Shown here one piece after another: positions 1 to 64,000 of a stretch of DNA of 64,000 nt. The DNA comes from Planctomycetota bacterium (GTDB lineage Bacteria; Planctomycetota; Phycisphaerae; Phycisphaerales; UBA1924), in contig RFGH01000171.1 of the NCBI GenBank assembly GCA_003696675.1, positions 1 through 64,000 of the forward strand, written 5' to 3'. The first letter of the stretch is position 1. Each line of letters starts with the position of its first letter. The position numbers were made by a program, and so were the translations under genes. Below the pieces are notes generated by a model. It searched no databases. It saw nothing but the letters and a program-made list of their open reading frames with translations, and was not told the DNA's origin.

Positions 1-503
1 GCGGGACGGTGCCGGGGGACCAGTACTGCCCGCGGCGGACTTTCCAGCCGCCGAAGTCGGCGTTCATCCAGACGGTCACGCCCCGGACGATCTGCCGCCC
101 GTCGAAGGTGCTCATGGGATAGACGACATCGACCTTGGCGTCGGAGAGGCGGATCCAGACGCGCCCGATGTGATAGGTGGGCAGGTCGAGCGTTTCCGAG
201 GTCGGGATGACGGCGTCGGGGCCGAGGGCTTCGGCGATGCGGCCGGCCGTCTCGAGGCTGGTGCCTTCGGGGAGGTTGATCGCGTACGCGCCGGGGATGC
301 CGTGGCGGAGGGTGACCCACTCCAGGGCGGTTCGGACGGCGCTCGATGCCATGCGGGAGTTGGGGTCCTGCCCGTCGTTGTAGCTCTCATGCTCGGCGAC
401 ATTGGTGTAGCTGGTGCAGCCACCGAGCGTGCCGGCGAGCCCGAGACCCAGCGTCAGACCGCCCAGGATCACGCCCGCGAACCGCTTGTTCCGATCAACC
501 ATC
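1..503 (-). CDS. Putative lipoprotein, partial (C-terminus beyond window start)
   Basis: Open frame on minus strand from ATG at 503: MVDRNKRFAGVILGGLTLGLGLAGTLGGCTSYTNVAEHES...; lipobox-like LGGC; no stop before the window edge so absent from the ORF track. Confidence 0.7.
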
Positions 504-636
504 CGTCACCTCCCGCGGGGTCCGAGAACACCCCGGACACTCTAAGCGGGCTTGGACGCGTCCGCAGCCGGCCCGGGGTCGAAACCGTGCAGGAAATCGC
601 CGTTCCGCCACGCCGCTGACCAAGTTAGGATCCTCC

Positions 637-1293
637 ATGCCGATGACCGTCCCCCGCAGCCCCGCGCCCGCCGACGCCCCGGAGCCGTCGGGGCGTCGGT
701 TCGTTCTGGGGGTCTCCGGCGCGTCCGGGGCGGCGTACGCCGTGCGCTTCGTCGAGCAGGTCCTGCTGGGCGGGCACGAGCTGCACCTGGTGGTGTCGGA
801 CTACGGCAAGCGGCTGCTGAGCGACGAGCTAGACATCCGCGATCTGTCGCTGGCGACGCTGTGCCCGCACTTGGACGGCTCGGCGGGCGGCGAGGACTTT
901 CGCAAGCGATTGATCCTGCACCCCCACCGCGATGTGGGCGCGGTGATCGCCAGCGGCTCGTTCCTGCATGACGGCATGGCGGTGCTGCCGTGCTCATCGA
1001 CCTCGCTGGGCGCGATCGCGACAGGGGCGGGCAGCAACCTGCTGACGCGGGCCGCGATGGTGACGCTCAAGGAACGCCGCCCGCTGATCGTGTGCCACCG
1101 CGAGAGCCCGCTGAGCCTGGTGGACATCGAGAACATGCGGACGCTGACGCTGGCCGGCGCGGTGATCTGCCCGACGAACCCGGGGCTGTACCTTTGCCCG
1201 ACGACGGTGGACGAGATCGTGGACTTTGTGACGGGCAAGGTGCTGGATCTTCTGCGGATCGGGCACGACCTGAAGATCCGCTGGACAGGCTGA
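637..1293 (+). CDS. ubiX: Flavin prenyltransferase UbiX-like
   Basis: GVSGASGAAYAVRFVEQ start, VIASGSF, PCSSTSLGAIATGAGSNLLTRAA, RRPLIVCHRESPLS motifs of the UbiX/Pad1 family. Confidence 0.9.
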   Translation: MPMTVPRSPAPADAPEPSGRRFVLGVSGASGAAYAVRFVEQVLLGGHELHLVVSDYGKRLLSDELDIRDLSLATLCPHLDGSAGGEDFRKRLILHPHRDVGAVIASGSFLHDGMAVLPCSSTSLGAIATGAGSNLLTRAAMVTLKERRPLIVCHRESPLSLVDIENMRTLTLAGAVICPTNPGLYLCPTTVDEIVDFVTGKVLDLLRIGHDLKIRWTG

Positions 1294-1405
1294 ACCCAGG
1301 GGTTTTGGGACCTTTATTTCTTATTCCCGGGGTATTGACCTTGATGCCGCCGGGTTGTTAGGTTGCTTGCCCGCGATGCCCGCGGGCGGGGAGAGGAGCC
1401 CTCAC

Positions 1406-3145
1406 ATGTCGATTCGTGCCCGTCACTTTCTGTTCGTGGCCGGTGTGGCCGCCGCGCTGTCCGCCTCGATTGCTCGGGGCCAGGCGTTGGACGCGACCTT
1501 CAACTATCAGGGTCGGATCGAGGTCAACGGTTCGGCGCCGACCGGTCTCTATGACATGACCTTCCGGCTCTTCGATGCGCCGACCGGGGGGAACCAGGTC
1601 GGGTTCGCGGGGTTCGGCAATGTGCAGGTCAACGACGGGCTGTTCAATCTGCCGGTCAACTTCGGCGATGCGGCATTCACGCCCGGCCAGTCGCGTTGGG
1701 TGGAGATCGCGGTGCGGGCGCCGGCCGATCCGGCATACACCACGCTGAGCGGGCGTCAGAAGCTCAACGCGACGCCCTTCGCCAGCGTCTCGCGTTTCCC
1801 GTGGACACCGGGCGCCAACGGTCTGACCGCGACCTTCAACGGGAACTTCGTGGGCATCAACCGCCAGAACGCGCTCTCGGGCAACGAGGTCTTCGGCATC
1901 CGCACCAACTTCGGCGGGACGAACTACGGCGGCATGTACATCCAGACCGACTCGGCGCAGGGCAAGCCGTTCTACGGCTACAACACCGGGAACACCAACA
2001 CCGCCTGGACCTATCTGGACGGTGCGTCCGGGTCGTGGCGGCTGTTCCTCGGCGGCGACCGCCTCACGGTGACGGGCACGGGCGACACGGGCATCGGCAC
2101 GACGACGCCGGGCGCGAAGCTGGACGTCGCGGGCGACCTGCGGATCAGCGCGGACGGCACGCTGCGGTTCCCCGACCGGATGGTCGCCGAGTACGGCTTC
2201 TTCCGCAACGAGTTCGAGACCAAGTTCTCGGCGGGGATTTTCTCCTTCGAGTCGCCGAACATCATCCTCGGCAACTTCGAGTACAGCGCGTTCGGCGGCG
2301 GTGTGGTGACCGGCAAGGTCATCGCGGATAGCGCCACCGGCGGGTTCATCGGCGGCGGTGGAAGCTATCGCTCCTTCCAAGGGGTGCCCATCGTTGGTTT
2401 CCAGACGATTTATGACAACTTCGGCACCATCGCAGGCGGTTCGTCCAACACGGTCGGCACGAACGATGGCGATCCGTTCACCCAGACCGGCGGCACCGTC
2501 TCGGGCGGCCTGCAGAACATCGCCTCCGGCGCGTACGCGACCGTGCCCGGCGGCGAGTTGAACCACGCCAACGGCGATTATGCCTTCGCCGCCGGGCGCC
2601 GGGCCAAGGCCAACGGGCCGGGCATGTTCGTGCTCTCCGATTCGAACGACTTTGACTTCGGCGGCACCGGATCGAACGCGATGTTCGCTCGGTTCACCAA
2701 CGGCTACTTCTTCTACACGGGCGTGAACGGCTCGGGCGTTCCCAACGCGGGCGCGCGCCTCCTGGCGGGGTCGGGATCGTGGACGAGCCTGTCGGACGCG
2801 GCGTCGAAGCACGCCTTCGAGCCGGTCGACGCGTTGGAGATCCTCGACAAGGTGGCGTCGATGCCGGTCCAGCGTTGGAGCTACAAGTCCCAGGACGCGG
2901 CGGTGCGGCACATCGGGCCGACGGCGCAGGACTTCCACGCGGCGTTCGGCGTGGGCGACGACCCCAAGGGCATCACCACCGTGGACGCCGACGGCGTGGC
3001 GCTGGCCGCCATCCAGGGACTCAACGCGAAGGTCGAGGCGCAGGCCCGGACCATTGACGCCCAGAACGCCCTGATCGAGTCCCAGCGCCGGGCGATCGAG
3101 GAGTTGGCCCGACGGCTCGAGGCCATCGAGCGCAACGCCGACTGA
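1406..3145 (+). CDS. Secreted protein with YadA-head-like repeats and C-terminal S74 (endosialidase chaperone)-like domain
   Basis: Signal peptide; GG..N.ASG.YA.VPGGE.N.ANGDYAFAAGRRAKA repeats; SLSDAASKHAFEPVDALEILDKVASMPVQRWSYK...HIGPTAQDF; C-terminal coiled coil. Confidence 0.75.
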   Translation: MSIRARHFLFVAGVAAALSASIARGQALDATFNYQGRIEVNGSAPTGLYDMTFRLFDAPTGGNQVGFAGFGNVQVNDGLFNLPVNFGDAAFTPGQSRWVEIAVRAPADPAYTTLSGRQKLNATPFASVSRFPWTPGANGLTATFNGNFVGINRQNALSGNEVFGIRTNFGGTNYGGMYIQTDSAQGKPFYGYNTGNTNTAWTYLDGASGSWRLFLGGDRLTVTGTGDTGIGTTTPGAKLDVAGDLRISADGTLRFPDRMVAEYGFFRNEFETKFSAGIFSFESPNIILGNFEYSAFGGGVVTGKVIADSATGGFIGGGGSYRSFQGVPIVGFQTIYDNFGTIAGGSSNTVGTNDGDPFTQTGGTVSGGLQNIASGAYATVPGGELNHANGDYAFAAGRRAKANGPGMFVLSDSNDFDFGGTGSNAMFARFTNGYFFYTGVNGSGVPNAGARLLAGSGSWTSLSDAASKHAFEPVDALEILDKVASMPVQRWSYKSQDAAVRHIGPTAQDFHAAFGVGDDPKGITTVDADGVALAAIQGLNAKVEAQARTIDAQNALIESQRRAIEELARRLEAIERNAD

Positions 3146-3191
3146 CTGGGATCCCGCGATCCGGGGTCGATCGGACGCGTATTACTCCCGC

Positions 3192-4175
3192 GTGTTCGAC
3201 GCGGCGCCCCAGTTCGAGCCCAACCGCCCGGCCGCCCCCGAGGGCGATCGATCCCGTCGCGGGCGGCACGAATGGAGCGGCAGCCACATTGCGGCCGTGC
3301 TGCCCGACGGGCCGTTCCGCGTGATCGTCGGCGTGCTGTGGCTGTTTCAGGCGGTCACGCTGCCGGGCGTGTGGTCGCTGGCCCCCCTGCGGACACCGGC
3401 GGCGTCCGTCGCGGGGTGGGTCGCCGGTGTGGTGGCGCTGGTCGTTTGCGGGTGGTTCCTGTTCGGCGCGGTGCGGCCGCGTCCGTTCACGCGGCGGGAG
3501 GCGTGGCTGGTGCTGGGCGCGGGATTGAACGCCGTGTGGCCCGCGCTGGCGGCACTGGTGGCGCCGCGGGACTCAGAGGCCTTCGGGCTGATCGTGCTCA
3601 TGGCGATGGGCATGGGCGTGCTGCACATCCTGCCCGCCCTGCTGCTGGGCGTGCCCGCGTTTCACCGCGTGGGCGTGGCGGGTGATCGCTGGACGCCGCA
3701 CCAGGCGTCGGGCGATGCGCGATCGGGCGTGCTGCTCGGGCTGAGTGTACTGATCGGCGGATGGGCCGCCGCGTTCGGGATGGGGTTGTTCCTGCTGATC
3801 CACGAGCGCGGGCATATGGAGCCCGGCAAGGGGTACGCGGAACTCGGTGCGGCCATGACCTTCGCGCTGCCGTTCGGGATGTTTCTCGGCTTCTGCTGCG
3901 GCATCTTCTCGGCGATCCTGCCGGTGCCCACCCGGTTCGACCGGTCGATCCCGCGGCTGTTCATCCCGCCCTTCCTGGCGGGCGTGGTCGGCAGCGCGAT
4001 CAACCCGTTTGTCGGCGTGCTGCTGGCCGGCGGGGCACTGCTGCTGATGAGCATCGTCGTGCGCCGCACCTGTCGGCTGCACCCGCCGGGCTACTGCGAG
4101 GCCTGCGGGTATTCGCTGGCGGGCATCGACGGTTCGGTGTGCCCGGAGTGCGGGCATTCGCCCCGCGTGGCGTGA
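3192..4175 (+). CDS. Multi-pass membrane protein with C-terminal zinc-ribbon-like tail (CEACGYSL...CPECG)
   Basis: Several hydrophobic segments plus CxxC...CxxC tail; GTG start. Confidence 0.65.
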   Translation: MFDAAPQFEPNRPAAPEGDRSRRGRHEWSGSHIAAVLPDGPFRVIVGVLWLFQAVTLPGVWSLAPLRTPAASVAGWVAGVVALVVCGWFLFGAVRPRPFTRREAWLVLGAGLNAVWPALAALVAPRDSEAFGLIVLMAMGMGVLHILPALLLGVPAFHRVGVAGDRWTPHQASGDARSGVLLGLSVLIGGWAAAFGMGLFLLIHERGHMEPGKGYAELGAAMTFALPFGMFLGFCCGIFSAILPVPTRFDRSIPRLFIPPFLAGVVGSAINPFVGVLLAGGALLLMSIVVRRTCRLHPPGYCEACGYSLAGIDGSVCPECGHSPRVA

Positions 4176-4185
4176 TGCATATCAC

Positions 4186-4217
4186 AAAAAAACGCCCGGA
4201 CCGAGCGGCCCGGGCGT
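4186..4217 (-). terminator. Rho-independent terminator for the 4238..4891 gene
   Basis: Minus strand: ACGCCCGGGCCGCTCGGTCCGGGCGT followed by TTTTTTTGTG. Confidence 0.75.
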
Positions 4218-4237
4218 GCGATGCGTTCACACCATGA

Positions 4238-4891
4238 TCAGCGACGCCGACGCGTGCCCACCAGCCCACCGATGGCGAGCGCGGCGAGGGGACCGGCCGC
4301 CGGGGCTGGGCGGGTGCTTGCGCCCCATGCGCCGAGGTCGATCGATCCGTCCGTGCCCAGGACCGGGCGTTCGCGGCCGTAATCGAACGCGAGCGTGATC
4401 TCGCCCGGCGTCCAGCCGGGCAGGGGGTTGCCGCCCGCGTCGCCGACGAAGACCTCGTAGGTGACCTCGTGATGCCCGTGGACTTGCGTGGCGTACCAGT
4501 TGTGCGTCATGGTTCCGTTCCACTGCCAGACCGGGTCGGAACCGGCCGTGCCGAGGATCGGATCGAAGCCGAACTCTGAATACACCGACAGCCACGGCGA
4601 GCCGACGATCTCGCGCACGAACACGCCCGAGCCGGGCGGGATCGAGATGAAACCGTTGGCCAGCCAGCCGAACTGGGCGTTGTAGCCCGTGCCGTTGAGC
4701 ACGCTGGCGTCACCGACGAAGCCGTCGCCCTCCTGCATGACCACGGTGCTCATCGAGGGCGATTCGAACGACAGGAAGACCTGCTGCTGGAACACGCTGA
4801 CGAGCAGGTGGCTCATCGGCCCGCCCAGCGATGGATCGGCCATCGCCGGGGCGGCGGCGACCGTCAGGAGCGCGATCGCGGTACGCATCAC
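4238..4891 (-). CDS. Secreted PEP-CTERM-like protein, paralog of the neighbouring gene
   Basis: Signal peptide MMRTAIALLTVAAAPAMA; C-terminal hydrophobic segment then GTRRRR; FGWLANGFI, W.WNGTMTHNWYA shared with 4888..5529. Confidence 0.75.
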   Translation of the reverse strand: MMRTAIALLTVAAAPAMADPSLGGPMSHLLVSVFQQQVFLSFESPSMSTVVMQEGDGFVGDASVLNGTGYNAQFGWLANGFISIPPGSGVFVREIVGSPWLSVYSEFGFDPILGTAGSDPVWQWNGTMTHNWYATQVHGHHEVTYEVFVGDAGGNPLPGWTPGEITLAFDYGRERPVLGTDGSIDLGAWGASTRPAPAAGPLAALAIGGLVGTRRRR

Positions 4892-5529
4892 GATCCCCTC
4901 CGCCGTCGGGCGGCCAGCAGACCGCCCACGCCCAGAACGCCGAGCGCGCCCGGCGTGGGCACGGCGCGGAAGTAGAGCGTGACCGTGGCGTCGGCGTAGC
5001 CGGCCACGGCGTTGCCGGCCGCGTCGCTGACGAAGATGCGGTAGGTCGCCTCGTAGTCGCCGTTGAGTTCGGCAGCGTACCAGTTGTGGACCATGGTGCC
5101 GGGCCAGTCCCAGACCATGGAAGAGCCGGCGGTGCCGAAGATCGGGTTGTAGGTGTGGCTGGCTTTCATCATGCGCATCCCGCCCTCGTAGGTCTCCAGC
5201 CCGGGCGTGGCGCTGAGGAGTTCGATCGAGATGCCGTTGCCGGGGCCCGGATCGATGAATCCGTCGGCCAGCCAGCCGTACTGGTCGCCGTAGGCCTTGC
5301 CTTCCAGCACCGACGCTGCGCCGAGATAGGTCTCACCGGGGAAACGCTGGAGGATGGTGCGCTCATCGCCCCAGTCGGCGTGGGCGTGCAGAGTGTTGCC
5401 TTCCAGCGAGATCATGATGTGCCGCATGGGCATGCCGACATTGTGGGGCCAGATCGGCTCGGCGCCGGCCAGGCCGCTGAACATCGAAACCGCAACGATC
5501 ATCGAGAACTTGTTCATGTGGTGATCCAT
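4888..5529 (-). CDS. Secreted PEP-CTERM-like protein, paralog of 4238..4891
   Basis: Signal peptide; YGWLADGFI, W.WPGTMVHNWYA, VPTPGALGVLGVGGLLAARRRRGS C-terminus; overlaps next gene by 4 bp. Confidence 0.75.
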   Translation of the reverse strand: MDHHMNKFSMIVAVSMFSGLAGAEPIWPHNVGMPMRHIMISLEGNTLHAHADWGDERTILQRFPGETYLGAASVLEGKAYGDQYGWLADGFIDPGPGNGISIELLSATPGLETYEGGMRMMKASHTYNPIFGTAGSSMVWDWPGTMVHNWYAAELNGDYEATYRIFVSDAAGNAVAGYADATVTLYFRAVPTPGALGVLGVGGLLAARRRRGS

Positions 5530-6306
5530 TCAATTTTTCAGTGCGGGGTCGGGGTTCCAGAGATCCAGGCCCCGCGTCGGGTCATAGGTGGACGCGAAGT
5601 CGCGCGACTCCGCGTGGGTATCGAGAAACACATACCCGGACCGGTCGCCGTGGCGATCGACGCTCACGCCGTCGCCCGCGGGCACGTTCCGGGTTGTCCA
5701 GAAATGGGCCATGATGTGATCGATCCGTGCCGCTTCGGGCAGCTCGCCGAAGAGCAGCGTCTTGGACGGGCGTGGCGCCCGGTCCAGCATGCGCCACGGC
5801 TCGTTCGTGTTGCCGGGCTGCGACGGATCGATCTCACGCACGGTCAGTTCGAAGTAGACATTCAGCCCGTAGCTGTAGACCGGCATGCCGAAGGGCAGGC
5901 CGGGCAGGGTCTCGGGGCTGGTGCGTCGGTCGTGGGGGCAGCGGTAGTGGGTGTTGGTGGCATGCCACCAGCCGTCGTTGTCCCACGCGGTGGTGTCCGA
6001 ATCGAAGGGAGCGCCTGTGAGCGGCTCGTAGAGCGCCGCCGCCCAGGGGAGCCGCCCGAAGCCGGCCGAGTGCATCGACCGCGGCACGGCGCCGCCATGA
6101 TCGTCGGCGTACATCGACAGAGTCTGTCCCAGCGTCCGCAGACGCGACAGGCACACGGCCGATCGGGCCGAACTCCGCGCTGACGAGATCGCGGGCAGCA
6201 GCAGGCCCGTCAGCAGCGCGATGATCGCGATGACAACGAGCAGCTCGATCAGCGTGAAGGCACGCCGACCCCGCGGGCGATGGCCCGCGGCGCAGATCAT
6301 CCACAT
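5530..6306 (-). CDS. Type II secretion pseudopilin-like (prepilin N-terminal) protein
   Basis: [39 protein letters not shown] prepilin cleavage/methylation motif. Confidence 0.85.
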
Positions 6307-6379
6307 GGCAAGGCTCCCGTGGCGGGGCGCGCAACGCCCCGCCGGACACGCCGGACTCACATCACGAACGACGCGGGCG

Positions 6380-6874
6380 TCAGGCGCGGGGAGGCGGGGT
6401 CGGGATCTCGAGCCAGCGTGAACGAGGCGACGCGCATGCCTCCGGGACCGCCAACGCCACACCGGAATCAATGAACGACGCGTCGCTTGCCGAGCCGACC
6501 AGCAGGAACAGCCCGGCCATCAGGGACTCGGCCGCCGTGCCGAGGTGCATCACGAACCGTTCGGTGCCGGATTGTCGCAGGGCGACGCGTCCGGGATCGA
6601 TGCGCGGCTCTTCGCCCGAACAACCGCTTTGGCCCGTCAGTCCGAGGACGCACAGCGGGCAATCCTCGGGCATCTCCAGCGGGCGGCAATCGCACAACGC
6701 CTGGCCGCAGACCGACCACACCGGGCGGTGGGAAAGCATGCGCGAAATGGCCGGTGCCCAGCCGGAACTGACCAGAATCAGCCCGAGACTGAACAGGGCG
6801 CAGGCACACATGCGCAGGATGGGCGATTCCGATTGCACAGGATGGATTCTAGTCCGGCGGGAATCGCGGCACAA
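6380..6874 (-). CDS. Hypothetical membrane protein
   Basis: ORF with two hydrophobic segments and a Cys-rich stretch ([24 protein letters not shown]); start uncertain. Confidence 0.5.
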
Positions 6875-6943
6875 CTTTCAAAGTCAGGGGCGCCTTGCTT
6901 TCAAACCCGTGCCGGGAATGCAACGAGTGATGGAATCACTCCT

Positions 6944-9900
6944 TCAGCCACGGGCGTACTGCTTGCGTCGGTCGTCCTTGTTCAGTTCGATGGAGACGCC
7001 GCCGGCCAGGCGGACCGAGTCCGGGCCGGCCTGGTCGCAGATCTTGCGGACGAGGTCGGGGCGGAGTTGGGCGTGCTTGAGACCCTTGGGCTCGACGAGG
7101 ACCCAGGCGTCATCGGTCTCGATGATGATCTCGACGGGTCGGGGGCTTCTGCCAAGCGACAGGTCGGACGGGTCGGGCTGTTCGCTGAGGATGTCGCGGA
7201 CGGCGGCGACCTTGGCCGGTGCGGTGCCGTTGAGCCGTTTGGCGCGGAGCATGACCTGGATGGTGCCCTGCTCGAGGGGGTGGCCGTCGATGGGGACGAT
7301 CCGGTCGACGATGATCTGGGCGTCGCCGCGCGAGTGGTCGAGCCGGCCCATGAAGAACTTGGGCTGGTCGGACTCGAAGAGGTGCCCGAACTGCTGGTAG
7401 ACATTGGCGAAGAGCACGGCGTCGGTGGCGCCGGTCGCGTCCTCGATGGTGAGGATGGCCATCTTCTGCCCGGCGCTGCGTCCGTTCTTGACGATGATCG
7501 TCCGCAGGCTCTGGACCATGGCGGGGACGATGACGCGCTTGTCCTGCGGCAGGGCCTTGAGGGCGGACACGGTCAGCGGGGTGAAGGCGCGGGCCCAGTT
7601 GCCCCACTCTTCCAGCGGATGGCTGGAGACGTAGAAGCCGAGGGTTTCCTTCTCCTGCTTGAGCAGTTCGGCCTCCGACCAGGCGGGAACCTTGGCCAGA
7701 GGGGTGGCTTCGGCTTTGCCCGCGGCGGGCTCGGGCTCGGCGAACATGCCTCCGCCGAACAGAGCGCCTTGGCCGGCGGCTTTGTCCGCGGCCAACTTCT
7801 GACCGGCGCTGACCGCCTGATCGATGGTCGCGACCATGGCCGCCCGCGCGTCGCGCCCGTGCAGCGAGTCGAACGCACCCGCCTTGACCAGCGCCTCGAT
7901 CGTGGCCTTGTTCACCACGCTCGACGGGACCCGCTCGCAGAAATCGAAGAGGGAGGTGAACTGCCTGTGTTCCTGCTCCGCCCCGTCTCTTCGCTTCTCC
8001 GTTGTTCCGTCTCTTTCTGAAATGATCGCATCGATCGCCTTGGCCCCCGCCCCCTTGATCGCCCGCAAGCCGAAGCGGATCTGGCCGGTGTCGGCGCGGC
8101 GCGGCTCGTCTTTGCCGTAGACGACAAAGAAGTCGGCCCGCGATAGGTTGACATCCGGCGGCATGACCTCCACGCCCGTGCGGACCGTTTCGCCCGTTCT
8201 GGGGTCGATCGAGCGGGTGCGCTTGCAGTCTTCGAGGTAAGGGATCCAGTCGCTGACCTTCTGGGCCTGGCTCTCGAAGGTCAGAAACGCGGCCATGTAG
8301 TGCGCCGGGAAGTAAGTCTTCAGATACGCCGTCTGGTACGCCACGATGGCGTAGCCCGTCGAGTGCGACTTGTTGAAGCCGTAGCCGGCGAACTTCAAGA
8401 TCAGCTCGAACAGCTCCTCAGCCTGGTTCTTGGGCAATCCCTGACGCGCCGCGCCCTCGACGAACTTGGGGCGCTCGGCGGCGATGATCTTCTCTTTCTT
8501 CTTGCTGATCGCCTTGATGAGTCCGTATGCCGAGCGCAGCGGGATGCCGCCCAGCTCATGGACGATCTGCATGACCTGTTCCTGGTAGACCATCACGCCG
8601 TAGGTCTCGGCGGTGAACTTATCGACGATCGGGTGCACTTTCGGCACGGCGTCCTGCCCGTGCTTGCGACGGTTGTAATCGGGGATCAGGTCCATCGGGC
8701 CGGGGCGGAACAGGGCGTTGGCGGCGATAAGGTCCTCGAGCCGGTCGGGCTTCATCTCCGTCAGCAGCCGGCGCATGCCGCCGGATTCGAACTGGAACAC
8801 GCCGGTCGTGTCGCCCCGACGGAACATCTCGAAGACCCGCTGGTCGTCGAACTTCAGTCGTTCGAGGTCCAGCGGATCGTCGCCGCCGTCGCCCCGCTCG
8901 CGCCCGACGGCGCGGTAGATCTCGTCCTTGGGCAGCGTCTCGCGGATGAGCTCTTTGGCCCGTTCGATCACGCTGAGCGTGCGCAGGCCCAGGAAGTCCA
9001 TCTTGAGCAGGCCCATCTTCTCGCAGGTCGGGCCGTCCCACTGCGTGACGATCTCGTTCTCCGCGGCCTGCGGCGCCTTGTACAGCGGCACCACCTCGTA
9101 CAGCGGGCGGGTCGCGACGATCACGCCCGCGGCGTGAACGGACGAGTGCCGCGCCTGGCCCTCGAAGGTTCGAGCGGTGTCGATCACGCGGCGAACAAGC
9201 TCGTCCCGGTCGTACCAGTCCTTGAGGTCCGGCTCCTGCTCGAGCGCCTTGTCGAGCGTCATCTTCAGCTCTTCGGGCACCAGCTTGGCGAGCTTGTCCG
9301 CGTCGGACAGCGGCATCTCGAGCACGCGGGCCACATCACGGATCGCGGCGCGGGCCTTGAGCGTTCCGAAGGTGATGATCTGGGCGACATGCCCGTACTT
9401 GTCGCGGACATAGTTGATGACATCGCCGCGCCCGTCCTGGCACAGGTCGATATCGATATCGGGGTATTCGGTCCGGTCCGGGTCGGTGAACCGCTCGAAC
9501 AGCAGGCCGTAGTGCACCGGGCAGGCGTTGGACAGGCCCAGCACATAGCCGACCATCGTGCCCACGCCCGAACCACGGGCGTTGGCCGGGATGCCGCGCT
9601 GACGACCCCAGTTGACGAAGTCCCACACGATCAGGAAGTAGGCCGAGATCAGCTTGTCGGCCAGGATCTTGAGTTCGCGGTTCAGGCGTGCCCACTTGTC
9701 GAAGCCCGCTGCGTCGGACGCCGAGACACGGGCCTTGGACGCGGCGTCCGTGCCCTCGATCAGATCGTGCTGGTGCGTCAGAATCCCCGGCCCGTACCGC
9801 CACACCATGCCCGCCTCGCACAGCATGCGGAGCGCCTTGTCGCAGTCCTTCTTGAGCTCCTCCTGCTTGAGCGACGGGTCCGTTGCCGGCTCGAGCGGGA

Positions 9901-10942
9901 AGTTGGCGCAGAAGTCCGTGAACCACGCCGTCAGATCTCCGTCGTACTTCGCGTCATCGTGTTTCGGCAGCACCTTCTTCGCGGGCGGCTTGACCACCAC
10001 CACCGGCGCGTGGTTCGCCCCGATCGGCAGGTCCACCGCGCAGCGGTCGGCGATGGCCACCGTGTTCGCCATCGCCTCCTTGCCCGCATCGCCGAACTCG
10101 GCGTTGTTGTACTGCTCGGAATGGAAGATCGCTTCCATCTCCTCCGGGCTCTTGACATACAGCTCGGTGGGATAGCGCATCCGGTCCGGGTCGTTCTTGA
10201 CTTTCCCGGTGGAGATGCAGATCAGCGTGTCGTGCGCGTCATGGTCGGACTCGAGCAGGAAGTGGCTGTCGTTATCGCACACCAGCGGAAGGTCGAGCTG
10301 CCGCGCCAGACGGATCAGGTGCGGATTGATCGAGTTCTGCAGCCCGATGTGGTGCTGGATCTCGACATAGAACCCCGGCCCCGCGTCGGTCCCCCTGAAG
10401 ACCTCCGCGTGCCATTTCGCAACATCCACCGCGGCGTTCCAGTGGGCCTTGTCCTTGCTCTGCTCGTACTTGACCAGATGATGCGCGAGTTCTGAACCCA
10501 GGTGCCCGTTGATCGCGATCAGGCCCGCGCTGTGCTTGGCCAGAATCTCCCGGTCCATCCGCGGCTTGAAATAGAATCCCGTCAGGTACGCCTCGGAGCA
10601 CAGGTACAGCAGGTTTTCCCACCCCTCGGCGTTCTCGGCCAGCAGCACGAGGTGGTATCCGCCGTCCGCCACGCCGGTGTAGGTCCGGTCCCGCCGGTCC
10701 CCCGCGGCCACATAGGCCTCGACGCCCAGAATCGGCTTGATGCCGTTCTTGCGGGCCGTCTCCCAGAACTGCACCGCCGCGTGCATATTGCCGTGGTCGG
10801 TCACCGCCACGGCGTGCATCCCGAGCTCCTTCACCCGCTTGACCAGCTTGTCCACCCGGTTCCCGCCGTCGAGCAGCGAGTACTCCGAGTGGAGATGCAG
10901 GTGAACGAACGAGCCCCGGACCGCTTCCTCAGACACCAACAA
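6944..10942 (-). CDS. dnaE: DNA polymerase III subunit alpha
   Basis: 1332 aa; N-terminal PHP ([12 protein letters not shown]...AVTDHGNM), [67 protein letters not shown]. Confidence 0.97.
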   Translation of the reverse strand: [1332 protein letters not shown]

Positions 10943-11136
10943 ACCCCTTCCGACTGATGCCGACGGGCCGACGAATCCACGCTCGCGACGATCGCATCGC
11001 CATTCTAATCAACACGCCCCGCCGGCGGGCCGCGAAGCCCGCAACCGACAACCAAACGAGGTGTTTTCCGCACGCCACCACCCGTTTCGGGCCTCGGCGC
11101 CGAAATCCGCACACCCCGTCTCCGTACCATTCCCCG

Positions 11137-11403
11137 ATGGACCCGTCCCGACCGAGCATGAGCGGCCGCGTCACCACGGTGCGCGTTCACGGCTGGCTGG
11201 CCCAGATCCTCGCCATCGCGATCATCGCGGCCGGCGTGGTCATCGGGCTGCTGATCTTCCTGCCGCTGGCCATCCTCGCGGGCGTCGGCTTTCTGGTGTA
11301 CCTGGGCTACATCTGGGTCAAACTCAAGATCGCCAAGGCCCGCTCGCCGAACGGCCCGCTGGACGGGCGGCACAATGTGCGGGTGATTGATCGGGATGAG
11401 TGA
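11137..11403 (+). CDS. Small membrane protein
   Basis: 88 aa with one or two TM segments. Confidence 0.5.
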   Translation: MDPSRPSMSGRVTTVRVHGWLAQILAIAIIAAGVVIGLLIFLPLAILAGVGFLVYLGYIWVKLKIAKARSPNGPLDGRHNVRVIDRDE

Positions 11404-11429
11404 CGGGCACTCAGTCGATCCAGACCAAT

Positions 11430-11454
11430 GAGCCGCGGGCTTCAGCCCGCACGG
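11430..11454. repeat. REP-like palindromic unit GAGCCGCGGGCTTCAGCCCGCACGG (copy 1)
   Basis: GCGGGCttcaGCCCGC hairpin; related copies at 19893 and 24002. Confidence 0.55.
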
Positions 11455-12347
11455 TCTTCAGCCACCCGCTCGCGCAGCGAGCGAGCAACCTCCCCCACTT
11501 CCCCACTCCCCACCACCTCCGCCTCGATCCGCGTCACCGGCAGCACGCCCCAGCTCGAGTTCGTCAGGAACACTTCGTCCGCGTCGAGCAAATCCGCCAC
11601 GCCCATCATGCGGCGTTCGACCTCGAGCCCCATCTTCTTCGCCTCGCCCAGCACCCGCGCCCGCGTGATGCCCGGAAGCACCGGGCTGGGGATCGCCCCC
11701 TTGCCGCCGACTTCCTGCTCCTCGCCGTGCGCGATCGGCGTGGTCAGGGTGTTTCCGCGCACCGCGAACACATTGGACACGCACCCGCCGCACAGGTGGT
11801 TGGACACCTGCAGCACGATGGCCTCGCCCGCCCCGCTGCCGGCCGCCTTCTGCAGCTCCCGCAGCCGCCACCAGTAGTTCAGCGTCTTGTGCCCGGCCGT
11901 GGGATCGAGCGGGTTGGCCTTGGCGTCGGCGATGGTCGCCATCACGCCCTTGGTGAACATGGTCTCGGGATACGCCGTGGCGGGCTGGGCGTCGATCACG
12001 ATGGTCGGCGTCATGCCGCCGCGACCGCTCGAACGCAGCAGGTTCAGGTCGCCCCCCGTGATCGTCAGCCGCACGCGAGCCTTGGCGTGCCCGCTCCGCT
12101 TGACGGTCTCGACGACCGCCTCACCCAACGGTCCTGTCCGCAGGTCGTTGCTCAGCCCGAGTTCGGCGGCGGAGGACTGCAGCCGGTCAAGGTGCTCGTC
12201 CATGTCCCGAACGACCACGCCGTCCGGTGTTGCCGTCGCGGTCATCGTCTCGAACAGCCCCACCGCGTGCATCAGCCCGGCGTCGAACGCCCCGACCGAC
12301 GCCTCCGACCGCTCGACGAACCGCCCGTTGACAAAGACCTCGCTCAT
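11442..12347 (-). CDS. Class IV aminotransferase (aminodeoxychorismate lyase / branched-chain aminotransferase-like)
   Basis: MSEVFVNGRFVERSEASVGAFDAGLMHAVGLFETM, HKTLNYWWRLRELQKA, LLDADEVFLTNSSWGVLPVTRI. Confidence 0.85.
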   Translation of the reverse strand: MSEVFVNGRFVERSEASVGAFDAGLMHAVGLFETMTATATPDGVVVRDMDEHLDRLQSSAAELGLSNDLRTGPLGEAVVETVKRSGHAKARVRLTITGGDLNLLRSSGRGGMTPTIVIDAQPATAYPETMFTKGVMATIADAKANPLDPTAGHKTLNYWWRLRELQKAAGSGAGEAIVLQVSNHLCGGCVSNVFAVRGNTLTTPIAHGEEQEVGGKGAIPSPVLPGITRARVLGEAKKMGLEVERRMMGVADLLDADEVFLTNSSWGVLPVTRIEAEVVGSGEVGEVARSLRERVAEDRAG

Positions 12348-12399
12348 TGGCGGAGGGTAGGAGGTTCGCAACGGTCCATGGGCCTCCGGCTGTCAGGCG

Positions 12400-13779
12400 C
12401 TAGTGGTCGTTCCCCCCACCCCGCGTTGCCCGCGCCAAGATCACCAGCCCGATCACGCCCGCCAGCACCGACGCGCCCAGCACGCCCAGCTTGGCCGCGT
12501 CGAGCATCGCCGCGTTCTCCTTGAACGCGAGGTTGGCGATGAACAGAGCCATCGTGAAGCCGATGCCCGCCAGCCAGCCCGCGCCGTGCACCTGGCCCCA
12601 GCACACGCCGGTGGGCAGACGCGCCACGCCGGCCTTGACCGCCAGCCAGGAAACCAGCATCACGCCCAGCGGCTTGCCGATCACCAGGCCCAGCACCACG
12701 CCGATCAGCACGCGGCTGGTCCACACCGGGGCCGCGTCCTCAGCCCCGCCCGTCGACAACGCCACGCCTGCGTTCGCCAGCGCGAACACCGGCAGGATCA
12801 GGAACGCAACCCACGGGATCAGCTTGTGCTCGAGTGAACGCAGCGGCGTTTCCACCTTCTCGTTCGCGTCCTCGAGCGCCAGCAACGCCCCCTGTTGGGC
12901 GCTGGTCGTCCACCGCTTGCCGCCGTCCACGCCCTCGGCGCGGAACCTGTCGATCATGTTTTGTGCGAAATCGGCGTACACGGCCCGATCCACCCGCGTC
13001 CGCGCCGGGATCGTCATCGCCACCAGCACGCCCGCGATCGTCGCGTGCACGCCGGACTTGAGGAAGCAGTACCACACCACCAGCCCGACCAGCAGGTACG
13101 GCAACCGCGCCCGCACGCCGGCCAGGTTGATCGCCGCCAGCGCCACGAGCAGCACCGCCGCCCAGCCGAGGTAGCCGAAGCCGACCTTATCGGTGTAGAA
13201 GATCGCGATGATGAGCAGGGCGCCCAGGTCGTCCACGATCGCCAGCGAGGTCAGGAACACCTTCAGCGCCACCGGCACCCGCGAGCCCAGCAGGGCCATC
13301 ACGCCCAGCGCGAACGCAATGTCCGTCGCCATCGGCACGCCCCAGCCCCGCAGGCCCGGCTCGCCCATGTTCACCAGCGCGTAGATCAGCCCGGGGAACG
13401 CCATCCCCCCCACCGCCGCCGCGATCGGCAGCGCCGCCGCCTTGGGGCTGCGCAACTCGCCGACGAGCACCTCACGCTTGATTTCCAGCCCCACCAGCAG
13501 GAAGAACACCGCCATCAGCAGGTCGTTGATCCACAGGATGAACGCCTTGGACAGCTTCCACTCCCCGAACCCGACCGTGAACTTGCTCTCGTGGAACAGC
13601 TGCACATACGACGACGCGGCCGGGCTGTTGGCCCACACCATCGCCGCCAGCGCGCACACGATCAGCACGATGCCGCCCGCCGACTCCATCCGCGCGAAGC
13701 GCATGATCGGTCCGAGGGCGACCTCAACCGGGGCGGGGGCGGGCGTGGAAATCTTGGGGATCTTGGGTCCTGATGCCAT
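12400..13779 (-). CDS. nhaA: Na+/H+ antiporter NhaA
   Basis: INDLLMAVFFLLVGLEIKREVLVGEL, PMATDIAFALGVMALLGSRVPVALKVFLTSLAIVDDLGALLIIA; start chosen at MASGPK. Confidence 0.95.
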   Translation of the reverse strand: MASGPKIPKISTPAPAPVEVALGPIMRFARMESAGGIVLIVCALAAMVWANSPAASSYVQLFHESKFTVGFGEWKLSKAFILWINDLLMAVFFLLVGLEIKREVLVGELRSPKAAALPIAAAVGGMAFPGLIYALVNMGEPGLRGWGVPMATDIAFALGVMALLGSRVPVALKVFLTSLAIVDDLGALLIIAIFYTDKVGFGYLGWAAVLLVALAAINLAGVRARLPYLLVGLVVWYCFLKSGVHATIAGVLVAMTIPARTRVDRAVYADFAQNMIDRFRAEGVDGGKRWTTSAQQGALLALEDANEKVETPLRSLEHKLIPWVAFLILPVFALANAGVALSTGGAEDAAPVWTSRVLIGVVLGLVIGKPLGVMLVSWLAVKAGVARLPTGVCWGQVHGAGWLAGIGFTMALFIANLAFKENAAMLDAAKLGVLGASVLAGVIGLVILARATRGGGNDH

Positions 13780-13935
13780 GGTGCTCCATATTTCGGCATC
13801 CCGCGAACATCCGACCACACACGCCGAAGAAAACCCGACCCAAGGGAATAACGCATACGGATATCCGCGCAGAACACAACACCGCGCATCCCGGCACTTG
13901 CATAAAAAAATAGGTAAGGACGAAGCCCGCCACGC

Positions 13936-15828
13936 TCAGGACACGCGGAACGAACCGACCAGCGAGCGCAGACGCGCGGCACGATCACTCAGACTCGTGG
14001 CGACCCGGGCCGACATCGCCGCACCCGCCGCCGACTGCTCGTTCGACGCACGGATCGCGTCCAGTGTCCGCGAGATCTCCTCGGCCGCCGTCGCCTGCTG
14101 CTGCGTCGCCGCCGCGATCGACTGCACCATGCCGGCCACCTGGCTAGAACTCCGCGTGATCGCGCCCAACGACTCGCCGGCCCGCTCCGCCGCGGACACG
14201 CCCTCGCTGATCCTCGAACGGCTCTCCTACATCTCCCCCACCGCCGACCGCGTGTCCTCCTGGATCTCGCGGATCGACTGGGTCACCTGCGCGGTCGCCT
14301 CCGTCGTTCGGTCCGCCAGCTTGCGCACCTCGTCGGCCACCACCGCGAAGCCGCGCCCGTGCTCGCCCGCACGCGCCGCCTCGATCGCCGCGTTCAACGC
14401 CAGCAGGTTCGTCTGGTCCGCGATGTCGTTGATCACGCCGATGATCGAGCCGATCTGCTCGCTCCGGTCCCCCAGCCGGTTCATCACCCCGCCCAGAGTC
14501 TCGATCCGCTCGGCCAGCCCGCGGATCAACATCGCCGTCTCACCCACCACCCGCTCACCCTCCGCCGCGTTCCGACCGGCGTCCGACGCCGACTCGGCCA
14601 CGGCCACCGACTGCCCGGCGACCTCCTCGATCGACGCCGACATCTCCGTCACCGCTGCCGCCGCGTTCGTCGAGAGATCCGCCAACTCGCGTGCCATCCG
14701 CTGCGCGTCGTCCGCGGACTCGGCGCTGCCCGCCGCGACCCGTTTGGCCATATCCATCACTTCACCCGTCGCGTCGTTCACCTCCCGGATCAACCCGCGC
14801 AGGGCGTCACTCATCTTGTTCATCGCCCCGGCCAGCCGGCCGAGGTCGTCGTTCGTGCGCACCTGCAGCGGGCGACCCGTCAGATCACCATCCGCGATCG
14901 CCGACGCACGCGCCACGACCGGCCGGATCGAACGGATCACCGAGCGTATCGTGCACCACGCGATCAATCCCGCGAACGGAACCCCCACAATGAGCACGCC
15001 GATCAGCAGCACCCTCGCCCGCGACTGGGAAGCAACCAGCGATGCACGCGCCGGTGCCACACCCTCCATCGCCAAGCGGTGGATCTCGCTGACAAGCAGG
15101 TCGATCTCCGCCGCGGCAGCCCGCGCGCTCTCGGTCCGTTCCGCGATCTCCTCCTCTGCCTGCACGAGTGCACGCAGAGCCGCCGCATATGTCACCCATA
15201 GCCCGTCCCACCGCGCCCGCGTGTCTTCATCCAGATCCGACGCGGCGGTGCGGAACTCGGCAAGCCGCTGCTCGACCTGCTTGAGGTACTTGGCATCCCC
15301 ACGCAGCAGATAGTCCTTCTCGTGCCGACGCGCCATCAGCATCAGCACCTGCAGATCAGGCCGCTCGACAGACTTCAGATCAGTCTCCAGGGCATGCACC
15401 GCGGCCCGCAACTCACCCTCGCGACCCTGCTGGTGGGTCAGACCACGCTCCTCGTACGCGGCCGCCAGCGCATCAATGCTCGACGCATACCGCTCGGACG
15501 CCGCAAGCGCCTTCTCGGCAAGATCCGCACGCCCCAGATCGCGGATATGACCAAGGTTCTCATCTAGATCACCGAGCGCGTTGTGGATCGACTCCACATC
15601 GGCCAGATCACGCGAAAGCAGGAAATCCCGCTCGGCCCGGCGGGCCCGCAACAGCGATGACTCCGCCGAAGCCGCATACCCAGCTTCGGCAAAGGTCTGA
15701 TCCAGCAGCCCGTCCACGATCCGGCCCGTCCGGCTCATCACCGCGAGCCCGACCACGCACGCGAACGCCACAAGCGCAAGCAACCCGCCCATCCCGAGTG
15801 ATAGCCGCTGGTTCAATCCGATCTGCAT
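13936..15828 (-). pseudogene. Methyl-accepting chemotaxis protein with in-frame amber stop (TAG at 14227..14229)
   Basis: Same frame on both sides of the stop: ...[114 protein letters not shown]... Confidence 0.85.
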
Positions 15829-16045
15829 CTCAGTCTCCCTGATACGGGTGGAGTGCACATGCAATCGGGTGGAACGAACGACGCGATAAACGGATCTGTG
15901 GCAGATGTCACACGATTGTCGGTCTGTGCGGGTGAAACGAACGGCCCCCGATTCATCAGGCCAGGCCTGGCCAAACTGACGCGGGCGCGTTCCTTGATGT
16001 TCCAATTATCGGAGTCATCGCGACCATGCCGTCCGGATGCGACGC

Positions 16046-16080
16046 GACCGGGGCGGAATGCACCACGCTCCGCCCCGGTC
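16046..16080. other. Perfect 12-bp inverted repeat, possible RNA hairpin
   Basis: GACCGGGGCGGA-11 nt-TCCGCCCCGGTC in the 1.1-kb gap upstream of the MCP gene; no T-run. Confidence 0.45.
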
Positions 16081-16792
16081 GCTCGCATCGCACCGATACC
16101 GCGGACGGGGCTCCTCTCCCCGCCCGTCCGGGCCCGGCGCAAGGGCCGCCCGCACCACACGGCGGCCCGCAGACCTGATCGGCGTCCGAGAAGTCCTACC
16201 CACCCGGCGCTCAGGTCGCACCCATCAAAGCGCCGGCCGCCAGGGGACCGCTCGGCCGGCGCGTTCGACAGCCCGATTCCATCGCCACGCGGTTGCACCC
16301 ACACGCAGCGAGCCACACAGGGCCGTCGTTGTCTCTCCGCTCTCTCCCCAGACCCACCGGGCGGTCTCCCGCCCGACTCTCCAAAGATTGGTTTGCCCGC
16401 GAACCGGGGCGTTCAGCGAGGCCCGGAATCGGCCTCGCCAAGCAATACGCACACCCACACCCCCGGTTCCAGACAGGTTGCACCCCAACGCCCCAAATCC
16501 GCACGAAATTGTGCTTCCCGGCGCAACCCCCGCGCGGCCGCCCGAAGCTTTTTACGAGCCGCCCTGCCCACCTCAGGCACCCCCGCCGACCCGGCTCCGC
16601 CTGGAACCCCCCGGCCGCCCGTCCCGCCTGATCTCAACCCCGGCAAGCCGCAGCCCCCTGGGGAGAAATCGCGCCGTCCTTCCGCCGCATCGCGTGACCA
16701 CCCGCCGTGCTCTTTGCTCGGTGACGCGCGGTCACATCGAACGCCCGAAACCGCACAGGAAAGACAGACCCAGCCGAGGATGCCATGACCCC

Positions 16793-16957
16793 ATGACCCA
16801 ACGCGTCACCATCGCAACGCTCTCGTCGCTCGCCGGCTTCGCGCACGCGGACCTCGCCGAGTACGACAACCGCGTCGACTTCGACGCCGCCACCGGCGCC
16901 GCCGCGCGTGAACGGGGATCATCACCGCCGAACATGGAAAGGGCCCGGTCGTCATGA
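16793..16957 (+). pseudogene. Possible truncated remnant of a secreted (PEP-CTERM-type) protein gene
   Basis: MTQRVTIATLSSLAGFAHADLAEYDNRVDFDAATGAA...: signal-peptide-like start, then quickly lost. Confidence 0.35.
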
Positions 16958-16967
16958 CCGAGCCCTT
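16939..16967 (-). terminator. Hairpin downstream of clpB, candidate terminator
   Basis: AAGGGCcCGGTC-gtcat-GACCGaGCCCTT, short T-run on the minus strand. Confidence 0.5.
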
Positions 16968-16995
16968 GTTCATGCCTCGATGCGGCCGGTGGGGA

Positions 16996-19707
16996 TCAGG
17001 CCTTGGCCACCTGCCCGTCCGCCTTGTTGAAAATCAGCGTCGAGCCGGCGGTGTCGACCAGGATCGTGTCGCCCGACTCGAACTCGCCCGCCAAGATGCG
17101 CCCGGCCAGCGGGTTCTCGATCCGCTTCTGGATCGTGCGAGCCAGCGGGCGTGCCCCGTACGCCGGGTCGTAGCCCTCGCCGATCAACTGCTCGATCGCG
17201 GCCGGGGTCAGCTCCAGCGTGATGCCGCGTGCGGCCAACCGCTTCTTGAGACCCGCCAACTGGATCTGGGCGATGCCCGCGAGCGTCTCCCGGCCCAGTT
17301 GATGGAACACCACCACCTCGTCGATGCGGTTGAGCAACTCGGGGCGGAAGAACTGCTCCCGGACGCCAACATTCAGGTTGGCGTTCAGACGCCCGGACTC
17401 CAAGTCCGGCGTCAGGCCCTTGGCGTCGAGATCCGCGCCCGGTCCGCGACGGATCAGGTCGCGCACCGCCGCCTCGATTTCCCAATCCTCCGCGCCGGAC
17501 TCGGCCATCTGCAGGATCTTCTGGCTGCCGATGTTGCTGGTCATCACAACGATGGTGTTCTTGAAGTCCACCGTGCGCCCCTGCCCGTCGGTCAGACGAC
17601 CGTCGTCGAGCAGTTGCAGCAGCACATTGAACACATCCGGGTGCGCCTTCTCGACCTCGTCGAGCAGGATCACCGCGTAGGGGCGACGCCGGATCGCCTC
17701 GGTCAGCGCGCCGCCCTCCTCGTACCCCACATAGCCGGGGGGCGCCCCGATCATCCGGGCCACCGCGTGCTTCTCCATATACTCGGACATGTCGATCCGC
17801 ACCAGCGCGTCCTCGGTGTCGAATAGGAACTCGGCCAGCGCCTTGCAGGTCTCGGTCTTGCCCACGCCCGTCGGACCAAGGAACAGGAAACTGCCGATCG
17901 GCTTGGTCGGATCGCCCAGCCCCGCCCGCGAGCGGCGCACGGCATCCGCCACCAGGCGCAGCGCCTCGTCCTGGCCCACCACCCGCTGCTTGAGGAACTC
18001 TTCCATCCGCACCAGCTTGTCCCGCTCGGACTCGACCAGACGCGACACCGGGATGCCGGTCCACTTGGCGACGATCTGGGCGACCGCCTCGGGATCGACC
18101 TCCTCCTTGATGAGCATGTCGCCCTTGGCCTGCCGCTCGTCGATGCGCGCCTCCGCAGCATCGAGTTGCTTCTTGAGCTCGTTCAACTCGCCGTACTGGA
18201 TCCGGGCGGCCCGTTCGAGATCGCCCAGGCGCTGGGCCTGCTCCAGCTCGGTCTTCTTCTGCTCGATCTGGGCCTTGATCTCGGCCACCGCGGTCAGGTC
18301 CTTCTTCTCTTCCTCCCAACGCGCCGTCAAAGCCCGGTTTTTTTCCTGCAACTCGGCCAGTTCGCTCTCGACACGGTCGAGCTCGCGCTTGTTGGCGTCG
18401 GTGGGCTGCTCGAGCTTGAGCGCCTCACGCTCGATCTCGAGCTGCATGATCCTGCGACGCAGCTCGTCGAGCTCGATGGGCATCGAGTCGATCTCCATCT
18501 TCAGGCTGCTCGCCGCTTCGTCGATCAGGTCGATCGCCTTGTCGGGTAGGAAACGGTCGGTGATGTAGCGGTCGCTCAGCGAAGCCGCCGCGAGGATGGC
18601 CGCGTCCTGGATGCGCACGCCGTGGTGCGTTTCGTACCGCTCCTTGAGCCCGCGGAGGATGGCCACGGTCTCCTCGACGCTCGGGGCATCGACCAGCACG
18701 CGCTGGAACCGGCGCTCGAACGCGGGGTCCTTCTCGATGTGCTTGCGGTACTCGTCAAGGGTGGTGGCGCCGATGCACCGCAGTTCGCCGCGGGCCAGGG
18801 CCGGCTTGAGCAGGTTGCCCGCGCTGACCGCGCCCTCGGCCGCTCCCGCCCCGATGATGGTGTGCAGCTCGTCGATGAACAGGATGACCTGCCCGTCGCT
18901 GGCGCTGACCTCGCGCAGGACCGCCTTGAGCCGGTCCTCGAACTCGCCGCGGTACTTGGCGCCCGCCAGGAGCTGCCCGACATCCAGCGCGATGATCCGC
19001 TTGTCCTTCATGCCCTCCGGGCAGTCCCCATTGACGATGCGGAGCGCGATCCCCTCGGCGATGGCCGTCTTGCCCACGCCGGGCTCGCCGATCAGCACGG
19101 GATTGTTCTTCGTGCGCCGGCTGAGCACCTGCATGCAGCGCCGGATCTCCTCGTCCCGCCCGATCACCGGGTCGAGCCTGCCCGAGCGAGCCCGCTCGGT
19201 CAGATCGATCCCGTACTTCTTGAGCGACTCGAACGAGCCTTCCGCTCCCGGATCATTGAGATTGGTCACGCCCGACGCGTCGCGGATGGCCTTGATCGCC
19301 TTGCGGGCGTCGTCCGTCGTCACGCCCGAGACCTTCAGGATCTCCTTGGCCGGTCCGTCGGCTTGTGTCAGCGCGACGAGCAGGTGCTCGGTGCTGACAT
19401 ACTCGTCCTTCATCGCCTTGGCCTCGGCGTCGGCTTTGCCGAGGATGTCGAGCATCGCCCGACCGGCCTGCCCGCCGCCCGCCGATGTGGTGGGCAGCCG
19501 CTTGAGCTCGCTCTGGACCATGCCGGTCATTCGATCGAGCGGGGCACCGATCTTTTTGAGGATCCCGGCCGTCGGGCCGTTGCGGTCCTCGAGCATGGCC
19601 GCCAGCAAATGCAGCCCCCCCACCTCCGGGTGCGAGCCGCCGGAAGCCATCGTCTGAGCGCCGGCCAAGACCTCCTGGGCCGCCGTGGTGAATCGATCCA
19701 TGCGCAT
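16996..19707 (-). CDS. clpB: ATP-dependent chaperone ClpB
   Basis: [18 protein letters not shown], coiled-coil middle domain, [65 protein letters not shown]. Confidence 0.96.
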
Positions 19708-19892
19708 GGTGCGCCTCCCTTCCGCCGCGCACCGGATCGGGCGTCGGCGAAGAGAATCGTGCAACCAGCGTGCCGGATCGCAATATCCGCTTTCGGGCGT
19801 CCACAGCCCCGCTCCGGCGTTCTCACTGATTGAGTTCTGCCATCTCGGCAGATCCGCCCGCCCGGCCTGCCGGACCCCCCACCGTCGCCGAT

Positions 19893-19918
19893 GAGCCATC
19901 GGGCTTCAGCCCACGCGG
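19893..19918. repeat. REP-like palindromic unit (copy 2) GAGCCATCGGGCTTCAGCCCACGCGG
   Basis: CGGGCTTCAGCCC core shared with copies at 11430 and 24002. Confidence 0.45.
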
Positions 19919-20358
19919 ATTCCCCGTCGGGGCTCGTGGTTCGTCAGACGCTCGCGGGAAGTCGACAGTACCGTCCGAAACCCCTGCGATAAGGTGGGTG
20001 CCCTCGGCCCGGGTCCCGGTCTTCCGCTCGTCGGCGGCCTGACCATCGCCCGGATCTATCCTCGGGCTCCCTCAGGGTGATCAAAGGGTTCAAACGAACC
20101 CTGCCGACCGCCCGCGAGCGCCTGACCTCCACAACCTACCGCGCCTTCCATCGACCGGCTCCTGAAATCGCGTTCACTTTGTGTGAGTTCTTCCCGCCCC
20201 GGTCCGAAAGCCCGACGCAACCACCCCGTCCGGGCGGGCGTATCGACTCCCACGCCCCCCCGACGCGACGAGGACGCTTCGGGCGGCTATGCTGCCCCGC
20301 ACACCGCCCCCAGGCCCGCCACGGAGCCTCAGGGCCCACCAAACGACACACGAGGTTC

Positions 20359-20643
20359 ATGATGCGTCACCGCAAACTTCTCGCCGCCTGCGTCGCCCCG
20401 GCCGCCCTTCTGGCCCTTGGTGCCTGCTCCTCCACGGAGAACGCCCCCCGCCATGCGGGCGACATCGACGCCCTGCGGGCCGACCCTTCCCCGGCCATGC
20501 ACACCCTCGCCGAGCGTACCCACGATCGCGAAAACCGCTTCACCGTGACCAAAGACACCAACTTCCGCATGATCAGCGACGACTGGGATCGCTTCTGGAT
20601 GATCGACCGCCCCAGCCGACTGACTTTCTATCCCAAGCCGTGA
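20359..20643 (+). CDS. Small putative lipoprotein
   Basis: MMRHRKLLAACVAPAALLALGACSSTENAPRH with lipobox LGAC. Confidence 0.7.
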   Translation: MMRHRKLLAACVAPAALLALGACSSTENAPRHAGDIDALRADPSPAMHTLAERTHDRENRFTVTKDTNFRMISDDWDRFWMIDRPSRLTFYPKP

Positions 20644-20709
20644 TCACACCCTGATCGAGCCCCGATCAAGCCCGGGACCGGCCCGGCACAACCCCACAGA
20701 CACAAGAAC

Positions 20710-20740
20710 ACCCGCCCGGTCACCGGGCGGGTGCTTTGTT
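20710..20740 (+). terminator. Rho-independent terminator
   Basis: ACCCGCCCGGTcACCGGGCGGGT then GCTTTGTTGTT. Confidence 0.75.
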
Positions 20741-20772
20741 GTTGCCGTGGTTATCTCCGTGGGTTCAGGAAC

Positions 20773-21231
20773 TCAGGACGCGGTGTACTGGCCGCGCGAG
20801 ACCTTCTTGAACCGCTTGTCCTTCAGCAGGGCCTGGTTGACCATGGTGCGGAAGTTGGCGGCCGTCGAGTGATAGCCGGCCGCACGCACCGCGTCCGCCG
20901 CGTCGGTCACGGACATCGTCCGACCCTGCAGCACCTGATACAGCGCGTCGGGCAGGGTCATGGCATTGCGGGTCCGGCCAGTCGGGGTCAGCCCGCCCGC
21001 CGCACCGCCCAGATCGGCGATCTGCGCATTGAGTTCCGCCAGCTCGGCCGCCAGCTTGTCACGCCGACGCACCAGCTTGTTCACCTCACGCTGACGACGA
21101 CGCAGCTCGAGCTGCAGCTCCGCGACCGACAGCGCCGACAGCGACGAGTTCGATTCTGACGCCGAACCCCGATTCGACGCCGTGCTCTTCCGTCCCCCCC
21201 GTTTCGCGGTCTTCTTTGTACGCTTCGCCAT
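20773..21231 (-). CDS. Basic coiled-coil plus winged-helix (HARE-HTH-like) DNA-binding protein
   Basis: MAKRTKKTAKRGGRKS basic N-terminus, coiled coil, LPDALYQVLQGRTMSVTDAADAVRAAGYHSTAANFRTMVNQALLKDKRFKKVSRGQYT. Confidence 0.65.
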   Translation of the reverse strand: MAKRTKKTAKRGGRKSTASNRGSASESNSSLSALSVAELQLELRRRQREVNKLVRRRDKLAAELAELNAQIADLGGAAGGLTPTGRTRNAMTLPDALYQVLQGRTMSVTDAADAVRAAGYHSTAANFRTMVNQALLKDKRFKKVSRGQYTAS

Positions 21232-21404
21232 GTTCTTCCTTTGATTCAATGAGTAGGTGCCGTGAAACGGTGCGGCCGATGCAATGAACACGCCGGCCCG
21301 AGATCACCGTCCATATCACATTAGTCACAAAGTCAATCCAAGGAAAATAAACCCAACGAATTCCTCCGTCACCGCCGGCGTGCCGCGCGGACTCGCGTTT
21401 CGAC

Positions 21405-22412
21405 CTACACGCCCGTGCCGCGGAAACCAAGCCGTTCGAGCAGCCCGTCGAACTCGTCCAGGCTGAAAAATGAAATGGTCAGCGTGCCCTTCTGCCCGCT
21501 CCGATCCGTCTTGATCGCGACCCGCGTGCCGAGGTGTTCGCTCAGACGCTTCTCCATGTCGTCCAACACGGCCCGTGCGCGTGTTTGGGTGATGTTTGCG
21601 ACGGAAGCACCCCGTGACGCCGGCGGATTTATATCGTTTGTGATATTCGAGAGTGGCGAATCCTGGCCGGCTTCGTCCGTGCCGGACAGGTGCCGCTCGA
21701 TCGCTCGGGCGCTCCAGCCCTCCTCGATCACCCGCTCGGCCAACGCGAGCCTGGCCGCTTCATCCTCGATGCCCGCCAGTGCCCGAGCCTGGGCATAGTT
21801 CAGACGCCCGTCGCTGAGCATCTCCAGGATCGCGTCTCCCATCTCAAGCAGCCGCAGATGGTTGGCGATGACCGCCCGGTCGATGCCCAGCCGCATGCCC
21901 AACTGCGCCTGCGTCAGTCCGTGGCGATCGATCAGCGCCTTGAACGCCCCCGCCCGTTCGACCGGGTTCAGATCGGCGCGCTGGAGGTTCTCGATCAACG
22001 CGAGTTCGGCGCTGGTCTGGTCGTCGACCGTCCGTACGATCGCGGGGATGTGCGTCAGCCCAGCCCGCTTGCTGGCCCGCAAACGACGCTCGCCCGCGAC
22101 CAGCTCATACCCGCCCTCAACCCGGCGCACCACCACGGGCTGCATCACGCCGTCGGCCTGGATCGAAGCCGCCAGCTCGGCCAACGCCACATCATCGAAG
22201 GTCCGACGGGGCTGGTGCGGGTTGGGGCGGATCGACTCGACCGGGGCCTCGATCAGTTCGGGTCCGCTCGAAGTATGAGGTTTGTTCGTATTTTGTATGG
22301 AATCTGCCGGCGTCGGCACTTCGACCCGGGTCGCCCCACTCCCACCAACCAGCGAACTCAGCCCACGCCCGAGCCGGGCGGGACGCTTCGTGGACGAGGA
22401 ACCGTTCGTCAT
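21405..22412 (-). CDS. parB: Chromosome partitioning protein ParB
   Basis: RLGRGLSSLVG N-terminus; PNPHQPRRTFDDVALAELAASIQADGVMQPVVVR, YELVAGERRLRASKRAGLTHIPAIVR, ENLQRADLNPVERAGAF, HTH GLTQAQLGMRLGIDRAVIANHLRLL. Confidence 0.95.
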   Translation of the reverse strand: MTNGSSSTKRPARLGRGLSSLVGGSGATRVEVPTPADSIQNTNKPHTSSGPELIEAPVESIRPNPHQPRRTFDDVALAELAASIQADGVMQPVVVRRVEGGYELVAGERRLRASKRAGLTHIPAIVRTVDDQTSAELALIENLQRADLNPVERAGAFKALIDRHGLTQAQLGMRLGIDRAVIANHLRLLEMGDAILEMLSDGRLNYAQARALAGIEDEAARLALAERVIEEGWSARAIERHLSGTDEAGQDSPLSNITNDINPPASRGASVANITQTRARAVLDDMEKRLSEHLGTRVAIKTDRSGQKGTLTISFFSLDEFDGLLERLGFRGTGV

Positions 22413-22454
22413 GAGTGACTCCCTTCTCTCCCAGCATAGCGGCGATGCGCTGAT

Positions 22455-22470
22455 TGTTCCGCGCGGAACA
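22455..22470. promoter_or_regulatory. Candidate parS site 1 (TGTTCCGCGCGGAACA)
   Basis: Perfect 16-bp palindrome about 43 bp upstream of the parB start; 12/16 match to parS consensus TGTTTCACGTGAAACA. Confidence 0.7.
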
Positions 22471-22539
22471 CTCCGCCCGTCGCTCAGATGCTGATCGGGC
22501 ATCTGAGGATTTGCCATCTCTTCCTCTCTATGCTCCGCC

Positions 22540-23007
22540 ATGCACCAACCGATCGAGACCATCGCTCGCGGGCTCGCCCGCTCCGGCTCCCGCGTGCTCC
22601 TCTGCAAGAACATCAAGCACGGATACCACTACCTGCCCGGCGGGCACATCGAGTTCGGCGAGCCCGCCCGCACGGCCCTCGCCCGCGAGATCCAGGAAGA
22701 GACCGGACTCGATTGCACCGTGGGCCCCCTGCTGCTCACCGAAGAACAGATCTTCACCCAGAACGGCAAGAAGCGGCACGAGATCACTCTGATCTTCGCC
22801 ATCGAGCAGATCGGCTCGACCACCGTCATGCCCGATCCGATGCCCAGCGCGGAGGACCACATCGAGTTTGTCTGGGTCGACTTGGCCGCCATCCCGGACA
22901 CCGTGCTCTACCCCGACTCCACCCGCGCCTGGCTCGCCAGCGGCGGGGGGGTCGAGCCGGGCGAGGGGCCTTTCGCGTCCGCGGCACCGGCGGGAAACAG
23001 GCATTAG
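22540..23007 (+). CDS. NUDIX hydrolase
   Basis: Nudix box GHIEFGEPARTALAREIQEETGL. Confidence 0.9.
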   Translation: MHQPIETIARGLARSGSRVLLCKNIKHGYHYLPGGHIEFGEPARTALAREIQEETGLDCTVGPLLLTEEQIFTQNGKKRHEITLIFAIEQIGSTTVMPDPMPSAEDHIEFVWVDLAAIPDTVLYPDSTRAWLASGGGVEPGEGPFASAAPAGNRH

Positions 23008-23026
23008 CCATTAGCCATCCCGGCGA

Positions 23027-23042
23027 TGTTCCGCGCGGAACA
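23027..23042. promoter_or_regulatory. Candidate parS site 2 (TGTTCCGCGCGGAACA)
   Basis: Perfect copy of the same palindrome, intergenic. Confidence 0.7.
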
Positions 23043-23132
23043 ATCCGGGTGATCTCTGATCCCTGTGGCAAGTCCCGGTTTCCTTCCCCTTCCCCCTCAA
23101 CCCCCCTTCCGTTTGTGCCGATCGGGTCATCC

Positions 23133-23966
23133 GTGACGGATACGCCGCGCGATCCTGATCCGTACCGCATCCTCGACGAGCTGGACAGCCTCCAGCGGTC
23201 GCTGTCCGGTGCGCAGCGTCAGATCGACCGTTCCGAGCAACTCGAGACTCTCGGCACGCTGGCGGGCATGATCGCCCACGAGGTCCGCAACATTGCGTCC
23301 AAGATCGTGGGTGCGGCCCAGCTCGCCGACCGGAACGCCGGTGACCCCGTCCGCGTCCGCGAGTTGAGCGAGCGGATCGTCCGCCTCGGGCTGCACGCCG
23401 GTCGGGTGGCCGAGACCATCCTGGCGGCGGCCGACGAACCGATCCCGGGTGACTGCCTGCTGATCGAGGTCCATCGGCGGGCGATGGACGCCCTGCCCAG
23501 CGAGGCCCGGGCCCGGTTCGACGACGCGGGGCTGCCCGCCGACCTGCGGGCGGCGATCGATCCCGACGCCCTGGAGCGGGTGCTCGTCAACCTGTACCTC
23601 AACGCCTGGCGGGCGGTGGGGGGCTCCGGCGGCGCTGGGCGGGTCACCGTCTCGGCCAAACCCCCCCGCTGCCGCAGCGAGCACGGGTGCCCGCGGTCGG
23701 CGTGTTCCGCGCGGAACATCCAGTTCTCCGTCCGCGACGACGGCCCCGGCATCCATCCTGAGATCGCCGAGACTGTGTTCCAGCCCTGGCGACGCGGCGA
23801 CAGCGAGACCCGGCACGGCGGGCACGGGCTTGGGCTGGCGTTGTGCCGCCATCTCATCGAGGCGGCGGGCGGTTCGATCCGCTTTGCACCTACCGCCGGA
23901 CAGGGCGCCGAGGTCATCGTCGAGATCCCCGCCTTCGGCCCGCCCGCACACGCCCGCGTGGCCTGA
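23133..23966 (+). CDS. Soluble sensor histidine kinase
   Basis: MIAHEVRNIASKIVGAAQLA H-box; LVNLYLNAWRAV N-box; VRDDGPGIHPEI; GGHGLGLALCRHLIEAAGGSI; GTG start. Confidence 0.85.
   Translation: MTDTPRDPDPYRILDELDSLQRSLSGAQRQIDRSEQLETLGTLAGMIAHEVRNIASKIVGAAQLADRNAGDPVRVRELSERIVRLGLHAGRVAETILAAADEPIPGDCLLIEVHRRAMDALPSEARARFDDAGLPADLRAAIDPDALERVLVNLYLNAWRAVGGSGGAGRVTVSAKPPRCRSEHGCPRSACSARNIQFSVRDDGPGIHPEIAETVFQPWRRGDSETRHGGHGLGLALCRHLIEAAGGSIRFAPTAGQGAEVIVEIPAFGPPAHARVA
23703..23718. promoter_or_regulatory. Candidate parS site 3 (TGTTCCGCGCGGAACA), inside the histidine kinase CDS
   Basis: Perfect copy, read through as C-S-A-R-N-I. Confidence 0.7.
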
Positions 23967-24001
23967 TCCACGACATGCCCCCCACCCCCATCTACGCCAA
24001 A

Positions 24002-24025
24002 GAGCCGCGGGTTTCAGCCCGCGCG
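24002..24025. repeat. REP-like palindromic unit (copy 3) GAGCCGCGGGTTTCAGCCCGCGCG
   Basis: Hairpin core shared with copies at 11430 and 19893. Confidence 0.5.
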
Positions 24026-24055
24026 TTGTCCCTCGTTCCGGGCACCCCAAGCGGA

Positions 24056-24071
24056 TGTTCCGCGCGGAACA
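24056..24071. promoter_or_regulatory. Candidate parS site 4 (TGTTCCGCGCGGAACA)
   Basis: Perfect copy of the palindrome, intergenic. Confidence 0.7.
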
Positions 24072-24105
24072 ACAGCGGTGGGGGAGGGGCGGCGGGGGCT
24101 TCGGC

Positions 24106-25188
24106 TTAGTTCGGCTCGACCGGCACGACCTCGTTGGGGTCGAAGACCACACCCACGGGCTCGCCGGGCTCTGGATGGATTGTGCTGGACGGGCCGAAGG
24201 GATTGAGCTCGGCGATCTTGATCGGAGGGCAGCCTTTCACCTCGACCAGGTGCTGGGCGGTCTCGCCGAGGTATGTCGTCTCGAGCAGGCGGCCGGTAAG
24301 GGCTCCGGGCTCGCCGGAGGGGACCAGACGGGTGGCCTCGGGTCGGACAGAGACGAGGATCTGTTCGGTTTTTGTGTGGTATTCCGGGGCGATCTTGGCT
24401 GCGAAGGAGCCCGCTTCGACCGTGAGCGTGCCCGGCTCGGCGAGCCTGGCGTGGATCAGGTTGGTCTCGCCCAGGAACTCGGCGACGAACTTCGACCGCG
24501 GCGCCCGGTACAGCTCGCGCGGCGATCCGAGCTGCACCACCTTGCCGTCGCGCAGCAGCGCGACGCGGTCGGCCATGCTCAGCGCTTCCTTCTGGTCGTG
24601 CGTGACATACACCGTCGTGATGCCGGACGACTTGCAGATCCGCCGGATCTCGTGACGCAGGTCGTTGCGCAGCTTGGCGTCCAGGTTCGACAGCGGCTCG
24701 TCGAGCAGCAGCACGTCGGGCTTGATGACCATGGCGCGGGCGAGCGCCACGCGCTGCTGCTGCCCGCCGGAAAGCTGCGTGGGCTTGCGCTCGGCGTACT
24801 TGTCCATCTGCACCGCCGCAAGCGCTTCGCGGACCATCTGCGCCTGCTTTTCCCCGGTGATTTTGCGGACATTGAGCCCGAACGCGACATTCTGCGCCAC
24901 GGTCATGTGCGGCCAGAGGGCGTAGGACTGGAACACCATGCCCGTGTTCCGCTTGTTCGGCGGCGCGTGGGTCACGTCCTTGCCGTTGAAAGCGATGCAC
25001 CCCTCGGTCGGGTCGATGAACCCCGCGATCATGCGGAGCAGAGTGGTCTTGCCGCAGCCCGAGGGCCCCAGCAGGAAGAACAGTTCGCCCGGCTCGATGG
25101 TCAGGTCGATGCCGTCCACGGCCCGTGCCGCGGCCTGCCCGACGCCGAAGACCTTGACGAGTTGGCTGATCTCAATCCGGGTGCCCAT
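24106..25188 (-). CDS. ABC transporter ATP-binding protein (MalK/PotA/UgpC-type with TOBE-like C-terminus)
   Basis: Walker A LLGPSGCGKTTLLRMIAG, signature LSGGQQQRVALARAM, Walker B DVLLLDEPLSNLDAKLR. Confidence 0.93.
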   Translation of the reverse strand: MGTRIEISQLVKVFGVGQAAARAVDGIDLTIEPGELFFLLGPSGCGKTTLLRMIAGFIDPTEGCIAFNGKDVTHAPPNKRNTGMVFQSYALWPHMTVAQNVAFGLNVRKITGEKQAQMVREALAAVQMDKYAERKPTQLSGGQQQRVALARAMVIKPDVLLLDEPLSNLDAKLRNDLRHEIRRICKSSGITTVYVTHDQKEALSMADRVALLRDGKVVQLGSPRELYRAPRSKFVAEFLGETNLIHARLAEPGTLTVEAGSFAAKIAPEYHTKTEQILVSVRPEATRLVPSGEPGALTGRLLETTYLGETAQHLVEVKGCPPIKIAELNPFGPSSTIHPEPGEPVGVVFDPNEVVPVEPN

Positions 25189-25496
25189 GGGCGGGCATGA
25201 TAAGCCGGGCGTCGTGGTGGGGGTACGGCTGGGCATGTTCAGATACTGCCCCTGTCACAGGGACCGATCGGAGACCGCACGAATCTGATCAATGTCTGGT
25301 ATGCCGGCGCCAATAGGAGTGGAACTGAGAGCGATCCCGGCTGAATGACGCGGGGTGTTCGTCGAAGGCGCCAGCACCGTGGTGCTGCTCCGGTCGACAG
25401 CGCGGGTGGTCTTTGCATCGATGCTGTCGCTGCTGCAGGCTGAATCTCATCCCGTGAGGGGCGGGCATCTCGCGGTGCCGGGGCCTGCTGACACGC

Positions 25497-26573
25497 TCAG
25501 GCCGACTCGGTCCAGACCCTCTCCTCGATCCCGCACTGCTCGCACGATCGAAAGAACTTGGGCCCTTCCTTGCGGATGCGAACCACCTTGCCGCGATGCC
25601 CTTCTGCGCCGCATGCCGTGCAGTCCGTCGGCATCGGTGTATTTGTGCCGCATTTCAGGCACTTCCAATAGTACCCGTACCTGCCCCATTGGGCGGAGAG
25701 GTCTGCGCTGCCGCAGCCCTTGCAAGCGGGCCCTTCGGCCGGCGTCGCGGTCGGCTTGGGCTTGGGTGCGGCTTGGGGGGCCACCGGTCTGTCTGACACG
25801 GAGGCAGGGATCGGAGCCGCCACGCAGGCCTTCGGCTCGTGGCGCGAGGCGAGAAAGTTGGCAACCGCCGAAACTTCTTCGGCCTTCATCGACCACATGC
25901 CGTACTTGCCCCTCGACTCGCCCATCAGTGCGCCCGCGGCCTTGTGCTTTTCGAGTTCTTCGCGGATCTTCAGCGGGACGAGGTCGGCCTTGCTGACAAA
26001 GGTACGGAACGGTTCGGTCGGCTCTGTCCAACCGTTCACCCGCGTGATCTTTCCGCAAACCGAGATCGCGACGATGAGCTGGATCGGCATGTTGCCGAAG
26101 CCGCGCTGGTCTGTGCCGGTCATGAGTTTGGAGAGCGTCCGCAGGCCGGCGGAGACCTTGCCGAGTAGCTCTTCACGGTGCCGCTGGAGAATCGCCCGCA
26201 AGAAGTCTGCTTGGCGGCGTGCCTGCTGGATCGGGGACGCAAATCCTTCATGCCGGCCGCGGTACCGGCGGGTCCACTCGTCGCCGCCCGCCCCGTCATC
26301 GCGCACTCTGACTTCATCGGTGACGGATTTGCTTTCGACGATGAACGCACCCCAGCGGTGAAGAACGAGATGGTCGATCTGACAGACACCGGACCGACCG
26401 TCGTGCTCGGGTTGGTCCGGGTCGACCAGGCGCAGGTCATTGAGCACGAAGACCCCTGCATCGGACGCGAAGTCCCGGTGCAGGTAGAAGGCCATCTGCC
26501 GCTCGGCCTCGGCCCCCGCGCGGAACCGTGGATCCGTGGACTCCGCGTGTGTTTCGGCGTGCTTCACGATCAT
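25497..26573 (-). CDS. NERD (nuclease-related) domain protein with C-terminal zinc-ribbon modules
   Basis: GAEAERQMAFYLHRDF...VFVLNDLRL...QIDHLVLHRWGAFIVESKS; C-terminal CxxCG...CLKCG...CTACG...CEQCG. Confidence 0.8.
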   Translation of the reverse strand: MIVKHAETHAESTDPRFRAGAEAERQMAFYLHRDFASDAGVFVLNDLRLVDPDQPEHDGRSGVCQIDHLVLHRWGAFIVESKSVTDEVRVRDDGAGGDEWTRRYRGRHEGFASPIQQARRQADFLRAILQRHREELLGKVSAGLRTLSKLMTGTDQRGFGNMPIQLIVAISVCGKITRVNGWTEPTEPFRTFVSKADLVPLKIREELEKHKAAGALMGESRGKYGMWSMKAEEVSAVANFLASRHEPKACVAAPIPASVSDRPVAPQAAPKPKPTATPAEGPACKGCGSADLSAQWGRYGYYWKCLKCGTNTPMPTDCTACGAEGHRGKVVRIRKEGPKFFRSCEQCGIEERVWTESA

Positions 26574-26702
26574 GCCTCTCCCCTGTTCTCCGACTTGGCA
26601 GCCGCGTGTTCGCGTACATTATCACAAGTTTTCACAATCTGAAAACACTGTCGATGATGCCGGGCTGCTGCCACTCGGAGTGCCGACACCCGGTTACGAA
26701 AA

Positions 26703-26722
26703 AACCCCGCTCCCGCGGGGTT
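26703..26722 (-). terminator. Rho-independent terminator for the 26752..27642 gene
   Basis: AACCCCGC-tccc-GCGGGGTT with a poly-T tract on the minus strand. Confidence 0.75.
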
Positions 26723-26751
26723 GGGTGATCGGTGCCAGACCGTTCATTCGC

Positions 26752-27642
26752 TCAGCGCCGACGGCGTGCGGCCAGCAGGCCGCCCAGGCCCAGCGGGGCC
26801 ATCGAGCCCGGGGCAGGGATGGCGCCCGCGAAGGTGTTCAGACGAACCTCGGCGTTCATCGCCGAGACGCTGTCGACGATCACGGTGCCGTTGATGCCGC
26901 CGCCCAGCAGGGCCAGGTCGGCATCGACAGCCAGGATCGAGCCGTTGAAGTTGTTGTTGACCGTCAGGCTCGTGGTGTTCAGGAAGTTCCAGATGATCCG
27001 GGACGAGTTGGCCTGGTTCAGCCCGCCGACGAAGTTCGGCGGCGCGGCGAAACTGGCGGTCCCGCCCGAGTCGGACGCGTCGAAGTTGATCACCACGATG
27101 TCGGCTGCACCCAGGTTCAGGTTCAGCTGGCCAAGCCCGGCGATGGTCGCCTGGGTCATGGCGTAGACGGCCACCTGCTCGGAGCCGATGGTGGTGGTCG
27201 CGGCGTTCATGTTGCCGGCGCCGTCCACGGTGCCGGTGGCGCTCAGCGAGCCCAGGTACGCGGACAGCGCGGCCGCTTCGGCAAAGGCGTCGGCGACTAT
27301 GTTCGACACGCCGGGCTGATAGTACGACGAGCCGCCGCCGTTCAGATTGGCGACGCCGAAGATGTTGCCGGCGTACGCCAGGTTGCCGCCGTTGTTCACC
27401 TGCACGCTGGTGCCCGCGGCGATGTCGCCGCCCACGGCCAGCCCGATGCCGTTGGGGTTGGTCACGGTCTGGACGGCATAGTTAGAGGTGCCGGTGATAT
27501 GACCGCCGATCAGTGCGGAGCCGTCGACCTCGCTGGTGATGGTCAGGTTCTGGCGGACGATCAGGTTCCAGTCGAACAGGTCGGCGCGGGCGGCCGAACC
27601 GGCGCAGGCGGCGGCAACCAAGACGATCGCTATGCGTTGCAT
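26752..27642 (-). CDS. Choice-of-anchor A family protein with PEP-CTERM-like C-terminus
   Basis: DWNLIVRQNLTITSEVDGSALIGGHITG...; VVINFDASDSGG; IIWNFLNTTSLTVNNNFNGSILAVDADLALLGGGINGTVIV; IPAPGSMAPLGLGGLLAARRRR. Confidence 0.85.
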   Translation of the reverse strand: MQRIAIVLVAAACAGSAARADLFDWNLIVRQNLTITSEVDGSALIGGHITGTSNYAVQTVTNPNGIGLAVGGDIAAGTSVQVNNGGNLAYAGNIFGVANLNGGGSSYYQPGVSNIVADAFAEAAALSAYLGSLSATGTVDGAGNMNAATTTIGSEQVAVYAMTQATIAGLGQLNLNLGAADIVVINFDASDSGGTASFAAPPNFVGGLNQANSSRIIWNFLNTTSLTVNNNFNGSILAVDADLALLGGGINGTVIVDSVSAMNAEVRLNTFAGAIPAPGSMAPLGLGGLLAARRRR

Positions 27643-27846
27643 GGATCTCTCTCTTTCGGTATGCCCCGGGGTTCTCCAAGTCCCGAGTCCGTCAGACAAG
27701 TGGCGGGATCAAGATTACGCCCGAAAGGGAAAAAGCCCCGGTTCTTTGGGATCTCACGCCCCGAATCGGCGTCGTGGGGGTTGGTCTGACGCGGTGGGGC
27801 AATCCCGGCGGTGCTATCGGGCGATCGGCGGTGTTAGACTCGCGGC

Positions 27847-28236
27847 GTGTCGACGCGACCCGGCAGCACGGATCAGGCGCGGGCGGCCGCTCTCGAGCGG
27901 CTGCGGGGCTATCGCGTGCGTGCGGACCGGGGGCGTGGCGTCGGACCGGAGATCGAGGCGTTTGTCCGATCGCTGAAGAGGATCAGCGCGCAGGCGTCCC
28001 GGGCGTCGGAGGCGTGGGAGACGGCCGCGCCTGACGGGGTTCGGGCCACGACGAGCGTGGTGGATCTCAAGGGGGGCACGCTGATCGTTCGTGTTCGTTC
28101 GGCGGCCGACCGTCACCGGGCGGATCGCTGGGTGCGGGGCGGCGGGCTAGGCGAGCTGCGTGCGTTGGCGCGGGCGCCGATCACGCAGGTGCGGTTCGAG
28201 CTGGACGGGTCAGCGGGGACAAACCGGCCGCGATGA
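27847..28236 (+). CDS. DUF721/DciA-like protein
   Basis: W..AAP.GV...T.VVDLKGGTLIVRVRSAADRHRADRWVRG...ITQVRFEL resembles the DUF721 layout. Confidence 0.55.
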   Translation: MSTRPGSTDQARAAALERLRGYRVRADRGRGVGPEIEAFVRSLKRISAQASRASEAWETAAPDGVRATTSVVDLKGGTLIVRVRSAADRHRADRWVRGGGLGELRALARAPITQVRFELDGSAGTNRPR

Positions 28237-28345
28237 CGGCCATATGTGGCCAGATTCGACCCTTTTTTGGGGGTAGAGGCTTGGGTTGCACCCGCCGGAA
28301 AATTTTCCCTTTGACACGGGCTTCAAAATCGGCGATGCTGCCGCC

Positions 28346-28535
28346 GCCGGCGTCGTGGTCGGCGACAACCTTGGGGTCCGCCGAGGAATCGGTCGCCCGA
28401 TGCCGCCTTCGGGCGGTGCGGAGCAGTGAACGATTCCGAGGTTTCGCGTGTGGGGGTTGCCGGCCGTCCTCCTGGGCCGGTATCCAGAGCACGCAATGAG
28501 CGGCGTCTTCTCGTGGGAGACGCCGCTCTTCTTTT
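28346..28535 (+). ncRNA. Candidate structured small RNA with sigma70-like promoter and intrinsic terminator
   Basis: TTGACA(28311)-17 nt-GATGCT; nested stems CAACC/GGTTG, GGAATCG/CGATTCC, CCGCC-UUCG-GGCGG; CCGGCC/GGCCGG hairpin; terminator GAGCGGCGTCT...AGACGCCGCTC-TTCTTTT. Confidence 0.45.
28498..28534 (+). terminator. Rho-independent terminator
   Basis: GAGCGGCGTCT-loop-AGACGCCGCTC then TTCTTTT. Confidence 0.8.
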
Positions 28536-28841
28536 GCCCGGCTCCCCTGCCCCGGCTTGCTTCTGATACCGGCATCCATTGCGTGCGGTTGCGGGCGTTT
28601 GATTCTTCATATGGATAAGTTGGGAGCCGCTCCGGGTGCGATGGCGGGGCGGGCGATTGTTATCCGACGCCTAGGGCCGGATGATGCGGGTCCCATATCC
28701 CTAAGTCGGTCTATTTCATGTATTTACGCCTTGGCGTCCGGCGGTGGTGGGGTATGTTTCAGCGGGCCTGTCGCCGCTGGCGAGGGGTCGGAAGAAGCCA
28801 AGAAAAAACGCGACCCGCACGACGCGGGGGGAGAGAGCATC

Positions 28842-29513
28842 ATGAAGATGGGACTGATGATTCTGGTGGCGGCTGCCGGCTCGAGCGTTGCGATGGGCGA
28901 CACGGTCGACGCGAGGTATGTCGGCATCGCCGGCGGCAGCGGGGCCAGCCACCTGCGTGTGGGCAGCACGACCTTCTACGCCGGTCACATGGTGCACGAG
29001 TTCACCTCGGGCGACCGTGAAGGCGAGCGTTTCAGCACCTTCTGCATCGATCTGGGCGAATACGCCAACTCCTCCGGCGCGACCTATCAGATCGTTGATC
29101 TGGCCGACGCCCCCGCCCCCGGCGTGCCCTACGGCCAGGCGGTGGCCGATCAGATCAACGCGGTGGTCGCCAACGCGGTGGCCCAAGGCTGGATCGACAA
29201 CCGTCTGCAGGCCGACACGAATCAGGTCGGGTATCTCGCGAAGATGGGCGCGATTCAGGCGGCGATCTGGGAGGCCCTCGGCGGTGATGTGAAGATCAAC
29301 TCCAGCCGCACGAGCGACAGCCTTGCGTACTACTACTTCCAGCTGATGGGGCAGTCGTTCGACGACAGCCTGCGGGTGAACGGGCTGCGTGCGATGGTGG
29401 CGCCCGGGCAGCAGGACATGCTGTATGTGGTGCCGCTGCCCCCGGCCGCGTTTGCCGGGATGGGCCTTCTCGCGGGTCTCGGCGGGGTGCGGGTTCTCCG
29501 CCGCCGCAAGTGA
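28842..29513 (+). CDS. Secreted VPLPPA-CTERM protein, candidate thioester domain (paralog 1)
   Basis: Signal peptide; TFCIDLGEYA; KMGAIQAAIWEALGG; VVPLPPAAFAGMGLLAGLGGVRVLRRRK. Confidence 0.8.
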   Translation: MKMGLMILVAAAGSSVAMGDTVDARYVGIAGGSGASHLRVGSTTFYAGHMVHEFTSGDREGERFSTFCIDLGEYANSSGATYQIVDLADAPAPGVPYGQAVADQINAVVANAVAQGWIDNRLQADTNQVGYLAKMGAIQAAIWEALGGDVKINSSRTSDSLAYYYFQLMGQSFDDSLRVNGLRAMVAPGQQDMLYVVPLPPAAFAGMGLLAGLGGVRVLRRRK

Positions 29514-29555
29514 ATCTGATGTGATGTGAGTCTCCTTCGTGTGTGTGTTGCGTGG

Positions 29556-29590
29556 CAACGCCCGGGCATCCCCCGGGCGTTGTCGTTTTT
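29556..29590 (+). terminator. Rho-independent terminator
   Basis: CAACGCCCGGG-catcc-CCCGGGCGTTG then TCGTTTTT. Confidence 0.85.
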
Positions 29591-29827
29591 GGTCGTGAGG
29601 GGCGAGCGTGCCGGGGTGGGGCGGCATCTGTACGGTTGTCCGATAAAAACAGATTCCAGTGGGCGGGTAAGAATGCCGCACCGATTTATGGGAGTTCGCG
29701 TGATCCGATAGTTCTGTTTGTGCTGAATTTGTGCGTATTCCCTTTGATCAAGGGGGGTTGGACGAGAGAATGTGGGTGGGAAATCACGCCCGGGCTTGGT
29801 GCAAAGTCCGGGATGGGAGGAGTTCAG

Positions 29828-30499
29828 ATGAAGATGAGCATCGGAGTGTGCGGGTTGGCGCTGTGCGCTGGTCTTGCCATGGCAGACTCGATCGACCTCA
29901 ACTACCAGGGCGTAGCCGGTGGTGACGGGTCGACCACCCTGCGGATCAACGGGACGAACTTCAAGGCCGGGCACATGGTTCACGAGGTGCTCAGCGGCCC
30001 GAACGCCGGATCGCAGTACAACACTTTCTGCATCGAGATCGGCGAGTTCGCGACGACGGGTGCGGCGACCTATTCGCTGGTGAATCTGGCTGACGCGCCG
30101 GCGCCAGGTGCGCCGTACGGTCAGTCGGTGGCCGACGCGGTGAGCGCCGTGGTCGCCAACGCGATCGCCAAGGGCTGGATCGATTCGCGTCTGCAGGCCG
30201 ATTCGGGACAGGTCGGTTACCTCGGCAAAATGGGCGCGATCCAGGCTGCGATCTGGGAGGCGCTGGGTGAGGATGTCAACATCAACTCGTCGCAGACCAG
30301 CGATGAGCTGGCGTATTACTACTACCAGCTGATGAACGGCTTCGACTCGAGCGCTCGGGCGAACGGTCTGGTCGCGGCGGTGGCCGAGGGGCGTCAGGAC
30401 ATGCTGTATGTGGTGCCGCTGCCCCCGGCGGCGTTCGCGGGCGCGGGGCTGCTGTTGATCGGTGCCGGCGTTCGCGCGTACCGTCGTCGCCACGCCTGA
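29828..30499 (+). CDS. Secreted VPLPPA-CTERM protein, candidate thioester domain (paralog 2)
   Basis: Signal peptide; TFCIEIGEFA; KMGAIQAAIWEALGE; VVPLPPAAFAGAGLLLIGAGVRAYRRRHA. Confidence 0.8.
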   Translation: MKMSIGVCGLALCAGLAMADSIDLNYQGVAGGDGSTTLRINGTNFKAGHMVHEVLSGPNAGSQYNTFCIEIGEFATTGAATYSLVNLADAPAPGAPYGQSVADAVSAVVANAIAKGWIDSRLQADSGQVGYLGKMGAIQAAIWEALGEDVNINSSQTSDELAYYYYQLMNGFDSSARANGLVAAVAEGRQDMLYVVPLPPAAFAGAGLLLIGAGVRAYRRRHA

Positions 30500-30525
30500 T
30501 CGGTTGCAGAACTTCGTGATCTCTC

Positions 30526-30560
30526 AACAGCGCCCGGCCGCCCGGCCGGGCGTTGTCTTG
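30526..30560 (+). terminator. Candidate intrinsic terminator
   Basis: CAAC(agc)GCCCGGCC-loop-GGCCGGGCGTTG then TCTTG. Confidence 0.55.
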
Positions 30561-30754
30561 CGCTCGTGACTCGGTGCGGGTTCTCGGACGCGGATTGCGA
30601 CCCATAACCGTCGGCGGGTGGGCGATTGCTTTAATATGCCCGAAAGTGGGGGAAATTGCGTAGAAATCGCCCTTCTGACGCGGACAATGGGCCTTCCTTG
30701 CGGAGGAGGATCCGGGGGGATGACACATAGGAACAACCGAACAGGAGCGGAGAG

Positions 30755-31432
30755 ATGATGATGAGGCAGGCATTGGCCGCGGCGGCTCTGGCGTGGCTGG
30801 CCGGGACGGCGATGGGCGGCACGATCGACGCGCGGTATGTGGGCGTGGCCGGCGGCACTTCGGCGACGCATTTGCGTGTGGGCGGCACGACCTACTACGC
30901 CGGGCACATGGTGCATGAGTTCACGGGCGGCGCGCGCAGCGGCGAGCGTTTCTCGACATTCTGCATCGATATCGGCGAGTACGCCAGCACCTCGGGCGCG
31001 ACCTACGAGATCCTGAGCCTGGCGGACGCGCCGAATCCCGGCGTGCCCTACGGCCAGACCGTGGCCGACCGCATCAACGCGGTGGTGGCCAATGCGGTGG
31101 CGCTGGGCTGGATCGACAACCGACTGCAGGCGGATACCGACCAGACGGACTATCTGGCCAAGATGGGCGCCATCCAGGCGGCGATCTGGGAGGCGATCGG
31201 CGGCGATGTGCAGCTCGGCTCGAGCGCCACGACGGCATCGCTGAGCAGTTATTACAACACGCTGATGAACGACGCGACATTCGACGACGGGCTGCGGATC
31301 TCCGGGCTGCGTGCGATGGTGGCGCCCGGTCAGCAGGACATGCTGTATGTGGTGCCGCTGCCCCCGGCCGCCTTCGCGGGCGCGGGCCTGCTGGCGGTCG
31401 GCTTCGGCGTGCGTTCGCTGCGTCGGCGTTGA
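30755..31432 (+). CDS. Secreted VPLPPA-CTERM protein, candidate thioester domain (paralog 3)
   Basis: Signal peptide; TFCIDIGEYA; KMGAIQAAIWEAIGG; VVPLPPAAFAGAGLLAVGFGVRSLRRR. Confidence 0.8.
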   Translation: MMMRQALAAAALAWLAGTAMGGTIDARYVGVAGGTSATHLRVGGTTYYAGHMVHEFTGGARSGERFSTFCIDIGEYASTSGATYEILSLADAPNPGVPYGQTVADRINAVVANAVALGWIDNRLQADTDQTDYLAKMGAIQAAIWEAIGGDVQLGSSATTASLSSYYNTLMNDATFDDGLRISGLRAMVAPGQQDMLYVVPLPPAAFAGAGLLAVGFGVRSLRRR

Positions 31433-31456
31433 GATGCGATGATGTGCAGATCCCCG

Positions 31457-31490
31457 AAGGCCCCGCTCCGGCGGGGCCCTTCTCGTTTTG
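31457..31490 (+). terminator. Rho-independent terminator
   Basis: AAGGCCCCGC-tccg-GCGGGGCCCTT then CTCGTTTT. Confidence 0.8.
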
Positions 31491-31502
31491 GAGCCTGGGG
31501 GA

Positions 31503-31754
31503 TCAGGCGTTTGGGGCGGTGTCGGGCGTGCGTTCGTCGGCGCGTCGCGCGTCGGCGAGGATCTGCTCGTACGAATCGCCCTCGATGATCTCGTCGCGAA
31601 CAGAGACAAAGCGGGTATCGAAGCAGCGCGAGCAGACGCCGAGGCAGTCGCGCGACTCGCAACCGGCATCGATGAGTTGCTGGCGTTCCTGCAGGGAGCG
31701 CGGGTTGTTGATGCAGAACAGGATGGGCTGTTTGGGGTGCGACATCCGTTCCAT
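31503..31754 (-). CDS. DUF1450-like small Cys-rich protein
   Basis: ILFCINN...GCESRDCLGVCSRCFDTRFVSVRDEIIEGDSYEQIL. Confidence 0.6.
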   Translation of the reverse strand: MERMSHPKQPILFCINNPRSLQERQQLIDAGCESRDCLGVCSRCFDTRFVSVRDEIIEGDSYEQILADARRADERTPDTAPNA

Positions 31755-31842
31755 GCTATCGGCGCGTCAGCGAATCCGGGCGCGATGATTTGTGCAGAAA
31801 ACCGCGGTGTTTCTCGGGATTAGCGGAGGTAAAAGTGTGCTT

Positions 31843-32112
31843 TCAAGCCTGGTCGCCGATACGAATCACGCATCCATATGGGGGGCAATCTCGGATTGCG
31901 GACGGGAGCGCACCCGCGTTTCGAGTCGCCCAAGCCTGGCGATCAACTCCGCTTTGATGGCGCGGAGTGCGGCGAGCCTCAAGCTCCTGTGCGGCGTCGA
32001 CCACCAGCGCTTTGAATCCGACGGGCGCGAGGATGAGAGCGCCGTTGTGGTTGGTGATGGTCCATTCGGCGGGGACTGGCAGGCCTTGTTTGGCCCATTG
32101 GGGTCCGCTCAC
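31843..32112 (-). CDS. Hypothetical protein translationally coupled to fcl
   Basis: GTG start overlaps the fcl stop (GTGA); [45 protein letters not shown]. Confidence 0.4.
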
Positions 32113-33128
32113 ATCCGCGCGTCCGCATCGCCGCGGTGCTCTTTGAACCACTCGATCGTCCGCTTCAGGCCTTCCTCAAACCCCACCTTCGCCTGCCACT
32201 CGATGCGCTCTTTGGCGCGGGTTACATCGAGGCAGCGGCGGGGCTGGCCGTCGGGTTTGGTGGTGTCCCAGCGGATCTTCTGCTCGATGGTGGATTCGTC
32301 GGCGAAGCCGGTCAGTCGGGCGATGAGGTGGACCAGGTCGCGGATGGTGATCTCCATGTTCGTGCCGAGGTTGATCGGCTCGGGGTCATCCATCTTGGCG
32401 GCGGCCGTCAGGATGCCGTCGGCGCAGTCTTCGACATAGAGGAACTCGCGGCTGGCGCTGCCGGTGCCCCAGACCTCGATGAACTCCCGCCCGGCGTCCT
32501 TGGCCTCGATGCACTTGCGGATCAGGGCGGGGATGACATGGGAGGAGTGGAGGTTGAAGTTGTCGTGCGGGCCGTAGAGGTTGACGGGCAGGACATAGAC
32601 GCCCTTCATGCCGTACTGGAGCTTGTAGGCGTCGAGCATCTGCCACGCGGCCTTCTTGGCGATGCCGTAGGGGGCGTTGGTGACCTCGGGGTAGCCGTTC
32701 CAGAGGTTTTCTTCTTTGAAGGGGACCGGCGTGAGGTTGGGGTAGGCGCAGATGGTGCCGGTCTGGACGAACTTGCCTCCGCGGTCCGCGAGCCCGTCGA
32801 GCCGGGCCTGCTCGATCAGGTGCAGGGCCATGGCCATGTTGGCGTAGAAGTAACGCCCGGGGTTCTCGCGGTTGGCGCCGATGCCGCCGACTTCCGCGGC
32901 CAGATGGATGACCATGGTGGTCTTGCCCGGGCCGAAGGCGTCCTTGTAGAGCCGCTTGCAGGCGTCGGGCTCGGTCAGGTCGTAGTCCTTGGAGCGGGGG
33001 ACGAAGATGTTGGAGTCCGGCACACCGCGGGCGCGGAGGCCTTCGAGAACATGGCGTCCGAGGAAGCCCGAGCCGCCGGTCACGATGACGCGTTGGCTGG
33101 ACCAATCGGTGGGGGAAGCGGCGGACAT
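32109..33128 (-). CDS. fcl: GDP-L-fucose synthase (NAD-dependent epimerase/dehydratase)
   Basis: [28 protein letters not shown]-type YxxxK (APYGIAKKA), [47 protein letters not shown]. Confidence 0.93.
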
Positions 33129-33259
33129 GGCGGGCTCCGTGCGGGAAGGATCGAACGGGACGGGGGCGGGGATGATAGTGGTGGGGGCGAGGAATGGTTC
33201 GACCAGAACCCGGATGTGGGTGGCCCCGCAGGGGGCTGGGGGCCGATGGAAGGGGCCTG

Positions 33260-34540
33260 ATGGCGCGAGCACACGGCCAATCCGGGGATGATCGGACCAG
33301 CGGCGGGCGGGGTCGTTGCCTGCGTCGGCGTGTGTGCGGCGTCCTGGCAGTGTGCTGTGCGGTGCTCGGGCTGATCGGCGTTGCACAGTTCGTCGTGGGG
33401 CGTCTGATGACGGATTCGACGCACGCGACGCAGTATCTGTGGTGGATCCCGGCGTTGTGGACGCTGGCGGGTGTGTGGGGGTTGCTCGCGGTGTCGGCGG
33501 TGTTGGGGCCTTGGTCGAAAGGCATGCGTGGGGCGATGCTGCGGCCCGTGCTGCTGGTCGGGTGCGTGGGCGCGACGCTCTGGGTTGTGTTCGGCGAATG
33601 GCACATGCAGCGGGCGGTGACGCACCGGCTGTTCGGCTCGCCGCAGGCCCCGCGAGCGGACACCCTTCGGCTGATGCACTGGAACCTTTCGGCGACCTAC
33701 CGCGCGGGGGTGGCGGATGAGCTGGTGGCGGCGGAAAGCCCGGACATCGTGGCGGTGGTCAATGCCCGGTACGACAAGCACCGGCGCGCGTTGGTGCGAT
33801 CGCTCGGCGAGTCGATGGCGCCGGGGGACAAGCAGATCCGCCTGGACGGGCGTGTCCGATCGTTCAGTGAACCGGGCCACCTCTTCTCGTCCGGCATGGC
33901 GATCATCGCGTCGCGCCAGCGCATCCTGCGGGCGGGCGTGGTGAATCTCGAGCATCTGGAAGGCACGGACCCGGAATGGCGGAGCTCGTGGGATCCGGGA
34001 TTCGTCGTGTGGTTGGAGATCGATCCGGGCGAGCGGTTCGCGTCGCTGGGACGCCCGATCGTGGTCTGGGTGGTCGACTTTCCGAGCGATCCAACCCTGT
34101 GGCGGATGCGGGTGGCCGAGTCGGCGCGGGATGCGGTGTCCGCGTGGAACGACCGGGCCGTGGTGTGTGACGAGGAGGGGCGATGGGTGTTCGAGCCCGA
34201 GCCCGGCCCCGTGCCCGCGCCGGATGTGGTGATGGGTGACTTCAACGCGCCGCGTGGCTCTGCGTCGGTCGAGCGGATCACGCCGGGCATGACCGACGCG
34301 TTCAGCGCGGTGGGCGTGGGGCGGGCGCGGTCGTGGCATCCCCGTGGGTTGGGGCAGGTGTCAAACTCGTGGGCGGGCTGGTTGGCGAGGCGGGTGGTGT
34401 GGACGCTCGAGCCGCTGGCCGACTGGCACATCGACCTGACCCGCGTCGGGGGGGCGTGGCGGGCATCCAAGTACCGCCTGATCCCGGTCGAGGGCATGCC
34501 CCACGCGGCCCAGGTGGTCGAACTGACCCCAGACCGATAA
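33260..34540 (+). CDS. Membrane-anchored endonuclease/exonuclease/phosphatase-like protein
   Basis: N-terminal TM segments, [28 protein letters not shown]. Confidence 0.7.
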
Positions 34541-34605
34541 CCCAAAGTGATGATTTTGTGGTTCGCTCGAAATATCGCGAGATGACGGGGTGTTCGAGAT
34601 TCGTG

Positions 34606-34914
34606 ATGATGGCGATCAAGCTCAACGACATCCTGCCAATCGAACGCATGGAAGAGGCCGCGGAGTGCCTGCGGACCATCGCCCACCCTGTGCGGCTGCG
34701 GATGATCGAGGTGCTGCTGGATCACCGGATGACCGTGGGCGAGATCGCCGAGCTGTGCCAGGTCCGCCCGAATGTGGCGTCCGAGCACCTTGGCAAAATG
34801 CGTGACCGGGGGCTGCTGACGATGGAGAAGGACGGGCGGCAGGTGTTCTACGCCATCGCCGAGCCGGGCCTGCGATCGATCATCAACTGCGTGCGTTCCC
34901 GCTTCGGGGACTGA
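34606..34914 (+). CDS. ArsR-family HTH transcriptional regulator
   Basis: LRTIAHPVRLRMIEVLLDHRMTVGEIAELCQVRPNVASEHLGKMRDRGLLTMEKDGRQVFYAI. Confidence 0.88.
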   Translation: MMAIKLNDILPIERMEEAAECLRTIAHPVRLRMIEVLLDHRMTVGEIAELCQVRPNVASEHLGKMRDRGLLTMEKDGRQVFYAIAEPGLRSIINCVRSRFGD

Positions 34915-35052
34915 GTGAACGCTGACGCCGGGTGGGACTGGCGTGGATCGTGGTGTGTCGCCCGGAGACGGGCGTTTCTTTGGGGAATAGATGTCGATGA
35001 ATCACGATATATCAGGATATCAAGGCCGGGCGATCGCCCGGGGAGGTTTGCG

Positions 35053-35613
35053 ATGAATCCCTTCAGACTGGGCCGCTGGTCGCCCTACGCGGCCGGCGCG
35101 GGGCTGGGCGTGCTGTCCTGGATCACCTTCGCGTTCATGGGCAAGGCTTTGGGGGTGTCGACGACGCCGGTGTGTGTAGTGGGGGGTATCGAGCGGGCGG
35201 TGGCGCCGTCGCACGCGGACTCGACGGCGTATCTGGCCAAGTACATCGGGACGACCGCGGACCCCAAGCCTGTGGTGGACTGGCAGTTCGCGTTGGTGCT
35301 GATGCTGGCGGTGGGGGCGTTCGTCGCGGCGCGGGCGGCCGGGAAGATCCGGGCTGAACGGGTGCCTGCGGTCTGGGCGGCCCGGTTTGGGCCTTCGCGG
35401 GCGGTGCGATACGCGGCCGCGTTCGTGGGCGGGGTGATCCTGATCTTCGGGGCGCGGATGGCGGGCGGGTGCACCTCGGGGCACGCGCTGTCCGGCGGGA
35501 TGCAGCTGGCGTTGTCCGGCTGGGTGTTCATGGCGGCGATGTTCCTGGCGGGCGTGCCGACGGCGCTGCTGCTGTACGGGCGGGGCGAGATGAAGGAGGT
35601 GTCCAATGGCTGA
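35053..35613 (+). CDS. YeeE/YedE-family sulfur transporter component (first half)
   Basis: Multi-TM; FGARMAGGCTSGHALSGGMQLALSGWVFM. Confidence 0.85.
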   Translation: MNPFRLGRWSPYAAGAGLGVLSWITFAFMGKALGVSTTPVCVVGGIERAVAPSHADSTAYLAKYIGTTADPKPVVDWQFALVLMLAVGAFVAARAAGKIRAERVPAVWAARFGPSRAVRYAAAFVGGVILIFGARMAGGCTSGHALSGGMQLALSGWVFMAAMFLAGVPTALLLYGRGEMKEVSNG

Positions 35614-36205
35614 TGTCATGACCATGAGCACGACGATGGGCGCGATGTGGTTCGACACCCCGGGCAAACTGGCGCTGGGCGCGTTGACGGGGTTGGTCTT
35701 CGGTTTCCTGCTGCAGAAGGGCGGGGTCTCGAAGTTCGGCGTGATCGTGGATCAGCTGCGCCTGAAGGACTTCACCGTGATGAAGGTGATGCTGACCGCG
35801 ATCGTGGTGGGGGGCATCGGGATCTACGCGATGCGTGCGATGGGGATGGAGTTCCCTATGCACATCAAATCGGCGCAGATGCTGGGTGTGGGCGTGGGCG
35901 GTCTGATCTTCGGGGTGGGTATGGCGGTGCTGGGCTATTGCCCGGGCACGGCGTTCGCCGCGATCGGTGAGGGTTCGCGCCACGCCTGGTTCGGCGTGCT
36001 CGGCATGCTGGTCGGTGCGGCGGTGTATGCCGAGGCGTACCCGTGGCTGAACGAGCACCTGCTGAAGAATTTTGACTTAGGCAAGGTGACCATCGACGCG
36101 CAGCTGGGCGTGAGCCCGTGGCTGGTGCTGATCCCGCTGGCGATCGCGGTCGGCGCGCTGTTCTTCTGGATGGAGCGGGCGAAACGCCTGACACGGCCCG
36201 CCTGA
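35606..36205 (+). CDS. YeeE/YedE-family sulfur transporter component (second half)
   Basis: GALTGLVFGFLLQKGGVSKFGVIVDQLRLKDFTVMKVMLTAI; GMAVLGYCPGTAFAAIGEG; overlaps preceding gene by 8 bp. Confidence 0.85.
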   Translation: MADVMTMSTTMGAMWFDTPGKLALGALTGLVFGFLLQKGGVSKFGVIVDQLRLKDFTVMKVMLTAIVVGGIGIYAMRAMGMEFPMHIKSAQMLGVGVGGLIFGVGMAVLGYCPGTAFAAIGEGSRHAWFGVLGMLVGAAVYAEAYPWLNEHLLKNFDLGKVTIDAQLGVSPWLVLIPLAIAVGALFFWMERAKRLTRPA

Positions 36206-36248
36206 CAGACTCCTGTGCGTGGCGCCGGTGGCGACCGGCGCGTGCGAG

Positions 36249-36281
36249 CGACCCCGGGTCTCGTGGCCCGGGGTCGTGCTT
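36249..36281 (+). terminator. Rho-independent terminator
   Basis: CGACCCCGGG-tctcgtgg-CCCGGGGTCG then TGCTTTTG. Confidence 0.75.
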
Positions 36282-36297
36282 TTGTTGCGCAGCCGAC

Positions 36298-37356
36298 TTA
36301 CTGATCGTGCCCGGTGAACTCCGGCAAGGCGTGTCCGGCGTCGCGGAGGGTCTTCTCGCGGGACGCCAGCTCGATGTCGTGGTCGACCATCATCGCGGCG
36401 AGCTGTTCGACGCTGGTCTCGGGGACCCAGCCGAGCTTCTGCCTTGCTTTGGTCGGGTCGCCCAGGAGCAGGTCGACCTCGGCCGGACGGAGGTAGCGCG
36501 GGTCGAACTCGACATGGTCCTCGAAGTTGAGCCCGGCGTGCTTGAACGCCATGTCGGCGAACTCGCGGACGGAGATGGTCCTGCCGGTCGCGACGACATA
36601 ATCGTCGGGTGTGTCCTGTTGGAGCATCATCCACATCATCTTGACATAGTCGCCGGCGAAGCCCCAATCGCGCTTTGAATCCAGATTGCCCAGGAAGACT
36701 TTGTCCTGCAGCCCCATCTTGATGCGCCCCACGGCGCGGGTGATCTTTCGGGTGACGAAGGTCTCGCCGCGGCGGGGGGATTCGTGGTTGAACAGGATGC
36801 CGCACGAGGCGTGCATGTTGTACGACTCGCGGTAGTTGACCGTAATCCAGTGGGCGGCGACCTTCGCGACGGCGTAGGGCGAGCGGGGGTAGAAGGGGGT
36901 GGTCTCCTTCTGGGGGACCTCGAGCACCTTGCCGTACATCTCGGAGGAGGACGCCTGATAGTAGCGGACCTGCTGTCCGGACTTGTCCTGGAAGTCGCGG
37001 ATGGCCTCGAGCAGCTTGTACGCGCCCATGGCGACGGTGTCGGCGGTGTAGATCGGCATGTCGAAGGACACGCGGACATGGGACTGGGCGCCGAGGTTGT
37101 AGACCTCGTGCGGTTTCACATGGTCGATGATCTTGGTGAGGTTGTTGGCGTCACAGAGGTCGCCGTAGTGGAGCCTGAGCTTGGGATTGGGGTTGTGGGG
37201 GTCCTGGTAGATGTGGTCGATGCGGCCCGTGTTGAAGGAGGAGGCCCGCCGGATGATGCCGTGGACCTCGTAGCCCTTGGAGAGGAGGAACTCGGCGAGG
37301 TAAGAGCCATCTTGGCCGGTGATGCCGGTGATCAGGGCGCGCTTGGGGTCGGGCAT
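36298..37356 (-). CDS. gmd: GDP-mannose 4,6-dehydratase
   Basis: [87 protein letters not shown]. Confidence 0.96.
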
Positions 37357-37494
37357 GGAGATCGGCTCCGGGAAGGGGTGTCGGTTCGGGCAGGTCCCGA
37401 TTGTTGGGTCATCGGCCGGGCGGGGGCGGATCTTGCCCCGGATCCGGGCCCTGAGACGCTCAGTGGTACTTCGGGCAGGGGTGGTACGCCAGGA

Positions 37495-38940
37495 TCATCC
37501 GCCGGTTCGGGCCGGTTCGGGGACGGGGGGTGATTGAGAGCCGGTCTCGGCGGGCGGGGGATCGACGGCCCAGGGGTCGCCCGGGCTGGTGTGCTTGGGT
37601 GGTGGCGGGGTGCCGGGGGCGACCGGCTCGCCCCGCAGTCCCATCGCGCTGACGGTGCCGAGTGCCGCCGCGAGTGAGAGCATCGCGGGCAGGCGGGCTT
37701 TGCGGAACGCGGTCGATCGGAGCTCGGCGGGTTGGAGGGCCGCGAGCATGGCCAGCAGGACGATCAGGAAAGGCTCGTGGTAGCGTTGCCAGGCGTTGAT
37801 GGTGCTGCTCTGAGCGGCGGCGAAAGCGACCAAGGAGCCGAGCAGCACCCAGCGGGGGCGGTGGGGCACCGCCCGCAGGGACGCCGCGAGGATGGCCGCT
37901 CCCGCGGGAGCGAGCACGAGCATGGCCGGGCTGGTGCGACCGAACAGGGCCGGTCCGACGCCGGCGAGCGACCACCATCCGGAGTATCGGCCGGCGTCGC
38001 GGTCGAGGGTGGTGGGGGGGAGGACCGCCAGCGTCAGCCCCACGCAGGCGGCCACGCCCATCAGCCGGGCATGGTCTCGCAGGGCCCGAACCAGTGCCGG
38101 CGCGAGCCACGGGAAGAACCCAGCAAACAGGATCGGGATCTGCAGCAGGATGAACGCCGGCGTGGCGGTGTTCACGCCGGTGATGTCCGTGCGGAAGCGG
38201 GGCGGCGTCGTGCCGCCCCAATGGCGGACGAACCACGCCACGATCAGGAACGCCGGAAGTGTGAGGACGAAGGCGAGACTTGCCCGCCCCAGCCTCTGGG
38301 CGGGTTGATCGAACAGGCCGGGTCGGGTCCCGTGCACGCCCATCCACGCGGCCAGCCAGATCGGTGCGGCCGCCCAGAGATGGATCTGGCGGGTCAGAAC
38401 AAGACACACGAGCACGCCGCTCGCAGCGAGGATCGACCGCCAGGACCGGGGTTCGTGCACGCACAGCGCCAGCACTACGAACACGCCCAGCCACGAGAGG
38501 TTGTCCGGCAGCAGCCAGGCCGAGGCGCCGAGCACATACAGCGATGCGCTCAGGGGCAGCGTCAGCAGGATGCCGTCGCGGGCGGTGGTCCGGCGCGCGG
38601 TCCAGGCGGCGACGGCGGCAATGAATCCGGCCCCGATCAGGGCGCTGGCCACGCGGAGAGCGCCGGTGGAATCCGCGCCGATGCGGGCCAGCGTCGAGAG
38701 CAGGATGTGGTAGCCGGGCGTGGTGGCGGTCAGCGGGTTCGAGAGATCGAACTGCGGCCAATCCCGGGCGAGTTGGCGGATGAATGGCTCGTGGTAGACG
38801 GTCGAATCCCACGCGGCGCGTCCGGCGTTGTGACCGGCGGCGATCAACACCAGCGGGACCAGCAGGGCGATGATCGCGGCGACGCCCGCGGCCGCGAGCG
38901 TCTCGCCGAGCGGTGTGCCTCCGTCGCGTCGGTGGTTCAT
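37495..38940 (-). CDS. Multi-TM GT-C-type glycosyltransferase-like protein (ALG10/DIE2-like motif)
   Basis: YHEPFIRQLARDWPQFDLSNPLTATTPGYHILLSTLARIG; about ten or more hydrophobic segments. Confidence 0.6.
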   Translation of the reverse strand: MNHRRDGGTPLGETLAAAGVAAIIALLVPLVLIAAGHNAGRAAWDSTVYHEPFIRQLARDWPQFDLSNPLTATTPGYHILLSTLARIGADSTGALRVASALIGAGFIAAVAAWTARRTTARDGILLTLPLSASLYVLGASAWLLPDNLSWLGVFVVLALCVHEPRSWRSILAASGVLVCLVLTRQIHLWAAAPIWLAAWMGVHGTRPGLFDQPAQRLGRASLAFVLTLPAFLIVAWFVRHWGGTTPPRFRTDITGVNTATPAFILLQIPILFAGFFPWLAPALVRALRDHARLMGVAACVGLTLAVLPPTTLDRDAGRYSGWWSLAGVGPALFGRTSPAMLVLAPAGAAILAASLRAVPHRPRWVLLGSLVAFAAAQSSTINAWQRYHEPFLIVLLAMLAALQPAELRSTAFRKARLPAMLSLAAALGTVSAMGLRGEPVAPGTPPPPKHTSPGDPWAVDPPPAETGSQSPPVPEPARTGG

Positions 38941-39638
38941 GGCTCGGCCCCCCCGTCGGGGCGCTCGAAGACGCGCAGTTCGTGGGCGTACCAGAGCATC
39001 GTGACATCCTCGGCGTGCACGGGGCGAAGGCCCTCCTCGGCGGCCCAGCGTTCGGCGTGCTCGACGGGCAGGTAGCGGATCCACTGGCGGGCCATGACCA
39101 GATCGTGCAGCCGGTTCATGAGGGCGTGGGGGAATCGGGTGTCGGCCATGTCCTTATAGATCAGCCGCCCCCCGGGGCGGACCCGGGCCGCGGCGTCGCG
39201 GAAGGCACGCTCTTGGTGCGCGGGCGGCACATGGTGCATCACATCGATCAGGCAGACCGCGTCGTAACGGTCGTCGGGTAGGCCCTGCTGGACGGGGCGG
39301 TGCTCGAAGCGGATCTCTGGGCCGGGTGCGAGTTTGCGCAATCGGGGGACCATTCCCTGGGCGAGCGCGATGGCGGGGGCGGAGGCGTCGATGCCTTGGG
39401 CGGAGCGGATGCGTCCGCTTGCGGCCAGCCGGGCGATGAGCAGGCCCCCGCCGCAGCCGATGTCGAGGATCGAGGCACCCGGCGGTATTTGCGCGGCCAG
39501 GAGTTCGATCGGGCAGATCCGGTGGCGGTGGTGCTGGATGAAGCGGGTCAGGCGGGGACCATCGGGGTAGAGATGGCGGGCCAGTTGTCCGATATCGTGC
39601 CCGGACGCGTCGGTTGTATTCGGCGTGTGGGTGGGCAT
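38937..39638 (-). CDS. Class I SAM-dependent methyltransferase
   Basis: GASILDIGCGGGLLIARLAA motif I; DAVCLIDVMHHVPP; overlaps next gene by 4 bp. Confidence 0.85.
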   Translation of the reverse strand: MPTHTPNTTDASGHDIGQLARHLYPDGPRLTRFIQHHRHRICPIELLAAQIPPGASILDIGCGGGLLIARLAASGRIRSAQGIDASAPAIALAQGMVPRLRKLAPGPEIRFEHRPVQQGLPDDRYDAVCLIDVMHHVPPAHQERAFRDAAARVRPGGRLIYKDMADTRFPHALMNRLHDLVMARQWIRYLPVEHAERWAAEEGLRPVHAEDVTMLWYAHELRVFERPDGGAEP

Positions 39639-39751
39639 GTTCTGCGGTCCGCGTTGGATCGTGGCATGATACGGGGCGGTTGGGACGAACCGGACGCGTG
39701 TCCGGGGCGTCGGAAGGCGTGGAAGGAGCATCGGCCGACCGGCCGGCGGGC

Positions 39752-40750
39752 ATGACCGAGTGCACGGATCACAGCACGACCGGCAACGCGGGCGAGGGGC
39801 CGAAGTACACGGGCGTGCGCGCGTTCGTGAAACTCGCGCGCCCCACGCAATGGTCGAAGAGCGCGTTTGTGCTCGTCGGGCCGGCGTACGGCTGGGCGCA
39901 GGGCGAGGCTTTTTCGTGGTGGGGCGCGGCGTGGGCCGCGGTGGCGTTCTCGCTCGCGTCCAGCGGTCTGTATGTGATCAACGACTGGTTCGACCGCGAG
40001 CGCGACCGCGTGCATCCACGCAAGCGCCATCGCCCGCTAGCGTCCGGGGCGGTTTCACCCCGGGCCGGGCTGGTGTACGCGTTGTGCCTGATCGCGGTGG
40101 CGATCGCGGCGTTGCTGCTGATCCCGGCGTGGCACACCCGGGCGATCGTGGGGGTGCTGCTCGGTCTGCATATCGGCAATGTCATGACCTATTCGGCGTA
40201 CTTCAAACGCAAGGTCATTGTCGATGTGCTCAGCCTGTCGATGGGGTTTGTGCTGCGGGTCATGGCGGGGTGCGCGGCGGTGGAGATCGAGCCGTCCTCA
40301 TGGCTGCTGAATGCGACGCTGTTCCTGAGCATGTTCCTTGCGTTCGGGAAACGACTGGGTGAGCGGCGGACGCTGGGCCCGGAGGCGGCGGCGGCTCGGT
40401 CGGTTCAGTCTGGTTATTCGGACGTACTTCTGGAAATGGCCGTGGTCGTGACCGCGGTCGCGACGCTGCTGACCTACGCCGGGTATGTGCAGAGCCGGGC
40501 GGAGGCCTATCTGGTGACTTTCGGCAGCCCGCAGGTGAAGGGCGTGGGGCCGGGTTTTGGTTTTAACCTGTTGTGGCTGACGATGTTACCGTCGACGCTC
40601 GCGGTGTTGCGGACGATGGTGCAGCTCGACCGGGGCAAGTACGACGATCCGACGGAACTGGCGATGCGGGACGCGGTGGTGCGGGTGTGCGCGGTGGCGT
40701 TCGTGGGTTTGACAGTGCTCGCGATCGCGTTCGGGACACGGGGTGGCTGA
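39752..40750 (+). CDS. UbiA-family prenyltransferase, decaprenyl-phosphate phosphoribosyltransferase-like
   Basis: KLARPTQWSKSAFV; SLASSGLYVINDWFDRERDRVHPRKRHRPLASGAVS; YSAYFKRKVIVDVLSLSMGFVLRVMAG. Confidence 0.8.
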   Translation: MTECTDHSTTGNAGEGPKYTGVRAFVKLARPTQWSKSAFVLVGPAYGWAQGEAFSWWGAAWAAVAFSLASSGLYVINDWFDRERDRVHPRKRHRPLASGAVSPRAGLVYALCLIAVAIAALLLIPAWHTRAIVGVLLGLHIGNVMTYSAYFKRKVIVDVLSLSMGFVLRVMAGCAAVEIEPSSWLLNATLFLSMFLAFGKRLGERRTLGPEAAAARSVQSGYSDVLLEMAVVVTAVATLLTYAGYVQSRAEAYLVTFGSPQVKGVGPGFGFNLLWLTMLPSTLAVLRTMVQLDRGKYDDPTELAMRDAVVRVCAVAFVGLTVLAIAFGTRGG

Positions 40751-40996
40751 AATTCGCGCGATGCGGGGCTTTGGAGCTTTTCCCGTTGAACCCGGAGCGT
40801 GTTTCGGCGGTAATTGCCCGTGCTGGAGGTGCGTCGCGCAGGCGTTGCGCGTCGAACCAGTGGTGATTTGTGGACTGTCGGGGCAGTCGCCGATACCGGT
40901 GGCCCTCGGTGTCTCGACCCTTGTTCTGGGGTCGGCCGGGGACGAGTGACCGGGGCGGGCCCGCCCGAAATGTGCGCCGTGCGCGTGGAGTGTGTG

Positions 40997-43900
40997 ATGG
41001 GTAACGAATGGAAGCGACTCGTATCGCCGCGGGCCCTGACGGGCGTGGTCGGCGCGTTGTTGGGCATCGGGGTGATGACCTCGCCGGTGCTGGCGCAGGA
41101 CGATGCGGTCCCCGAGGAGTCTCTGGACCTGTCGCAGGTGGCCGCGATGATGGGCGGTCGTGGCGGCGGGGCGGCCCGCAGCAACGACAACCTGCGTCCG
41201 TTCAAGGATGTCGCCGAGGGCTTCGAGCCGGTGATAAGCCAGGACGGGGCGTTCTACAGCGTCTGGATCAACCGCAAGACGAATCAGATGCTCGCCGAGC
41301 TGCCGCGCGGCTATGAGCGTCAGAACCACTTCTTCGCGATGACCGTGTCTGGCGGCGAGATCTTCGCCGGTCTGCAGGCCGCGGACATGTACACGCAGTG
41401 GAAGCGGATCAATGACCGCATGGCGCTGGTGCTGCCGCAGATCTCCGTGCGTTCGACCGGCGACCAGGAGAGCAAGGACTCGGTGGAGATGATCTTCACC
41501 GACCGCGTGCTGCTGGATGTGCCGGTGCTGTCGATCGGGCCGAGCGGGCAGCCGGTGATCGATCTGGATGACCTGCTCGTGGGCAATGCCGGCTCGTTCT
41601 TCGCAGGCTCGTCGCGCGGTCTCAACCGCAGCCTGACGACGATCAAGTCGGTCAAGGTGTTCCCGGAGAACATCGAAGTCGAGATCGAGGGGCCGGTCGC
41701 GGGCGGCGTGATGAAGTCGTTCCACTATTCGATCAGCCTGATCCGGGGCACTCCGGGGTTCAAGCCCCGCGAGGCGGACCCGCGCGTCGGCTATTTCACG
41801 ACCAGCTACCGCGACCTGGGCAAGTTCACGCGTGACGAAACGAATCAGCGGTACATCAACCGCTGGCATCTGGAGAAGGCGGACCCCAAGCTCAAGTTGA
41901 GCCCGCCCAAGCAGCCCATCGTCTATTATGTCGAGCACACGGTGCCGATCCGCTACCGCCGCTGGGTTCGTGAGGGCATCGAGCAGTGGAACGACGCCTT
42001 CCGCAAGGTGGGCATCGACGGGGCCATCGAGGTGCGTTTCCAGGACAAGTCGTCCGGCGCGCACATGGACAAGGATCCCGAGGATGTGCGTTACAACTTC
42101 ATCCGCTGGATCAGCAACGATGTGGCCACGGCCATCGGGCCGAGCCGCGTGAACCCCATGACCGGCGAGATTCTCGACGCCGATGTGGTGCTCACCGACG
42201 GGTGGATCCGCGTGTTCACCTATCGGTGGGATGAGCTGCTGGGCGATCTGGCGGTCGAGGGCATGAGCCCGCAGACGCTGGCGTGGCTGGAGCGCAATCC
42301 GCGTTGGGACCCGCGTCTCCGTCTGGCAAGCCCCGAGCGCCGCGATCAGATCCTGATCGAGCGGCAGGCCCGCGGGGTGACACGCTACGGCGGGCACGCG
42401 CTGGACACGGCCGACCCGACGCTGCTCGGCGACAACGAGTTCGACGGTCTTCTGCGGACCAGCCAGGTTTCCGGCATGTGCCGGGCGGCGAGCGGCAAGG
42501 CGCTCGACCTTGCGATGATGCGGATGTACCTGGCTGCGTTCGATACCGCGGCGGCGATCGAAGAGACCGTGGCCGCCCGTGATGAGGACAAGCCGAAATT
42601 GGATCCCGAGACGATCGAGATGATCCGCAAGCAGCTCGAGGAGAACCCCGCGTTGCGTGCGATGGTGCCGGCCGATGTTCTGGCGATGCTGGAAGAGCCG
42701 GCCGCCGAGGAACAGGCCGAGGAGCCGAAGGAAGAGCCCAAAGGCGAGGAGAAGCCCAAGGCGCCCAAGCAGGATCCGGGCGAGCTGATCGACGGCGTGC
42801 CGGAATGGTTCGTCGGGCCGATGCTGGCCGAACTGGTCGCGCACGAGGTGGGTCACACGCTGGGGCTTCGCCACAACTTCAAGGGTTCGAGCGCGTACGA
42901 CCTCGAGACGATCAACTCGGACGAGTTCAAGGGCAAGAAGCCGTGGTCGACTTCGGTGATGGACTACAACGGCATCAACATCCGGATGCCGGGGTACGGC
43001 GCCGAGCAGGGCGATTTCTCGGTGATCGACATCGGGCCGTATGACTACTGGGCCATCGAGTTCGGCTACGGCAACGATCCGAAGAAGACACTCGAGCGCG
43101 TGGCCGAGCCGGAGCTGCAGTACGGCACCGACGAGGACACCTGGGGCCCGGACCCGACTGCCCGGCGCTACGACCTGGGCAAGGACCCGCTGGTGTGGGC
43201 CGAGAATCAGATGGCGTTCGTGCGTCACCTGCGTGAACGCCTGCTGACCGATTTCGTCGAGGACGGCGACAGCTGGGCAAAGGCGCGGCGCGGTTACCGC
43301 ATCACGCTGGGCACCCAGACGCAGATGCTCTCCATGGCGGCCAACTGGGTCGGTTCGGCCTATGTGTATCGCGACAAGAAGGGCGACCCGAACGGGCGTG
43401 TCCCGATCGATCCCGTCACGGCAGATCAGCAGCGCAAGGCTCTGTCGTTCGTGATCGAGAACTCTTTCAAGGACGAGGCGTTCGGCATCACACCGGAACT
43501 GCTCCGCCACACCACGGTGGACAAGTGGTTCGACGACGCAGGGTACATGGACGCGCTGGCGGATGCCACGATCCCGATCCACGATCAGGTGATGGGCATT
43601 CAGGCGTCGGCGATGTCGATGATTCTCAACCCCGGCACCCTCCAGCGGGTCTACGACCTCGAGCTGTACTCCCCGGCTGACCAGGATGTGCTGACGCTCG
43701 CGGAGGTCATGAACACCATCCGCGACGCTGTGTGGTCGGAGCTGGATACGGAGGCTTCCCAGAAGTTCACCGATCGCAAGCCGATGATCTCTTCCCTGCG
43801 TCGGAACCTCCAGCGTGAGCATGTGGAGCGTCTGATCGATCTGTCCATGAACCCAAGCGGGTTCAGCGCGGTCGACATGCCGGTCCGCACGCTGGCGGTG

Positions 43901-44101
43901 GCCCAGCTCCGCGATCTGCATGGTCGGATCGAGAAGCGGATGGGCAATGCCGGCCAGCTCGACTCGTACACGAGCGCCCACCTGGGCGAGATCGCGGTGC
44001 GGATCGAGAAGGCCCTCGACGCCGCGTACATCTATAACACGGATGACATCGGCGGCGGCGGTTTCCCGATGTTCCTGTTCGGACGCGACGCGGAAGACTG
44101 A
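40997..44101 (+). CDS. Secreted zinc-dependent metalloprotease (DUF5117/DUF4953-type)
   Basis: Signal peptide; YVEHTVPIRYRRWVREGIEQWNDAFRKVGI; LVAHEVGHTLGLRHNFKGSS zinc motif. Confidence 0.88.
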   Translation: MGNEWKRLVSPRALTGVVGALLGIGVMTSPVLAQDDAVPEESLDLSQVAAMMGGRGGGAARSNDNLRPFKDVAEGFEPVISQDGAFYSVWINRKTNQMLAELPRGYERQNHFFAMTVSGGEIFAGLQAADMYTQWKRINDRMALVLPQISVRSTGDQESKDSVEMIFTDRVLLDVPVLSIGPSGQPVIDLDDLLVGNAGSFFAGSSRGLNRSLTTIKSVKVFPENIEVEIEGPVAGGVMKSFHYSISLIRGTPGFKPREADPRVGYFTTSYRDLGKFTRDETNQRYINRWHLEKADPKLKLSPPKQPIVYYVEHTVPIRYRRWVREGIEQWNDAFRKVGIDGAIEVRFQDKSSGAHMDKDPEDVRYNFIRWISNDVATAIGPSRVNPMTGEILDADVVLTDGWIRVFTYRWDELLGDLAVEGMSPQTLAWLERNPRWDPRLRLASPERRDQILIERQARGVTRYGGHALDTADPTLLGDNEFDGLLRTSQVSGMCRAASGKALDLAMMRMYLAAFDTAAAIEETVAARDEDKPKLDPETIEMIRKQLEENPALRAMVPADVLAMLEEPAAEEQAEEPKEEPKGEEKPKAPKQDPGELIDGVPEWFVGPMLAELVAHEVGHTLGLRHNFKGSSAYDLETINSDEFKGKKPWSTSVMDYNGINIRMPGYGAEQGDFSVIDIGPYDYWAIEFGYGNDPKKTLERVAEPELQYGTDEDTWGPDPTARRYDLGKDPLVWAENQMAFVRHLRERLLTDFVEDGDSWAKARRGYRITLGTQTQMLSMAANWVGSAYVYRDKKGDPNGRVPIDPVTADQQRKALSFVIENSFKDEAFGITPELLRHTTVDKWFDDAGYMDALADATIPIHDQVMGIQASAMSMILNPGTLQRVYDLELYSPADQDVLTLAEVMNTIRDAVWSELDTEASQKFTDRKPMISSLRRNLQREHVERLIDLSMNPSGFSAVDMPVRTLAVAQLRDLHGRIEKRMGNAGQLDSYTSAHLGEIAVRIEKALDAAYIYNTDDIGGGGFPMFLFGRDAED

Positions 44102-44129
44102 TCCGCTTCGCGTGAGAAGTCGATGAACA

Positions 44130-44160
44130 GGGGCGGGCTCCGGGAGCCCGCCCCTTTTTC
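44130..44160 (+). terminator. Rho-independent terminator
   Basis: GGGGCGGGCTC-cgg-GAGCCCGCCCC-TTTTTC. Confidence 0.9.
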
Positions 44161-44179
44161 GTAGGGTCGCCCCGGCACG

Positions 44180-45175
44180 ATGAACCACGCCAGCGCATCG
44201 CGGTACAAGCGGCTGCTGTCTCGGCTTCTGGCCGGGCTGGTGGTTGTGTGGTGGGGCTCGACCGCGTTCGGGCGCGGCTGGTTTCTTTTCGATGTGCTGG
44301 CCTCGTGGCAGGCTCAGATCCTGCCGATCGCCCTGTTGGGATGCGCGGGGTGTCTTCTGCTCCGCCGTCGCAGCGAGGCGGCGGCCGCGGCGCTGGCGTG
44401 CGGTTTGGCGGCCTGGCCCCTGGTTGCCGGTCGCCCGCTGACACTCCCCCGCACGGATCTGGACTCGGCCCCGGTCGCGGGCGCGGTGCGGATCGTCAGT
44501 CTGAACATCGATCCGCGGAACCCGGAGTGGCTTGCAGACTTGCGGCGTGTGTGGTCGTGGCAGCCCGACATCGTGGTGCTGATCGAGTCATCCCCCGAGA
44601 TGTGGCGGGCGATCGTCCGCAACGGGCTGCTGGACGGGACCGAGTGGCTCTATCACGAGCGCCGGGCGTGGGTCGGCGACATGACTTCCCCGTGCTTTGT
44701 GCTTTCACGCTGGCCCTTGGAACGGCTCGATCCCGGTCCGACCCCGGACGCGGAACGGGATGTGCTGCTGGCCCGGGTGGAGCGCCCGGAGGGGGCGTTT
44801 GTCATTTCGGCGGTTCACCCGCACTCGCCGCGGTCGCTGGAGCGGTGGGTCCGGGGAAACGCGCAGATTCGCACGACGGCGCAGTGTTTTTCCTTTGCTC
44901 TGAAGGGCGAGACCGAACCGTTGGTGGTCGGGGCCGATCTCAACTCCGGCCCGGCGGGGTGGCGTGGCTCGGCGATGCGGGCGGCGGGGCTGAGCATGTG
45001 CAAGCCGGTTCTGGGAGGCTGGGGCAGTTTTCCGTCCGGAGTGCCGGGGGCGCTGCGGGTTCAGCTCGATGATGTGTGGGTGTCCGATGGTGCCCGCCCG
45101 GTCGCCTGGGCGAGTGTCGAGGGGCTCGGCAGCGATCACTGTGCCGTGGTGGTCGATGTGGTCTTCGAGCGTTGA
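44180..45175 (+). CDS. Membrane-anchored endonuclease/exonuclease/phosphatase family protein
   Basis: N-terminal TM; VRIVSLNID, VVGADLNSGP, LDDVWVSDG, GSDHCAVVVDV. Confidence 0.82.
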   Translation: MNHASASRYKRLLSRLLAGLVVVWWGSTAFGRGWFLFDVLASWQAQILPIALLGCAGCLLLRRRSEAAAAALACGLAAWPLVAGRPLTLPRTDLDSAPVAGAVRIVSLNIDPRNPEWLADLRRVWSWQPDIVVLIESSPEMWRAIVRNGLLDGTEWLYHERRAWVGDMTSPCFVLSRWPLERLDPGPTPDAERDVLLARVERPEGAFVISAVHPHSPRSLERWVRGNAQIRTTAQCFSFALKGETEPLVVGADLNSGPAGWRGSAMRAAGLSMCKPVLGGWGSFPSGVPGALRVQLDDVWVSDGARPVAWASVEGLGSDHCAVVVDVVFER

Positions 45176-46812
45176 AAGCGTGCGGGCACGAGCCGGAGCA
45201 GGCGCTGCCGGTCGTCCGCCCGCAGGGCCACGGCGAAGATCGCGCCCATCGTGACCGTGCCGAACACCGCCATCGACCCGAGCAGCGGGATGGGACGCAT
45301 GGCGTTTCCGAGCGCCTCGGACGGTCCGGTGCCGAAGCCGAGGGAGGTCGCGTCTCCGGTCGCGAAGAGGACGCCGAGACCCGCTGCCGCACCGATGGCG
45401 ACCGCGAGCAGTGGGCGGGTGAACGAGCCGAGCAGGCCGGCCGGGCTGAGGTGCAGGCACTTGGCTGCGACGATGGGGATGCCGAAGAGGTGCAGCCCGC
45501 AGAACACGGCGGTGAAGGAGATCGCCGGGCCGATGGCGACCAGGTGGTCTGGAAGGACGAACATCAGGACCAGCCCCGCCAGGGGCGCGATTGCACCGCC
45601 CGTAATGACAAGCGGCGCGTAGGAGCGCACAAACCCTGCCCCATAGAGAACGATGACCCAGGTGTCGGAAATGGCCCGGGCGGCGAGTGCGGCGGCGAGG
45701 ACGCGGGTCATGAGCACCGCGTCGGGCATGACCGCGGCGTAATCCTCGACCTGCCCGCCCACCCAGAGGTGGAGGATCGGATAGGCATACAGGAACACGC
45801 CCATGCCCGCAGGGAGGGCGACCACGGAGGTGAGCCGGGTCTGGATGTTGACCAGCCGCTGGAGTTTGGCGCGGGCTTCGTCGCCGCCTTCCTTGGCAAG
45901 CCGGGCGCTGACGGCGTCGGAGCCGAACTGCATGCCCGTGGTGGCCATGCGGATGTAGGCGACCAGGCGGAAGCCCACGCCCCAGGCGGCGTTGGCGAGC
46001 GGGCCGAGCACTAGGTTGAGGAGCACGGGGGGGATCTGCTCGTGCAGGTTCATCGCGATCTGCACGCCGGAGTTCCAGGAGAAGGTGCCCATGACCTCGC
46101 GGATCGCGCCGGGTTCGGGTCGGCGGAAGGTGGGCATCAGGCGTCGGTCGCGGGCGATCAGGTCGATCATGCCCGCCAGATAGACGAGGATGGAAAGGCC
46201 CGACCAGACCACGCCGAGCCACAGGAGGCCCGAGGCCGGGTCCTCGATGCGCAGACCCCACCCGAGCAGCAGCACCGCGACGAGCTGCGTCGCCCGCAGC
46301 GTCACGAACCAGACCGAATAGGCGACGAAGCGCTCGACGACGAGATACATGTTCAGCGTCGGGCTGAACAGGATCATCGCGGCGGTCTGCACGCCCTGGG
46401 CCACCACAAACCAGACGGTCGCGGTCAGCATGCCGTCCGGGATTTTGAACAGCGGCAGCGTGGCGATCACCGCGCCGAAGGTCAGGGCGGTCAGGATGGC
46501 GAAGATCAGTGAGAGGCGGTACAGGGCGGCAAAGGCTCTGCGGAAGGGCTGGTCGCCGGCGTGGTAGGCGCTGCCCAGCTCGCGGACGAGCGACTGCTGC
46601 ATGATCTGCCGGAAGATGGCCGCCAGCCCGATGTTCGCGCCGAGCAGGGCGACCAGCCCGAAGGCTTCGTCACCGAGCCATCGGAACATGAGGGGCACGA
46701 CGAGGATGCCGATGGTCAGGGTGCTGCCGAGGCGTGCGTAGTTGGCGAAGATGCGGACGGCGTGGCCGCGGAGTTCGGACTTCGGGGCCTGTGCGGCGGG
46801 GGGGTTAGACAT
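45136..46812 (-). CDS. Polysaccharide flippase (Wzx/MATE-like)
   Basis: ANYARLGSTLTIGILVVPLMFRWLGDEAFGLVALLGANIG; about 12 TM. Confidence 0.8.
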   Translation of the reverse strand: MSNPPAAQAPKSELRGHAVRIFANYARLGSTLTIGILVVPLMFRWLGDEAFGLVALLGANIGLAAIFRQIMQQSLVRELGSAYHAGDQPFRRAFAALYRLSLIFAILTALTFGAVIATLPLFKIPDGMLTATVWFVVAQGVQTAAMILFSPTLNMYLVVERFVAYSVWFVTLRATQLVAVLLLGWGLRIEDPASGLLWLGVVWSGLSILVYLAGMIDLIARDRRLMPTFRRPEPGAIREVMGTFSWNSGVQIAMNLHEQIPPVLLNLVLGPLANAAWGVGFRLVAYIRMATTGMQFGSDAVSARLAKEGGDEARAKLQRLVNIQTRLTSVVALPAGMGVFLYAYPILHLWVGGQVEDYAAVMPDAVLMTRVLAAALAARAISDTWVIVLYGAGFVRSYAPLVITGGAIAPLAGLVLMFVLPDHLVAIGPAISFTAVFCGLHLFGIPIVAAKCLHLSPAGLLGSFTRPLLAVAIGAAAGLGVLFATGDATSLGFGTGPSEALGNAMRPIPLLGSMAVFGTVTMGAIFAVALRADDRQRLLRLVPARFQRSKTTSTTTAQ

Positions 46813-48190
46813 ACGGCTCTTCTTGGGAGTGTTCGTAGGTTGCCTCTTCGTACTCCTGGTATTCATCGCCCTCCCACTCGGCATCCCGTTTGATGAAGCC
46901 GAGGGTCTTGAGCACCCAGGCCAGGCTTTGCATGATGACAAACGCGCCGATGATGTTGATCATGCCGATGAAGAAGAAGGTGCCCAGCTCGCCGCGGGGC
47001 ATGCCGATGAACTGCCCGATGGCGGCGCCCATCGGGAGCACGATGAAGGGATCATCGGCGTACCATGCGGCGAGGCGGTCGAGGACGCGGATGAGGGCAC
47101 CGAGGAACAGTGGGTACATCCACAGCGCGAGCCAGGGGTTGTCATTCTCGACATGGCCGATGATGCCCGGGCCGATGTTGTAGTTGTCCGGGCGCTTGGC
47201 GATGTGCACTTCCTGCTGGGGCATGGTGAGGGCGAGGGCGGTGGGTTTATTGGGCCAGATCGCCCGGGGAACTGGCATGAGAAGGACCATGCGGACCGAG
47301 TGGAGCGTGTCGTACTCCTTGGATTCGGGGCGGGATTCGATCAGCCACATGCTGGCCATGCCGGCCGCCTGACCCGACAGGACATCCGCGAGCCCGTCGC
47401 TGAGCTTGGCTTCGCGCAGAGACATAATATTTTCTATGATGCCGCGATCGCGGAACTCGGGCGAGCGGACAGAGGTCACGGCAAAGATGAGGACCACGCC
47501 GGCCGCTGCCAGAGCGGTCAGACGCATCGTCATCTTGGCGGGCGGCAGCGCCCGCCAGCGTGCGAAGTAGGCAGCCCACATCACGGCAACGATCACACCC
47601 AGCAGGTCGCGGCGGCCGAAGTTTTGATAGAAAGTCAGCGCCATGCAGAAAAGGATGATCGCGGAGGAAGGGATCAAGTAGACCGGATTAGCCAGGCGCG
47701 GGGCAGCTACCCAGGATGCAAGTCCCGCGCCGACTGCGTACAGACCAAACGCAAGATAGCCCATGCCGGGTCCAATGATCGGGACTCGGTTGAGCACGAA
47801 CTGACAGAAGAGACCCGCCGGGATGGTGGACACGGCGATGACCAGCAGGTTGAAAGGCGCCATCCGGAAGGTCCCGGACTTGCGACGCCCGATGAAACGG
47901 TCGACCGGGCCGGTCATCATCCGCCCCGCGATGAAGAAAAGAATCAGGAAGATCGTCAGTTTGCCCGCGAACGCGACAGCCGATCCGGCCATGTCCGCCG
48001 GGATGAACTCGCCCGCTGCGTTGTCTCCGAGGGTGTAGGCCGTGCCCGTTACCTGGAAGATCAGCATGCCGAGCAGGAAGAAGTTCCGCAAGGAGATCAG
48101 TTCCTCATACCGGGTAAAGCCGTCGCGCAGGATGATCCACACGATCACCGCGGCGACCAGAAGCAGATAGAGGGTGACCAGTGTGATCAT
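46805..48190 (-). CDS. O-antigen/EPS polymerase-like multi-TM protein
   Basis: Many TM; MVLLMPVPRAIWPNKPTAL typical of Wzy-like polymerases. Confidence 0.7.
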   Translation of the reverse strand: MITLVTLYLLLVAAVIVWIILRDGFTRYEELISLRNFFLLGMLIFQVTGTAYTLGDNAAGEFIPADMAGSAVAFAGKLTIFLILFFIAGRMMTGPVDRFIGRRKSGTFRMAPFNLLVIAVSTIPAGLFCQFVLNRVPIIGPGMGYLAFGLYAVGAGLASWVAAPRLANPVYLIPSSAIILFCMALTFYQNFGRRDLLGVIVAVMWAAYFARWRALPPAKMTMRLTALAAAGVVLIFAVTSVRSPEFRDRGIIENIMSLREAKLSDGLADVLSGQAAGMASMWLIESRPESKEYDTLHSVRMVLLMPVPRAIWPNKPTALALTMPQQEVHIAKRPDNYNIGPGIIGHVENDNPWLALWMYPLFLGALIRVLDRLAAWYADDPFIVLPMGAAIGQFIGMPRGELGTFFFIGMINIIGAFVIMQSLAWVLKTLGFIKRDAEWEGDEYQEYEEATYEHSQEEPYV

Positions 48191-49023
48191 GCGGTTTTCC
48201 CTGTCGCTTCGGGTGCTTGGGGGCAGGCTCCCCAGGTCTTCCAGTCCTTGGACTGTTCGTAGCCGAGCCGAACGAGCGTCTCGCCGGCGAGATCGGCGAA
48301 GACTTGGCGGGCCTCATCGCTGAAGTGGTTCACCCAGTCTCCCACAACACCTTTGCGGATGAAGGACCCGCGGTCTTCCTCGCCCGGCGCACGCCCGGCC
48401 GCCCGTTCCATGCTGTGCCCGCTGACGGCCCGCTCCACACGCCACGCCTCGGGTTGGACGCCGTGGGCTTCGGCGATGCGGGTCATCTCGGCGATGCAAT
48501 CGGTCCGCAACGCCTCGTAGCGTGTGTAGACCGTGTGGGGACGATCCCACCACTCGTTGTTGTAGTGTTGCCAGCTCGAGGGGGCGCCCAGCGGGTTTTT
48601 GCTCAGGTGCTCGATGAACCTTGGCAGGTGCGTGCGAATGTCGTTGAGATCAGCATCCGGACCGTAGAGCTTGTCGAGCGTGATCCCGAATCCTCGTTCG
48701 ACCGGATTGTGCCGCTCGCGGACGAAGTGGAAGTAGAACGAGACCATGACATCCCGCCCGTCCCGGACGAGGAAGGTGACATTGCGGTATCCCTTGTGGT
48801 AGGCCCAGTGGCCGTGGACGACCGAGGGCATCGCGACGGGCATGGAGGCGTACTGGGCGAAGGGAAGCTGAAGCGTGTCGGCGAGCATGCGGCACAGCCA
48901 GGTCCCGCCGCATTTGGGGTACTCGAGAACCGGATGGATCTGGAAGAGATCAGCATAGCGCCGGCAGATCAGACGGGTGACATGGTTCGACACGCGGCGC
49001 ATCATGAAGGGAACAGAGGACAT
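48187..49023 (-). CDS. Sulfotransferase
   Basis: PAPS motif EYPKCGGTWLCRMLADTL; VTFLVRDGRDVMVSFYFHF; C-terminal RKGVVGDWVNHF. Confidence 0.85.
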   Translation of the reverse strand: MSSVPFMMRRVSNHVTRLICRRYADLFQIHPVLEYPKCGGTWLCRMLADTLQLPFAQYASMPVAMPSVVHGHWAYHKGYRNVTFLVRDGRDVMVSFYFHFVRERHNPVERGFGITLDKLYGPDADLNDIRTHLPRFIEHLSKNPLGAPSSWQHYNNEWWDRPHTVYTRYEALRTDCIAEMTRIAEAHGVQPEAWRVERAVSGHSMERAAGRAPGEEDRGSFIRKGVVGDWVNHFSDEARQVFADLAGETLVRLGYEQSKDWKTWGACPQAPEATGKTA

Positions 49024-50189
49024 CAGCGTGCTCCCTTCCCGGCCGCATCGGCGTAGAGGCGCAGGTACGAATCCCGGACGACATCCGGCGCAAGGTGTTC
49101 GAATACCCACGAACGCCCCCGTGCGCCGCGTTCACCCAGTGCGACGCGGTCGGCCAGCAAACTGGCGAGGTACTCCGCGAAACTCTCGGGCGTGTTGTCG
49201 GCGATGATCCCGGCCCCGGAGGCTTCCAGCTCGGGCCAGGTGTCCGTTCCCTTGGTGGTCAGGACGGGCGTTCCGGCTGCCAGAGACTCGAAGTACACGA
49301 AACCGAAGTTCTCCTGGCTCGTCGGCAGAGCGAAGATGTCGGCCAGGCGGAGCAGGGCGACCTTCGGCTCACCGCTGGCGAACCCGACGAAGCGGGTGTG
49401 CTTCATCACGCCGAGTTCGTCCGCCATGCGGCGCATCTGTTCGGGATAGTCCCCCTCGCCCGTGCCCGCGATGACGAGCTGGTGCGCGACACCCCGGGCG
49501 TCCAGCAGAGCCGATGCACGCAGAAGTCGGTCGAGGCCCTTCTTGTAGTGAATCCGGCTGAGGAACAGCACGATCGGCACCGAGGGGTCTAGGCCGTCGA
49601 ACGCCCGGAGTGCGACACCGCTATCGGGCAGGGTGCGATACGGCTCCAGATCGAGCGGCAACGGGGCCACCACGCCCTTGCGTGGATCGAACCATTTGGA
49701 CGCTTGCTCGAGTTCGGCCTGCGCTGTGCAATGCAGGGCGCTGGCATGACGCATCAACCCGCGGTTGAAGGTCCTGAGAAAGAGCACCTTCTTGAGCCGG
49801 CGTTGCGCCATGCACCAGTCGTCGAGCATGCCGTGGACGCTGAGAACATAAGGGACGCGCAGCTTGCGGCAGATCGCCGCGACCTGAATGTTCGCGCCGC
49901 TCCACATGGAGTGGAGGTGGACAACATCGTGGGCTCGAACCAGCGCCTCGGTCGTCGCCAGTTGCTCCGGACCGAGCCGGTCCGCGGATCGTCCGGGGCC
50001 TTCGAGCAGGCGGACTTCGATGCCCGGCACAGAGCCTTTCTGCCAGCCATCGGGAACCGCGCTCGCGTCAGCGGTCGCGAGCGTCGTGGCCAGATCGGGG
50101 CCCACCGTGCAGGCGCACAGGTCGAGTACCGCCTTGACGACGCCCCCGTCCTCCGCTCGCATGGTTCGCTTGAAATGAAGAATCTTCAT
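49023..50189 (-). CDS. Glycosyltransferase family 4
   Basis: VVHLHSMWSGANIQVAAICRKLRVPYVLSVHGMLD; FLSRIHYKKGLDRLLRA; SQENFGFVYFESLAAGTPVLTT. Confidence 0.88.
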   Translation of the reverse strand: MKILHFKRTMRAEDGGVVKAVLDLCACTVGPDLATTLATADASAVPDGWQKGSVPGIEVRLLEGPGRSADRLGPEQLATTEALVRAHDVVHLHSMWSGANIQVAAICRKLRVPYVLSVHGMLDDWCMAQRRLKKVLFLRTFNRGLMRHASALHCTAQAELEQASKWFDPRKGVVAPLPLDLEPYRTLPDSGVALRAFDGLDPSVPIVLFLSRIHYKKGLDRLLRASALLDARGVAHQLVIAGTGEGDYPEQMRRMADELGVMKHTRFVGFASGEPKVALLRLADIFALPTSQENFGFVYFESLAAGTPVLTTKGTDTWPELEASGAGIIADNTPESFAEYLASLLADRVALGERGARGRSWVFEHLAPDVVRDSYLRLYADAAGKGAR

Positions 50190-51157
50190 GCGGCCCGGGC
50201 CTTCCCGGCGAAGCCGTAACGGTCCTGAAACCCATTGAACGCATCCGCGAGGGACTGTGGTAGAACGAGGTCTGCCGCAGGTGCCCGGTTCTCCCGCTCG
50301 ATGGTCGCTGCCGCACGGTCGAGCCAAGCCCCCGATGGATCCAGCCCAAAGTGGGCGGCGATGCGTCCGATGTGCGTGGCGGGGTCGCCGGTGAGCTCTG
50401 TCAGTGTCAGCTCGAGCAGTCGGTCACCTAAGACAGACCGCCAGCGGTCCACCTCGGAGAGGCTCACGATCCATTCGTAGGCGCCGCGTTGCAGGTGACT
50501 TTCCAGCAAATGCGTGCATCCGACTCCGTACCCGCGTCGCTCGCCCTGCTCGGCCAGGGAATGCCACTTGATCATGTCTTCGCCCCACCACTGGTGGTAG
50601 TTGGGGCGCGTCGCCAGTCGATAGGTCGGGCGCAGCACGATGCGTTCGATCGATGCGGCGACGGCCAGCCCGTTCCGCACGATATGCACATATCGTGCGT
50701 CGTCCTCGAGCTGCTCGATCCACCCGATGCGGCAGGCGTTGATCGGCGTCTTCTCGATCACGCAGTCGTGCCGCCGGGGGTGGCCCGCGGCCCCGATGAG
50801 CCGGCGGTAGACCTCCCGCTGCGCGGGGTCGGCGTGCTCGGCGTCCATGATCACGAGCTTGTCCCTCGCCGGGGAATGAAACGCGGTCATGTCCGCGCGT
50901 GTGTCAATCCGTTCCCACAGGTGATACGGCTCATAGACGAAACAGGCGCGTGGATGCTTAGCGAGCGCCCGCGCGAGGATGGTTGTGCCCGATCGTCCGC
51001 AGCCCACGATGTAGCGCACCGGAAGCACGCGGGCCGCGGACACAGGGCGCGCCGCCCGGATGCGGGCCGAGCGTCGCAGTGCCGCGTATTTGCCCCAGCG
51101 CACCACGCGCAGCGACATCCGCCGGATGAGACCGAACTCGTCCTCAGGTCGGCCCAT
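50186..51157 (-). CDS. Sulfotransferase family protein
   Basis: YIVGCGRSGTTILARALAKHP; IEKTPINACRIGWIEQL; YVHIVRNGLAVAASI. Confidence 0.8.
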   Translation of the reverse strand: MGRPEDEFGLIRRMSLRVVRWGKYAALRRSARIRAARPVSAARVLPVRYIVGCGRSGTTILARALAKHPRACFVYEPYHLWERIDTRADMTAFHSPARDKLVIMDAEHADPAQREVYRRLIGAAGHPRRHDCVIEKTPINACRIGWIEQLEDDARYVHIVRNGLAVAASIERIVLRPTYRLATRPNYHQWWGEDMIKWHSLAEQGERRGYGVGCTHLLESHLQRGAYEWIVSLSEVDRWRSVLGDRLLELTLTELTGDPATHIGRIAAHFGLDPSGAWLDRAAATIERENRAPAADLVLPQSLADAFNGFQDRYGFAGKARAA

Positions 51158-52016
51158 GCTCTCCCCTGTCGGCGGCGGTCAGGTCGGGTCGGCGCAGCTC
51201 GCGCACTTTCAGAACGATCATGTATTCATAGATAGATTGCAGCGTGCAGTAGGTCAATCCCGCTCGGCCATCGAGGAAGCCGAGGTTGACGAAGTACATG
51301 AAGAAGAACTTGACGAACGGCCGGAACGGCAGGCGGAAGGAGATGTTCTTGAGTTCCAGACGGCGTGTGTTGGGGTCGGATGACAGCACCCTGCTGAGCC
51401 GCACGGGTTGCTCGTTGAACGCCCGGATGTTCTCCGCCGCCTCGTAGCTCGAATAGCGGTTGTGCCGGTCGAACCACTCGCGGATGCCCTTGGAGAAGTT
51501 GTAGTGGATGAAGTGGTTGCGGAGATAACCGACCCGCCCATCCACCACGGGCGTGGGGTTTGCAAGGCGTTCGAAGCGGATGTAGGGCGGCTGGAAGAAC
51601 CGCATGATGTTTCCCGGGGGCATCGCGTGACGGATCCACCGGCCTCGGAAGATGTTCCGCCTGCCGCAGTAGTACGCCACGGGGTCCTGCTCGCGGGTCG
51701 CGGCCCCGGACTCCCACCGCGCGGCGATCTGCTCGATCTCGGCCTTGAGTTCGGGTGTCATCCGCTCGTCGGCGTCCAGATAGAACACCCAGCGGTGCTT
51801 GAACTCGATGTTCTGCATCGCCCAGGTCTGGTGCGGGCCGCGCCCGTCGAAGGCCCGCTCGAACCAACGGCAGCCCCGCGACTCGGCGATCTGCTTCGTG
51901 CCGTCGGTCGAGAGCGAGTCGAGCACGACGATATCGTCAAAGCCCGCGAGCGAATCGAGAAGCCCAGGGAGGTTCTGCTCTTCGTTGAGGGTCTGGATGA
52001 GGATCGACACGCTCAC
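51144..52016 (-). CDS. Glycosyltransferase family 2
   Basis: SILIQTLNEEQNLPGLLDSL; IVVLDSLSTDGT; FYLDADERMTPEL. Confidence 0.88.
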   Translation of the reverse strand: MSVSILIQTLNEEQNLPGLLDSLAGFDDIVVLDSLSTDGTKQIAESRGCRWFERAFDGRGPHQTWAMQNIEFKHRWVFYLDADERMTPELKAEIEQIAARWESGAATREQDPVAYYCGRRNIFRGRWIRHAMPPGNIMRFFQPPYIRFERLANPTPVVDGRVGYLRNHFIHYNFSKGIREWFDRHNRYSSYEAAENIRAFNEQPVRLSRVLSSDPNTRRLELKNISFRLPFRPFVKFFFMYFVNLGFLDGRAGLTYCTLQSIYEYMIVLKVRELRRPDLTAADRGEHGPT

Positions 52017-52612
52017 GCGCCGCCCCCTTCCCCATCGGCGTGCTCATCCCGGATGACACGCTCCCGAATGACTCTCGCTGGCGTGCCGAAGCACACACTC
52101 CGAGCAGGCAGATCGGAGAAGACGCTCGACCGCGCACCGACCACCGTGTCCTGGCCGATGGTGACGCCCGGCGCGACAAACACATCCGCGGCGACCCACG
52201 CGCCGGCGCCGATCGTGATCGGCTTGGGGGTCAGAGGACGCGAGGGACGCTCGAAATCATGCGTCGCGCCGCAGAGATAGCTGTACTGGCTCACGATCGC
52301 CCGCTCCCCCAGCGTGACCTTGGCCACACAATAGCAGTCGACATCGTCCGCAATGGTCGCGTACGGGCCCATGGTCAGGTTCCACGGCCCCCAGATCCGG
52401 GCACGCGGGTACACACGCGCGGTCGGGTGCACATCCGCACCGAATGCACGCAGCAGCAGGTTCCGCCAGCGGTGCGCGATCCGCGGAGACCACCGGAACA
52501 GCGACCCCTGCACAAGCCCCCACGCGACACGCGCGACGCGGTTGCCCAGCCCGTGCGGGCTGGTTCGGGCGCCCATCGCCCGCTGGCCGGAATGGAGCGT
52601 GCTCGCGGTCAT
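52013..52612 (-). CDS. WcaF-like left-handed beta-helix acetyltransferase
   Basis: TIADDVDCYCVAKVTLGERAIVSQYSYLCGATHDFERP; ITIGAGAWVAADVFVAPGVTIGQDTVVGARSSVFSDLPA. Confidence 0.88.
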   Translation of the reverse strand: MTASTLHSGQRAMGARTSPHGLGNRVARVAWGLVQGSLFRWSPRIAHRWRNLLLRAFGADVHPTARVYPRARIWGPWNLTMGPYATIADDVDCYCVAKVTLGERAIVSQYSYLCGATHDFERPSRPLTPKPITIGAGAWVAADVFVAPGVTIGQDTVVGARSSVFSDLPARSVCFGTPARVIRERVIRDEHADGEGGGA

Positions 52613-53787
52613 GGGCGGCCCGCCTTGTGGTCTTCCACCGCCTGCGTCAGATAGCGCACGGCGTGCTCGCCCGCGGCCTTCCAGTTCAGACGCTCGCCAT
52701 AGTCCGCCCACGCCGCCAGACTCAGCCGCCGGTAGGCCTCCTCATCTTTCCACAACGCCTCGATCTTGTCGGCCCAGACGGACGGCGGCGTGCTGATGTC
52801 GAACAGGTGCCCGTTCACCCCCTCATGAACGACGCTCGGCACGCCGCCCGTGGTCGTCGCGATCACGGGAAGCCCGGCGCTCGACGCCTCATTGAAGACG
52901 ATGGGCGTGCAATCCGCCCGTGTGGGAAGGATCATGAAATGAGACTCATCGAGCAACTGCCCAATCCGGCGCATGCCCTCCTCGGTCGACTTGCGGATGA
53001 ACCCGAGCGACTTGGCGAACGCCGGCAGCACCGTTCCTTCCGGCGGCGAGGCGCCCACCAGGTCGAGCCTGACCGGCAGGCCACGCCGATGCAGCTCTTC
53101 ACCCACCGCCAGCGCGATGTCACCGCCCTTCCGCTCCCACTGCACACCGAGGAACAGCAGCCGCAGCACATCGCGCCGCCGGGCGTTGATCACCCTGATG
53201 ATCTCCTCGCGGCGGCGTTCGTAGGGAACATTCGCGCCCAGGCTGATCACCTCGATCTTGGCCGGGTCGAACCCGTACACCTCGCTGGCGCTCTTCGCCG
53301 CCCACTCGCTCGAGAAAATCGCCCGGTAGCACCGGCTGAACAACGCCCGCTCGCCCGCGTGCCCGTCGCGGATCGACCGAGGTGAGACATTTGTGAACGC
53401 GTCGTAGTAATCCAAGAGCGAAGCGAAGGTCGCGTCTGTCCACACGACCGACGGCACCTTCAGATCCGCGTAGGCCAGAGGAAGCCCGCCCGGACCGAGC
53501 ACGATGTCCACATCCATGCCCGCGATGATCCGCTCGACCTGCCGCCCGTAATACCGTAAAAAACCGCGGTCACGCTGCGGATGGTCCTTGTATCCGCGGA
53601 TTTTCTGGTTCCACAGATACTTGATCACATTTACCGGGTGATACAGCTTCTTCAGCGGCCCGACCAGCGTCACTTCCGCGCCGGCGTCCGACAACGCCTT
53701 GTGCATGTGATAGCCCGTGCCGGACCACTGCGTGATGTCCATCGGGTCGTAGTACGCGACATATGCGATCCGCAGTGGTCGGCTCAT
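52609..53787 (-). CDS. Glycosyltransferase family 4
   Basis: LGVQWERKGGDIALAVGEEL; PTRADCTPIVFNEASSAGLPVIATTTGGVPSVVHEGVNGHLF. Confidence 0.88.
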   Translation of the reverse strand: MSRPLRIAYVAYYDPMDITQWSGTGYHMHKALSDAGAEVTLVGPLKKLYHPVNVIKYLWNQKIRGYKDHPQRDRGFLRYYGRQVERIIAGMDVDIVLGPGGLPLAYADLKVPSVVWTDATFASLLDYYDAFTNVSPRSIRDGHAGERALFSRCYRAIFSSEWAAKSASEVYGFDPAKIEVISLGANVPYERRREEIIRVINARRRDVLRLLFLGVQWERKGGDIALAVGEELHRRGLPVRLDLVGASPPEGTVLPAFAKSLGFIRKSTEEGMRRIGQLLDESHFMILPTRADCTPIVFNEASSAGLPVIATTTGGVPSVVHEGVNGHLFDISTPPSVWADKIEALWKDEEAYRRLSLAAWADYGERLNWKAAGEHAVRYLTQAVEDHKAGRP

Positions 53788-54776
53788 GCGGGTGTGCCCT
53801 CCAGGGCGGGCTCGATGACGCGGCACTCGCGGTCGACGAGGGTGACATTGGGTAGCTCATCGAGGCTCTGCTCGTAGACACCAACGATCTTGTAGTGCGA
53901 GCCCTGGACGAGGTAAGTCGGCTTGCCTAGCAGCCCGCCGAGCACCCCGACATGCATACGGCTGGTGAAGACGACGCCGGACTCGGCGATCAGCCGCGCA
54001 TACCCGTCAAAGTTGGTGTAGCGCCGCCGGGCGATGTCGGCTGCGAGCACGGGCAGCGACACCTTGTCCGGGTACTCGTGCTCGACCATCTTCCGGGCGG
54101 CCCGCGCAAAGGGGGTGAGCGGGCGCCGCCTGGCCCGGTGGCGTTCGATAAGGTTGACCACGGGCTGTGTTAGCGCGGCCGGCGTGCGACGGTAGACGGT
54201 GCTCGCCAGTGAGCCTGACACGCTGGCCGGCTGGCTGTCGGTCCCGGCGGTCGAGCGTTCGTGGTCAGCACGCTCCACGACGAGCAGGTGGCGCTCGCGG
54301 GCACGCTCGCGCAAACGCTTGATCCAGCCCGATCCGCGGAGCCAGAACGCCATGTCGTCGTCCAGCCCGAGCCTCACTTCGACGGGGAACTTCTTGCCCT
54401 GCAGGTGACGCAGGCTGTAGCGCTCCCGGCAGAAGAGGTGGGCGGGCGCGCGCCGTCCCGCGAACGCCGCCTCGAAGGCGCCGGGCTTGAACAGGTAGGT
54501 GCTCGGGAGCACGACGAGGGGGGTGTCGGGGAACCGCTCGGAGTGCGAGCGGATCTGCTCGATCGCCATCGGCCAGAAGTCGCTCTTGAAGCTCCCGTTG
54601 ATCAGGATCAACTCCGCCCTGTCGGGAGTGTCGACCCGTTCGAGCTCGAGACGGTCGAGAGCGCGCTCGGCGCCGCGCATGATGAGGTCGTCGCCGTTGT
54701 TGCCGGCGACGGCTTCGAGGTAGACGGGTCTTCCCCGGTATGGACGCAGCGCGGTGCGCAGATCGGTCGGCTTCAT
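53784..54776 (-). CDS. Polysaccharide pyruvyl transferase family protein
   Basis: AVAGNNGDDLIMRGAERALDRL; SGVVFTSRMHVGVLGGLLGKPTYLVQGSHYKIVGVYEQ. Confidence 0.8.
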   Translation of the reverse strand: MKPTDLRTALRPYRGRPVYLEAVAGNNGDDLIMRGAERALDRLELERVDTPDRAELILINGSFKSDFWPMAIEQIRSHSERFPDTPLVVLPSTYLFKPGAFEAAFAGRRAPAHLFCRERYSLRHLQGKKFPVEVRLGLDDDMAFWLRGSGWIKRLRERARERHLLVVERADHERSTAGTDSQPASVSGSLASTVYRRTPAALTQPVVNLIERHRARRRPLTPFARAARKMVEHEYPDKVSLPVLAADIARRRYTNFDGYARLIAESGVVFTSRMHVGVLGGLLGKPTYLVQGSHYKIVGVYEQSLDELPNVTLVDRECRVIEPALEGTPA

Positions 54777-55453
54777 CGGTTCTCCTCCATTGGGTCCAGA
54801 CGAGTCCCCGTCGCCCTGTCGACCAGCGGCCGACCCCGCACCGGTCTCGCAGGGCTTCCCACGCACACCGTCCAAGCCGGCAGGTCCTTGACCACATTCG
54901 ACCGCGCCCCGACCACCACCCCGTCCGCGATCGTCACCCCGGGCGCGACATACACATCCGTCGCCACCCAGCACCGCTCGCCGATCGTGATCGGAACGCG
55001 ACGCAGCGGGAAGTCCGTGTCCGTGTAGTCGTGCGTGCCGGCGCACAGATGGGCGTACTGGCTCACCACGCTGTGGGCACCGATGCGGATCCGCCCCAGG
55101 CTGTAGAGCCGGGCGTGATCCCCGATCTGCACCCCTTCACCCAGTTCGATGTTCCACGGCACCTCGATACGGACGGTCCGACGCAGCACCTGCGGCCGCC
55201 CGTGCACCGTGGCCCCGAAACACCTCAGCAGCCACGCCCGGAATCCGTCCGCCCGCTTCGGAGAAAACCGGAACACCGTCGACTCCACCAGCACCCACAG
55301 CGCCCGCCCGGCCTTTTCCTTCCTGGAGAACCACCCCGCCACCGTCCCGGGCGGAAAATACCCGAGTTCTCGGACCGCATACGCCACCCCGTCGCCCGCC
55401 ATCGATGCCCGCTCGTCGGCGCGGTCCGGAATGGCATCGGTCGTGGCGTGCAT
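54773..55453 (-). CDS. WcaF-like acetyltransferase
   Basis: LGRIRIGAHSVVSQYAHLCAGTHDYTDTDFPLRRVPITIGERCWVATDVYVAPGVTIADGVVVGARSNVVKDLPAW. Confidence 0.88.
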   Translation of the reverse strand: MHATTDAIPDRADERASMAGDGVAYAVRELGYFPPGTVAGWFSRKEKAGRALWVLVESTVFRFSPKRADGFRAWLLRCFGATVHGRPQVLRRTVRIEVPWNIELGEGVQIGDHARLYSLGRIRIGAHSVVSQYAHLCAGTHDYTDTDFPLRRVPITIGERCWVATDVYVAPGVTIADGVVVGARSNVVKDLPAWTVCVGSPARPVRGRPLVDRATGTRLDPMEENR

Positions 55454-55706
55454 CTTCAGGCTCGATTTCGAGATCGCCCCGGCGACCCCGGAGGGACGGA
55501 AACAGTAGTAGTCCGGACACTTACACGCTCGGACCGCGTGACGGGCGAGGAAATTGCCCGCCCGGAGGTTGGTATCGGCTCTCGGCAGGCCCGGATTGGG
55601 CCGATCAGGCGAAACAGGTCGGGCGTCCGGCGTTGAATCGACCGCCCGACAGCCGTACTTTCTCAACCCGCCCGCGGTTCGGGCGGATCACGCGCGGAGC
55701 CGCACC

Positions 55707-56975
55707 GTGACCAAGCCCAGGGTCGTTCTCGTCAACCAGTACTGCTACCCCGATGTTGCCTCGACCGGGCACCTCATCCACACCCTCGCCCACGAGCTCG
55801 CCCGCGACCACGGCTTCGAGGTCGAGGTCATCACCACCCAGCCCTCCTACGGCGACAAGGACACCTGGGTCGATCTCCCTAGCGTCGTCCGAGAGGACGG
55901 CGTCACTTTCCGCCGCGTCTGGGTCCCCCGCGTCAGCAAGAACATCCTCGCCGGTCGGGCCATCAAGGATCTGACCTTCCTCATCCAGCTCCAGCTGCGG
56001 GCCCTCTTCGGGCGTCAGCGGGGCACGGTCTACCTCTACACCACCGCCCCTCCCTATGGAGCCTTCGTGGGCGCGGTCTGCCGCCTGCTCCGCCGCCAGA
56101 CCTATTGCACCCTGCTGTACGACTCCTACCCCCACCTGGGCGTCTGGGTCGGTACCTTCAGGAAGGGCGGGCTGATCGAGCGCGTCTGGCACTGGGTCAA
56201 CCGGCGCATGTACAAAGGGGCCTCCCGCTGCATCGTGCTGTGCAAGGCCGCCGCCAGACTGCTCGAATCCAACTACCCCATCGACCCCGCCAAGATCCGC
56301 CCCATCCCCAACTGGGCCGACGGCGACAAGCTCTTCCCCATCCCCAAGAAGGACACCAACTTCGCCAAGGCCCACGGCCTCGCAGAGACTTTCACCCTGC
56401 TCTATTCGGGCAACATGGGGCTTTACTACGAGTTCGACACCGTCCTCAAAGCCGCCGAGATCCTCAAGGACGAACCCTTCCGCCTCGTCCTCGTCGGGGG
56501 CGGCGGCAAGAAAGCCTGGTGCGAAGAACAAGTCCGCCAGCGCGGGCTCACCAACACCATCGTCCTGCCCTACCAGCCCTTCGAGACCCTGAACGACTCG
56601 CTCAACGCCTGCGACGCATCGCTCGTCACCATCGCCAAGGGCATCGAGGGCATCAGCTTCCCCAGCAAGCTCTACACCTCGCTGGCCGTCGGAAAAGCCA
56701 TCGTCGCCATCTCCGAGCCCAACTCCGAGCTTCGCGACATCGTGACCGATTCTTCCTGCGGCGTGTGGGCCGAACTCGGGGACGCCGAAGGCCTCGCCGA
56801 GCTGCTCCGCGGCATGATGCGTGACCCCGCCCGCACCGAGTCCATGGGCGCCGCCGCCCGCGAACTCTTCGAGCAGCGTTACACCCGCCAGGTCTGCGCC
56901 GCCCAATACGCGGCCGTCCTCCGCGAAGCCGGCGAGCAAGCCGGCGTCTTCCAGCCAGCCGGGGCCACCCCATGA
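55707..56975 (+). CDS. Glycosyltransferase family 4
   Basis: LVNQYCYPDVASTGHLIHTLAHELA; LLYSGNMGLYYEFDTVLKAAEIL; GTG start. Confidence 0.88.
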   Translation: MTKPRVVLVNQYCYPDVASTGHLIHTLAHELARDHGFEVEVITTQPSYGDKDTWVDLPSVVREDGVTFRRVWVPRVSKNILAGRAIKDLTFLIQLQLRALFGRQRGTVYLYTTAPPYGAFVGAVCRLLRRQTYCTLLYDSYPHLGVWVGTFRKGGLIERVWHWVNRRMYKGASRCIVLCKAAARLLESNYPIDPAKIRPIPNWADGDKLFPIPKKDTNFAKAHGLAETFTLLYSGNMGLYYEFDTVLKAAEILKDEPFRLVLVGGGGKKAWCEEQVRQRGLTNTIVLPYQPFETLNDSLNACDASLVTIAKGIEGISFPSKLYTSLAVGKAIVAISEPNSELRDIVTDSSCGVWAELGDAEGLAELLRGMMRDPARTESMGAAARELFEQRYTRQVCAAQYAAVLREAGEQAGVFQPAGATP

Positions 56976-57748
56976 CCGCCATCACCGACCGCCCCCTCCG
57001 CCTGCTCTTTGTCACCGAGGACGACCCCCTCTATGTCATCCGTTTCTTCGAGGTCTTCTTCGACGAATACCCCAAGGACCAGATCGAGATCGTTGGCGTC
57101 AGTGTGCAGGACGCCTTCCACGAGCCGATCTGGAAAACCGCCCGGCGGATGCTGCGGTTCTACGGACCGATCGATTTCATCCGACTCTGCTTCCGCTACA
57201 TCCGCGTGAAACTGCGGGGCGACTCCATCGCCAAACTCGCCGCCCGCAAGGGCCTGCCCGTCGTGCCGTGCGGTTCGGTCAACGACCCCGCCTACATCGC
57301 CAAAGCCCGCGAACTCCAGCCCGATGTCATCGCCTCCGTCGCCGCCCCCGAGATCTTCAAGAAGGAGATCATCGGTGTGCCCACGCTCCGAGCCATCAAC
57401 ATCCACTCCGGACGCCTGCCCGTCTACCGCGGCATGATGCCCAACTTCTGGCAGCTCCTCCACGGCGAGAAGCACGCCACCGTCACCGTCCACGAGATGG
57501 TCGAGAAGCTCGACGCCGGCGGCATCCTCGGCACCCTCGAATGGCCCCTCAAGCCGAAGGACTCGCTCGACCGCGTCATCACCGGCACCAAGCGGGACGG
57601 CGCCCGCCTCATGATCGATGTGCTGCTCAAAATGAAGCAGGGGTCCTGCGAGCCGGTCCCGCTCGACATGACCGAGAAGAAATATTTCTCCTTCCCCAAG
57701 CCCGCCGATGTCAAGGCCTTCCGCAAACGCGGACACCGGATGCTCTGA
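56972..57748 (+). CDS. Formyltransferase family protein
   Basis: INIHSGRLPVYRGMMPNFWQLLHGEKHATVTVHEMVEKLDAGGIL. Confidence 0.85.
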   Translation: MTAITDRPLRLLFVTEDDPLYVIRFFEVFFDEYPKDQIEIVGVSVQDAFHEPIWKTARRMLRFYGPIDFIRLCFRYIRVKLRGDSIAKLAARKGLPVVPCGSVNDPAYIAKARELQPDVIASVAAPEIFKKEIIGVPTLRAINIHSGRLPVYRGMMPNFWQLLHGEKHATVTVHEMVEKLDAGGILGTLEWPLKPKDSLDRVITGTKRDGARLMIDVLLKMKQGSCEPVPLDMTEKKYFSFPKPADVKAFRKRGHRML

Positions 57749-57749
57749 C

Positions 57750-58610
57750 ATGACAAACTACCAGACATCCCGCGCCGCCATGTCCATCGATGTCGAAGAC
57801 TGGTTCCAGGTCGAGAACCTCAAGTCCGTCATCGCCCGCGACACATGGGACGAACGCGAACTCCGCGTCGAGCGCAACACCGACCGCATGCTCGAACTCA
57901 TGGACCGCCACGCCGTCAAGTGCACCTGCTTCATCCTCGGCTGGGTCGCCGAGAAGTGCCCCGCCCTGATCAAGCGCATCGCCGACGCCGGGCACGAGAT
58001 CGCCAGCCACGGCTACGGCCACGACCTCATCTACTCGCTCAGCCACGAGCAGTTCCGCCAGGACATGACCCGCGGCATCGGCATCGTCGAAGACCTCACC
58101 GGCGCCAAGGTCCGCGGCTACCGCGCCCCCTCGTTCTCCATCACCGACTGGGCCATCGACATCCTCCAGGAACTCGGTCTCACCTACGACTCCTCCGCCT
58201 TTCCCACCGTCGCCCACGACCGCTACGGCAAGCTCGCCAACATGGACTCGGGCAAGCCCATCGTTGAGATCCGCCCCGGCTTCCACGAGGTGTGCGTCTC
58301 CGTGCTCAAACTCGGCAAAAAGGGCATCCCCTGGGCCGGCGGCGGCTACTTCCGACTCTTCCCCTACCCCGTCTTCAAGCGCGGCGTGAAGAAGATCCTC
58401 AACACCGGCAGCCCCTATGTCTTCTACATCCACCCGTGGGAGATCGACCCAGGCCAACCGAAGATGGACGGCCTCAAACGCAGCCACCGCTTCCGCCACT
58501 ACAACAACCTCGACAAGTGCGACGCTCGATTCGACGACCTGCTCAAGTCCTTCCAATGGCGCCCGGTCGGCGACCTCCTCAACGACCATCTCGCGGCCAC
58601 CAACGACTGA
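57750..58610 (+). CDS. Polysaccharide deacetylase, XrtA/PEP-CTERM-associated type (DUF3473 C-terminus)
   Basis: SIDVEDWFQVENL; KCTCFILGWVAEKCPALIKRIADAGHEIASHGYGHDLIYSLSHEQFRQDMTRG; GYRAPSFSITDW; YVFYIHPWEIDPGQP. Confidence 0.9.
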   Translation: MTNYQTSRAAMSIDVEDWFQVENLKSVIARDTWDERELRVERNTDRMLELMDRHAVKCTCFILGWVAEKCPALIKRIADAGHEIASHGYGHDLIYSLSHEQFRQDMTRGIGIVEDLTGAKVRGYRAPSFSITDWAIDILQELGLTYDSSAFPTVAHDRYGKLANMDSGKPIVEIRPGFHEVCVSVLKLGKKGIPWAGGGYFRLFPYPVFKRGVKKILNTGSPYVFYIHPWEIDPGQPKMDGLKRSHRFRHYNNLDKCDARFDDLLKSFQWRPVGDLLNDHLAATND

Positions 58611-58841
58611 ACGCACAGGCCGCAGAGACCGCAGAACAGGATTTCAACGCGAAGCCCGCGAAGAACCCGAAGCGTCGCATGGTCCATGCACACCCCCGCT
58701 CCGCCCCCCGCGTCCTGAATCAGAAGTCACCGTTCGGAGCAAGTGTCCCGAGCATCCAAAGCCGCTTCGAGCCCTTCGCGCTCTTCGCGTTAACAATCTT
58801 CTCCCCCTCCGCGCCCTCTGCGTGATCTCTGCACATCTGCG
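58611..58841. repeat. Imperfect inverted repeat of CGCAGAG...TTAACGCGAAG...GCGAAG type
   Basis: Arm 1 58611..58675 (CGCAGAGACCGCAGAACAGGATTTCAACGCGAAGCCCGCGAAGAA) resembles the reverse complement of arm 2 58765..58841 (CGCAGAGGGCGCGGAGGGGGAGAAGATTGTTAACGCGAAGAGCGCGAA). Confidence 0.6.
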
Positions 58842-58848
58842 TACCTCT

Positions 58849-60114
58849 TCACTCCTCCGGATCCGTCGTCCGCAGCGCCAACGCAAACTGAGATCCGTAG
58901 ATCGGATACTCGCTCGCCACCCGATACCCCCGCAGCCGCTCGCCGTCGAAGCCCAGCGACGAGCACACGAACTCCAGCAGCGACCGGTACCGCGGCACGT
59001 CCGACGAACCGAACCGCCGCAGACCCTGCCCCAGCGAATCGATCGACTCGAGCAGGTCCAACTGATCGATGTCCCGCGTCCGGTCGTTCACATCCGCCTG
59101 CCCGCGCACCGTCGTGTCATAGATCCGCAGCTCGGGCGTCTCGCCCAGGAACAGGTCCTCGTGCACCAGGATGTCGAACTGGCTCTTCCGCGCCGGGATG
59201 TTGATGTCGCTCGACGCCCACGCCCGCCGCCCGCGCGACCGCGGCACGAACCGCTGAATCTCCGCCCGGTTCACCTCGCAGGTCACCAGGTTCACCGCGA
59301 ACGACGATCCGAATCCCGGCTCGTCCAGCAGGTAGTGCGTCGCCTCCCCCGCGATCTCGGTCTTCAGACGCGGCACCGGGTCCGACGAGAACGCGCTCAC
59401 CACCGCCCCGTCCACCGAGTCCACCGGATCGCCCGACAAGTTCCGCGGCTGCCGCCCCGGCGCACCCTCCACCTGCCGCCGGCTCGTGAAGTGCAGCGGC
59501 ACGCCCGGGCGCAGCCGCCGCAGACCCACCACCGACTTGATCCACACGATGTCGATGCTCTTCCCGTCCGCATTGGGCCAGAACACCGCCGCCTCCGCGT
59601 ACACATCCGCCTCGACGCCTTTCAACTGGCTCATCGCCCGGTACGCCGCCTGCTTGCGCCGCAGCTCAAACTCCCGCCGCGCCTCGGGCACCCACGCGCT
59701 CAGGATCGCCTCCAGCGCGCTGCGGTCCCCGATGTCCGACCGGATCAACTCTTCAAACCGATCGATCGCCGCAGTCGCCTCCGCGATCATCTCGGGCGGC
59801 ACCCCCAGCTTCGCGCTCGCCTTGACCACCCGCCGCAGCGGCTCCGGCCCCGGCGCCCGGTGCACCACCGCCATCGCGTCCGGCGATCGCAGCGCCTTGA
59901 GCAGCCGCGACGCCAGCACCTTGTCCACCCCCAGCTGCCCCGCCAACTTCTGCGGCCCGGCATCCGACCCCGGCACCCGCTCGATCACCCGCGTCAGTCC
60001 CTTCAGCAGGGCATCGCCCGCTTCGGTGATCCGCACCTCGATCGACTCCATCGGACGGCCCGGGATGGTCCCCGTCGGCGGGTCGATCGGCGGGCTGGCG
60101 TCGGTTGGCGTCAT
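58849..60114 (-). CDS. Hypothetical protein with possible N-terminal HTH
   Basis: LAGQLGVDKVLASRLLKALRSPDAMAVVHRAPGPEPLRRVV; 421 aa, no recognised catalytic motif. Confidence 0.65.
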   Translation of the reverse strand: MTPTDASPPIDPPTGTIPGRPMESIEVRITEAGDALLKGLTRVIERVPGSDAGPQKLAGQLGVDKVLASRLLKALRSPDAMAVVHRAPGPEPLRRVVKASAKLGVPPEMIAEATAAIDRFEELIRSDIGDRSALEAILSAWVPEARREFELRRKQAAYRAMSQLKGVEADVYAEAAVFWPNADGKSIDIVWIKSVVGLRRLRPGVPLHFTSRRQVEGAPGRQPRNLSGDPVDSVDGAVVSAFSSDPVPRLKTEIAGEATHYLLDEPGFGSSFAVNLVTCEVNRAEIQRFVPRSRGRRAWASSDINIPARKSQFDILVHEDLFLGETPELRIYDTTVRGQADVNDRTRDIDQLDLLESIDSLGQGLRRFGSSDVPRYRSLLEFVCSSLGFDGERLRGYRVASEYPIYGSQFALALRTTDPEE

Positions 60115-60464
60115 AAGGCTCCCGGGTCTCGGGGGGATGAATCACAGAAAAGCCGGCGAGGCACTCGGTGGGAGAAAACCCCCGTCCGAAGCCCGAAATC
60201 GCCCGCGGGGGGCACCCTCCACCCTGAAGCCTACCCGATCCGCCCACCCCGCACAAGATTTCTGACGAGTTTCACGGAAACTTCGTTGCAACGCACGCCC
60301 CGCCCCGGTACAACGAACCCAGACAGGAGCGAGCGGGCGTGCGCCCGCCGGACACAAACCGCGGGAATCCCAACAAACCGCCCGCGACCGACCCCTCGGC
60401 GGACCCGATCGGCCCACCCGGCCGAACCGACCAGGCTCGGAGACTTTGAGAGAAGGAGAAACGC

Positions 60465-61187
60465 ATGACCCGTTCGACCGCAATCGCATCGATCGCCCTC
60501 GCCTGCGGCCTCGCCGGCGCCCAAACCACCACGGTCGACTTCAGCAACGGCGCCGAAGGCTGGTACGGCCCAGCCGGCATCGGCGGCGCCACCACGATCG
60601 AGCCTGCAGGCGGAAACGGCGGTGCCTACATGCGCACCGTCTTCAACGACTTCGGCGTCACCTTCGGCACCGCGAGCAACGCAGCCTTCCTCGGCGATTA
60701 CACCACCGCCCAGGAGATCACCATCTCCATCGATGTCAGGGTTGAGTTCCTCAACTTCTTCGGCCAGGATGTCAGCCGCCCGTGGCTGCTCGAACTCCGC
60801 GACTTCGACACCGCCCAGAACGGCTACCCCTGGACCAGCGCCTGGTTCCTCTTCGACAACATCTCCCAGGCCAACAACTCCGGATGGACCACCTACTCGG
60901 TCACCTTCGATCCCAACTCTGCCGCCCTGCCCGCGGGCTGGGGCGGCTACGGCGATGAGGACCCCAACACCTTCGAGCCCACCCTGCCCGCCGGCGTGAC
61001 CTTCGCCGATGTGCTGTCCGGCGTTGACGAGATCGTTTTCACCACCCTCCAGCCCGGCTTTTTCTTCGGCTTCACCGATCACACCATCGGCATCGACAAC
61101 ATCTCGATCACCCGCGTGGTCCCCGCCCCCGCCGCCCTCGCCCTGCTCGGCATGGGCGGTCTGGTCGGCACCCGCCGCCGCCGCTGA
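60465..61187 (+). CDS. Secreted PEP-CTERM-like protein
   Basis: Signal peptide; VDFSNGAEGWYGPAG...; IGIDNISITRVVPAPAALALLGMGGLVGTRRRR. Confidence 0.8.
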   Translation: MTRSTAIASIALACGLAGAQTTTVDFSNGAEGWYGPAGIGGATTIEPAGGNGGAYMRTVFNDFGVTFGTASNAAFLGDYTTAQEITISIDVRVEFLNFFGQDVSRPWLLELRDFDTAQNGYPWTSAWFLFDNISQANNSGWTTYSVTFDPNSAALPAGWGGYGDEDPNTFEPTLPAGVTFADVLSGVDEIVFTTLQPGFFFGFTDHTIGIDNISITRVVPAPAALALLGMGGLVGTRRRR

Positions 61188-61210
61188 TCGGCGCACGATC
61201 TCCTGTTCCG

Positions 61211-61253
61211 AAAGGACAAGGGCGGCCCCGCACGGGCCGCCCTTGTCCTTTCT
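61211..61253. terminator. Terminator hairpin, perfect 18-bp stem, possibly bidirectional between convergent genes
   Basis: AAAGGACAAGGGCGGCCC-cgcac-GGGCCGCCCTTGTCCTTT. Confidence 0.85.
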
Positions 61254-61267
61254 CTGCAAGCGGTCCC

Positions 61268-61729
61268 TCAGGAATCCAGGTCGATCGTGCCTGCCAGGTC
61301 CAGCGTCGCCTCGGGCACCACCACCTCGGCGTCGAACAGCACATCCGCGAACGCGCCGGGGTTCTTGTAGATCACCGATCCGCGGAGCCGGTACGCCAGC
61401 TCGCCCGCGCCGCCCGTCAGATGCGCGGGCACCACCGCCGGAAGCTCGAACCGGTGCGTCGAATAGGTGTTCACCGTCGCCTCGGGCGATCGCACGCCGC
61501 TGAACACCTCCGCCCCGTTCAGTTCTACTGAATAACTGGCCTGTCCCAGACGCATCGGCTCGCGGTTGGGATTGGTCGCCTCGATGACGAAGGCCAGCAC
61601 CGCCAGGTCGTCGGTCCGCTCTACCTCACGCACGCCCACCGTCTCGAAGGTGGGGGCCTGGTAGTTCGAGCACCCGGTCAGCAAAAGGGCCGAGCCCAGC
61701 CCTGTCGAGATGGCGGTTCGTCGCAGCAT
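61268..61729 (-). CDS. Lipoprotein with LEA14/WHy-like domain
   Basis: LLLTGCSNYQAPTF lipobox; VLAFVIEATNPNREPMRLGQASYSVELNGAEVFSG. Confidence 0.7.
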   Translation of the reverse strand: MLRRTAISTGLGSALLLTGCSNYQAPTFETVGVREVERTDDLAVLAFVIEATNPNREPMRLGQASYSVELNGAEVFSGVRSPEATVNTYSTHRFELPAVVPAHLTGGAGELAYRLRGSVIYKNPGAFADVLFDAEVVVPEATLDLAGTIDLDS

Positions 61730-61773
61730 AAGCCCAGCGTATGCCGACCGGCCCGCCCCCCGCGACCGCCGGC

Positions 61774-62235
61774 TCACGGGATCAGCCGCGTCGTCGCCGC
61801 CGGATCGAAGAACACCCAAGTGTCGTCGATCTGCATCGCCGTGGACCCGATCTCCGCCTTCAGGTCCGACAACTCGGTGATGTACCGCGTCCAGTGCGAC
61901 ATCAGCAGCCCGAGCACCACGAATCCCACCCATGCACCCACCTCGGCGCTCCGTCGGTGCCGCACGAGAAACAGAATTCCCACCGAGAACGCCACCGTCG
62001 TCAGTTTCCACAGCGCCAGAACCAACGGCGACTGATACGCGATGATCGCCCGCGCCAGCGGGTTCGCCTCGGCCATCCCCGTGTGGGTGAGATACAGGAT
62101 CGTCAGATACAGATCCACCAGCGACATCGCCAGGATCCCCGCCGACAACGCCACCACGCGGAACGCCCGGGAGCCGAGCCGGTCCCACGCGGCCCGGGCC
62201 GCGGACACCGGGCGGGCAAAGGCTGCCGCCGGCAT
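61774..62235 (-). CDS. DUF5658-like membrane protein
   Basis: DLYLTILYLTHTGMAEANPLARAII and further TM segments. Confidence 0.6.
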   Translation of the reverse strand: MPAAAFARPVSAARAAWDRLGSRAFRVVALSAGILAMSLVDLYLTILYLTHTGMAEANPLARAIIAYQSPLVLALWKLTTVAFSVGILFLVRHRRSAEVGAWVGFVVLGLLMSHWTRYITELSDLKAEIGSTAMQIDDTWVFFDPAATTRLIP

Positions 62236-62423
62236 GGGGGGGTGAGCCTGCACGGACCGGGCATCGGCCCTTGGGGCGATTCGCTCAAGCCGCTTGAGCC
62301 GCCCGCCCCGCCCCCAGAGAATCCCGCAGCGGAGACGCCGTTTGTGCCGACCCCACCCAAAAGATCTCGGACCTTTCGGCAACCCCGCTCGTACCAGGAC
62401 GGAATCACCACCCGGAGGCACGG

Positions 62424-64000
62424 ATGCGGCAGCAGCGCCATCGCGGGCGACACCACCCCGGGCTCAGTCCCGCCGCGGTCCTGCTCGCTGCCGGCTTGGC
62501 CACCCTGTCCACCCCGGCCCTCGCAGCCCAGCCCGTCGCGAACGAGCGTTCCCCGGTCTACATCGCCGATGCCCCCCTCGCCGAGGAGGCTCTGGTCAGC
62601 GTCGGCACCCTGCTCGAGCGTGGCGGCGCGGACGAGGCCGTCCGGCTCATCCAACGCGTTCTCGACGAACAGGGCGATCGGCTCATCGAGTCCGAACGCC
62701 CCGGGCTGTTCGTGCCCGTCCGCCGGCGGGTCCACCAGCACCTGCTCGACAACCCCGAGCTGCTCGGCGCCTACTGCGCCCGCCAGAGCCCCCGCGCCGG
62801 CGCCCTGCTCGATCAGGGCGAATGGCGGCGTGTGGAGCGCGACTACTGGCTCACCACCGCCGGGGCCGAATCGGCCCTCCGTCTGGCGCAGACGCTCATC
62901 GAGTCCGCCCGCTTCGGCGCCGGGCTGCACGAGCTGACCGCCCTGGAGCGACACCCCGACGCCCCCGCGATCGCCGCGCCTGCCGCGGATCTTGCCGCCA
63001 CCGCCGCCTCCTACGACGGTTCGGACGATGCCTGGTCGCTCGCCACCCGCTGGGCCGCCAGGGCCGGGCGTCAGCCCCCCGCCCGCGTCCGGATTGAGCC
63101 GCCTCCAGCGCGGGACGAGCCCGCCCGCTCACCGCTCGCCTGGTCCAGCACGCCCCCGCCCGAAGTCTCGCTCGACGGCATCGTCCCCCACGCCCTGCAC
63201 AAGGCCGAACTGACCGAACTCGACCCCTCCCCCCAGCGCATCGACGCGCCGGGTGGTCGCCCGCTCCCCCGCGTGGAGCTGCCCTGGACCCTGCCCACCG
63301 TCTCGGGCCGCTCTGTCGTCACCAACGACGGGCTGACCGTCTCCTGCTTCGATCGCTTCACCCTGCGTCCGGTGTGGCGCGTCCGCGCCGGCGGCGAGCC
63401 AACGCAGGACGGCTCGAACACCCGCGAGTCCCGCTCGCGCATCGGACGCATCGTCGAGGACAGCTCCTCGGTCACCGTTGACGGCGACGATGTCTTCGCC
63501 GGGCTCGGGCTTGCCCGGTCCGGCACCGATCTCTCGCCGGCCCGTGTCACTTGCATCGACCTCCACACCGGGCTCGTCCGCTGGTCCGCCACACTGGGCG
63601 AACTCTCACCCTCGCTCGAAGGCGCCGAACCACGCGGACCGATCATCGTCGACGCCGATGTCGTGATCGTGGGCGCCCGCAAAAACCTCCGCGCCCGCCG
63701 GCTCGTCGCCCTCACCCTCATCGGGCTCGACCGCGAATCCGGGCGTCTGCTGTGGGAGCGCCCGGTCGGCAGCGCCGGCAGCCTGCCGTTCCAGCAACTC
63801 ACACACTTGGCCGAGGGCGCGACCATCGGCGACGGCGTGGTCTTCTGGTCCGACAAAATGGGGCTCATCGCCGCCGTCGAGACCGCCACAGGACGCGTCC
63901 GCTGGGTCCGGCGCACCACTGCGCCCGATCTCTACTCACGGGGCGCCCGCGTCCCCTTCGCCACCAGCATGCCCGTGCTCGCCGGCGGGTCGCTCTTTGT
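62424..64000 (+). CDS. Secreted PQQ-binding-like beta-propeller repeat protein, partial (C-terminus beyond window)
   Basis: ATG at 62424: MRQQRHRGRHHPGLSPAAVLLAAGLATLSTPALA...; VTCIDLHTGLVRWSATLGE, GLDRESGRLLWERPVGS, AAVETATGRVRWVRRT repeats; no stop in window. Confidence 0.75.
   Translation, partial: MRQQRHRGRHHPGLSPAAVLLAAGLATLSTPALAAQPVANERSPVYIADAPLAEEALVSVGTLLERGGADEAVRLIQRVLDEQGDRLIESERPGLFVPVRRRVHQHLLDNPELLGAYCARQSPRAGALLDQGEWRRVERDYWLTTAGAESALRLAQTLIESARFGAGLHELTALERHPDAPAIAAPAADLAATAASYDGSDDAWSLATRWAARAGRQPPARVRIEPPPARDEPARSPLAWSSTPPPEVSLDGIVPHALHKAELTELDPSPQRIDAPGGRPLPRVELPWTLPTVSGRSVVTNDGLTVSCFDRFTLRPVWRVRAGGEPTQDGSNTRESRSRIGRIVEDSSSVTVDGDDVFAGLGLARSGTDLSPARVTCIDLHTGLVRWSATLGELSPSLEGAEPRGPIIVDADVVIVGARKNLRARRLVALTLIGLDRESGRLLWERPVGSAGSLPFQQLTHLAEGATIGDGVVFWSDKMGLIAAVETATGRVRWVRRTTAPDLYSRGARVPFATSMPVLAGGSLF

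Follow-up and report, generated by a model that had tools for sequence, protein, structure and literature searches.

A conserved candidate small regulatory RNA gene with an anti-Shine-Dalgarno loop in two genera of a planctomycetal family

Positions 28311–28535 of the window, by which the whole analyzed stretch of 64,000 nucleotides is meant, carry a stand-alone non-coding RNA gene, which is composed of a promoter, an RNA of about 190 nt and a strong terminator. Judged from its sequence, we lean towards the view that this is the gene for a small regulatory RNA that has not been described before. Comparison of the homologs showed that the promoter, the four domains of the RNA, a UCCUCCU loop and the terminator have been kept across two genera in a manner that indicates maintenance by selection.

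Results

The features of the RNA gene and its surroundings are listed in Table 1. Overall, the RNA consists of four consecutive domains, termed P1 to P4. Folding of the 190-nt RNA yielded −110.8 kcal/mol compared to −85.4 ± 4.1 kcal/mol in dinucleotide shuffles (z −6.2, 0/200). P2 contains an inner, UUCG-capped hairpin (CCGCC-UUCG-GGCGG, 28403–28416), and P3 includes the stem segment CCGGCC (28460)/GGCCGG (28475) and bears the anti-Shine-Dalgarno sequence UCCUCCU at 28467–28473 inside its apical loop GUCCUCCUG. The motif UCGUG(G) occurs twice in the RNA, namely in the loop of the 5′ hairpin (28352–28358) and in the terminator loop (28510–28516). Only one other place in the window, at 36248–36277 on the plus strand, was found to have a stem of 12 bp or more with a T-rich tail behind it.

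Table 1. Coordinates of the RNA gene, its domains and other features of the window.
Feature	Position	Strand	Description
6S RNA candidate	19946–20122	−	RF00013, 36 bits (below the Rfam gathering score of 46.4), E 4e-4, full model 1–187
dciA, replicative helicase loader	27847–28236	+	PF05258, 25.5 bits, over cut-off; upstream neighbor in most relatives
Promoter	28311–28339	+	−35 TTGACA 28311–28316, 17-nt spacer, −10 GATGCT 28334–28339
Proposed ncRNA transcript	28346–28535	+	About 190 nt; fold and covariance-model matches; ends inferred from promoter (5′) and terminator (3′)
P1, 5′ hairpin	28346–28363	+	GCCGGC-GUCGUG-GUCGGC, loop 28352–28357
P2, middle domain	28385–28437	+	Closing helix GGAATCG 28385–28391/CGATTCC 28431–28437
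P3, long hairpin	28446–28494	+	Apical loop 28466–28474
P4, intrinsic terminator	28498–28535	+	14-bp stem 28498–28528, apex UCGUG, then TTCTTTT
Three thioester-domain (TED) surface-protein paralogs	28842–29513, 29828–30499, 30755–31432	+	PF08341; TED3 over cut-off, TED1 and TED2 below

Homologs of the RNA were identified in all three genomes of its own genus and in 17 of the 21 genomes of a second genus from the same family. The two other genomes of the own genus match at 78–79% (E about 1e-44). A covariance model was built from the three genus members and used to search for further homologs, which led to 12 more genomes, all from the second genus (E 1e-6 to 1e-11). Inspection of the sequence directly 3′ of dciA in second-genus genomes that had given no hit revealed four diverged full-length homologs, and a promoter-plus-hairpin pattern yielded one further member of this genus, which is cut by a contig end. 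The member set thus comprises 15 RNAs of the main type (3 + 12) and four diverged ones, giving 19 full-length members, as well as the contig-end fragment. A further pattern match from the second genus (L077) did not hold up on inspection. Outside the two genera, nothing convincing was found among 400 genomes of the order, where pattern searches with the 3′ part or with the promoter and 5′ hairpin gave chance matches only. In other genera of the family and order, the short DNA matches (L004–L012) are devoid of the 3′ hairpins and mostly coding-like and were dismissed as chance, and a search of phages and plasmids for the RNA gave no match. Since dciA is present in 143 of the 163 genomes of the family, the RNA is either a later addition or was lost elsewhere.

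An earlier note on this DNA had proposed that a structured ncRNA is encoded here with a promoter and a terminator of its own, a claim that conservation, covariation and out-of-frame indels strongly support; all sequence elements that it named were found where it had placed them. Its promoter, TTGACA-17-GATGCT, is omitted by a generic sigma-70 scan because GATGCT is a poor −10 hexamer. We nevertheless accept the promoter, as it is conserved at fixed spacing in all relatives: the same sequence is present in 15/15 relatives of the main type, and the four diverged full-length members have TTGACA-17-GAGTAT/GAACAT. In the alignment of the own genus, the promoter hexamers, the 5′ hairpin, the loop GUCCUCCUG (with one inserted U in G002) and the terminator are identical or near-identical, and the middle changes freely. 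The two same-genus genomes retain both 3′ hairpins as well as the promoter and the terminator. The conserved 5′ hairpin P1 had been absent from the description in the earlier note.

The RNAs of the genus are 190, 185 and 192 nt long with indels that are out of frame, which argues for a non-coding RNA; conservation as a protein reading frame had been named in advance as an outcome that would speak against it. A small-protein gene, for which an AUG-ACA-AC after P1 in some members and open frames of 40–120 codons could be adduced, has a negligible probability in our estimation. The AUG is missing in the genus of the window, the frame stops after five codons in G145, and besides the indels it is the paired bases and the loops that are under constraint.

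Covariation, which the earlier note had suggested to look for in homologs, was observed as compensatory changes in P2, P3 and P4. The closing helix of P2, already recognized there as GGAATCG/CGATTCC, reads GGACCGT/ATGGTCC in G001, whereby 7/7 pairs are kept and four are changed on both sides. P2 is also supported by RNAalifold; the domain is branched and differs in length and sequence between relatives. P3 is 98.2% paired in ten second-genus members with 4/12 pairs changed on both sides, and 0/500 shuffles reached its covariation score. For P4, 100% of cells are paired in 13 members, and both sides have changed in two of the pairs. The pair counts of P3 and P4 were obtained on alignments A7 and A8; in A5, a mixed alignment covering the 3′ part, the diverged members were misplaced.

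UCCUCCU is located in the apical loop of P3 in 19/19 full-length members, on stems whose sequences are unrelated between subgroups. In the plain minimum-energy fold, the six bases CCUCCU are not all unpaired in most members, because weak pairs of 2–3 bp form inside the loop. When UCCUCCU is held open, P3 forms in all 19, and in a comparison of this open-loop fold with 200 flank shuffles, none was as good in about half of the members and at most 14 were in the rest. P1 follows the pattern GGC-RUCGUG-G in every relative, with R being A in G002 only, and UCGUG is kept in the loops of both P1 and P4 in 19/19 full-length members despite the diverging stem of P4. A conserved terminator loop is unusual, as such loops usually drift freely. 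Both observations would suit a sponge or scaffold RNA, in which one protein binds the twin UCGUG loops and the C-rich loop offers a second site for binding instead of serving as a seed for base pairing. There is no candidate for such a protein, however, and the anti-Shine-Dalgarno match of the third loop would be left unexplained, so that we regard this reading as possible but rather unlikely.

The earlier note had also pointed to a resemblance to 6S RNA, based on length and on a stem-bubble-stem layout with CAACC/GGTTG as outer helix. The length is indeed similar and the layout looked alike at the outset, but RF00013 found no match in 28311–28535 at gathering or permissive thresholds. Moreover, a large central bubble between a closing and an apical stem, all of them conserved, which characterizes 6S RNA, is not seen here: the outer helix is disrupted in each of the two same-genus relatives, GGTTG is part of the next hairpin, and since this helix is not conserved, the stem-bubble-stem reading fails. 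A separate 6S RNA candidate was identified 8 kb away on the opposite strand (Table 1), which shares 85% identity with the 6S match of G002. It contains GGGAGCCC...GGGCACCCACCU. Several relatives likewise have 6S matches as a separate gene 2–9 kb from the dciA/RNA locus. That the RNA is 6S RNA, or a second, diverged copy of it that binds RNA polymerase, therefore has next to no probability, and the length class is all that the two have in common. The Rfam covariance models, proposed as a check, returned no family that matches the RNA at its gathering threshold.

The usual gene order consists of an ABC-transporter gene on the minus strand followed by dciA and the RNA on the plus strand, whereas the gene downstream of the RNA varies. 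In the genus of the window this is the TED array, and in the second genus it is one of various genes, e.g., a PAP2-superfamily gene in G156. Lying between dciA and the TED genes in the window genus, the RNA might be a 3′ UTR of dciA, or it might act in cis on the TED genes as a leader or riboswitch. It has a conserved promoter and an intrinsic terminator of its own, however, stays in place where the downstream gene changes across relatives, and is located away from dciA in G155 and G162, which makes these readings very unlikely. In the latter two genomes (L032 and L037) the RNA is found directly upstream of a TED gene, and its other flank is a gene that, judged by eye, resembles a signal peptidase gene; either the RNA moved or the dciA neighborhood was rearranged. 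There are two distinct genomic sites at which the RNA adjoins a TED gene. The TED paralogs of the window end in VPLPPA, a hydrophobic stretch and RRR, possibly a surface-sorting tail. G002 has at least five TED genes in the place of the window's three. The genomes in which close TED homologs (E below 1e-50) were found coincide with the 15 that have the main RNA type, and the genomes of the four diverged full-length RNAs are without one. In the majority of second-genus genomes, the RNA and TED are not neighbors.

Discussion

The features described above suggest that the RNA probably acts in trans and switches off the translation of chosen mRNAs by covering their Shine-Dalgarno sequences. In the proposed mechanism, the UCCUCCU loop of P3 would imitate the anti-Shine-Dalgarno sequence of 16S rRNA and pair with GGAGGA-like ribosome-binding sites of target mRNAs, whereby ribosome entry would be blocked. 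P1 and P4, each with a UCGUG loop, could be binding sites for a partner or protect the ends, and P2 could be a lineage-specific spacer or platform. Taken as a whole, a small RNA that blocks translation by anti-Shine-Dalgarno pairing is the explanation that we favor, with somewhat more confidence than doubt. Such pairing does not explain why P1 and the terminator loop are so strongly conserved; the repeated UCGUG loops may bind a protein.

The likeliest targets would be the mRNAs of the adjacent TED surface proteins, which is only a lead. The strongest Shine-Dalgarno duplexes with UCCUCCU computed in the window are those of TED2 (−11.5 kcal/mol) and TED1 (−10.7 kcal/mol), compared to −10.3 kcal/mol for the best of the other window genes (42 genes called, with crudely chosen starts) and only −6.9 kcal/mol for TED3. 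In most of the second genus, the ribosome-binding sites of TED genes show ordinary Shine-Dalgarno pairing only, and a CCUCC loop would suit any gene with a Shine-Dalgarno sequence, which speaks against the favored explanation. Likewise, the co-occurrence of TED genes and the RNA is only a lead, because the genomes of the diverged RNAs lack a close TED homolog and the overlap may reflect common descent.

The RNA would act without Hfq. PF17209 was not found in its own genome, which is 92% complete, and the same search found Hfq in 5 of 14 control genomes; membership in the Hfq-dependent trans-acting sRNAs is thus not indicated. A more specific version of the proposed action, in which a lineage-specific anti-Shine-Dalgarno RNA controls the TED surface proteins free of Hfq and together with a new partner that recognizes the paired UCGUG end loops, appears improbable to us at present.

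The closest parallels to the RNA are found in Alphaproteobacteria. In NfeR1 and other alpha-r14 sRNAs, the ultraconserved motif CCUCCUCCC is unpaired in hairpins with divergent stems and silences targets by occluding the ribosome-binding site (PMC10746234). The alpha-r14/NfeR1 and the cuckoo/CcsR-type sRNAs resemble the window RNA in an unpaired, C-rich anti-Shine-Dalgarno loop on unrelated stems, which in the case of the window RNA holds for 19/19 full-length members. An intrinsic terminator is a further common trait, and occlusion of the ribosome-binding site, as proposed for the window RNA, would be another. In contrast to the three loops with CCUCCUCCC in alpha-r14, the window RNA has one anti-Shine-Dalgarno loop, UCCUCCU, and its P1 and P4 loops carry UCGUG. 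It also differs from the alpha-r14 and cuckoo types by the extra domains P1 and P2, by its occurrence in another phylum and by having no Rfam match at threshold. The RNA would thus work like the alpha-r14 and cuckoo RNAs although it is not a member of them. Weak matches to Xoo2 (RF02241, 24.5 bits vs. a gathering score of 45) and anti-hemB (RF02837, 27.1 bits vs. 49.5) cover the P3–P4 part in both the window RNA and L032 and agree with nothing more than a common layout of hairpin plus terminator.

In the literature searched, we found no report of a base-pairing small RNA from Planctomycetota. The RNA represents a genuine new family of a known kind, for which an anti-Shine-Dalgarno action is plausible but unproven. 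This conserved family offers a promoter, a structure, a seed loop, a terminator and an adjacent candidate target. If the proposed action is true, a lineage without detected Hfq would have independently evolved the anti-Shine-Dalgarno mechanism that is known from Alphaproteobacteria.
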